Positions 1 to 34,539 of a stretch of 34,539 nucleotides of DNA are shown one piece after another; the stretch's first letter is position 1; each line of letters begins with the position of its first letter. Source of the DNA: a virus. Below the pieces are notes generated by a model. The model had not been told where the DNA came from. It did not search any database and saw only the letters and a list, made by a program, of their open reading frames with translations. The position numbers were made by a program, and so were the translations under genes. The stretch is taken from positions 1 to 34,539 of IMG/VR virus record IMGVR_UViG_3300043408_000084; one strand, written 5' to 3'.

Positions 1-144
1 CCGGTGCCGGTTGCTCCGATAAATCTCAGAGACTGCGCTCCATTGGTCTCATTGCTGACCGTCCAGATTTGCGGGGCAAGCGGGACGATAACGTCTCGCG
101 TAGTGGTCAGGCTGACCGTGCTTGTGAACCTCAGTACCTGATTG
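1..144. repeat. Terminal direct repeat, left copy (contig closes to a circle)
   Basis: Bases 21-144 are identical to 34416-34539, and bases 1-20 align with 34396-34415 with mismatches at 10, 12-15 and 18. The open reading frame on the minus strand is in the same phase in both copies, so joining them rebuilds one tail-fibre gene. The simplest reading is a circularly permuted or circular assembly of about 34,395 bp. The mismatched edge suggests two sequence variants in the source population rather than a true biological terminal repeat. Confidence 0.8.
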
Positions 145-593
145 CGCGCCTCGGCTGCGGTGAGCGTGATATTCGCGTCCGCGGTCATGCTGCGGCTGAG
201 CAACCCAGCTACATGCAGCGGCTGCACCCAAGCCCTCCGATCCGTGTAGCTGGTCACGGTGGTGGCGTTTGTCACAACCTCGTAGAGCGGAATTCGGCCT
301 GCGGTGAATCCGGTGGTGTTGCCCGACACCGAGCCTGCCCTAGTTGCCTCGACGAAATTAGTGGCGCTGGCAGTTAGGGCGACCGACGAATTGCCGATTG
401 CCGTCAGCGCTCCATCGACCAGCATTTCTCCGCCGTAAAAGCCCCAGGTTAGAAGCCCTGTCGTAGAGGCTCGACGGCCGAATAGGATAGACGGGCTTGA
501 TGCGTCAAAGTAGCCGTTAGCCGTGACTTCTTTTTGACTTTGCCCCTCGGCGATAAAGTCAGGGACGCCGCTTGATCCGCTTGAGTCAGCCAT
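1..593 (-). CDS. Tail fibre or baseplate protein, DUF2793-like N-terminus (cut by the contig end)
   Basis: The ATG at 593 overlaps the stop of the upstream hub gene as TAATG, so the two are translationally coupled. The N-terminus reads MADSSGSSGVPDFIAEGQSQ followed by KEVTANGYFDA, which resembles the 'AQAQKEVTVNEAL' opening of DUF2793 phage proteins. The rest is small, polar and threonine-rich, as in fibre shafts. The gene leaves the window at base 1 and continues as 34314-34539. Joined at the repeat the protein is about 224 residues. It probably sits at the tail tip next to the hub and may carry host-binding specificity. The family call rests on the short N-terminal motif only. Confidence 0.6.
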   Translation of the reverse strand, partial: MADSSGSSGVPDFIAEGQSQKEVTANGYFDASSPSILFGRRASTTGLLTWGFYGGEMLVDGALTAIGNSSVALTASATNFVEATRAGSVSGNTTGFTAGRIPLYEVVTNATTVTSYTDRRAWVQPLHVAGLLSRSMTADANITLTAAEARNQVLRFTSTVSLTTTRDVIVPLAPQIWTVSNETNGAQSLRFIGATGT

Positions 594-3500
594 TAGTAAT
601 CAATCCGCAAGTTGTCAAAGAAAACGCTAGTCGCGCCAGTGGAGTACAGGGCGAACTGACCAGCGCCGGTAAAAGTTGCGTCAGTAACAGAGATGCGCTG
701 GATGCCGTTGATGAAAACTCTATGCAGGGTTCCGCTGACCTCAATACGCATACGGAATGTGCCAACCGTTGGGCCAGTAATCACAATTGAAGCCAGATCG
801 TTTTCTGTGCCGCCCGAAATATTGTTGACGCCTATTTTTAGAGTGAGGAAAATACCACCAGTGTCCGGAAGGAACATAGCCGCATAAGCATACGAGCCAA
901 AACTACTAGACCATGCATTAGTCCTGTAAATTACCCCTTGCCACCCAGCTCCGGTTTGATTTGTGCAGTCCACTTCTAGCGCAAAATTTGCAGCGCCTAA
1001 TGCTGTATCCAGTCGGCTCCAGGCTCGACCGAATGATCCAGCATTAAGTGCATAACGCAGACCGTTAATCGAATGAGTAGGCGGGCCATTGCCGAATAGG
1101 GTATGACCAGCTAACGAGCTGTCGTCCCAATTGCGCGTAAACGGCAAAAGCGGCGCGCTGATTACAGCGTCTGCAATTTCCCCTCGCCCGTACCTATTGG
1201 ACTTCTGCCATACTTTTAGGCGTACCGTCTGCCAGGGGAAATTGGTCGTTGCGATTTGCGTTTCAATTGGGATCTCCCATGACCGCTGACCAAAATCGGA
1301 CAAGTAGAAAATCCGAATGTCCCCGCTAGTGGTTGTTACCTCGACGTCGTAGACCTCTTTTTCCTCGTCGAGCGGAACGTCACTCCCATCCTCCCACGCG
1401 GCGTTTATCCGCGCTCTACGAGTCCATCGGATCACGTAGACATTATTCACACCCCGGACAGCCGAGAGAAGAACGGGGCTTAGAGGCCGAAGCGCTCTGC
1501 CTGCATGTCTTACCGTCTGGTAGTACGAAATATCTCGACGGCCACCGAGCGTACTGGCTACGTAAGTCCACTGCCCACGCTCATCAATCGCATCAACCTG
1601 TATCCGTCGAACGGCCTGAGGCGTGAGTAAAACAAAGCGCTCGCTCGCTACATGCGCGGTTGCAACGTCGTTTGTTGCAAGCCTTGCTCTAAGCAACCCC
1701 TTAAGACGATACGTTGTGCCGCTGATTAAAGTCGCGTCCCGGAATTGGACAACCTCGTCTCCGATGCAGGCAACGTTTGCGCCGTTTAAAACGGCAACAT
1801 CAGTCACGCTCGATAGAGTGCCACTCAACAACTCTACGTCGCATTGGCTACTCATGTCCCAAACGTTGGGGCCGGACCAATTGGGGAGAGCAGTTACGGT
1901 ACGCCCCAGAGTGCCGCTTATGTAAATGCTTAGCTGGTAGTCCCACGTCGTCCCGTTGATGGGTCTGCGTTCGATGGCCGCGCCTGTCCACCGACTCCCC
2001 CCAAGCGCAAAGACCGCAGCGTATACACCTCGGTCATCATCATCTGCCCTTAGAGCCGGCAGGTTCATGACCTCGAGGTGGGTCATCGCTGGCAAGGTAA
2101 TGCCGACCCCGGGAGGCGTTAGACCCGGAGTAGCAGTTGCCGAGTACACGACCCCGGAATGGTCGACCGCCTCGAAATTGACCAGAGGCCCGGACTCCGA
2201 CTTGCGAACAATGCGGACACCAAAATTATCGGCAGGCGTAACTAGCGAAACAATGTCGCCCGGTTCTAGATGCGACCATTTACGAGTTGTCGAAAACTTG
2301 CGCTGGTTGCGAGCGACCCATGCCTCGGTCAACAGTATTTGAGCGGCATCGGCTGCGCGCTGATCAGTCAGGGCAACAGGGATATCCAATTCGATGACCT
2401 GCTGGCTTCCGGTGGTCATCCGACTAGCGCTTTGGGCACTAACTTGATAGTCGGCCCCTGTGCTTCTATACCGCAGAGTCAGACGCGCAGGCAGGTCAGT
2501 TTCTTGCGAGCGAGAACTTTCGACCAGATCAACCGTATCATCCGTGGCCGATGCCCCGAGATCGTCTGCCGTGATGGTCGCAACAGTGCTCCCGTTACGT
2601 TGAGAAAATCTCAGCTTGGCGTCTGACTCGACACCGAAAAACGGATACACCCTTGACAGGGCTTCAATGGCAGACCGGGCCGTCTGAGATTGAGACAGGC
2701 CATATCCAACAACAGGGTCTGTGAGTGTGGCTGTATCCAGTTGACCAGCCGTCAAGCCTGCTTTTTGCGCAAGCGACGAAACCACACTGCCAACAGTCCT
2801 AGTGGTCGCTGGGCCACCGCTTAAACGGCTGTAGATGTAGATATGTCGCCTAGGCGGCGGGAAGTTGCTCGACGTATCCCCTGTAATACAACACAACCCG
2901 CGATCCGCATAAATCGAAATGTAGTTAGCGACGAAACTGCCCGGGAGAGACGGGCGGTTAGGCGGTTCGCTAGAGTAAAAAGTCATGTGTCGGCGTAAAA
3001 CATTGTCTTTGCCGATCTTGTAAACGCCTACTCCAGACGATTGCCCAATAGCCGGAGGGGTACACCAGATATGCTCTAAGTCGCTTTCCATCATTGCGAC
3101 TTCGCTCCGGCCAGACCTTTGAGTTACCGGAGATACGCCGAAGGAGTTGCCATCTTCGCCGTCTACAAAGCTTGTCGTCCCGCTCCTAACAAGATCTAGA
3201 GAAACGCCGTTATAGCGAAACAGAAAAAACTCGGTTGCCGGCTGAATGCTGGGGGCGGTTAATACAAGATAGTGGGCGCAGTCAACACATGCGATTACAG
3301 CAACGATGGTTTTGCTTATAAGCGGTGTGCCGAAGATTAGATCGCTAACTTCTTTGGTTTCTAAGTCAAACAAATACAAGGTGGGCCTGGCGCCGGGGTT
3401 GTTTTGATTCCAGTTTAGAGTTGAGGTCTCTCCAAGGCGCCATACGCCGTAATCCTGCTGCTGGTTAAATGATGGGAGGTAGATGTCTGCACTTGTTCGA

Positions 3501-4342
3501 CCAGACGACCCTATGTAGTTTCCATCCGAGTCGTAAAGCCAAACCGGAGCGGATATCGGATTGCCTAAAACTCCAGGCTGCTCCGCAATACGAATGAGGC
3601 CGCCAGAAAATCCGCATATAACAGTTCTGGGGGACGCTCTTGAAATCGGCGAATTAAAGTCCGTAGCAAGCACTCGGAATCCCGGAGCGATTCCGCCGCT
3701 TTCAACTACCTCAAACGTTAGGTTAGGTATGCGGTTGCCAAACTCCGCCAGCTCAAGATCGCGGAAAACCGCATACGCCAAACCTCTGTATGCCGGCACG
3801 TTGCCAACACCGAGAACCGTCTCGATTGCCGGGTCGGGGAGTTGAGTGTTGGAGCCGACATAGACTGTCATAGACTCGCCGACTCGAATACTCCCGGTGA
3901 TTGCCTCAGCGTCTGCCGTCTCGCTCACGTCGTAGACGAGGCGAGAGTCTGCCCAAATTCGGAGAACCCCAGAGATTGGACCCTCGCACAAACCCACGGC
4001 AAAGCTTGCACGGTATGAGTACTCAACCGCTGTTTGACTAGGGCCGCCCTTACCACCGGCGTCCCGTTCGGTGCGTGTCTCGATTAGATCGGTCGACCAT
4101 ATGATGTTGCCGGCCAGCCTCCACGATCCGTAAACGACGGGGATCGTTAGCCCGAGCGTGCTTGACTGGACCGACAGCTCACTAAGCCGTGGCCCTTGGG
4201 AGACAATCTCTTCCGGGAACAACCACCACCCGGCAGCGTTGCCGATAGCGGAACCAATGGCCGCGCCGAACGGGCCGCCCACTGCGGCGCCAACCGCTTG
4301 ACCGGTTAGAGTCAGTACAGCCCGCGCAGTTGAATCACTCAC
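593..4342 (-). CDS. Tail tip / central hub protein (Phage-tail_3 type) with lectin-like C-terminus
   Basis: About 1,249 residues. The N-terminus has a glycine/alanine-rich hydrophobic stretch (AVGAAVGGPFGAAIGSAIGN) followed by an 'IPVVYGSWRLAGNIIW' segment typical of gene-transfer-agent-like tail tip proteins and lambda J relatives, but without the TIM-barrel glycosidase domain of the longer GTA versions. A roughly 300-residue beta-rich insertion (about 245-540) separates this from the downstream hub region, which resumes near TVGSVVSSLAQKAGLTAGQL. The last ~180 residues look like a concanavalin/LamG-type jelly roll ending in FFDNLRIDY. I chose GTG at 4342 because it overlaps the peptidase stop and has a GGGG Shine-Dalgarno; the ATG at 4396 has none. 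Likely role: cell-surface recognition and genome delivery at the tail tip. Confidence 0.8.
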   Translation of the reverse strand: MSDSTARAVLTLTGQAVGAAVGGPFGAAIGSAIGNAAGWWLFPEEIVSQGPRLSELSVQSSTLGLTIPVVYGSWRLAGNIIWSTDLIETRTERDAGGKGGPSQTAVEYSYRASFAVGLCEGPISGVLRIWADSRLVYDVSETADAEAITGSIRVGESMTVYVGSNTQLPDPAIETVLGVGNVPAYRGLAYAVFRDLELAEFGNRIPNLTFEVVESGGIAPGFRVLATDFNSPISRASPRTVICGFSGGLIRIAEQPGVLGNPISAPVWLYDSDGNYIGSSGRTSADIYLPSFNQQQDYGVWRLGETSTLNWNQNNPGARPTLYLFDLETKEVSDLIFGTPLISKTIVAVIACVDCAHYLVLTAPSIQPATEFFLFRYNGVSLDLVRSGTTSFVDGEDGNSFGVSPVTQRSGRSEVAMMESDLEHIWCTPPAIGQSSGVGVYKIGKDNVLRRHMTFYSSEPPNRPSLPGSFVANYISIYADRGLCCITGDTSSNFPPPRRHIYIYSRLSGGPATTRTVGSVVSSLAQKAGLTAGQLDTATLTDPVVGYGLSQSQTARSAIEALSRVYPFFGVESDAKLRFSQRNGSTVATITADDLGASATDDTVDLVESSRSQETDLPARLTLRYRSTGADYQVSAQSASRMTTGSQQVIELDIPVALTDQRAADAAQILLTEAWVARNQRKFSTTRKWSHLEPGDIVSLVTPADNFGVRIVRKSESGPLVNFEAVDHSGVVYSATATPGLTPPGVGITLPAMTHLEVMNLPALRADDDDRGVYAAVFALGGSRWTGAAIERRPINGTTWDYQLSIYISGTLGRTVTALPNWSGPNVWDMSSQCDVELLSGTLSSVTDVAVLNGANVACIGDEVVQFRDATLISGTTYRLKGLLRARLATNDVATAHVASERFVLLTPQAVRRIQVDAIDERGQWTYVASTLGGRRDISYYQTVRHAGRALRPLSPVLLSAVRGVNNVYVIRWTRRARINAAWEDGSDVPLDEEKEVYDVEVTTTSGDIRIFYLSDFGQRSWEIPIETQIATTNFPWQTVRLKVWQKSNRYGRGEIADAVISAPLLPFTRNWDDSSLAGHTLFGNGPPTHSINGLRYALNAGSFGRAWSRLDTALGAANFALEVDCTNQTGAGWQGVIYRTNAWSSSFGSYAYAAMFLPDTGGIFLTLKIGVNNISGGTENDLASIVITGPTVGTFRMRIEVSGTLHRVFINGIQRISVTDATFTGAGQFALYSTGATSVFFDNLRIDY

Positions 4343-4769
4343 CTGCAACCCCGGGCAAAGCGAACGCCGCGACGATCCTCGAGCGCCACGTGTCATCTAG
4401 TTGATGCTCAACTACCGCACGCGCGGGAGCGCTTGCGTGAATGACTGAAAAGCCGCCGTAAAGATACGGGGCAACAAACGCTAGGTGAGTTGGGTTTTGC
4501 TCGAACCGCATTACAGCAACATCGCCAGCATCTAGGTCTGAAATATTGATGCGGGTCATGTAACGGGTACAGAGATCAATCATTGACCGGCCATCGGCCT
4601 GGCGATCATAAGGCGGGAGAGTGATGGACGTAATGAGCCCGACCTCTTTCGCCACCCCCGCGATTAAGCCCACACAATCACAAGCCGCCCCCTTGACACT
4701 GGCTTGATGCTGCCAGCGCGTGCCAATCCAGCCACGCGCAGCTTGCACAATGTCACCCCGGCTCGCCAT
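4335..4769 (-). CDS. Tail-tip NlpC/P60 cell-wall peptidase
   Basis: 144 residues, the usual size of the GTA gp14-like NlpC/P60 tail peptidases. The catalytic cysteine is in the motif ACDCVGLI (Cys32) and the catalytic histidine is in NPTHLAFV. The enzyme is expected to cut peptide cross-links of peptidoglycan during tail-tube penetration. It lies in the fixed order DUF2460, DUF2163, NlpC/P60, hub, and its start shares a base with the DUF2163 stop. It overlaps the GTG of the next gene by eight bases. Confidence 0.85.
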   Translation of the reverse strand: MASRGDIVQAARGWIGTRWQHQASVKGAACDCVGLIAGVAKEVGLITSITLPPYDRQADGRSMIDLCTRYMTRINISDLDAGDVAVMRFEQNPTHLAFVAPYLYGGFSVIHASAPARAVVEHQLDDTWRSRIVAAFALPGVAGE

Positions 4770-5611
4770 TACGTGCCACCGTAACGTAGGGTCTTATCGA
4801 CCCCCGGGACGTGGGGGAAGCCGCGGAAGTTGACAAGGTTGTTGAATTTGACCTTGCAGTGATCCGTCGTTTTGTTGCAGCCCTGGACGACCGAGAATTG
4901 ATCGCCGATCAAAACGTTAAACGGCATAGGCAAAAACAACGTGACGCCTCCAGAGCCCGTATTTGAGCGAACCTCCATTTGACGCCCGGTGTTTTGACCC
5001 GAGGTCCACGTCAAACGACCTCCGGCATAAACATCTACCGCACCGACCAAAGCAGACGCAACAAACTGCCGGTTATCAGTGACCGACGTGATAGTCCCTG
5101 TCCCGGTTACTCCGGCCAGATTGACGCCGCACCTAGAGTCACCCAGGTCAGCATCGCAGGTCGGTAAATAAGTCCGGGTGATGGTCCGCTGTAGCGCGTT
5201 CATCAGCCCCCTAACCTCGACCTGCCAAGAACCTTTTGATCTAGAGACCTCGCCGAATTGCCCAACGCGTAGGACCATCTCGCCCTGGGTCAGGTCGGAC
5301 ACATTAACGAGAGACACCCGCACTTGTGCGCCATCCCACAAGCCCGCCTCTAGGTCGGCCTCGGTGATATCTGGCCCGCTCAACAATCCCAGCACGTCAA
5401 GGTTATCCGTTGCCAAGTCGGAGGTGGATTCAACCGCTGACGCGCTGGCACCGGTTGCGGCTTTGTAAAGCACGCCGCTATACGAGATATCGATATCCGA
5501 GTCCGTGAATCCGAATACCTGTTGATCTCTGCGAGTGACGCGGACTATGGTCCTGATCGTCGTGACCGGCTGCGCGATATGACTAAGTAGACCAGCAGAA
5601 ATGCTCTTCAC
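4769..5611 (-). CDS. Tail-tip protein, DUF2163 (BR0599 family)
   Basis: 280 residues from a GTG start. The N-terminus (MKSISAGLLSHIAQPVTTIR) and the segment RDQQVFGFTDSDIDI match the DUF2163 opening, and the C-terminal half has the conserved cysteine cluster CDADLGDSRCGVNL and VVQGCNKTTDHCKVKF of the BR0599 family. In GTA-like tails this protein joins the distal tail ring to the hub. GTG at 5611 is preferred over the in-frame TTG at 5641 because it overlaps the preceding TGA as GTGA and yields the family's normal N-terminus. Confidence 0.85.
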   Translation of the reverse strand: MKSISAGLLSHIAQPVTTIRTIVRVTRRDQQVFGFTDSDIDISYSGVLYKAATGASASAVESTSDLATDNLDVLGLLSGPDITEADLEAGLWDGAQVRVSLVNVSDLTQGEMVLRVGQFGEVSRSKGSWQVEVRGLMNALQRTITRTYLPTCDADLGDSRCGVNLAGVTGTGTITSVTDNRQFVASALVGAVDVYAGGRLTWTSGQNTGRQMEVRSNTGSGGVTLFLPMPFNVLIGDQFSVVQGCNKTTDHCKVKFNNLVNFRGFPHVPGVDKTLRYGGT

Positions 5612-6510
5612 GTTCGCAGCTCGATCAAATTGGTCTGCCAACTGTAGAGCAGTTCATTTTGAGTTCGGTCGATAATCTGTATGCGCGCTTCGTCGGATTC
5701 AAAGCGGACCGGAACGTCGAACTCCCCCGACCACGTAAGGGCGTCTGTCGGCTGAGGGAAAAATCTAGCCGTCCCTCCGGTGGCAGTGAGTCCAGTGGTT
5801 GAGGTGCTAATCGTAATGTTAGCCCCACCCACACCAGTTACCGCATGGCTGCGCCCATTCAGAATGGTTGCAGCGGTGCCGGTCACACCCTCGATCCATA
5901 TGCGCCCGCCAAGGGCAAGATTAGGGGAAAAGGCGGTTGCCAGCGTCATGGCGTGCGTTGCGCCGACGGTGTGCGTATTGATTACGCGAGTCTGGTCATT
6001 GACAAACGTGATCACGCCTGTCGTTGTGTCAATTGAGATATTGCCGTTCGCCACGCCAACTGTGACCGGCGATCCGTTGCGCAAAACAATAACTGTCCCG
6101 GAGACCGGCTTGCGAATTCGGCGAGCCTCTGCAAACGTGCCAGACCCATAACGACGCATGAGCTGGTAGGTTGCTACGCCGTCACCTGTTCCAGGCGTGC
6201 CCTGGTCAATTGTGCCCAGGAAAGGTTGCAAAACGCCAGCGGTCGATGCAACTCGATAATCAGACCAATCTCTGAACCGAAACCCATAAGCCGCGCCGCG
6301 CATCATGCGGAAAAATGCGAGCAGCTCATCCTTTTGCGCTTCGGTTCTTGGGCTGTGGCTAATGTCGTATCTAGCCCTGGCTTGTGACCAGTTGATGTTT
6401 CGACTCTCGAATCCGGCGCGAACGGTAATGATGTCCGTGCTGTACCCCGGCCCACCACTGGCTTGCACCGATATCCGTTCCGGGAATCGCGGGGTTTCCA
6501 TGAAAGCCAT
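5608..6510 (-). CDS. Distal tail protein, DUF2460
   Basis: 300 residues. The N-terminal half has the DUF2460 landmarks METPRFPERIS and the FRMMRGAAYGFRFRDWSDYR segment; the C-terminus LLYSWQTNLIELR is also typical. The middle (about 150-250) is an extra threonine/glycine-rich beta segment, so the protein is longer than the usual ~210 residues. Expected role: ring at the distal end of the tail tube below the tape measure. It starts just after the tape-measure stop, with a weak GGA ribosome site, and overlaps the next gene by four bases. Confidence 0.85.
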   Translation of the reverse strand: MAFMETPRFPERISVQASGGPGYSTDIITVRAGFESRNINWSQARARYDISHSPRTEAQKDELLAFFRMMRGAAYGFRFRDWSDYRVASTAGVLQPFLGTIDQGTPGTGDGVATYQLMRRYGSGTFAEARRIRKPVSGTVIVLRNGSPVTVGVANGNISIDTTTGVITFVNDQTRVINTHTVGATHAMTLATAFSPNLALGGRIWIEGVTGTAATILNGRSHAVTGVGGANITISTSTTGLTATGGTARFFPQPTDALTWSGEFDVPVRFESDEARIQIIDRTQNELLYSWQTNLIELRT

Positions 6511-6513
6511 GGG

Positions 6514-8361
6514 TTATCCGTTCCGCCGTCCGGCCATCGACAACTGACGGCCAACGGCCAAGCCAATCTGATTAGCGGTCTGCCTCGTTACGTTTGTCCC
6601 GGGAGGCAGATTAATGTTGATGTTCATGGAGCCGCCACCGTTGGGCACAATCTGCCCACTGCTGCGAGGGACAAACAATTCGGGACCACGTTCTCCTACC
6701 AGGTAGCCCATGCCGGCAGCCACAGGGCCGCCCATGGCGCGAGCGCCGCCGAAACCGAGAAATCCTCCGATGCTGCTAAGAATACTGCCAAGGCCGCCAC
6801 TCTCACCGCTTCCTCGTAAGGACTGCGTAAGCGCCCTTGTAAGCGGCTCAATAATTAGCAACTGCGTTGTCAGCTTGAGTACGTCTTGCAAAAGAGACTC
6901 AAAAAATGACTTTATACCGCCAGCCCCGCCAGACTCGATGAATCGACCTAACGAACTGGAAAATGCAAGCGCGAGTTGATCGGTAGCATCTTTGGTCCGG
7001 TCTACTTCATCACGAATTCCGGCAATGCCCTTCACTGTTTTTTCCAGCTCTTCTGCGGAGAATATTTCGCCAGATGCGAGGCGCGCTTCAAGTCGCGCCG
7101 CCTGTGCGATCTTCAAAGCTTCGGCAGTACGGCCAGAGAATTCATCTAACTGTGCGTCAAGCTGGCGTGTTTTTTCAAGCTCTTCTTTCTGGATGCGCGC
7201 GAGCTCTTCGCGTAACTCTTTTTCCTGACGAGCCGCCTCGACTCGTTCAATCTCTAAAAACAGAAGCTCTCTTACTTGTGGAGTGTCAATCGACGGATTT
7301 GCGCGCAGCGTCTGAATCGCTCGTTCTTTTAGCGATATTTCTTCGATGATGTCGCGCTCACGTTCTAGCTGGCTCACAAACGCTGCCAGCTCACGCCTAG
7401 ATTCCGATATGTCTTCGGCGCGCTCTTTTTCCGTTTTGTCGCGGGTCTTCGGTTTTCTGTCGGGAGGTCTGCCGCCAAGTTCTGGCGGGCCAACAAATTC
7501 GCGCTTAGCGATAGCGCGCTCAAGCTCTTGCAGCTTATTTTGTTCAACCTTGAGCTGCTCTAGCAGATTACGCTCAAGGCGGCTGCCGGGCTTTGTGCGC
7601 TCCAGCGTTTCGGAAATTTCTTCTATTGCTTTTTGTGTCGTTGCCAACTGAGAATCAAGCGATCCTCGCTTTAGCTCTAGTGTGGCGTTAACGATTCCAG
7701 CAATTGACCCTGCGACACTCAGCTTTAGCTGGTCCCAAGAAGCCGACAGCTTGTCGATTTCATTTTGCAGCTTGCCTGCTTCTTCAATGGCGTCACGCGA
7801 TACACCCCCAAACTTTCTTAGACCATCGGAACCTTCCGACAAGAATGTGATGAACTTGGCACCGCCGCGACCAAAGGCGTCGCGCGCCAATGCAGTTTTC
7901 TCAAATCCGTCTGCGTACTTTGATAGCGCATCGGCAGCACGCTCTAGCGCGCCTTCAGTTGTGAGCGTTCCGGACCGAAGCTCGCCTAAGCCAATGCCAA
8001 GCGCCGCGACGGTGCGCTCCGCTTCCTCGCTTCCGTTCCGGGCGTCCTCAAGTACCTGGGCAAACTTGCTTAGACCACCAGTGAGTTCTTCCGACGACAC
8101 ACCGGCCGCGCGCGCGGAGAACTGGAAAGCAGACAAATCTTCTGCCGACAGTCCGATCCCTTTGGCCGTGTCTGCCAGATCGTCAAGCGTGCTAACAAGA
8201 CGGGTGACACCGGCAATAGCAGCGGCGCCGCCAAGGCCAGCAAAGGCAGCGCCAAACGAAGCGAATGAAGCTGCGGTAGATTCAACGCTACCACGCAAGC
8301 CACGAAATACGGCCGACGCACGGTCTTCGGCCGTGACTACGATGGTAGTTTTATTTGTCAT
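6514..8361 (-). CDS. Tail tape measure protein
   Basis: 615 residues, short for the family. It opens with IVVTAEDRASAVFRGLRGSV, then a glycine/alanine-rich hydrophobic region (residues 30-70), a long charged helical section predicted to be coiled coil (about 230-430, rich in Glu, Lys, Arg, Leu), and a hydrophobic glycine-rich C-terminal part ending in GGGSMNININLPPGTNV. This layout is normal for lambda-type tape measures, which set tail length and are ejected with DNA. Its ATG lies inside the end of the chaperone extension, giving an 11-base overlap. The small size predicts a tail of roughly 90-100 nm by the usual 1.5 angstrom per residue rule (inference). Confidence 0.9.
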   Translation of the reverse strand: MTNKTTIVVTAEDRASAVFRGLRGSVESTAASFASFGAAFAGLGGAAAIAGVTRLVSTLDDLADTAKGIGLSAEDLSAFQFSARAAGVSSEELTGGLSKFAQVLEDARNGSEEAERTVAALGIGLGELRSGTLTTEGALERAADALSKYADGFEKTALARDAFGRGGAKFITFLSEGSDGLRKFGGVSRDAIEEAGKLQNEIDKLSASWDQLKLSVAGSIAGIVNATLELKRGSLDSQLATTQKAIEEISETLERTKPGSRLERNLLEQLKVEQNKLQELERAIAKREFVGPPELGGRPPDRKPKTRDKTEKERAEDISESRRELAAFVSQLERERDIIEEISLKERAIQTLRANPSIDTPQVRELLFLEIERVEAARQEKELREELARIQKEELEKTRQLDAQLDEFSGRTAEALKIAQAARLEARLASGEIFSAEELEKTVKGIAGIRDEVDRTKDATDQLALAFSSSLGRFIESGGAGGIKSFFESLLQDVLKLTTQLLIIEPLTRALTQSLRGSGESGGLGSILSSIGGFLGFGGARAMGGPVAAGMGYLVGERGPELFVPRSSGQIVPNGGGSMNININLPPGTNVTRQTANQIGLAVGRQLSMAGRRNG

Positions 8362-9000
8362 GCTGTTTGGACGTTAGTTGATCGCGCACGTATTGCAACA
8401 ACTCCCAAAGCAGTAACGGATCATCGACCGGATGAAGCGCCAAATATAACGGCATCCGCTCTGGCAACCATCCGCCGCACCATCGCCACGCATGATAGAC
8501 AGCGTGCGTATCGGCCGTGAGTGATGGCATCGCTGAGCTGGCAAGACTTGACAGGCCCGCTGAAACAATCTGACCTTGATGCGCCTGGCCGCGCTCCCAA
8601 ACCAGGCGCGCGTCTAGTTTTTTCTGGCGGCCTCTATGCGGGCCGCACGTTTAGACAGGCGATCAAGCAGGGCATCACGCATTGATACCGCCTCAACCGG
8701 GTTAGTGTCCAAAAGCAATGGCACTAGAGCACGGTCGAACGTCACTTCGGGCGCCGGTTCTTTGGGCAGGTCGGGGACCAAGTCGGCCTCTACGATGCCC
8801 GACCAGCCGACTACGCATTGTTCAAGCAGCCCCCGGAAAAACTGAACGGCTCCAGTGTCACCAGTAACTCGCCCAGCCGACGCGATTTCCAACTCATAGG
8901 CCGTTGGCACGCGGAGCACAATTTGTGCGCGCGGACCCAATGCAAAAGAAAATTCCCGCGCCTTGTTGGCGGCTGCAATCAGTCGTTCAATCTCGCTCAT
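8351..9000 (-). CDS. Tail assembly chaperone, -1 frameshift product (gpGT-like)
   Basis: This is the long product made when the ribosome slips by -1 at A AAA AAC (8623-8617) near the end of the 8614-9000 gene. After the slip the frame reads LDARLVWERG and stays open for 88 codons to the TAA at 8353-8351, giving about 216 residues. The extension overlaps the tape-measure start by 11 bases, exactly where lambda's T extension lies. In lambda-like phages the G part coats the tape measure and the T part recruits the tube protein. The 64-codon frame at 8374-8568 is a shadow. The product is predicted from sequence, not shown. Confidence 0.75.
8581..8623 (-). promoter_or_regulatory. Programmed -1 ribosomal frameshift signal
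   Basis: Read on the minus strand, the slippery heptamer A AAA AAC occupies 8623-8617 in the zero frame (AGA AAA AAC TAG). Seven bases later a perfect 8-bp stem begins: GCGCCTGG (8609-8602) pairs with CCAGGCGC (8588-8581) around a 13-base loop. Heptamer, short spacer and stem are the three textbook parts of a -1 signal, and the zero-frame stop TAG follows immediately. Confidence 0.8.
8614..9000 (-). CDS. Tail assembly chaperone (gpG-like)
   Basis: 128 residues, short form of the tail chaperone, ending RIEAARKN at the slippery site. It sits between the tail tube gene and the tape measure, the invariant position of lambda G-type chaperones, and shares the TAATG junction with the tube gene. Sequence is alpha-helical and acidic to neutral, without recognisable catalytic motifs. 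Expected to be made in excess over the frameshifted form and to keep the tape measure soluble during assembly; neither is part of the mature virion in the family. Confidence 0.75.
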   Translation of the reverse strand: MSEIERLIAAANKAREFSFALGPRAQIVLRVPTAYELEIASAGRVTGDTGAVQFFRGLLEQCVVGWSGIVEADLVPDLPKEPAPEVTFDRALVPLLLDTNPVEAVSMRDALLDRLSKRAARIEAARKN

Positions 9001-9656
9001 TAGGATTGATACTCCGAGAACCTAGCGGAGAGCGCGACGTTAATAGTCCGCTTTAGAACCTGATTAACCGCAAAGGCCGGCGCCGCGCTGAAGCTCCAAA
9101 CACCAGTACCCACAGCGCGAGGGATGCCTACGGCGTCACGGATGCGAAGAGGGCGATTTACCAAAGAGTCAGCAGCCGAACGGACCTGATTCCAAAAAGT
9201 CATTGACTGGTCGTCGTCTACAGTGAAGCTCACATCAATGGGGGTCTGGTTTGTTGGGAAGCGAAATTGCAAGGGGTTATCAATGTACTGCCCATCTTGG
9301 AATTGTTGCTCCCCGCCGGTCACACTGAGTTCGTTAATCTGCTGGAGATCGGTCCAAGTAAGAACGGCGCGCAGCGTGCCGGCGCCCTGTCCTGCTGGAA
9401 ACGTGGTTGTGCTGCTAGTGTCGCAACCCTCAAGCGTAACGTCATTAGTCGCTACTGCGCTGACCCTAAAAACGCGGCCGACCAGACGACTCCAGCCGGA
9501 GCTAAGGATTTCCACAAAGTCGCCGACCGCGGTTCCGTGGCCGGCGGCGAGCGTAGCGACTGCGTTGGCAGCGTTGCTAATGCCAGTGATATTGGCAGTA
9601 GTGCGGAAGGTCGCGGCGATGGAAGGGACGCTTCCGTTAACGATGATGCGAGGCAT
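9000..9656 (-). CDS. Major tail tube protein
   Basis: 218 residues starting MPRIIVNGSVPSIAATFR. I chose ATG at 9656 because AGGAGA precedes it with good spacing; an upstream in-frame start at 9707 lies inside the DUF3168 gene. The beta-rich composition, the SWSRLVGRVF-type Ig-like turns and the NPLQFRFPTNQTPIDVSF segment suit a tube protein, and so does its place between the tail completion gene and the chaperones. It would polymerise as stacked hexamers around the tape measure. Confidence 0.7.
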   Translation of the reverse strand: MPRIIVNGSVPSIAATFRTTANITGISNAANAVATLAAGHGTAVGDFVEILSSGWSRLVGRVFRVSAVATNDVTLEGCDTSSTTTFPAGQGAGTLRAVLTWTDLQQINELSVTGGEQQFQDGQYIDNPLQFRFPTNQTPIDVSFTVDDDQSMTFWNQVRSAADSLVNRPLRIRDAVGIPRAVGTGVWSFSAAPAFAVNQVLKRTINVALSARFSEYQS

Positions 9657-9676
9657 GTTTTCTCCTGGTGTTGCGG

Positions 9677-10084
9677 TTACTCGGTGTGCATAACACGGTA
9701 CGTCCAAACCTGTCCGAACTCGTCTAGCTGTGACTCGAACTGGTCGCTTCCTTCTGACTCGATCACGATATCAAGTACCGTGGTTCCGCCAAAGGTTCCT
9801 TTCTTGCCGTTAAGAGCTACGCGCACGGCTTCGCTTAGAGTCTTTAGTTGGGTGTAAGTGCGCGCGACGATGAGCACGTCAATAAGCCCATCTACTCGAC
9901 GAGTAGCTACCTGATCTAGAACTGGTTCACGCTCTGCACTTTGCTTTGTGTAGACAATGAGCGGCGCAGCAGCTTCTTGCGGAGCGGCGCCCCCGTAGAT
10001 GCGCGCAGCCGCACCACTTCCGACAATCGCAGTAACGGCGCCGTCGGCATCGAGTAAGGCTTTGATTGCACGTTCTGCGCGCAT
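9677..10084 (-). CDS. Tail completion protein, DUF3168
   Basis: 135 residues. The N-terminus (ALLDADGAVTAIVGSG followed by RIYGGAAPQEAAAPLIVY) matches the DUF3168 pattern of lambda gpU-like tail terminators, which cap the tube and join it to the head. The start shares the TAATG overlap with the gene upstream. Position between the gp10-like protein and the tube gene fits. Confidence 0.8.
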   Translation of the reverse strand: MRAERAIKALLDADGAVTAIVGSGAAARIYGGAAPQEAAAPLIVYTKQSAEREPVLDQVATRRVDGLIDVLIVARTYTQLKTLSEAVRVALNGKKGTFGGTTVLDIVIESEGSDQFESQLDEFGQVWTYRVMHTE

Positions 10085-10578
10085 TAGCGTTCTCGGCCCG
10101 TAGTTAGAAACAAGTCAACGCGGTTGTTAACGTATTGGGCAAACGCATTACTTGCGGCGGCCTCAGATTGATTGGCCGAGCGTTCCATAAAACGGCGGCC
10201 TTGGAATCCTGGGTGCTGCACCTTTTTGACCAACACGCGGCCGCCCAAGTTGAGCGCCTTGGCTGCCCGAGTGACGCTGATTTGGTGTGGCTTTGCGCCG
10301 CCCTCGACAATGCGGGCGTAGTACGCGAGCTTGCCGCCTGCTTTGACTGTGCCATCTATCCGGCCGTTTCTAAACGCTCGGGTACTCACCCGTATAGATC
10401 GACGCAGATTTCCAGTGCGGCCAAGGGGAACAAGATTGCGCGCAACGCCGCGAATGACCGCGACCGCCGCCCGCATGCCGCCGCGCATAATGTTGCGGCT
10501 TAGCCTTTCGGGGAGCGCGGAAAGCCGTTGCTTCAGAACATCAAAGCCCTGAAGCTTAATGTTTAGCTGTACGGCCAT
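10084..10578 (-). CDS. HK97 gp10-like neck/tail component
   Basis: 164 residues, very basic. Landmarks are IKLQGFDVLKQRLSALPERL at the N-terminus and an RNLVPLGRTGNLRRSIRVS segment, both typical of the HK97 gp10 family. The C-terminal segment HPGFQGRRFMERS is also characteristic. The protein takes part in head-tail joining. The Shine-Dalgarno is weak (GGCAACCA), consistent with coupling to the gene just before it. Confidence 0.85.
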   Translation of the reverse strand: MAVQLNIKLQGFDVLKQRLSALPERLSRNIMRGGMRAAVAVIRGVARNLVPLGRTGNLRRSIRVSTRAFRNGRIDGTVKAGGKLAYYARIVEGGAKPHQISVTRAAKALNLGGRVLVKKVQHPGFQGRRFMERSANQSEAAASNAFAQYVNNRVDLFLTTGRER

Positions 10579-10587
10579 TGGTTGCCA

Positions 10588-10926
10588 TTATGTTGTGCGC
10601 CACTCAGCACACATAATCTGTAGCTCGTCGTCTGCCTGCTGCAAGTTCATGACAGCAGTAATTTGCAACATTCGGCCGCCGAAATTTATCCGCATCTTTG
10701 GGGTGATGCCAGCTACAAGGCTGCTGTAGCGGATGCGAATGCGCGTAGTCAACTCGCTCTGCTGCTCTTGATTGACGAAAAATTCGCGGCCTGACAGCGG
10801 CTCTACCGCTGCCCATACGGTTGCCACAGGCGACCACGTTTTGACCATTGTCCCGTAGTCTGCGTCACGCACTTCTACCGGCTGCTCAATGGTGATGCGC
10901 TGGTCTAGCTTGCCGGCCCTAATCAT
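10588..10926 (-). CDS. Head closure / head-tail adaptor protein
   Basis: 112 residues starting MIRAGKLDQRITIEQPVEVR, the common opening of SPP1 gp16-type closure proteins (TIGR01563). GREFFVNQEQ and IRYSSLVAGITPKMRI are further family landmarks. ATG at 10926 is preferred over the TTG at 10938: GGAG lies seven bases before it and it overlaps the upstream stop as TGATG. It would seal the portal after packaging. Confidence 0.85.
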   Translation of the reverse strand: MIRAGKLDQRITIEQPVEVRDADYGTMVKTWSPVATVWAAVEPLSGREFFVNQEQQSELTTRIRIRYSSLVAGITPKMRINFGGRMLQITAVMNLQQADDELQIMCAEWRTT

Positions 10927-11501
10927 CAAGCGCTCCAAACGCGATACGGGTCGAGCAATTGGTCAACGAAACTAAGGCGCTCGGCTATCGTGCCGATCAC
11001 CGTTGCTTCGCGGCTTGCGTACATGTCGCCGATGGCAAGCAACATCCATTGCTTAATGGCCTGCGGCACGGCAGCCGCTGTGCCATAGCCCGCTACGTAG
11101 TCGATTTGCACGGCATTCGCCTGGTCTCTTGTGGCTGGCCAGGAAGTGCCGTAGACCGGCAGCAACCATGCCGGCTGCGATACAGTATCGACTCCGTATT
11201 GCATGGTCGATAGCGTCACAGTATTTCCTGACGCATCTACATATTGCACAGCGGAGATGCTTTGCACCGGCGGCCGTAGAAGCTCAACGCCATCACTACC
11301 TGACGGGAACGCATCAAGCGTTAGGCGCAGCGTCTGCGTGATTAGTGCGCGGCTGGTCTGGTGTTCGGCCGACTGTCGAGCGGCGACGATAAGAGCGGAG
11401 ATCAAAACATCGTCGTCACTGCCATCAACGCGCAGGTGCAGCTTGGCATCGCTCAGGCTGACCGGCTCCGATGCCGGCTCTTGAATTACCCGTACTCGCA
11501 T
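10926..11501 (-). CDS. Head-tail connector, phiE125 gp8 / gp6-like
   Basis: 191 residues. The opening EPVSLSDAKLHLRVDGSDDD and the AARQSAEHQTSRALITQTLR helix are the standard pattern of the phiE125 gp8 family of head-tail connectors. The middle YVDASGNTVTLS strand and the YVAGYGTAAAVPQAIKQWML motif near the C-terminus also fit. It forms the ring below the portal. A strong GGGGG Shine-Dalgarno precedes the ATG. Confidence 0.85.
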   Translation of the reverse strand: MRVRVIQEPASEPVSLSDAKLHLRVDGSDDDVLISALIVAARQSAEHQTSRALITQTLRLTLDAFPSGSDGVELLRPPVQSISAVQYVDASGNTVTLSTMQYGVDTVSQPAWLLPVYGTSWPATRDQANAVQIDYVAGYGTAAAVPQAIKQWMLLAIGDMYASREATVIGTIAERLSFVDQLLDPYRVWSA

Positions 11502-11509
11502 GCCGCCCC

Positions 11510-12490
11510 CTACCGCCGGCCCAAATTAGGCCGGCCGCCAATCTGATTGCCTAAGCGCGCCGCAGTTGGGCGCACCACGTCCGGGCGGCCCGCCACTAGC
11601 GGAAGCTGCGAAAACACCGCTACCGCAATGCCGCCCGCAGTCTCTACAGTTGCCACGCCGCCGACTCTTATCGCATCGCCGCCAACACTGGCCGATGCGC
11701 CGCCGGCCCGCTCAATCTCTGACCGGCCTCCAGCCGCGACGGATACCGCGCCCGAGCTAATAACGATGCCGCCAATACCTGGTATCTCGGCATATCCCCC
11801 TAGGGATACCGTGGCTGGGCCAGGGACAACCTGCGCACTGCCCGCCAGCTCTGGCTCTGCGGCGCCGCCAACGCTGATGCTGACGACGATCAAACTGGTG
11901 ATGCCGCCAGCACGCTCCCGCTCGACTGCCCCGCCAGCAGCTAGCAAGACTTGCCCGGGTGCGGCTGCAAGTCCACCAGCGACTTCTACGGCCGCTGCGC
12001 CACCAACCGTAAGCGAAACCTGCCCGAGTGCCGCCGCAACGCCGCCGGCGATTTCTGCGGTTGCTGCACCACCAACGGTCAGCGAGACTTGTCCGAGTGC
12101 GGCTGCGACGCCACCAGCGGCTTCACGCGCTGCCGTTCCGCCTGCCGTCAGTGTTACCGCGCCCGGGGCCGCTTGCGCGCCGCCTGCGGCCTCTACGGTT
12201 GCCGCGCCGCCGACTACAAGTGTAACGCCGGCAACCGATGCAACAAGCCCGCCTGCGCGCTCGACTTCACCCGCGCCGCCGGCCGATAGCGAGACCTGCC
12301 CGGGGGCCGCTGCGACGCCGCCGGATGCCTCGGCAGTTGCCGAGCCGCCGATGTTCAGCGTCTGGCTAGTGGTCTCGTTGATTACAACGGCGCCGCCGGC
12401 CAGCTCGCGTTCTGTTGAGCCGCCCGCGTTGATCGTCTGAGCAGATGCGCCGGTCAGCGCAATGAGCGGCACCCGGACGCGCAATGCCAT
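11510..12490 (-). CDS. Repetitive glycine/alanine-rich structural protein, 12 x 23-residue repeats
   Basis: 326 residues of unknown function. After 20 residues the chain is 12 imperfect units of about 23 residues with the pattern xxGGxAxxExAGGxxxxxGxVxL, then a basic proline/arginine tail. Two glycine pairs alternating with short hydrophobic beta segments would suit a beta-solenoid or stacked beta hairpins, so a decoration fibre or scaffold-like neck fibre is plausible. It sits among virion genes between the connector and a lectin-like protein and has a GGGGAC ribosome site. I do not recognise a family. Confidence 0.7.
   Translation of the reverse strand: MALRVRVPLIALTGASAQTINAGGSTERELAGGAVVINETTSQTLNIGGSATAEASGGVAAAPGQVSLSAGGAGEVERAGGLVASVAGVTLVVGGAATVEAAGGAQAAPGAVTLTAGGTAAREAAGGVAAALGQVSLTVGGAATAEIAGGVAAALGQVSLTVGGAAAVEVAGGLAAAPGQVLLAAGGAVERERAGGITSLIVVSISVGGAAEPELAGSAQVVPGPATVSLGGYAEIPGIGGIVISSGAVSVAAGGRSEIERAGGASASVGGDAIRVGGVATVETAGGIAVAVFSQLPLVAGRPDVVRPTAARLGNQIGGRPNLGRR
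11600..12430 (-). repeat. Twelve tandem in-frame repeats of about 69 bp
   Basis: Period is 69 bp, with one unit of 75 bp and one of 66. The best-preserved neighbours lie around 11960-12130, where consecutive units share GCCGGC-rich turns and the peptide AAALGQVSLTVGG. Divergence between units is high at the ends and low in the centre, as expected from repeated unequal exchange in the middle of the array. Confidence 0.8.
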
Positions 12491-12491
12491 G

Positions 12492-13316
12492 TCAGTCCCC
12501 GATCAGCGGCGGGCGGTTCTTGAACGGGTGTGCGGCGGGCAGATTGGCGGTCAGGCCCCACTTATGGGCGAGGTAGCCCTCAACGGCCCGGACTTGCGGG
12601 AATGAAAGGGCGAGCGTCATGATGATTTCGCCTATCCACGAGTTCCACGAACTAACATTTGAAGGGCTTACATCTGACCCAATCCTTATTCCCGTGGTGC
12701 TGAGTGCGCCCGATTGACCTGTCAGCGTTGACCGAGTTCCACCATTTGCAGAGATGGAGTTTTCGTTTGCCGCAAGACCTGCCGTTCCGAAAGCACCTGT
12801 CAGCAATAGGGGTCCGGTGCCAAGGCCAGTTATCTGCGGAAGGGTGATGTCAGCCCCACCTGCAATTTGCATCGCAGTGCCAGCATTAGGGCCAGTACCA
12901 AAATATCCTTGTGGGTATGTTGACCCTCCGCCAGAACCATCCCCGCTACCCTTGGTTACCCAAATGCGCGGGTACTGCGAACCTCCGGTAAGACCAGCGC
13001 CAGAGACGACTGCGAAGGAGCAGAACTGACGGTTAGGCGCAATGTTGAAATCGGGCGTGTCCAGTTTCGTAGCAGACGAAGCCGTGAAATTGATAACGTT
13101 CAGGTTATTGACCCTTGTGATGCCCGGATTGCGTACCGTCGTCGTGGCATGACGGGCGTTACCGCTTTTGTCCCGCAACTCCGTGACACTGCTCCCGCTC
13201 ATGGACAGCGTCGACAGGTCGGCGGCGTCCAGCCACAACGACGGCCGCACCTGCGCAGGCGACCAAAGCCGTCCCTGCAACCGCGCCTCATCCAACGCAC
13301 CCACGCCGCGCGGCAT
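12492..13316 (-). CDS. Lectin-like (LamG/concanavalin fold) virion protein
   Basis: 274 residues. The pattern LWLDAADLSTLSM, then LRDKSGNARHATTT, and a C-terminal VEGYLAHKWGLTANLPAAHP followed by FKNRPP is a widely seen arrangement in phage and secreted proteins with a jelly-roll sugar-binding domain. The position among head genes suggests a capsid-decorating or neck-fibre protein that binds a surface or matrix glycan (inference). It starts by TAATG coupling to the gene upstream, with GAGGA. Confidence 0.6.
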   Translation of the reverse strand: MPRGVGALDEARLQGRLWSPAQVRPSLWLDAADLSTLSMSGSSVTELRDKSGNARHATTTVRNPGITRVNNLNVINFTASSATKLDTPDFNIAPNRQFCSFAVVSGAGLTGGSQYPRIWVTKGSGDGSGGGSTYPQGYFGTGPNAGTAMQIAGGADITLPQITGLGTGPLLLTGAFGTAGLAANENSISANGGTRSTLTGQSGALSTTGIRIGSDVSPSNVSSWNSWIGEIIMTLALSFPQVRAVEGYLAHKWGLTANLPAAHPFKNRPPLIGD

Positions 13317-13729
13317 TACGCAATATCCTCATTCCACGGGCAAACATAAAGCTCGTTGCCAGACGCGGCCAACGTCACGCCAGCATTGTTCACGACCGAG
13401 AGGCGCATCGAAAACGGATACAGGCGGACCATATTGATAACGGCCACCTTTGCACCCGCGCCGCTAGTCAAGGGCACGACATACAGGTCACCGCCGATCC
13501 GGTCGGCGGTATCCGTGCCGTCGCTCAGGGTCACGCGAAGGGTAATACTCCCTCCCGTTGCGGGCGTGATGCTCCCAAGCTTGATTGTGACGACGCTGTA
13601 TAGGTCTAGAGCCGTGCTGTTGTCGTAGGTGACGACTGTCGATTCGCTGCCGTTGGCAAGAGAGTTGAGCGTCGTGCCTGCGATGTTGCTCGAGCGCGCG
13701 GACGGTGCGGCCCATTTGGCGATTGCCAT
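13316..13729 (-). CDS. Small beta-rich structural protein
   Basis: 137 residues, predicted beta sandwich: alternating hydrophobic strands such as VVTIKLGSI and ITLRVTLSDG, ending NELYVCPWNEDIA. GGGAG is placed well before the ATG. No enzyme motif. Neighbours are all virion genes, so it may be a capsid decoration protein or the base on which the lectin-like protein is mounted. I do not recognise the family. Confidence 0.55.
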   Translation of the reverse strand: MAIAKWAAPSARSSNIAGTTLNSLANGSESTVVTYDNSTALDLYSVVTIKLGSITPATGGSITLRVTLSDGTDTADRIGGDLYVVPLTSGAGAKVAVINMVRLYPFSMRLSVVNNAGVTLAASGNELYVCPWNEDIA

Positions 13730-13731
13730 AG

Positions 13732-14193
13732 CTACTCCCGGGCGCCGCGCGCCAGGCCGACGCTTCTCGCATCGACTAAGACGTTGTTGGCCTCAGCCCA
13801 CGTGGGATGACGACGGCCCAAAGCAAGCAGGCCGTCTACTTGCAACTGAGACAAAACTCCAGCGTCAACTAGGGACGCCAGATTGTTTTCGACTAAAGAG
13901 CGATAAGAGGAATTACTCAGGTCGATATGTGTCAACAAATCAAGCGCGTCGTATACGGTCTCTGCGATTTTCCGGGTCTCTTCGGTGAGCGCGCTGTCAC
14001 TGCGAGCGAGTTTTAGCTTTGTCCAAACGTTGCCCGACGAAAGCAGATAAGCGCGTATGCGACCGCACGAAACGGCCAGCCAGACGTGAGGAAGACTCGG
14101 GTCTGGCAAGTTCAGCGCCTCGGCCGCCTGCCAGTCAGGCAGGCTCGCAACGTCAGGCTCGGCCAGGCGCTGAGCGAGAAGAAGCATCGACAC
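13732..14193 (-). CDS. Protein of unknown function in the structural block
   Basis: 153 residues, mostly helical, with no motif I recognise. GTG at 14193 is chosen because GAGGA precedes it; the ATG two codons later has no ribosome site. The C-terminal part (SLVDAGVLSQLQVDGLLALG) resembles the helical end of small phage proteins found beside beta-rich decoration proteins. It is co-directional and closely spaced with its neighbours, so it is likely a virion or assembly protein. Confidence 0.6.
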   Translation of the reverse strand: MSMLLLAQRLAEPDVASLPDWQAAEALNLPDPSLPHVWLAVSCGRIRAYLLSSGNVWTKLKLARSDSALTEETRKIAETVYDALDLLTHIDLSNSSYRSLVENNLASLVDAGVLSQLQVDGLLALGRRHPTWAEANNVLVDARSVGLARGARE

Positions 14194-14194
14194 G

Positions 14195-14848
14195 TCAAAT
14201 CCTCAAAATGCGGTTGGCGCCGTTGCTCCAAGTCACCGCGATGTTTCCACCGTTCGGCGTGATTGGCAGGTTCGAGCCTGAGTAGGCCACTTCATAGACC
14301 GCTTCGGCCGAGACGGACGACCCGAGCGCGGAGACCGACAGCGAGCGCGCGCCGGCCGTGGCCGCCGAAGAAAGCGTCATCGTCGCTGGGCCGGTGCCGC
14401 TAATCCTGGTTGCTACCGCGCTGTTCGCAATAGCCAACTGAATCGCGTCAACCGTGACGGCAACTGCACCGCTTGATGCCCCCGCCGCAACGGTGAAGCG
14501 AAACCGACCGTCAATGATTGCCACAAGGCGTTGCGCGCTTGCGGCAACGTCCGCGCCGCCGGTTACGGCACTTGATTGGAAAAGCAGGATGGCATCGATG
14601 GCCGCACCGGACGGCACCGATGTATATGTCACGTCGTCAAAGTCGAGCACGCCATCCGCAAAGCTAGGCGTTGTCAACGCGCCACTAGTCTGCACCAGCG
14701 TACCGCCAGCGCCGGTGACATCCGAAACGAATGTGTGCGCCGCGCTGTAAATGTAGCCTCGCAGCAGAGCCGACTTGATCGCTGCGGTGTCAATGTCAAT
14801 GAGGCCAGTGCCAAGACCTTGGCGTCCGTTTGCGAAAAACTGATCCAT
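14195..14848 (-). CDS. Beta-rich structural protein next to the capsid gene
   Basis: 217 residues rich in Ala, Ser, Thr and Val with regularly spaced beta strands, for example LVAIIDGRFRFTVAAG and TMTLSSAATAGARSLSVSAL, ending NIAVTWSNGANRILRI. This is what capsid decoration or stabilising proteins look like, and it lies directly downstream of the major capsid gene. Family not recognised. AAGG before the ATG acts as ribosome site. Confidence 0.55.
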   Translation of the reverse strand: MDQFFANGRQGLGTGLIDIDTAAIKSALLRGYIYSAAHTFVSDVTGAGGTLVQTSGALTTPSFADGVLDFDDVTYTSVPSGAAIDAILLFQSSAVTGGADVAASAQRLVAIIDGRFRFTVAAGASSGAVAVTVDAIQLAIANSAVATRISGTGPATMTLSSAATAGARSLSVSALGSSVSAEAVYEVAYSGSNLPITPNGGNIAVTWSNGANRILRI

Positions 14849-14878
14849 TTTTTGCCCTTTTCGTGCCGAGAAAAGTGA

Positions 14879-14902
14879 GGGCGGCGTTTTTAGGCGCCGC
14901 CC
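14879..14902 (-). terminator. Hairpin downstream of the capsid gene
   Basis: GGGCGGCG (14879-14886) pairs perfectly with CGCCGCCC (14895-14902) around an 8-base loop, 12 bases after the capsid stop. The minus-strand sequence beyond it contains only a broken T run, so it is more likely a weak or partial terminator, or an mRNA 3' protecting stem for the abundant capsid message, than a full stop. Confidence 0.4.
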
Positions 14903-14913
14903 CCTGTCCCCGA

Positions 14914-16188
14914 TTAGGTCGTGCTGATACGCAGCAGCTTGATAGCCTGGCTGTTGCGAATGCGACCACCGACACGCCTGCGGATGTAGAACTGCACGAA
15001 ACCCGGGACGGTGATGTCGTCCCGCGTCATGCGCATACCTACTCGGTCAGCGATCAAATAGCCCTCCCTGAAATCTCCAAACGCAACCGGGAATGCGTTG
15101 GCGCCGACGGCGGGCATGTCTTCGGCTTCGACAATCGGGTAGCCCATGAAGGTCTCTGGCTGACTCATCGAAAGCGAAGGCTGCCACAAATACTGGTTAG
15201 TGGTGTCCTTGTACTTGCGAACAGACGACAGCACCAGCTTATTCAGTACCCAAGTGGCATTGGCTCGATATCGAGCGCGAAGCGCGTACACAAGATCGAA
15301 GAACACGTCGGCAGACGTCGGCAGCGCGGCAGCTTGACCAGATGCAATGTATTGCAACGTGCCAAATGCGCGCGAGGCATCTACGGTTGTGACAGGCGTC
15401 GGGCCAGCCAAGAAGCCGGTCGGGCGGTTGGTACCGTTGCCGGAGACGAAGGCCAAGCCCTCGCCTTGGGCAATCGCCTCGGCAGCCGAGTTAATGAGCC
15501 AGGACTCAACATCGAAAAACAGATCATCGAGCGACTCTTCGGAGGCGCGTGGACGGGCGGACGCCATGCCAAACGTCGGCGCCACTTCAGCCAAGTCTGG
15601 CGTATTGGTCTGGCTGCGAGTCCCTGCTTCGCCCACCCACTCGAACGCTGCGCCGTTGATGTCGAACAGCTCTTTGTAATCCGGGCTACCGACCGTGCGG
15701 ACGGTGGCGATTTGACGGATAGGGCTAATGTCAACCGAAAGCCGCTGAATCTGCCTTTCAATAATCTCGGGCAGCGCAAAGCCACCAGCGGAACCGGTAG
15801 ATGTCACCGTTTGAACTGCGCGAGTTTCAAAGCCGTCTTCGTCGCCACCGGCCTTCGTCTCGACCTTGCGCAACTCGCGCGCGCGCAGTTGCAGCGCGGT
15901 ACGTCGCTCGGGGTCGCTTGGGTTACGAACCCAGTTCATGAACGCGGCCTTGTACGCCTCAGCCTCGGGGGACTGGCGATCCTCGCTCTTAGTCGCCATA
16001 ACGCCGGGGCGCGAGAGCTTGGCTTGCACTTTGTCGAGCGCCTCATTAAGGGAGGCGAGTTTGGCTTCGAGATCGCCAATCGCTTTCCCATCTGCCTTGG
16101 CTTGGATGGCGGCGTCGTTGGTTTTCTTAAACTCTTCCCAGGCTTGACCTTGCTTTTCGATCAAGTCTTTAACTTCTTTGAGTTCCAT
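14914..16188 (-). CDS. Major capsid protein, HK97 fold, with N-terminal delta domain
   Basis: 424 residues. ATG at 16188 has GGAG eight bases upstream; an in-frame start at 16227 would lie in the hairpin region and add residues unlike the family. Residues 1 to about 110 are charged helices (MELKEVKDLIEKQGQAWEEF) matching the scaffolding delta domain. The capsid domain follows, with GGFALPEIIERQIQRLSVDI, a long SADVFFDLVYALRARYRANA helix, and MGYPIVEAEDMPA. The protease gene just upstream would remove the delta domain at maturation. Confidence 0.93.
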   Translation of the reverse strand: MELKEVKDLIEKQGQAWEEFKKTNDAAIQAKADGKAIGDLEAKLASLNEALDKVQAKLSRPGVMATKSEDRQSPEAEAYKAAFMNWVRNPSDPERRTALQLRARELRKVETKAGGDEDGFETRAVQTVTSTGSAGGFALPEIIERQIQRLSVDISPIRQIATVRTVGSPDYKELFDINGAAFEWVGEAGTRSQTNTPDLAEVAPTFGMASARPRASEESLDDLFFDVESWLINSAAEAIAQGEGLAFVSGNGTNRPTGFLAGPTPVTTVDASRAFGTLQYIASGQAAALPTSADVFFDLVYALRARYRANATWVLNKLVLSSVRKYKDTTNQYLWQPSLSMSQPETFMGYPIVEAEDMPAVGANAFPVAFGDFREGYLIADRVGMRMTRDDITVPGFVQFYIRRRVGGRIRNSQAIKLLRISTT

Positions 16189-16200
16189 TTTCAAGCTCCA

Positions 16201-16246
16201 AAAATAAAAGCCGCCCGTGGGCAGCATGGATTGCGTTATGGCGGCT
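16201..16246 (-). terminator. Possible intrinsic terminator between protease and capsid genes
   Basis: On the minus strand AGCCGCC (16246-16240) pairs with GGCGGCT (16215-16209) around a 24-base loop and is followed by TTTATTTTT. It is terminator-like, but the long loop is atypical. It may cut back upstream transcription or act as a processed 5' end for the capsid mRNA. Confidence 0.4.
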
Positions 16247-16247
16247 C

Positions 16248-16913
16248 TTAGGCGAGCGCCGATCCCCGTCGCTTCAGAGCAGCGACAAGCTCGGCCACCG
16301 GATCGCCCGGCCCGCCATCGGGGCTTACCGGATCGCCCGGCCTCATCCCTTTGATCTTTGCGACCAAAGCAACCGCCTCGGTCTTTGTGAAACCACGGTC
16401 GCGCAGCATCATCTCGACCTCACGCAGCGACTCCAGTGTCTCGATTGACTTGACCGCTGTTACACGCGCAGCAGAGTTAGCCGGGAACGTTACAAGCGAC
16501 GTTTCCCACAAATCAACTTCTGTCAGCGTTCGCACGTCGTTCTCGGTGTCGTACTTCCATTCCTTCGAGTAGAACCCAATCGACAATCCGTTGATCGCAC
16601 GCATTTTCAAAAGTGCGTGCGCCTCACGCCCGCGCGTTGTGTCCATTGCAAGTTGCCCAACAACAGCCAGACCTTTCTGGTCTTCGACCATTGATGTCCA
16701 AACGCCGATTGGTTCATCAGAACGGTGCTGCCACAGAAGCGCAGGCATCGTGCCGGCTGCCCTGTGCGCAGCGAGCGATGCCTTAAACGCACCGGCCGCT
16801 ACGATGTCGGAGTAAGAGTCGCGGACGCCGAATACGCTGCCATAGCCCTCGATCATTCCGTCATCGCTAAGGGCTTTGACTTGGAACCCGACATCGATGC
16901 TTTTCCGATCCAT
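16248..16913 (-). CDS. Prohead maturation protease, HK97 family (S78)
   Basis: 221 residues, usual length. GYGSVFGVRDSYSDIVAAGA is the family opening, ALLWQHRSDEPIG carries the catalytic histidine and INGLSIGFYS the catalytic serine. It cleaves the capsid delta domain during head maturation. The C-terminal 40 residues are proline/glycine-rich with two GDPV repeats, probably flexible. Order portal, protease, capsid is standard. Confidence 0.92.
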   Translation of the reverse strand: MDRKSIDVGFQVKALSDDGMIEGYGSVFGVRDSYSDIVAAGAFKASLAAHRAAGTMPALLWQHRSDEPIGVWTSMVEDQKGLAVVGQLAMDTTRGREAHALLKMRAINGLSIGFYSKEWKYDTENDVRTLTEVDLWETSLVTFPANSAARVTAVKSIETLESLREVEMMLRDRGFTKTEAVALVAKIKGMRPGDPVSPDGGPGDPVAELVAALKRRGSALA

Positions 16914-16923
16914 GCTCTTTCCT

Positions 16924-18195
16924 TTATTCGTCTAACTCGTCGGACTCGTCGTCCTCTGCTTCTTCTTCGGTTGGCCCTTCGGGGGTAGTCATGTTCATGG
17001 GCTGCATTGGATCGTCGAGACCTGGCAATGGGTCTTTGCCTTCTTCATCACGCAGCTCGTTGCGCGTATAGATGCCCATCTCTGCCATGGTCCGTGCCCA
17101 CACTGCGCGGTCCTTCATCGAACCAGCCTGAAGGTATCGCGTATCAAACTCCGCGAACAATGGGCCAGCGCCATCAAGGAGCATCTCATCAATGCGTTGA
17201 GTCCATGCTCGGTGCCACGGGGCCAGTGTGTGCTTTAGGTGCGCGGCGAAAAACGCCTCAGAAGACGCGAAGGTCGCCGTCTTGTCCGAGTGGCCGACCA
17301 TGATCGGGAAGACGCCGTAGGCGCGGCAGATCTCCTCGACCTGATGCCGCCTTGTCTCAAGGTGCTGCGCGTCAACACCTGTCATCCCTTGCGGGGTCCA
17401 AGTCGCGCCTCGGTCCAGAATAAGCGGGTTCGATGTATTGTCAGGTCCACTAATCTGCCGCTTTAACCACTGGACTAAAAGCTCATGCTGCTCTTTGTTC
17501 AGAGTACCTTGAACGGTGTAGACGCCAGACGGGCGACTGCCGTTTTCGTGCATCTTGGCTTGGCTGTACTCAGCCACCATTGCCAAGCCGATGGCATGGC
17601 GCGCCAGCGCCACTGCATTTAATGGCTTGACCCAATCCCATTGAATGTTGTGCAAAACAAATACTTCACGCGGGTCAAATTCCCCGATGTATCCCCACTC
17701 GTCCCAGCATCGGTATCGCAGTTCATACCGACCGACTTGACGGACATCCCAATTGCCCGGGGGCACGGGGATCAATTCCCGCACCCTTCCGCCTTCGTTT
17801 CGAACCTTGATTGACAGGCCTGCACCGCATAGCGCGGCGTGCATGGTCATCATCCGGCGCCACTCGAATGATGTTTGCCATTCGTTCGGCCTCCGATTTA
17901 AGAGGCGATACTCCGGGATGTTGAGCGCCAGCTCACGAGCACGGCGCGCGCCGCCGTTTTGTGCCAGCGTCTCTCGATAAACGTTTAGCTCTGGCGTTGC
18001 GCACCCATCGGACAAAACCTTGACGCACGCAAGAACAGTTGATACTTGCAGCGCCGTTTTGTCGGTGATTGCCATACCGGCCACGCGACCGCCGGTTGAG
18101 CTATCAATTAGATCGGCGATTTGATCGTAGGTTAGTTCAGTCGCGCGCCTCTCGAAGAGACCTCGGAACCGGGACCAGAGCGACCTGTTAGCCAT
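16924..18195 (-). CDS. Portal protein, HK97 family
   Basis: 423 residues. LIPVPPGNWDVRQVGRYELR and FVLHNIQWDWVKPLNAVALA are core portal segments, and VGHSDKTATFASSEAFFAAH with HLKHTLAPWHRAWTQRIDEM is a strong family signature. The C-terminus is a highly acidic tail (EEEAEDDESDELDE). It forms the dodecameric vertex through which DNA is packaged. It overlaps the terminase stop by eight bases. Confidence 0.93.
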   Translation of the reverse strand: MANRSLWSRFRGLFERRATELTYDQIADLIDSSTGGRVAGMAITDKTALQVSTVLACVKVLSDGCATPELNVYRETLAQNGGARRARELALNIPEYRLLNRRPNEWQTSFEWRRMMTMHAALCGAGLSIKVRNEGGRVRELIPVPPGNWDVRQVGRYELRYRCWDEWGYIGEFDPREVFVLHNIQWDWVKPLNAVALARHAIGLAMVAEYSQAKMHENGSRPSGVYTVQGTLNKEQHELLVQWLKRQISGPDNTSNPLILDRGATWTPQGMTGVDAQHLETRRHQVEEICRAYGVFPIMVGHSDKTATFASSEAFFAAHLKHTLAPWHRAWTQRIDEMLLDGAGPLFAEFDTRYLQAGSMKDRAVWARTMAEMGIYTRNELRDEEGKDPLPGLDDPMQPMNMTTPEGPTEEEAEDDESDELDE

Positions 18196-19852
18196 GTTGC
18201 CCCGACTCCCAAAACGAAGGCCCGCACGAAGCGGGGTTCAGTGCCATAAGCGAAACCGCATTAAAGAGCGCCATCAACGGATCAATTTTCGCTGCGCCTG
18301 CGGTTTGTTTTGTAATGGCTATGGCGTTGCCTTTTGGCTCGACTCGCGCATTGCCAACGCACCACGCCATAAGCGGTTGTGCGCCGTGGATCAATGCGCC
18401 CTCGGCTAGTTTTCTTTCAGTCGTCTTAATCGCGCCGACCATCTTCCAGCCTTGCGATATGCCGACGATACGATCTTGCTCGATGCCGGCTTCGACGATG
18501 GCATCTACAATTGCACCAATGCCAGCGGGATCAACGCCAATCTTGTCCATTTTGCCGCTGCCGTAAACCTTGGCGGCAATCTCGGCAACGTCTAAAACAT
18601 CATCGCCAATCGCCTTGACTAAAGACACGTTGCCATCCTTAGCAAAGTCTCGAAGTCGCGGCGCTTCGGCCTTCCTCCGCTCAAGCACGGACGGGTGAGC
18701 CCATGCGTGCGTCCAAGCCAACCACTCGCGCGTCGTGGCGTCTCTGCCGACTACAGCAAGGCCCATCAAGTCGTCTAGGCCGCCGCCATCAATGCCGACC
18801 GTTAGGACATCGCTGCGTTCAATAACCTGGTCTAACGTCAGCCCAGGTCGCCCTTGTTTTTGCCAATGATCGGCACCGGCCCAACGGTCCGACTGAAGGG
18901 CCAAACCAATCTCTACGTTCAAGTGCTTTGCGAGAAAACCTCGTAGCGATTCCTCGCCGGCCTCCTCAGCTTTCTGAAGCTCTCGCGTAAGGAAGTGTTG
19001 ATCGACCGATGCACCAATGTTCGGATTGGTGATGTAAAAGTTTTCCTGGTCTCGTTCAGCCTTCGCGTCTAGTAGGGACTGCGGGAACTCGTACAGCACA
19101 GGCAGAAAGTGCCGGTCATCAATGCGACCGTCACGAACGCCCCGCGCATAGTGTAGCTTCTGCTTAAACACTCCGGCCGGCGGCTCGTCGGATTGAGTGC
19201 TCAGGTAGATTACAAAACCTTCGGGCCGACTTGCTAAACCGCCTATCGCTTCGCGCAACATGTTCTCGGCGTTCGATCTTTTGCCGAACAACCACACTTC
19301 ATCGATCAGCGTACCTATCCATTTCTTGCCGCCGACCGATTCGTTGTCCGAGGCAACAACCTTCAGTGTTGCGCCCGTTACGCGATGAGTGAGAGTCCGC
19401 GTGTGCTCTTGCACGTGGATCAACTCGCGCAACTCGTCGTCTGCCCGCACCATGTCGCGCGCAGGCCAGAAGCTGTTGTTTGCAATTTCTATTGTTGGAG
19501 CAAGAATCCCAAACTCGCCCGACTTGCGCCAGTTTCGGATCAGCGCAGTCAGCATGATGGCTGCCGCGCCCGTGCTCTTTGCGTTCTTCTTCGAGATGAG
19601 CAAGAAGAACTCGGTAATCAGCCTGCGCCCGGTGTCTCCGTCGTAAGCCCCGAAGATCGAGCCGGCAAAGTCGCGCAGCCACGGCCGACACGCTTCCCGC
19701 ATCGTCGGCGACCCGGGGGCGTCAACAATGCGCAGCTCATCAAACACCGCCAGCGCAGCAGAAGCCTCGCCAGGGAAAAGCGGGGGCGGGATTATTGACT
19801 CTTTCCGGACCAGTCGCTCAGACCAGCCCGGGCACGACGTAGACCAATTCAC
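18188..19852 (-). CDS. terL: Terminase large subunit
   Basis: 554 residues, HK97-type (Terminase_1). Packaging ATPase: variant Walker A SKKNAKST at 87-94 and Walker B LIDE at 182-185. The C-terminal nuclease has acidic clusters in VGIDGGGLDDLMGLAVVGRD and VDPAGIGAIVDA. The start is a GTG overlapping the small subunit stop as GTGA. It cuts and pumps DNA into proheads. The HK97 lineage of the enzyme is often linked to cos packaging, but the packaging mode cannot be told from this sequence. Confidence 0.93.
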   Translation of the reverse strand: MNWSTSCPGWSERLVRKESIIPPPLFPGEASAALAVFDELRIVDAPGSPTMREACRPWLRDFAGSIFGAYDGDTGRRLITEFFLLISKKNAKSTGAAAIMLTALIRNWRKSGEFGILAPTIEIANNSFWPARDMVRADDELRELIHVQEHTRTLTHRVTGATLKVVASDNESVGGKKWIGTLIDEVWLFGKRSNAENMLREAIGGLASRPEGFVIYLSTQSDEPPAGVFKQKLHYARGVRDGRIDDRHFLPVLYEFPQSLLDAKAERDQENFYITNPNIGASVDQHFLTRELQKAEEAGEESLRGFLAKHLNVEIGLALQSDRWAGADHWQKQGRPGLTLDQVIERSDVLTVGIDGGGLDDLMGLAVVGRDATTREWLAWTHAWAHPSVLERRKAEAPRLRDFAKDGNVSLVKAIGDDVLDVAEIAAKVYGSGKMDKIGVDPAGIGAIVDAIVEAGIEQDRIVGISQGWKMVGAIKTTERKLAEGALIHGAQPLMAWCVGNARVEPKGNAIAITKQTAGAAKIDPLMALFNAVSLMALNPASCGPSFWESGQHG

Positions 19853-20130
19853 CCGTTGTTGACAACCAATCGCGGCGGCTCGGCAGCGCCGAACTTGCCA
19901 CTGCTAACCTTTTCGGCCGCCTGCTGGCGCTGCGCCTTCTTGCCGTCGTCCGCAACCAGCCTAACCAGCGCCTTGGCAGCTTCCAACTGGGCGGGCGACG
20001 GGTCGATGAGACCTTGCATAACTTGGCCCAAAAACTCCACCGCGTCTTTCCCTTCCGCAAGCGTAGGCGGCTTAGGCTTGCGCCCCGCATTCGGGCGAGC
20101 CCCGCCGCTTTTTCCTTTAACTCCTGCCAT
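19849..20130 (-). CDS. Terminase small subunit-like protein
   Basis: 93 residues, short for a small terminase. It opens with MAGVKGKSGGARPNAGRKPK, the basic glycine-rich leader common to small terminases of this type, followed by a helical part (PAQLEAAKALVRLVADDGKK). It lies directly before terL and is coupled to it. The role would be DNA site recognition. The leader also occurs in other DNA-binding phage proteins, so certainty is moderate. Confidence 0.7.
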   Translation of the reverse strand: MAGVKGKSGGARPNAGRKPKPPTLAEGKDAVEFLGQVMQGLIDPSPAQLEAAKALVRLVADDGKKAQRQQAAEKVSSGKFGAAEPPRLVVNNG

Positions 20131-20162
20131 CTGCGCTCTTTTTGAAAAACCTTGGCCGGGAT

Positions 20163-20528
20163 TTAATCCGCGCGTGGTGCCGAAAGGGGTCTATAGCCGG
20201 GCGGCTCCAAAGATTGAAAGCCCCCTCCCCTACGCCTGGCTTCGTCCGCCGTCTTGGCCTTGTGGCACTCGCGATTAATCGCCTGTAGGTTCGCGTCGCC
20301 TTCTCCACCGCCATCCCACACAGGGACTATGTGATCGACTTCATGCGCCGGCCTGAGTTGGCCGGTCGCCTTGCACTGCGCGCACTGGCAAACGCCATTG
20401 GCCGCGCGCAATATCCGCAAGCGGAGTTGCTGCCAGCGATAGCTACTGAGATTGCGTTGATCGCGCACCGTCAGCGGCTGCACCCGACGCAAGTCGAGCG
20501 GCGCAACGCGTGGCTTTAGAGATTTCAT
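20163..20528 (-). CDS. HNH endonuclease
   Basis: 121 residues. CQCAQCKATGQLRPAHEVDH carries the first zinc pair and the catalytic HxVDHI; NLQAINRECHKAKT completes the HNH motif (Asn, His). HNH proteins beside terminase genes assist packaging cleavage in HK97-type phages. It overlaps the upstream gene as ATGA. The C-terminal end (FQSLEPPGYRPLSAPRAD) is normal. Confidence 0.9.
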   Translation of the reverse strand: MKSLKPRVAPLDLRRVQPLTVRDQRNLSSYRWQQLRLRILRAANGVCQCAQCKATGQLRPAHEVDHIVPVWDGGGEGDANLQAINRECHKAKTADEARRRGGGFQSLEPPGYRPLSAPRAD

Positions 20529-21022
20529 GCGGACGCCGAAACCGCCAAGCGGCGGTCAGCATCACGCACCAGCACCCGTGCGTTGGAATTACTATAGGCA
20601 ATAGTACATACGATTTTCCCAGAAGTCAACTGGTTTCCAAGCATATTTGCAGCCCGAACAACCATCCGGCTCCAATCTGCCCGCCTTATCCCGTGCTTGT
20701 CGCAGATTGCATTGACGTGATATTTCCAGCCTTTTGAACCTAGTAAAGTGCGCGGCCCGACAACAAAGTAGGCCCGGAGGATCATCCGCTCGAGGTACGG
20801 CAACCCCGTTCTCCAGGCACACTCTACCCGCCAAGCGTCTAAAGCGTTGACTGGCAAGGGCTTAGGCTCCCGCTCCCAAACTTCGCCCGCCTCGGGCCTA
20901 TATCGCCCCTCGACTGACCTACAGGCGGACATCCAGTGCCGCTGCCGTGCCCACCGTCCCCACTCCCGAAGGCGGTAGTCCAGGGCCGGGTCTACATGCA
21001 CATAGTCCACGTCCTGCCTCAT
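20525..21022 (-). CDS. Possible late antiterminator (Q-like)
   Basis: 165 residues. LREWGRWARQRHW near the N-terminus and LERMILRAYFVVGPRTLLGS with a following helix-turn-helix-like segment (AICDKHGIRRADWSRMVVRA) resemble Q-type or sigma-like late regulators that precede late operons. ATG at 21022 is chosen: GGAG six bases upstream and TAATG coupling. It lies just before terminase, the right place for a late activator. The match is by pattern only; it could be another DNA-binding protein. Confidence 0.45.
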   Translation of the reverse strand: MRQDVDYVHVDPALDYRLREWGRWARQRHWMSACRSVEGRYRPEAGEVWEREPKPLPVNALDAWRVECAWRTGLPYLERMILRAYFVVGPRTLLGSKGWKYHVNAICDKHGIRRADWSRMVVRAANMLGNQLTSGKIVCTIAYSNSNARVLVRDADRRLAVSASA

Positions 21023-21447
21023 TACGGGCTCCACCCCTCGAACTCGATCCGTCCAGTCACGCCATCGGCTCGCTGCCGTTGCATCTTAGCCAGCTCGCCC
21101 CGGTAGTGCTTTGCGATCTCGCTGACCCGCTTTTTTACCCCGTAGGCGGGTCGGTTGCGGTCGTATGCCAATCGGTCTAGCTCGATCTCGGTGATGTACC
21201 GGAGCATCGTTTTGCGGTGCTCGTCCCGCTCCCGCGCCGTGAAACTGTGGCAACCGTAACACAAAGCCAGCAGGTTGGCCGAGTCAAACCGGGTAAACCA
21301 GTTTCCCCGGCTGTGATAGTGGGCAGCGTGTAGGCCGGCGCTGTTCTCCTGGTGCTTTGCTCCGCACCGGTCGCAGGTCCAGGCACTGCGCTCCCGGACG
21401 CACTTAGACAGTGCGGCGTCAGCAGTGGTGATCTTGATTAGACCCAC
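21022..21447 (-). CDS. NinG/Rap-like HNH nuclease
   Basis: 141 residues from GTG. CDRCGAKHQ, HAAHYHSRGNWFTRFDSANL and LALCYGCHSF give two CxxC zinc pairs framing an HxxH active site in the order seen in NinG/Rap Holliday-junction nucleases of lambdoid phages. Such proteins process recombination intermediates, in line with the Erf annealing protein at 27.3 kb. It could also be a general HNH nuclease. Overlaps the methyltransferase end by ten bases. Confidence 0.65.
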   Translation of the reverse strand: MGLIKITTADAALSKCVRERSAWTCDRCGAKHQENSAGLHAAHYHSRGNWFTRFDSANLLALCYGCHSFTARERDEHRKTMLRYITEIELDRLAYDRNRPAYGVKKRVSEIAKHYRGELAKMQRQRADGVTGRIEFEGWSP

Positions 21448-22205
21448 ATTGGCACCTGTTCGGGTTTCGGGGCGGGCTCTTGAAACAACTTGCCCTGCGC
21501 ATATGCCTGTTCAATGCGGCGGCAGGCAATGTCGAAGTAGCGCGGCTCGATCTCGATGCCGACGAACTTGCGGCCTAGCTGAGCGCAGGCGACTCCGGTT
21601 GTTCCACTGCCCATGAAGCAATCAAGCACCGCCGAGTCTGGCGCCGTGATGGTCTTGATCTGCCACCCCATCAAGGCCATCGGCTTTTGTGTCGGGTGAT
21701 CTTCCTTGCCAGGTTGCCCGTGCCTGTAGCTGTCGCAATCAAAGATGTTCGCCTCGCATTGGCCGCCGTTCCACGGGCGGCCCGGAAGATAGCCATAAAC
21801 GGAGCATTCGACGGCGCTTGAAAATCCAGACCCAGGCCCTGCGGGCGGCGGGAACTTCTTGCGCCAGAAAATAAGACGAGTCGAATATCCGGCTGCCTCA
21901 AGGGAATCAACAATCAGACCAATTTGACGGTGCCCGCACCATGCCGCAAACGAAAGCGGGCGTTTTTTTATGCACAGGTCCACAGCCACCGCAACGCGAG
22001 CTTTCATTCCCGGCCAATCGTCGTCGCCGGGAAAAAAATCAAGCCTTCGCACGCCTTTGCCTGGCTTATGGCGCTGCACGCTTCCTGCAACGCTAACCGC
22101 ATACGGCGGATCAGTAATCACCGCGTCCACTTTCGGCAGCGTCGGCAATATCTCTAGGCAATCGCCCAAGTACAGCGTCGCATCGCCTATTTGCTCGACC
22201 CTCAC
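21438..22205 (-). CDS. DNA methyltransferase, N6-adenine/N4-cytosine (beta class)
   Basis: 255 residues. The catalytic DPPY is at 32-35, HPTQKP at 170-175, and the SAM-binding DCFMGSGTTG at 195-204 with FVGIEIEPRYF after it. Catalytic motif before the SAM motif makes this the beta arrangement (N6_N4_Mtase). No partner restriction enzyme is nearby, so it is an orphan that may protect phage DNA from host restriction or mark it for packaging or replication control. Start is GTG at 22205. Target sequence cannot be read from the protein. Confidence 0.93.
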   Translation of the reverse strand: MRVEQIGDATLYLGDCLEILPTLPKVDAVITDPPYAVSVAGSVQRHKPGKGVRRLDFFPGDDDWPGMKARVAVAVDLCIKKRPLSFAAWCGHRQIGLIVDSLEAAGYSTRLIFWRKKFPPPAGPGSGFSSAVECSVYGYLPGRPWNGGQCEANIFDCDSYRHGQPGKEDHPTQKPMALMGWQIKTITAPDSAVLDCFMGSGTTGVACAQLGRKFVGIEIEPRYFDIACRRIEQAYAQGKLFQEPAPKPEQVPMWV

Positions 22206-22236
22206 TCGCCACCCTCCCAGCTAAACCGCCAATCGG

Positions 22237-22452
22237 TCATACGGTAGGCGATCCGTCGCTCCTCGCCTTCAAGGTGGCCGCATACGCCCTCCGGACATCC
22301 TCCAGGTGCTCCCGGCCGCAATCCATCTCTATCGCTGCTGCCATGGCCCTTTGGTGATGCCGCGGGGCACTTTTGAGCAGCCGCAGGCAGCACGGGATGC
22401 AGGTCAGTCGGTACTCGCCACGCAGCAGCGCACAAGCTGGACATTCGGTCAC
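22237..22452 (-). CDS. Small cysteine-rich protein
   Basis: 71 residues from GTG, overlapping the upstream stop as GTGA. It begins MTECPACALLRGEYRLTCIP with CCLRLL after it, so a CxxC pair and further cysteines could bind zinc. The rest is helical and basic. Function unknown. The tight coupling upstream supports it as a real gene. Confidence 0.55.
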   Translation of the reverse strand: MTECPACALLRGEYRLTCIPCCLRLLKSAPRHHQRAMAAAIEMDCGREHLEDVRRAYAATLKARSDGSPTV

Positions 22453-22619
22453 GCCTCAAGCAGCCGCATAAGTTCGGAGTACGTGGGCATCGGGTGCCCC
22501 TTTTCTCGGTATCCGTCCAGCATACGGCCAAGCTGGGCGAGCTTGTCTTCTGCGCGCAGTGCTCGAGCCTCCGCGCGCAGTGCTCGACCATGCCAAAAAA
22601 CCTCACCTTCTCCGCTCAT
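22449..22619 (-). CDS. Small hypothetical protein
   Basis: 56 residues: MSGEGEVFWHGRALRAEARA, then a charged helix and PTYSELMRLLEA. AGGAG lies six bases before the ATG, among the best ribosome sites in this region, and the stop overlaps the next GTG. It follows directly after the short attC remnant at 22644-22661. A duplicated ALRAE motif gives a short coiled-coil appearance. Function unknown. Confidence 0.65.
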   Translation of the reverse strand: MSGEGEVFWHGRALRAEARALRAEDKLAQLGRMLDGYREKGHPMPTYSELMRLLEA

Positions 22620-22643
22620 CGTTTACTCCTACGCTCAACTGCT

Positions 22644-22661
22644 GCCTAACTCTAGTTAGGC
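22644..22661. other. Collapsed attC-like site (R'' and R' only)
   Basis: GCCTAAC at 22644-22650 and GTTAGGC at 22655-22661 are separated by TCTA only. The two core motifs of an attC are present but the L arms and stem are missing. It forms the outer boundary of the left array, next to the stop of the 22663-22965 gene. TAGA-GTTAGGC on the minus strand matches the edge of the complete site at 30488-30544, which suggests loss of the stem from a once complete site. Confidence 0.65.
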
Positions 22662-22662
22662 A

Positions 22663-22965
22663 TCACCAAAGACGCCCCAGGCCGTGCATTGCAGCTTCTT
22701 CGCGGCTCACTTTGCGCACGCGAGAAAGCTCCTTCATGTAGCTTGGAGTCCCGGGCCACACCTTCACAACTATTTCTTTCCCGCCTTGGTAAAAGTCGCA
22801 GTCCGCAACGAACACGGCGGTTCGCCCGCACAGACTGCGGCTCATCAAGTTCAGCACGCCGTTCCAGCACGACAAATAGAACTCTTCCGCGTCGGCGCGA
22901 ATCTCCAAAACGTCGCCCCGCTTGGCGTTGTACCGGATGCCGTGGAAATCTTCGGTGTAGTTTAT
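22663..22965 (-). CDS. Cassette gene, unknown protein, with apparent ATA start
   Basis: 100 residues if read from ATA at 22965, 81 if from TTG at 22908. The longer frame reads NYTEDFHGIRYNAKRGDVLE and continues in balanced, host-like codons, with VADCDFYQGGKEIVVKVWPG in the middle. GGAG stands seven bases before the ATA, exactly where an ATG is expected, while the TTG has no ribosome site. The stop TGA lies at the edge of the collapsed attC. Function unknown; a plus-strand open frame at 22684-22992 is judged to be its shadow. Confidence 0.6.
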   Translation of the reverse strand: MNYTEDFHGIRYNAKRGDVLEIRADAEEFYLSCWNGVLNLMSRSLCGRTAVFVADCDFYQGGKEIVVKVWPGTPSYMKELSRVRKVSREEAAMHGLGRLW

Positions 22966-22986
22966 TGGGGTTCTCCAAAAGGCGAT

Positions 22987-23043
22987 GCCTAACTATCGGT
23001 TCAAGCGGACGCCGTGCCGGCGCCGCTTAACCTGGCGTTAGGC
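22987..23043 (+). other. attC-like recombination site B
   Basis: 57 bp. R'' GCCTAAC (22987-22993) and R' GTTAGGC (23037-23043) enclose arms GGTTCAAGCGG and CGCTTAACC with inner stem CGCCG/CGGCG and a TGC loop. The left arm holds an unpaired C and an unpaired A, as in aadA-type attC sites, which makes the plus strand the canonical top strand. It lies between two minus-strand genes, and the TAA stop of 23038-23328 is inside R'. Confidence 0.8.
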
Positions 23044-23328
23044 ATCAGGAACCACGCCTTGCACCAAGTGCGTCACATACCCCGGCATCGCCTGCGCGGG
23101 GCCGTGCTTCTTGGTGCAAGCGGCGCAGCGTTCGCGATCATCACCCACGCTCACATGTGAGTCTGGCACATGCACCCAGGAAGACCCGGGCTGCCCCGGC
23201 AGCACAAACCGGCCGCAGCAGTCGCAGCGGGTTTGCCACTTGGCATGCCACCCACGCGCCGGTTTTCTGTCGTCCGTCGCCATGTCGTTCATCCAGTCTT
23301 CGTAGCTGTGCCGCTCAAGTATTCGCAT
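23038..23328 (-). CDS. Cassette gene, small zinc-ribbon protein
   Basis: 96 residues from ATG at 23328, preceded by GAGGA (an in-frame GTG at 23349 has no ribosome site). TRCDCCGRFV and ERCAACTKKHG give two CxxC pairs, a likely zinc ribbon. HVPDSHVSVGDD lies between them. The stop TAA is part of the attC core GTTAGGC (read GCCTAAC on this strand). The gene fills the interval between sites B and A, so together with site A it makes a cassette-like unit of about 367 bp. Function unknown. Confidence 0.7.
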   Translation of the reverse strand: MRILERHSYEDWMNDMATDDRKPARGWHAKWQTRCDCCGRFVLPGQPGSSWVHVPDSHVSVGDDRERCAACTKKHGPAQAMPGYVTHLVQGVVPDA

Positions 23329-23353
23329 GGTTTCCTCGTCTTCCGCCACTGAT

Positions 23354-23411
23354 GCCTAACTACCTGTTCAAGGCGACGGCCTACGGCCGCGCCTTAACCT
23401 TTGCGTTAGGT
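23354..23411 (+). other. attC-like recombination site A
   Basis: 58 bp. R'' GCCTAAC (23354-23360) and R' GTTAGGT (23405-23411) enclose TTCAAGGCG and CGCCTTAA with inner stem CGGCC/GGCCG and a TAC loop. The unpaired C and A are in the left arm, again giving plus-strand canonical orientation. The stop of the replication-type gene 23406-24047 (TAA) lies inside R', so the site directly abuts the phage core genome. Confidence 0.8.
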
Positions 23412-24021
23412 CTCGTGGCACACCAAATCGCGCATCGAGTCGCGGACATGCGTAATGCGCAGCCCCGATCCTTCCCGGCCAATGGCCAGAACCCGCTGGC
23501 ATGCCTCCGGGTCGCCGATGAGCACGGGCGGCGCTACAGCCTGCCCTAGAACCCGATTCCCGGCCTCAAAGCGCCCGACAAGGCGCGGCGGGTACTCCGG
23601 TCGCTCCCGGCGCATCAAAAAGCCACGGTAGAGGGCCCCGAAGTCTCGGGCACGAAAAGGCAAGTCCACCTCCAGCGTGTCGCACAACTTGACCCATCCG
23701 CCCATGTCGTCGATGCAGCGGTGGATAAGCGCGTCATCGAACACAACCGACTCATGCCCGCCCACCCGCCGAATGGCCTTCTCGACCTTGGCCCAGGCTT
23801 GCATCGCGCTGTCCGCCGTTGTCCCGCCCAGCATACGGATGAGATCCGCCGGCTTGGGCAAAAACTGACCGGCATCCGGGTTTCGGACGTGCCGGTCGAA
23901 CGCTTGACGCACCGCTCCCAGGTCGTAGGGCGCCAATGCCGACCAGTAGATCGCAGACACCTCTGGCGTGATCTCCCGCCCGTAGACTGCCGCAACTGCC
24001 GACAGCATGGCGCCAAACGTG

Positions 24022-24047
<26 letters not shown>
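23406..24047 (-). CDS. DUF6475 protein of the replication module
   Basis: 213 residues. YWSALAPYDLGAVRQAFDRH, GQFLPKPADLIRMLGG and HESVVFDDALIHRCIDDMGG are conserved blocks of DUF6475 proteins, which follow DUF1376 proteins in many phages and may act as helicase loader or P-like partner (inference). ATG at 24047 lies ten bases after GGAG and overlaps the DUF1376 gene by 26 bases. The same frame is open upstream to 24533, through the heptamer repeat; see findings. Confidence 0.75.
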
Positions 24048-24777
<730 letters not shown>

Positions 24778-24787
24778 CGGTTGACGC

Positions 24788-25069
24788 TCACAACGCCACC
24801 CAGATGCTCGGCTGACGCGCCCTGCCAGGGGGAGGCGCCACCTCATCGGTCAGCCCGCGTCGCTTTAGTGCAAGCAACGCCCTTCGGGCGCCATCTCGGC
24901 TTGCGTTTGTTTGCCGAGCGATTTCTTGCGACGTATTGACGCCTGAGCCGACGAGTTCAAGAACGCGCGACTGAAGAGGCGTCAGGCCGTCAGCGCCGAC
25001 GCGCGCCTGATACTCGTCCCAATTCCCCATCGGTCGAACTACGCGCGAGGGTAAATCAGCCATTTTCAT
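24788..25069 (-). CDS. Small winged-helix DNA-binding protein
   Basis: 93 residues. GLTPLQSRVLELVGSGVNTS followed by QEIARQTNASRDGARRALLA looks like a winged helix-turn-helix (about 28-80). Two in-frame ATGs (25069, 25063) and no clear Shine-Dalgarno. It lies between the regulator's terminator and the O-like gene, so a role in replication control is possible. Function not proven by sequence. Confidence 0.65.
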   Translation of the reverse strand: MKMADLPSRVVRPMGNWDEYQARVGADGLTPLQSRVLELVGSGVNTSQEIARQTNASRDGARRALLALKRRGLTDEVAPPPGRARQPSIWVAL

Positions 25070-25082
25070 GATTGACGGAATA

Positions 25083-25107
25083 GAAAAAGCCCGCTCAGGG
25101 GCGGGCT
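25083..25107 (-). terminator. Intrinsic terminator after the regulator gene
   Basis: On the minus strand AGCCCGC and GCGGGCT form a 7-bp stem around CCCTGA and are followed by TTTTTCTA. It overlaps the regulator stop codon. Genes further left (replication, cassettes, late genes) must be reached by read-through, antitermination or other promoters. Confidence 0.8.
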
Positions 25108-25366
25108 AAAACCGGCCGCGGTTGCCATGGATCGGCCGGGAGGGAGACTTTGCTAGACGACGCAGCACCGACCATTCTACGTCCGGTCGGAGATCTTCGC
25201 ACCGCACCGCACCGCCGGTCACTCGCTCGATGGTGGGGCAGTAATCGGCCGGCACTTTGCCCCGATGCAGCCACATTGATACATGCGACTGCCGGATGCC
25301 GCCAATGAGATCGGCCAGCTTTTGCTGGGTGCCACAAACTTTGATTGCGCGTTCAAGGGGTTTCAT
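25106..25366 (-). CDS. Cro/YdaS-like transcriptional regulator
   Basis: 86 residues. MKPLERAIKVCGTQQKLADL, GIRQSHVSMWLHRGKVPADY and IERVTGGAVRCEDLRPD follow the YdaS/Cro helix-turn-helix pattern, with the DNA-reading helix around residues 25-36. The promoter -10 lies so close that the transcript should begin at or next to the A of the ATG, and there is no ribosome site, so translation is probably leaderless as for lambda cI from PRM. It faces the rightward early promoter and is the only clear repressor-type gene; no CI-like partner was seen. Confidence 0.8.
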   Translation of the reverse strand: MKPLERAIKVCGTQQKLADLIGGIRQSHVSMWLHRGKVPADYCPTIERVTGGAVRCEDLRPDVEWSVLRRLAKSPSRPIHGNRGRF

Positions 25367-25372
25367 GCCGCA

Positions 25373-25401
25373 TTTTTACCACTGCCCCCGCGCATTGTCA
25401 A
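25373..25401 (-). promoter_or_regulatory. Leftward sigma-70 promoter for the regulator
   Basis: Read on the minus strand: -35 TTGACA (25401-25396), 17-base spacer, -10 TAAAAA (25378-25373). The ATG begins seven bases after the -10. Confidence 0.7.
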
Positions 25402-25431
25402 CACCGGCCCGATATCAAATAACTGTTGACA
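25396..25431. promoter_or_regulatory. Inverted pair of TGTTGACA boxes, probable operators
   Basis: TGTCAACA at 25396-25403 and TGTTGACA at 25424-25431 are exact inverse copies. Each is itself a TGT-N2-ACA dyad and covers a -35 box, so a single regulator could close both divergent promoters. Because TTGACA is also the -35 consensus, part of the symmetry could be due to promoter function alone. Confidence 0.5.
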
Positions 25432-25454
25432 GCGGGATAACGTTCGTGTTTAAT
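25426..25454 (+). promoter_or_regulatory. Rightward early sigma-70 promoter
   Basis: -35 TTGACA (25426-25431), 17-base spacer, -10 TTTAAT (25449-25454). It drives the plus-strand early operon starting at 25486. Confidence 0.8.
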
Positions 25455-25485
25455 GCTCCCACTAACCACCGAACGCGAGCGAACA

Positions 25486-25635
25486 ATGAGCCCCCTAGCC
25501 CGCCGTACAGAACAAGTCGCGTCCGACATTGCGTGGACGCTTTGCGCCGCCGGGGAAATTCGGCTGCGCCTCATGCTAGCCCGAAAAACTGCCAGTGCCA
25601 AACAACGTACCAATACCAAGCCGGAGAAAAAATGA
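25486..25635 (+). CDS. Small early protein
   Basis: 49 residues, basic: MSPLARRTEQVASDIAWTLC, then RLRLMLARKTASAKQRTNTK. It is the first gene after the rightward promoter and overlaps the next start as ATGA. Ribosome site is weak. Unknown; small basic first genes of early operons are often regulators or host take-over proteins. Confidence 0.5.
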   Translation: MSPLARRTEQVASDIAWTLCAAGEIRLRLMLARKTASAKQRTNTKPEKK

Positions 25636-25853
25636 CCGTCTCCCCGATGCTCCAGCGCAACGATGACTCGATCCAGGTGAGCGCGACCGAACTCTCGATT
25701 ACTGCCACGCCCTGGGAAGACTGGCCGGGGTCCGGGAAAAACTCGGTGTTTTTTTCGGTCCGCCTCCAAGCCGCGAATGCGTCAATTGCTGGCGTTTTGA
25801 CAAAAACCGAAGCGGTAGCGATTGCGCAAGCCCTGATGGAAGCGGCGGAGTGA
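25632..25853 (+). CDS. Small early protein
   Basis: 73 residues from ATG with GGAG upstream. The sequence (LSITATPWEDWPGSGKNSVF, then KTEAVAIAQALMEAAE) has a beta part and a C-terminal helix. No family recognised. Confidence 0.6.
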   Translation: MTVSPMLQRNDDSIQVSATELSITATPWEDWPGSGKNSVFFSVRLQAANASIAGVLTKTEAVAIAQALMEAAE

Positions 25854-25857
25854 CGAC

Positions 25858-26196
25858 GTGAAGCTGACCGACCACGGCGACCTTGACCCGGCAGTCGAAA
25901 AGCGACTAGAGATAGACGACGTAATACTCGCAGAGCGGAGAGCGGACTGGCTGGCGTGGAAAACCCAGCTTATTCACGACGCCCTAAACGAAGAGCGAGC
26001 CGAGACGGCGCGGAATGTTGCGAACTATCTTTGTAACGACGACCAAGACCGGCTTGTCTGTCTCATTGCAAAAGCTTACTGGATCGGAGACTGGCAACCT
26101 GTGATTGACGAGCTGCGCGAGCTGTTCGACGCGGCGGTAAAAAGCGTGGCAGAGGAAAGCCTGCCGGCTGAGTTTAGGAAAGCAGATGCTTCCTAG
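25858..26196 (+). CDS. Early protein of unknown function
   Basis: 112 residues from GTG, acidic and helical: LEIDDVILAERRADWLAWKT and DQDRLVCLIAKAYWIGDWQP. It is followed by the structured repeats at 26.2 kb. No family recognised. Codon use is like its neighbours. Confidence 0.6.
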   Translation: MKLTDHGDLDPAVEKRLEIDDVILAERRADWLAWKTQLIHDALNEERAETARNVANYLCNDDQDRLVCLIAKAYWIGDWQPVIDELRELFDAAVKSVAEESLPAEFRKADAS

Positions 26197-26198
26197 CG

Positions 26199-26340
26199 TC
26201 AAGCGTGTTGGCAACAGCACGCTTGGCGATGCGAAAGCATCGTCGTCCTGGCCGGGCCAGGCGCGGCGCGGCGCGGCAGGGCTCGGCTAGTCGCGGCTTG
26301 GCGAGGCGGGGCCTGGCACGGCAGGGCAACTCAAGGGCTT
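26199..26340 (+). ncRNA. Structured noncoding element, copy 1
   Basis: Stem TCAAGCGTG/CACGCTTGG (26199-26207 with 26218-26226) with the 10-base loop TTGGCAACAG, then CGATGC-GAAA-GCATCG (26227-26242), a six-pair stem with a GNRA tetraloop. A GGC-rich stretch with a loose five-base period follows and ends GGCAACTCAAGG. Copy 2 repeats this order. Whether it acts as RNA or DNA is unknown; strand is given as that of the surrounding transcripts. Confidence 0.6.
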
Positions 26341-26347
26341 TACAGCG

Positions 26348-26459
26348 CCGAGCGCATTGGCAACAGTGTGCTCGGCGATGCGAAAGCATCATCGTCCAGG
26401 TAGGGCGCGGCGTGGCCAAGCCAGGCATGGCAAGGCGGGGCAACTCAAGGCAAGGTTTT
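26348..26459 (+). ncRNA. Structured noncoding element, copy 2
   Basis: Stem CCGAGCGCA/TGTGCTCGG (26348-26356 with 26367-26375) with the same loop TTGGCAACAG, then GATGC-GAAA-GCATC (26377-26390) and a shorter GGC-rich stretch ending GGCAACTCAAGG and a run of T. Compared with copy 1, three stem pairs are changed on both sides (pairs 3, 8 and 9), so pairing is kept. Confidence 0.6.
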
Positions 26460-26478
26460 TTCATCTAAGAAGATCGAC

Positions 26479-26973
26479 GTGAAAAAAGAACCGACATTCG
26501 TCGCTGGACTGGACGCTCAAGAGATTGCCAAACGGCTGCGCAAAGCGGCCGTGGGCGAGCTAGTCACTTATGACGAGCTTGACTCACTTATCGGCCGCGA
26601 CAGCCGAGCGCACGGGCTCCGTACCGCGCGGAACGAACTGATGCGCGAGCGCATTGTGTTCGGCGCGGTGTTAAACGAGGGCGTTAAACGGCTCGCGCCA
26701 AGCGAAATTGTTGACGCTGGCCGGTCTGTTGTCCGCAAGATCAATCGGGCATCTAAGCGCGGCATCAAAACGTTGGCGGCTGCTGACTTCGAGTCGCTTA
26801 ACGCGCGCGAGCAAATGGGGCATAACGCGACCATGACGGTCCTTGCTTTGTCTGCATCTTCTACGAGCGCCGCCAGCGTTCTTCGGATTGAGCGCGCAGT
26901 GGACGCGACTAAAGCCGCGTTGCCTGCGGCCAAGGCTGCGGCGGAAGCACTTGGCGCCAAGGATTTTAGGTAA
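26479..26973 (+). CDS. Early protein of unknown function
   Basis: 164 residues from GTG. VGELVTYDELDSLIGRDSRA suggests a small helix-turn-helix-like N-terminal part, and the C-terminal half is alanine-rich helix (RIERAVDATKAALPAAKAAA). It precedes Erf by three short genes. Proteins with this layout are common beside phage recombination genes, but the function is unknown. Confidence 0.6.
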   Translation: MKKEPTFVAGLDAQEIAKRLRKAAVGELVTYDELDSLIGRDSRAHGLRTARNELMRERIVFGAVLNEGVKRLAPSEIVDAGRSVVRKINRASKRGIKTLAAADFESLNAREQMGHNATMTVLALSASSTSAASVLRIERAVDATKAALPAAKAAAEALGAKDFR

Positions 26974-26985
26974 CGGAGCCGCACA

Positions 26986-27150
26986 ATGAGCTACCGCACC
27001 GACACCCATAGGCCGACCGAAACCAGCGCGACGACTGAGGAAGTTGCAAGCCTCACCGACGTCGCAATCGCCTGCGCCTCGGTTGCTTTGTTCTTTGCCG
27101 GCGTTGCCGCGTTGCTGTATGTGCTCCATGTACTTTGGGGGATGGCGTGA
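26986..27150 (+). CDS. Small single-pass membrane protein
   Basis: 54 residues. One strong membrane segment (VAIACASVALFFAGVAALLY, about 27-50) after a polar N-terminus with several threonines. GGAG lies nine bases before the ATG and the stop overlaps the next GTG. Possibly an exclusion or host-interaction protein (inference only). Confidence 0.6.
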   Translation: MSYRTDTHRPTETSATTEEVASLTDVAIACASVALFFAGVAALLYVLHVLWGMA

Positions 27151-27275
27151 CGAAAAAACCGATACACCCCTGTGGGCCGAAAGTGGGCCGATATAAACCA
27201 TCGTTTGCTACGAACATCCGGCAAACGTTTCGGAGGGCAAGGCAAGCCATGAAACAAGCCGAGGACAAGCAATGA
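27147..27275 (+). CDS. Small basic protein
   Basis: 42 residues from GTG: MTKKPIHPCGPKVGRYKPSF, then RQTFRRARQAMKQAEDKQ. It overlaps both neighbours by four bases (GTGA, ATGA), which supports translation. Function unknown; highly basic, so nucleic acid binding is possible. Confidence 0.5.
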   Translation: MTKKPIHPCGPKVGRYKPSFATNIRQTFRRARQAMKQAEDKQ

Positions 27276-27886
27276 TGAAGGCGCTATGCAGTGCGCTGGT
27301 GAAAGCCCAGGCAGAGATCGGCGTTGCAATCAAGGACGCTACAAACCCGCACTTCCGGTCGAAATATGCCGACCTTGCATCGGTTGTTGCCGCGATCAAA
27401 CCCGCAGCGGCCAAGCATGGGATCGGGTATGTGCAGACGTTCCGCGAGTGTCAAAACGGGGTGACGGTCGAGACGATCATCGTGCATGAGTCGGGCGAAA
27501 CAATGCTCACTGGACCCCTGTTTGTCCCGGCATCAAAACAGGATGCCCAGGGGTACGGCTCGGCAATCACCTACGCACGGCGGTACAGCCTGCAAACGGC
27601 CTTTGGTGTGCCGAGTGACGACGACGACGGCAATGCTGCCGCAGCGAGTGCGCCGAAACACTCACCGATGCCAGCGGCACTAGACGCAGACCCTGTGAAG
27701 GTCGCTAAAGTCGTCTCGTCAGTGTGCGACCTGTATGACGTTTCCCTGCGCGGGGATGACGTGTCGTATGCGCTGAAAGAGACGCTTGCCGGACTGGAAC
27801 AGGAAGAAAAGCTCGCGGTGTGGGCGGCGCTTAAATCTCAGTCGAAAATCCGGGCGTGGATCAAAGAGCAAGAGAAAGCACCATGA
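27272..27886 (+). CDS. erf: ssDNA annealing protein, Erf family
   Basis: 204 residues. LVKAQAEIGVAIKDATNPHF, RSKYADLASVVAAIKPAAAK, HGIGYVQTFRECQNGVTVET and YGSAITYARRYSLQTAFGV form the Erf core (1-125); the C-terminal domain is helical. Erf binds ssDNA ends and anneals homologous strands, helping circularisation and recombination. Start has GAGGA. The SSB-like gene follows two genes later, and the NinG-like nuclease at 21.0 kb may act in the same pathway. Confidence 0.92.
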   Translation: MMKALCSALVKAQAEIGVAIKDATNPHFRSKYADLASVVAAIKPAAAKHGIGYVQTFRECQNGVTVETIIVHESGETMLTGPLFVPASKQDAQGYGSAITYARRYSLQTAFGVPSDDDDGNAAAASAPKHSPMPAALDADPVKVAKVVSSVCDLYDVSLRGDDVSYALKETLAGLEQEEKLAVWAALKSQSKIRAWIKEQEKAP

Positions 27887-28218
27887 TTACCGACGAAGCC
27901 CTCGAAAAAGCTCTTGACTGGCTCCGCGACAACGCCACCAAAGCAGCACAAGCAAGGGCCGAACGCGAGTACATGGGCGAGTGGATCGGAGCATGTAGGG
28001 CAAAGATCGCGGCCGCGCTTATTGAGGCCGGGGAGAGTGCTGCGGCGGCAGACTTAAAGGCCAAGGCACACCCGGACTACAGGACCGCCCTGCAGGGCTA
28101 CAGGCAGGCAGTAGAGGCAGACGAGTTGATGAGGTGGCACCGGACTAGAGCCGATGCTTTGATCGAGGTATGGCGGAGCCAGCAAGCAAACGCTAGAGCA
28201 ATGGAGCGAGTGCGATGA
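27883..28218 (+). CDS. Erf-associated helical protein
   Basis: 111 residues from ATG at 27883, overlapping the Erf stop as ATGA. It is strongly helical and charged: RDNATKAAQARAEREYMGEW and a C-terminal YRQAVEADELMRWHRTRADA. Proteins of this form commonly follow Erf or RecT genes. Role in recombination is likely by context, not shown by motif. Confidence 0.65.
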   Translation: MITDEALEKALDWLRDNATKAAQARAEREYMGEWIGACRAKIAAALIEAGESAAAADLKAKAHPDYRTALQGYRQAVEADELMRWHRTRADALIEVWRSQQANARAMERVR

Positions 28219-28460
28219 AGCAGCAAAAAGATATGAGCGGCATCTTGTTCAAAAACGACCGCAAGGAGAAAGAGTCGCACCCCGATTACAAGGGATCGAT
28301 TACGGTAGACGGCGAGGAATACTGGCTCAGTGCGTGGATTAAGCGGGGCGAGCGAGGGACGTTTATGTCGCTCGCCGTGAAACCGAAGGAGGAACGGCCG
28401 CCAGTCAAAAAGCCTCCGGTGTCCGACATAAATGACATGGCCGACGATATCCCGTTCTAG
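28215..28460 (+). CDS. SSB-like protein with DDIPF tail
   Basis: 81 residues. ILFKNDRKEKESHPDYKGSI and EEYWLSAWIKRGERGTFMSL look like strands of a small OB-like fold, and the C-terminus ADDIPF matches the acidic tip of single-strand binding proteins that recruits partner enzymes. The usual SSB is longer. Probably works with Erf. Overlaps the preceding gene as ATGA. Confidence 0.65.
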   Translation: MKQQKDMSGILFKNDRKEKESHPDYKGSITVDGEEYWLSAWIKRGERGTFMSLAVKPKEERPPVKKPPVSDINDMADDIPF

Positions 28461-28468
28461 GGGCAGAC

Positions 28469-29032
28469 ATGACAATGAGTAACTGGACCATCGAGGAAGA
28501 CTTACTGTTGCAAGTGGTAAGTGCGCTGCGAGCGGAGCTGGCGTCAATGCGTCAGTGCTTTGACGCGGCCGACCGTGAGCGGAGCGGGCTGCGGGATCGC
28601 GCCGAACGCGCGGAGGCCGAGCGCGATGCGCTGCGGGCAGACGCGCGTCGCTACCTGTGGCACAAAGCGCGCAACCCGTCGGGGCTGCTTACGACTGCCT
28701 GGGCGGCGAGTAAGGCTGCATGCGAGATTGGCGACGACCCGGACGCAGCTACAGACGTGGCGATGCGGGATGACTCGGTGACGGCTCCTCCGATATGGGA
28801 AACACTCGCCGCGATTGGAGAATCTGCCCCGGCCGGGACTTGGGATGCCTTACCCGCCGAAAATTGGACTGACTGGGAAGCGCGCGAGCTGTGGGTGCTG
28901 CTGCAATTGCGCGTCGCGCTGGGCGACCCGACTGGGGAGCTAATGCAGGATGAGCTTGTAGAGCGTGCGCGCGACGCATGGGCAGACGCGCAGCTTTATC
29001 GCATGCTGCGCGCTGCGGAGAAAAAGGAATAG
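28469..29032 (+). CDS. Coiled-coil early protein
   Basis: 187 residues. A heptad-like stretch (residues about 10-65, including RDRAERAEAERDALRADARR) predicts coiled coil; the remainder is acidic and tryptophan-containing (PAENWTDWEARELWVLLQLR). No known family. Short spacing to both neighbours. Confidence 0.6.
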   Translation: MTMSNWTIEEDLLLQVVSALRAELASMRQCFDAADRERSGLRDRAERAEAERDALRADARRYLWHKARNPSGLLTTAWAASKAACEIGDDPDAATDVAMRDDSVTAPPIWETLAAIGESAPAGTWDALPAENWTDWEARELWVLLQLRVALGDPTGELMQDELVERARDAWADAQLYRMLRAAEKKE

Positions 29033-29034
29033 CG

Positions 29035-29190
29035 ATGATGGTGCTACGACGAGTTAAAGACGCGCTGCATGTTTATGCGGCGTGCTGCGGCTTTGGCATT
29101 GACCGGGCGCACAGTGTCTGGCTTGCGATCAAGTACGCATTCACCGGCCAAACCGGCAAGCACCGCATTAACTGGCGGAGGCATAACTGA
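29035..29190 (+). CDS. Small basic protein
   Basis: 51 residues: MMVLRRVKDALHVYAACCGF, then HSVWLAIKYAFTGQTGKHRI. AAGGA precedes the first ATG. A weakly hydrophobic centre could be amphipathic. Function unknown. Its stop lies just before a bare GCCTAAC motif (29192-29198) that runs into the next gene's GGAG. Confidence 0.5.
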   Translation: MMVLRRVKDALHVYAACCGFGIDRAHSVWLAIKYAFTGQTGKHRINWRRHN

Positions 29191-29209
29191 CGCCTAACGG
29201 AGAGCAACA

Positions 29210-29371
29210 ATGACATTCGACGACTGGCTCGCCACTGACGGGGACTACCTCAATGACAGCGACGATGCGGCAAGGGCAGCAAGGTTGATGGCGCGGCGCG
29301 CATGGGATGCTGCCGTGGCCGCAGAGCGCGAGCGGTGCGCCAAGAAAGGAAATTCGGATGAAGCTCAGTGA
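29210..29371 (+). CDS. Small acidic protein
   Basis: 53 residues: MTFDDWLATDGDYLNDSDDA, then ARLMARRAWDAAVAAERERC. The AWDAAV...ERERCA ending is a common phage motif and recurs in the 30200-30493 protein (WSAAVAATRERCAQIV), so the two share a domain. GGAGAG is the ribosome site. It overlaps the next gene by 14 bases. Confidence 0.6.
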   Translation: MTFDDWLATDGDYLNDSDDAARAARLMARRAWDAAVAAERERCAKKGNSDEAQ

Positions 29372-29567
29372 GTTGATTGATCAGGCACAAAATGCAATTG
29401 AGACGTACGGCGACCTAGATGTTTGCGTCCCCTGCCCTGACAAGGGGATCGATGACGAGCTATGCGACGCCAACCTTGTCAAAGTGCGGTCGAGGGGCAG
29501 TCCGTACATTGATCAAAAGCGATGGGACATACACGACCGCCAATTGGTGTTCGTGGTGGCCGCATAA
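29358..29567 (+). CDS. Small hypothetical protein
   Basis: 69 residues from ATG at 29358, preceded by AAAGGA. MKLSELIDQAQNAIETYGDL, DVCVPCPDKGIDDE and a final WDIHDRQLVFVVAA. The opening resembles a family of small phage proteins (often annotated hypothetical). An upstream TTG in the same frame was rejected. Confidence 0.6.
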   Translation: MKLSELIDQAQNAIETYGDLDVCVPCPDKGIDDELCDANLVKVRSRGSPYIDQKRWDIHDRQLVFVVAA

Positions 29568-30163
29568 TGACAACGCTAGAAACCGCGCTACTGCTGATTA
29601 TCTGTGCTGCCGCGCTGGCAGTGCTAGGGCCGCGGCGCGAACGCACAAACCGAAACCCGCCGCCGACCTACCCGAGGCCGCCAGCGCCACCTGCACCGCC
29701 ACTGATGCGCCCGCAAGGAGCAAAGATGACCAAACAAGCAACGCCGCGCGAGGTCGGCTCGCACGCAGGGTTAGGCCCGCTGCCAAAAACTGAGTACACG
29801 CTGGCAAGCGGCTTTGCGGTCTCTCGGATGCCGGGCTACAGCGCCGACCAGATGCGCGCCTATCGGATCGCTGCTGCCGCCGTGGCCGGCCCCGATGGGT
29901 CCGCGTTGAGCGAGGGGTTAGGCGCCGTCCTGACCTATGAAGACCAAGGCGGGCCCGGAGCGTGCGGGCAGACGATTGGTGCGGATGGTCGCGGGTGGTT
30001 CTCGGTGCTGTTCTACGGGACGCCGGATAACGCACAACGGGCCGCCGGCGAGTACCTGCGCGCTCTTCGAGCCTCGGGCCGGCGCATCAAGAGCGAATGC
30101 GTTGTGACCAATGAACACAGCTACTCCGGACCCAATGTGAGGGCCGTGGTGGTGGGAGCCTAA
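29567..30163 (+). CDS. Membrane-anchored protein with proline-rich linker
   Basis: 198 residues from ATG at 29567 (TAATG coupling). Residues 3-23 (TLETALLLIICAAALAVLGP) form a membrane segment or signal anchor, followed by a proline-rich linker (NPPPTYPRPPAPPAPP), then a globular domain beginning near the second ATG. That ATG, at 29726, has a strong AAGGAG ribosome site, so a 145-residue soluble form may also be made. The stop TAA lies in the attC core at 30158. Function unknown. Confidence 0.6.
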   Translation: MTTLETALLLIICAAALAVLGPRRERTNRNPPPTYPRPPAPPAPPLMRPQGAKMTKQATPREVGSHAGLGPLPKTEYTLASGFAVSRMPGYSADQMRAYRIAAAAVAGPDGSALSEGLGAVLTYEDQGGPGACGQTIGADGRGWFSVLFYGTPDNAQRAAGEYLRALRASGRRIKSECVVTNEHSYSGPNVRAVVVGA

Positions 30164-30260
30164 CGCTAGCTTGAGCCGACCGCAACAGGCCGAGGAAACA
30201 TGACCGAAGCGAACCAAACTAGCCGGCCTGTTGTGGGTCGGCTCGAAGCGCCAGTTAGGC
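30158..30260 (-). other. attC-like recombination site C (long form)
   Basis: 103 bp with GCCTAAC at 30158-30164 and GTTAGGC at 30254-30260. Arms GAGCCGACC/GGTCGGCTC and CAACAGGCC/GGCCTGTTG make a long stem around a 33-base loop. Unpaired bases (T and G) are all on the right side of the plus strand, so the canonical top strand is the minus strand. The loop carries the ribosome site and ATG of the 30200-30493 gene. Confidence 0.75.
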
Positions 30261-30493
30261 CCCGCGCTGCGTTCGAGGCGTGGATAAGCGCACCGCCATA
30301 CGAGCGGGAGGTGGAGCGCTTCGGGGAGAACAGCGCCTGGCCCGGCAACTACCGCGAGATTGATGTGGATCTAGCTTGGTGCGCTTGGTCTGCCGCGGTG
30401 GCGGCGACCCGCGAGCGGTGCGCGCAGATCGTGGAAGGCGTGCAGGGCTGGGAAGGCATACGGGAAACAGCGGCCCGTATTCGTGGGGCCTAA
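30200..30493 (+). CDS. Cassette gene, small phage protein
   Basis: 97 residues. The core is AAFEAWISAPPYEREVERFG, then DLAWCAWSAAVAATRERCAQ, a recurrent small phage protein type with partial match to the 29210 gene. ATG at 30200 with GAGGA is the only plausible start and sits in the loop of attC site C; the stop TAA is in the core of site D. Function unknown. Confidence 0.65.
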   Translation: MTEANQTSRPVVGRLEAPVRPRAAFEAWISAPPYEREVERFGENSAWPGNYREIDVDLAWCAWSAAVAATRERCAQIVEGVQGWEGIRETAARIRGA

Positions 30494-30544
30494 CGTCATG
30501 GTGAACGGCCCGCTTTAGCGGGTCCGTTCGACCTAGAGTTAGGC
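30488..30544 (-). other. attC-like recombination site D
   Basis: 57 bp with GCCTAAC at 30488-30494 and GTTAGGC at 30538-30544. Arms GGTGAACGG/CCGTTC-G-ACC and CCCGC/GCGGG with a TTTA loop. The unpaired T and G are on the right side of the plus strand, so this site is in minus-strand canonical orientation like site C. It separates two plus-strand small genes. Confidence 0.8.
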
Positions 30545-30564
30545 ATCCTTGAAAAGGAAAAGCA

Positions 30565-30792
30565 ATGGCTACCAAAAGGGCTAAGCGGCTTGCAGACTAC
30601 CTAGAAAACCAACTTGGCTGGGAAACGCATGGCGAAGGTTGGCAATGCAAGAACTGCGAACAGTGGGATTATATGAACAGCAAATTTTGCCGACATTGCG
30701 GCCATAGGCTACCAAAGAAGCCGACTAGACACGAGGAAGTGTTTGCGGAACTTGAGGCGGCCATTTCGCACGCGCTGGAAGAAGATGCCTAA
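30565..30792 (+). CDS. Cassette gene, zinc-ribbon protein
   Basis: 75 residues. WQCKNCEQWDYMNSKFCRHC is a clear zinc ribbon with two CxxC pairs. The N-terminus (KRAKRLADYLENQLGWETHG) is a basic helix and the C-terminus acidic (AISHALEEDA). AAAGGA precedes the ATG. The stop TAA is inside a bare GCCTAAC at 30787-30793 that also touches the spanin stop. With site D it makes a cassette-like unit of about 305 bp. Confidence 0.7.
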   Translation: MATKRAKRLADYLENQLGWETHGEGWQCKNCEQWDYMNSKFCRHCGHRLPKKPTRHEEVFAELEAAISHALEEDA

Positions 30793-30793
30793 C
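30787..30793. other. Bare attC core motif at the array edge
   Basis: GCCTAAC with no stem beside it. It is the outer edge of the right array, matching the collapsed site that bounds the left array. It contains the TAA stop of the 30565 gene and its last base begins the (reverse) stop of the spanin gene. Confidence 0.5.
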
Positions 30794-31332
30794 TAGCGCT
30801 CTCCCGCACGTGGCCACGCTTTGATAAGCGCGTTCACTTCTGCCGCAAACTCGTCTCGCGCGACGGCGGATTGTCGAGCAACGACTGCAATCTCACTAGC
30901 AGCGGCTCCAAGATCGGCAGCATAGGCTGAGAGTGCTGCGGCCCGAGCGTGACAGGCGGCGAGGGAATCCTCGCCGGGGCTACCGGCGGCGTAGGCGGTG
31001 AGCTGGTCGCGCAGCCTACTAGAGTCGAGACTAAGAGCGCGCAGGCGGGCAGCTTGTTGATTGATCGTGGTGCGTGCATTAGATAACTCCTGTGCCTGTT
31101 GATCGACGGTCGATTGCCAGCGCCCCTCGATCTCGCGCTGGCGGGCTTGCTCGAGTGCGATTGCCCGCTCAGTTGCAGCGGCTGCCTGGGCGGCTTTGAG
31201 GCGCCACCCGTCGGCTTCGTGGCTGCGACCGAGCCAGTACGTGCCAGCGAGCAACGCGACGACGGCGACGGCACCGGCTACCGCGAGGGCGGTGCGGAGA
31301 CTAGCGAGCGGTGCGGGTAGGCCGGGGATCAT
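30793..31332 (-). CDS. Inner-membrane spanin (Rz-like)
   Basis: 179 residues from ATG at 31332 (AAGGAG seven bases upstream). One N-terminal membrane anchor (TALAVAGAVAVVALLAGTYW), then a long helical periplasmic domain (AAATERAIALEQARQREIEG and further heptads). This is the i-spanin layout. The o-spanin is nested inside in another frame. Together they fuse inner and outer membranes at lysis, which requires a Gram-negative host. Confidence 0.85.
   Translation of the reverse strand: MIPGLPAPLASLRTALAVAGAVAVVALLAGTYWLGRSHEADGWRLKAAQAAAATERAIALEQARQREIEGRWQSTVDQQAQELSNARTTINQQAARLRALSLDSSRLRDQLTAYAAGSPGEDSLAACHARAAALSAYAADLGAAASEIAVVARQSAVARDEFAAEVNALIKAWPRAGER
30834..31079 (-). CDS. Outer-membrane spanin lipoprotein (Rz1-like), nested in Rz
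   Basis: 81 residues from ATG at 31079, preceded by AGGAG. The signal ends in the lipobox LVGC (ACALLVSTLVGCATSS), with the lipidated cysteine around residue 24, followed by proline-rich PPTPPVAPARIPSPP. Fully nested in the Rz gene in a different frame, as in lambda. A longer open frame upstream to 31274 lacks a ribosome site. Confidence 0.88.
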   Translation of the reverse strand: MHAPRSINKLPACALLVSTLVGCATSSPPTPPVAPARIPSPPVTLGPQHSQPMLPILEPLLVRLQSLLDNPPSRETSLRQK

Positions 31333-31399
31333 TGACAACTCCTTCATGGGCGCCGGTTGTTGCGTTTTTGACACTTCCGAATTTTGTTGGCGAGACCCC

Positions 31400-31427
31400 T
31401 TGACAATGCGCACCCGGTGCGTATGAT
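31400..31427 (+). promoter_or_regulatory. Promoter with palindromic operator in the spacer
   Basis: -35 TTGACA (31400-31405), 16-base spacer, -10 TATGAT (31422-31427). The spacer contains CGCACC-C-GGTGCG, a perfect 6-bp dyad. A protein bound there would block the promoter. It drives the plus-strand pair of genes at 31485-31896, one of which is an HTH protein. Confidence 0.75.
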
Positions 31428-31484
31428 GCTGGTCATGGATGCAACGCATCCGCCGCGCCTCGGGATCAGGGGCTGGAGACAAAA

Positions 31485-31703
31485 ATGGCTAACCACCCGA
31501 ACCGCTGCCAATCCCGCGACGAATTGCTAGCCCGTGCATACGTGCGGGCTCTCCCCGGGGTTGAGCGGGTCCGCGTCAGAAACGACGGGGTACATGCGTA
31601 CGGCGTGATGCCTAATACCAACGAGACCGGCTGGTATTTTGCCGGCTACGTTGACGACCTCGTGACAATGGTGCGCGCCATGCAAGATGCCCACGCCCGC
31701 TGA
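31485..31703 (+). CDS. Small protein of the HTH operon
   Basis: 72 residues with GGAG seven bases before the ATG. NRCQSRDELLARAYVRALPG and a beta part (HAYGVMPNTNETGWYFAGYV). It overlaps the HTH gene by 17 bases. Function unknown; a partner of the regulator is possible. Confidence 0.65.
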   Translation: MANHPNRCQSRDELLARAYVRALPGVERVRVRNDGVHAYGVMPNTNETGWYFAGYVDDLVTMVRAMQDAHAR

Positions 31704-31896
31704 CATCCGCGCCGCCCGCAAAGCGGCCGGACTGTCGCAGACCGCCGCTGGCGCTCTCTGCCACCGCTCCCTGCGAGCATGGCAAGCCGTCGAAGCAGGG
31801 GATAGGACGCTCGATTTGGCGGCCTGGGAGCTGTTTTTGTTGCGGACGGGGCAGCACCCTAGCCACAAGCTGTGCGCGCGTCCCGAGACATCCTAA
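31687..31896 (+). CDS. XRE-type HTH protein
   Basis: 69 residues. DIRAARKAAGLSQTAAGALC and HRSLRAWQAVEAGDRTLDLA form an XRE helix-turn-helix, residues 5-50. A likely binding site is the dyad at 31400-31427 ahead of the operon (inference). The gene sits opposite to the lysis genes, so it may modulate them or be a moron expressed from its own promoter. Confidence 0.8.
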   Translation: MPTPADIRAARKAAGLSQTAAGALCHRSLRAWQAVEAGDRTLDLAAWELFLLRTGQHPSHKLCARPETS

Positions 31897-31898
31897 CG

Positions 31899-32396
31899 TC
31901 AAGCAAAGCGCGTCCCGCTGCCGTCAATCACCAGTTTTTGCCCCCGCCCGCGCGGGTCAAAGCTAATGTGTACCCACCCGCCTCGGGCACTGCCCGCAAA
32001 CTCGCGGATGATCTGGTCTGCCCCCATGTCCAAAGCCAGCGGCGCGAGCAGGTCGAAAAGCTGCTCAGTGGTGCCGTATCTCGGGGCCACGAAGTCCACG
32101 GCCCACCCCTGAACGTGGGCGCTGTTGTCTCGGCTGCGCAAAGCGCGGTTGAGCTCGACGCAGCGATACCAGCTTGTGACATGTACCGGCTGGCCCACAA
32201 ACTTGCGCAGCCTGTCCATTTTCGCCGCCGTCGTTCGGATTTTTCGCAGCACCGAAAGCGGCGGGGTGTTGTCGATGCCGAGGCGGATGGCGGTTTCGCT
32301 GTGCGTTGCTTCCGACCAGGTGAAGTGCTCACTGAGCGGGTCGATCGCTTCCGACCAGGTGAAGTGCTCACTGAGCGGGTCGATCATGTCGGTCAT
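31899..32396 (-). CDS. Endolysin, peptidase M15 family
   Basis: 165 residues. NSAHVQGWAVDFVAP gives the zinc ligands His and Asp and GGWVHISFD the third ligand His, as in Peptidase_M15_3 L,D- or D,D-carboxypeptidase-type phage lysins. It cleaves peptidoglycan stem peptides. No signal sequence, so it needs a holin. The N-terminus contains a 13-residue exact duplication (IDPLSEHFTWSEA twice). Starts by ATGA coupling to the holin-like gene. Confidence 0.88.
   Translation of the reverse strand: MTDMIDPLSEHFTWSEAIDPLSEHFTWSEATHSETAIRLGIDNTPPLSVLRKIRTTAAKMDRLRKFVGQPVHVTSWYRCVELNRALRSRDNSAHVQGWAVDFVAPRYGTTEQLFDLLAPLALDMGADQIIREFAGSARGGWVHISFDPRGRGQKLVIDGSGTRFA
32308..32385 (-). repeat. Exact 39-bp tandem duplication in the endolysin gene
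   Basis: Bases 32308-32346 and 32347-32385 are identical. The unit keeps the reading frame and duplicates 13 residues before the catalytic domain. Confidence 0.95.
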
Positions 32397-32644
32397 GGGG
32401 TGCCATCCGATCCGCGCTGCTTGCGCCAGGTCTCAATCCCGCCCACCGCTGCGAGCGTGGCTGTGCCTGCGGTGAGCTGCTCCCAGGGCACAATGGGCGG
32501 CGCGGGCCACTGGACCCCTGTGGCGAGCGTAAGCAACGTCGTCAACCAATACACGATGGGCCACGCCACAAGCTGATAGCTGTATGCGGCGAGGATGGTG
32601 AGCGCGATGCCGCGTTTCCAGTTTTCGACGGTGAGGAAGCGCAT
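32393..32644 (-). CDS. Holin-like membrane protein
   Basis: 83 residues from ATG at 32644. Two to three hydrophobic segments: RGIALTILAAYSYQLVAWPI, VYWLTTLLTLATG and TAGTATLAAVGGI, with a basic C-terminus (ETWRKQRGSDGTP). Directly before the endolysin, so it is the best holin candidate. Weak ribosome site. Confidence 0.6.
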   Translation of the reverse strand: MRFLTVENWKRGIALTILAAYSYQLVAWPIVYWLTTLLTLATGVQWPAPPIVPWEQLTAGTATLAAVGGIETWRKQRGSDGTP

Positions 32645-32645
32645 G

Positions 32646-33038
32646 CTATCGCTGCATCCGCTGGGCTTCGATCCGCTCGACGCGGGTTGACAGCGCATTG
32701 TGCTGCTGCTCTGAGATTTTCCGGTCGCGTTCCATTGCGACTAAAATGCTCTCGATCTTGAGCTGCATTGCGTGCTGACTTCGCAAAGCCTCATCAATCG
32801 ACGCCTGACCGCGCAACGCGATCCAGCAAAACAAAGCCGCTAGGGGAGCGCCGATCCACTGCGCCACCCGAACTGCCGTTTGCATGCTGTGCTCGTGCTG
32901 CGCGAGCCTTGTAGTCGCGGCGTTGACCTCAATTGAGATACTGCGCAGGCTCTGCGTCAGCGAATGCACGTCATCGCCGACCGCGGTGCGGATGGCCTCG
33001 GCAACGCGGCGGGTCTTGTCCTCGTCAGTGTCGATCAT
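32646..33038 (-). CDS. Membrane protein with coiled coil, lysis region
   Basis: 130 residues. A single membrane segment (VAQWIGAPLAALFCWIALRG) divides an N-terminal helix from a C-terminal coiled coil (KIESILVAMERDRKISEQQH). Such proteins are common beside holins and may be a second holin, antiholin or scaffold. ATGA overlap with the gene upstream. Confidence 0.6.
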   Translation of the reverse strand: MIDTDEDKTRRVAEAIRTAVGDDVHSLTQSLRSISIEVNAATTRLAQHEHSMQTAVRVAQWIGAPLAALFCWIALRGQASIDEALRSQHAMQLKIESILVAMERDRKISEQQHNALSTRVERIEAQRMQR

Positions 33039-33721
33039 CTTAGCGTCACGCAGTTATGGCGGATAGACCACGGCAACCCCTCGCGCAAAAGAGATGGATC
33101 GCCACCGAATGGGCGCAACTTGAAATCCTGCCAGCGTAGGCTGGGGTCTGCGACGAGGCAGCCGCGTGCGCGGTCGAAGCGGTAGCCGGTGCCCTCTTTG
33201 AACCAGACGCAACCGGCATAGGGGTGAACGAGCAAAGCGGCGATGACCTTCCACGCCGTGCGGCCCCGCCGCCCGAACCCGACGAATACACCATCCGTCG
33301 AGTACGGCACTCCGGGCAACCTAGACCGACGAGCCGAGCCGACAATAAACAGCAGCAGCAGCACGCCGCACGCTAGAGCCACCACTGTGCCGACCGGCCA
33401 GCCGGTGAGGGCGTCGCAAGTGTCCTGAGTTAACCGGAGGCTTGCGCCGGTGATGCCATGCATCGTTTGGCACACTGCGACCTGACTCGATTCAACGGCG
33501 CCGACTGCAACCACTACAAGCGCGGCGGCGCGCGCTGAAACGCTTAGAGCCGGCTGGAGAAGTAGGCCGGCAATCACCGCGTACAGCAGTACCCGCTCGA
33601 CTCCACTCAGTGCAGCGTCAGCAACGCGCGGAGACCAGCTCCAATCGGCCAACATGTAGTAGCCGTGATGACCAGCCAAAACGGCCAGCAGCAGCACGGC
33701 AGCCGCCGCGTATGCGCGCAT
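33035..33721 (-). CDS. Polytopic membrane protein of unknown function
   Basis: 228 residues. Four membrane segments: AYAAAAVLLLAVLAGHHGYY, VERVLLYAVIAGLLLQPAL, AALVVVAVGAVESSQVAV and VGTVVALACGVLLLLFIVGS, then a soluble C-terminal part (YAGCVWFKEGTGYRFDRARG). Position before the lysis genes; exclusion or lysis-accessory roles are both possible. Family not recognised. Start shares TAATG with the gene upstream. Confidence 0.6.
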   Translation of the reverse strand: MRAYAAAAVLLLAVLAGHHGYYMLADWSWSPRVADAALSGVERVLLYAVIAGLLLQPALSVSARAAALVVVAVGAVESSQVAVCQTMHGITGASLRLTQDTCDALTGWPVGTVVALACGVLLLLFIVGSARRSRLPGVPYSTDGVFVGFGRRGRTAWKVIAALLVHPYAGCVWFKEGTGYRFDRARGCLVADPSLRWQDFKLRPFGGDPSLLREGLPWSIRHNCVTLR

Positions 33722-33900
33722 TAGTTGGCGCCAGCCGGAGGCGGGGGCGGCGGGTCGTCTTGCACTGGTCCGCCGCCGCGCAAGGGGCGGGAAGCGTACT
33801 TGGGCGCCGCGAACAACAGCGACTCCGGGTCGTAGGGATCGAGCTGGTTGGCAATGCGGCGCAGAATGCTTGCAAGGCGCATGCGGATGCGAGTCATCAT
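33721..33900 (-). CDS. Small protein with polyproline tail
   Basis: 59 residues: MMTRIRMRLASILRRIANQL, then YDPESLLFAAPKYASRP and a C-terminal run of six prolines. AAGGA lies six bases before the ATG. The basic N-terminal helix could be membrane- or DNA-associated. Function unknown. Confidence 0.6.
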   Translation of the reverse strand: MMTRIRMRLASILRRIANQLDPYDPESLLFAAPKYASRPLRGGGPVQDDPPPPPPAGAN

Positions 33901-33902
33901 GT

Positions 33903-34304
33903 TTAGTCCTTCAGACTAAGAACCGGGGCGGTCGGGGTGTCTGCAATCTCAAGGCGCGCGGCCAGGTAGACGCGAAGCTCGTCTATGGTGGTTGGTTCAC
34001 CAATCGGGGGCGGAGGAGGTGCCGACGCATCGTTGAACCATGCGCCCATGGTTTCGTTGACGAAGTCAATCAATTGACGCAGCCAAGATTTCAGGCCGCC
34101 CGCAGCGGTGATTTTTTCCATCTCGAATGCCAAATCAAAGAGTCCACTTCGGCCCTTGAATTCGTGCGTCCATTCACCTTTGGCCCCATCAAACACACAC
34201 ACGGCGACGAAGATGCTGCCGAGCAAGGGCTGGAGCATCATGTGCAGAGCAATGCGGCGGCCACGAACCTCGGACGAAACGACGGCGGTTAGATCGGTGT
34301 ACAC
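33903..34304 (-). CDS. Fibre-adjacent protein of unknown function
   Basis: 133 residues from GTG with AGGGAT upstream. The middle (GLFDLAFEMEKITAAGGLKS) is helical, and a proline run (ASAPPPPPIGEPT) precedes a short helix with LRVYLAARLEIADTPTAPVL. Directly after the fibre gene, so it may be a fibre chaperone or tail accessory protein. Not recognised. Confidence 0.55.
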   Translation of the reverse strand: MYTDLTAVVSSEVRGRRIALHMMLQPLLGSIFVAVCVFDGAKGEWTHEFKGRSGLFDLAFEMEKITAAGGLKSWLRQLIDFVNETMGAWFNDASAPPPPPIGEPTTIDELRVYLAARLEIADTPTAPVLSLKD

Positions 34305-34313
34305 GGTTTATCC

Positions 34314-34539
34314 CTATGCCTGATCGGCGGTTGCTCGGACGATGTTAGTGCCGTCCGAAAATATGATAGCGCGGCGCGCGTTAGCCACCGTGATGCCGGT
34401 GCCGCTCAACCCAATAAATCTCAGAGACTGCGCTCCATTGGTCTCATTGCTGACCGTCCAGATTTGCGGGGCAAGCGGGACGATAACGTCTCGCGTAGTG
34501 GTCAGGCTGACCGTGCTTGTGAACCTCAGTACCTGATTG
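34314..34539 (-). CDS. Tail fibre protein, C-terminal part (continues at base 593 end across the join)
   Basis: In the same phase as the 1-593 piece when the terminal repeats are overlaid. It reads SLRFIGLSGTGITVANARRA and IIFSDGTNIVRATADQA before TAG. The 'RRAIIFSDGTN' ending is a common C-terminal motif of small phage fibre and attachment proteins. In the left copy the matching stretch is IGATGTG rather than IGLSGTG, so two protein variants are represented. Confidence 0.65.
   Translation of the reverse strand, partial: NQVLRFTSTVSLTTTRDVIVPLAPQIWTVSNETNGAQSLRFIGLSGTGITVANARRAIIFSDGTNIVRATADQA
34396..34539. repeat. Terminal direct repeat, right copy
   Basis: Partner of bases 1-144: exact from 34416 to 34539, six mismatches between 34405 and 34413. 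This copy continues into the natural end of the fibre gene. Confidence 0.8.

Follow-up and report, generated by a model that had tools for sequence, protein, structure and literature searches.

Antiparallel gene cassettes in the attC arrays of a phage contig point to an integron family of phages

The window analyzed here is the whole IMG/VR virus record IMGVR_UViG_3300043408_000084 (34,539 nt), a 34.5-kb contig with genes for a large terminase, portal, major head and tail proteins and also for an Erf-like annealing protein and an Rz-like spanin. The closest named terminase was 64% identical to that of the window and came from a Pseudomonas phage. Two blocks of small genes interleaved with hairpin sites were found. 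The left array opens with an 18-bp palindrome, GCCTAAC-TCTA-GTTAGGC (22644–22661; no strand assigned), made of two inverted R-type boxes with a 4-nt spacer. It is followed by cassette gene 1 (~22663–22965, − strand, ~100 aa), a 57-nt site (attC1, 22987–23043), cassette gene 2 (23038–23349, − strand, 103 aa, cysteine-rich) and a 58-nt site (attC2, 23354–23411); both genes are without an assigned function and both sites lie on the + strand, opposite to the genes. The stop codon of cassette gene 2 falls within the R' box of attC1, and that of the DUF6475 gene (− strand; 23406–24533 for the reading frame as listed; Pfam PF20081, E = 5.7e-31, conserved part from ~24050) falls within the R' box of attC2, where it marks the array's border. 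An N6_N4 methylase gene at 21438–22205 adjoins the left array, and a short tandem repeat of TCTGGTG is located at 24374–24400 within overlapping DUF1376 and DUF6475 frames.

Codon positions support the two genes. A homologue of cassette gene 1 in L135/L147 (89–92% identical) differs from it 7/4/32 times over the three codon positions, with homology that stops exactly at GCCTAAC and an ATG in the place of an ATA in the window. Relatives of cassette gene 2 were found in 12 viral contigs with identities of at most 91% over most of the protein, and comparison with a relative gave differences of 4/2/23, mainly at the third position. Since third-position differences dominate in the − frame for both, we regarded both as real coding sequences. 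An earlier reading made from the letters alone, hereafter the sequence-only reading, had assigned one gene to each interval; this stands, except that the 108-aa reading frame listed at 22652–22978 is the wrong frame, the true gene being that at ~22663–22965 on the − strand. DNA BLAST searches with the left block and with window positions 1–24500 found no match among 50,697 phage records, and the proteins of cassette gene 2 and of the right-array gene at 30200–30493 had no match in the same records, so that none of those records carries either gene.

The right array has the opposite orientation, with attC sites on the − strand and genes on the + strand. Its first site (30158–30260, 103 nt) contains the start codon of the next gene (30200–30493, 97 aa), whose N-terminus is translated from the attC arm (MTEANQTSRPVVGRLEAPVRP at 30200) and whose product has a 78% identical relative two places from intI in the array of contig 3300042939_000785. 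The second site (30488–30544, 57 nt) precedes a gene of 75 aa (30565–30792) that is zinc-ribbon-like by weak matches and whose stop codon lies in the GCCTAAC at 30787–30793, an R box without a hairpin partner that ends the array. Long attC sites of ~90–130 nt (30158–30260 in the window; also in L007, L013, L095 and L098) often hold the start codon of the gene that follows, and translation of the arm gives a recurrent N-terminal leader, (A)VAG.VEP.VRP; the attC body therefore codes for protein in these cases. Lone R boxes (GCCTAAC or GTTAGGC) without an attC hairpin were also observed at gene borders, at 29192, 29770, 29917 and 30787 in the window and in L003 (814–1676), and GCCTAAC was strongly over-represented in the window (17 occurrences, 3.65 expected).

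We evaluated the hairpin sites with a covariance model, R1, built without phage training from 12 attC sites, which came from class 1 integrons of plasmids and from one bacterial-type integron. With filters off, R1 reported four sites in the window, attC1 at 53.3 bits (E = 2.6e-11; other strand 14.5), attC2 at 49.9 bits (E = 2e-10; other strand 10.5) and the right-array sites at lower scores than the left-array sites, 35.8 bits for 30488–30544 (E = 7.5e-7; other strand 18.5) and 30.8 bits for 30158–30260 (E = 1.4e-5), and what ranked next was the 18-bp palindrome together with weak hits to the reverse strands of the four sites. All four scored at least 15 bits lower on the other strand and their polarity was hence clear. 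Each is bounded by complementary R''/R' boxes of the form RYYYAAC/GTTRRRY, and in all of them R1 recognized L''/L' arms, one of which carries extrahelical bases (30.8–53.3 bits). No hairpin site above threshold was found in 30 Markov-shuffled copies of the window, and single-strand DNA folds of the sites were well beyond those of shuffled sequence (z of about −4 to −5, with −5 for attC1 and −5.8 for 30158–30260). The sequence-only reading had placed two complete attC sites at 22987–23043 and 23354–23411 with R''/R' cores, paired arms, a 3-base loop and two unpaired bases, and the coordinates and all of these elements proved right, with 7-nt boxes, L''/L' arms, a 3-nt loop and the two unpaired bases on the 5' arm of the + strand. 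It had also called the layout aadA-type, which holds for the form of the attC sites but not for the cassettes, whose genes are antiparallel to their attC in both arrays, unlike a canonical cassette, in which gene and attC are parallel. No TIGR02249 match was present in the record, which may be incomplete; this agrees with the absence of an integron integrase already noted from the letters, and the element is accordingly not a complete integron with its own intI. With two close attC sites on the left and two on the right, the sites are, as judged from form and score, genuine attC, and the window is a cassette array without integrase (CALIN).

We also considered that the hairpins are RNA elements, such as terminators or translation regulators, that merely resemble attC. 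The genes on either side of them do run in one direction, and the start codon at 30200 is inside a hairpin, but an RNA role predicts neither a 50-bit match to bacterial attC, nor strand-specific unpaired bases, nor replacement that ends at an R box, and no Rfam family matched at the sites; we consider this explanation very improbable.

The antiparallel arrangement was then compared with other arrays. A gene-blind attC pattern gave at least 120 viral stretches, 79 of which were searched with R1, on contigs that, like those behind the other viral counts, are metagenomic and often partial. Codon usage in the intervals between the R1 sites placed 113 genes opposite to their attC and 1 in the same direction, with 55 unclear; an earlier viral set gave 51 opposite and 1 same, and viral contigs with intI gave 54 and 1, which makes 218 opposite to 3 same for the three sets pooled, across dozens of environmental contigs, a few of which were counted in two sets. 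As an independent sign we took an ATG accompanied by a Shine-Dalgarno sequence: 215 intervals had one solely on the strand opposite to the attC, and a single interval had one solely on the attC strand. As controls, plasmid attC sites had the same direction as the annotated genes, bacterial integrons scored by longest reading frame gave 30 same and 6 opposite, and the sole attC detected by R1 in phage TJE1 was parallel to its gene. The best control was Thermomonas sp. S9, in which both layouts occur in one genome: a chromosomal integron with intI on the − strand, 17 attC on the + strand and genes mostly on the + strand, and a prophage-like array with genes on the + strand, all 7 attC sites on the − strand and a 61% identical relative of cassette gene 2. 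The latter array lies beside a serine recombinase and adjoins ordinary chromosomal genes. Polarity by longest reading frame, tried on viral DNA, gave 43 opposite, 18 same and 28 unclear and was rejected as noisy in GC-rich DNA; codon usage, Shine-Dalgarno and third-position tests were used for viral polarity in its place. In bacterial arrays the Shine-Dalgarno test found 7 same only, 5 opposite only and 33 neither, and the phage-trained codon model failed on L012, so that the bacterial controls are based on annotation and reading-frame length.

These counts bear on a second explanation, that the arrays are ordinary bacterial integron cassettes captured through a host IntI. A window attC is close to a plasmid attC (76% over 96% of the site), phage CALINs and the work of phage attC with IntI1 have been published (PMC9892861), and Thermomonas, host of the related prophage array, has a chromosomal integron. 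A normal cassette, however, stays parallel to its attC whichever way it is inserted, whereas nearly every viral interval is antiparallel, and cassette gene 2 was found in only 1 of 84,980 species genomes, where the copy is in a prophage. Capture from a host is in our estimate improbable.

Comparison with relatives revealed replacement at the array borders. L003/L004 were 91–93% identical to the window as far as 23406, within the R' box that holds the DUF6475 stop codon; identity resumed, at 93%, at 22661, where the palindrome ends, and between these positions three other small genes replaced the block of the window. Still other genes and a 102-nt attC were found beside the DUF6475 gene in L025 (terminase 82% identical), the only one of 79 terminase-related phage loci, many of them fragments, with an attC. 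L009 matched the window over 122 nt that comprise the start of cassette gene 2 and an attC2 of identical sequence, and then switched inside the R' box to a different gene, a relative of the window gene at 29.5–30.2 kb. In L101, a relative of the 29.2-kb gene of the window adjoins cassette gene 2, with the junction at the R-box position. The junctions in L003/L004, L009 and L101 are consistent with R' cutting, and together they indicate that the left block is exchanged as cassettes. The limits proposed for two cassettes in the sequence-only reading, the 18-bp site and the DUF6475 stop codon, are exactly where relatives turn over. That reading had named a lack of covariance-model hits, or genes constantly present in relatives with diverged hairpins of no attC form, as grounds against it; the model gave strong matches and the genes are replaced in relatives, so that its observation is confirmed and its interpretation partly supported.

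The same cassette gene was also seen with different attC bodies, with homology resuming at the R'' box (L135/L147 against 22644–23050; L096 and L102 against 23035–23411). By their sequence exchanges seem to occur at the R'' box as well, and the genes with differing attC bodies are not explained by R' cutting alone. Within the array of L003, the 35 bases that end the DUF6475 gene recur at positions 1342–1376 (97% identical to window 23406–23440), as though a cassette had carried off the end of the neighboring gene.

Junctions of this kind could also be spread by homologous recombination, since the window encodes an Erf-like annealing protein. In its full form, this explanation holds that all swaps are homologous or annealing events at short R-box hairpins and that the attC sites are inherited remnants with no current integrase action. 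We think it unlikely, albeit somewhat less so than capture from a host: R-box junctions without a hairpin at 29192, 30787 and in L003 fit it, as do the Erf-like gene itself and the exchange of attC bodies while genes stay, but the strand-specific unpaired bases and the pairing needed for IntI are kept across large divergence in sequence, in which both members of base pairs have changed, and an intact intI beside such arrays is common.

Integrases of this kind were found in viral contigs. An IntI search of 49 records gave two viral contigs with IntI and inverted arrays and one bacterial-type integron, and a wider search found IntI relatives encoded in 56 viral contigs. In 28 of the 56, attC sites were located upstream of intI and pointed away from it as in any integron, with genes pointing towards intI. 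The two phage IntI proteins tested matched TIGR02249 at 428 bits (cut-off 265), and phage IntI is 53% identical to IntI1, with which it aligns over a retained integron-specific segment. In a tree of the viral integrases, 30 integrases from a class-wide genome sample of one class and a few others, 36 viral integrases formed a single clade (SH-aLRT 99 in this sampled tree); the IntI1-like proteins of viral contigs L268–L270, L272 and L288 belong to class 1 integrons and were set apart. Of 31 contigs with IntI, 9 encoded a portal protein with TerL_ATPase and 10 a GpA-type terminase (a terminase or portal in 19 of 31), which represent two unrelated phage packaging types. Between the last gene and intI we found a conserved stretch, CnnnAATTCGACCGC-N6-GCGGCGTAACACC, and across ten loci the mean identity fell from 73% on the intI side of TAA|C to 36% on the cassette side, as expected of an attI beside changing cassettes; this stretch is a candidate attI. 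The motif alone matched 19 viral contigs, several of them outside the IntI list. Virus Rctr41k (L298, KX853513) encodes an IntI-like protein annotated as xerD (4680–5678) in a record where R1 finds no attC; it may hold a divergent array. DNA methyltransferases of N6_N4_Mtase and C-5 types recur in or beside inverted arrays (L095 4607–5461, L184 4377–5915, L117 10350–11153 and L256 5617–6303).

The + polarity of the left attC sites places the attI end of the left array at the palindrome, 22644–22661, which is kept in L003/L004. We take it to look like the simple site of an attI. The motif of the phage IntI clade was absent from the palindrome and from the window, and the sequence therefore gives no support to the palindrome being the attI of that clade. 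The sequence-only reading had described a collapsed attC site; the perfect GCCTAAC/GTTAGGC palindrome is as it described, but at 16.9 bits with R1 it is no full attC, and its position at the attI end makes a collapsed attC one reading only. Judging from the letters, it could be either an attI-like simple site or an attC remnant. Inverted boxes (GTTRRRY) at a CALIN border were noted by Qi et al. (PMC9892861).

In our assessment, the left block and that at 30.2–30.8 kb are very likely cassette arrays that belong to an inverted-cassette family of phage integrons and lack the integrase here. Counting against this reading are the lack of an integrase and of the phage attI motif in the window, the differing attC bodies and the lower scores of the right-array sites. 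As in bacterial integrons, and on the basis of integron knowledge and the shared anatomy, IntI would bind the folded attC strand and join the R' box (G|TTAGGC) to attI or to another attC. With the gene reversed relative to its attC, the gene strand would read attC, ribosome-binding site and gene, with the stop codon in or beside the next R box; the cassette next to attI is then the last gene before intI. A phage promoter at the far end of the array could express the cassettes and intI as one operon with no Pc promoter. Such an operon would replace Pc and explain the polarity; alternatively, the polarity may reflect an effect of the replication strand on how attC folds. Because the window lacks the integrase, any present mobility needs IntI in trans, which would be supplied by a co-infecting or resident phage integron or by a host integron. 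The insertion of the cassettes by a host enzyme, proposed in the sequence-only reading, is therefore a possible source but not the sole candidate, given that related phages encode IntI beside arrays of the same type.

More broadly, environmental tailed phages from two or more packaging lineages that are not related probably have a dedicated integron system, with its own IntI clade, attI and pool of inverted-gene cassettes, that swaps small accessory genes in a phage operon (DNA methyltransferases among them), the window being an integrase-less user of that pool. In short, gene shuffling in phages seems to be served by a system of their own. The common view takes integrons as platforms of bacteria that phages capture now and then; if true, an integron that belongs to phages, is widespread and has reversed cassettes would let phage genomes become mosaic in a site-specific way. 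The list of swappable small genes would offer good candidates for counter-defence functions, and both cassette shuffling by phage IntI and the cause of the reversed polarity would become directly testable.

In text searches that covered mainly openly accessible journal papers, we found neither an integron family belonging to phages nor cassettes in reversed orientation described, and the family, which is large, is apparently undescribed so far. Occurrence of attC in phages had been noted before, as the sequence-only reading also supposed, and attC sites and CALINs of phages are published (PMC9892861), so that the apparent novelty is the inverted-cassette family. The published CALINs, for example those of Tetrasphaera phage TJE1 and Pseudoalteromonas PH101 (Qi et al. 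2023, PMC9892861), are like the window in being integrase-less attC arrays in phage genomes whose intervals each hold one small gene; IntI1 has also been reported to act on phage attC (PMC9892861). Unlike for the window, no reversed-gene family and no cassette pool common with intI-bearing phages were described for them. Complete integrons captured by phages are known from Vibrio anguillarum prophages, P1 with class 1 integrons and Shewanella M16-3 (PMC9892861); they share IntI and attC on a phage genome with the phage family, but they are pieces of host or class 1 integrons (PMC9892861), whereas the phage family has its own viral IntI clade, attI motif and inverted cassettes. Class 1 and chromosomal integrons share with the phage family the intI | attI | attC geometry and the aadA-type attC, but in the phage family the genes point towards intI rather than away from it and the attI sequence is different.
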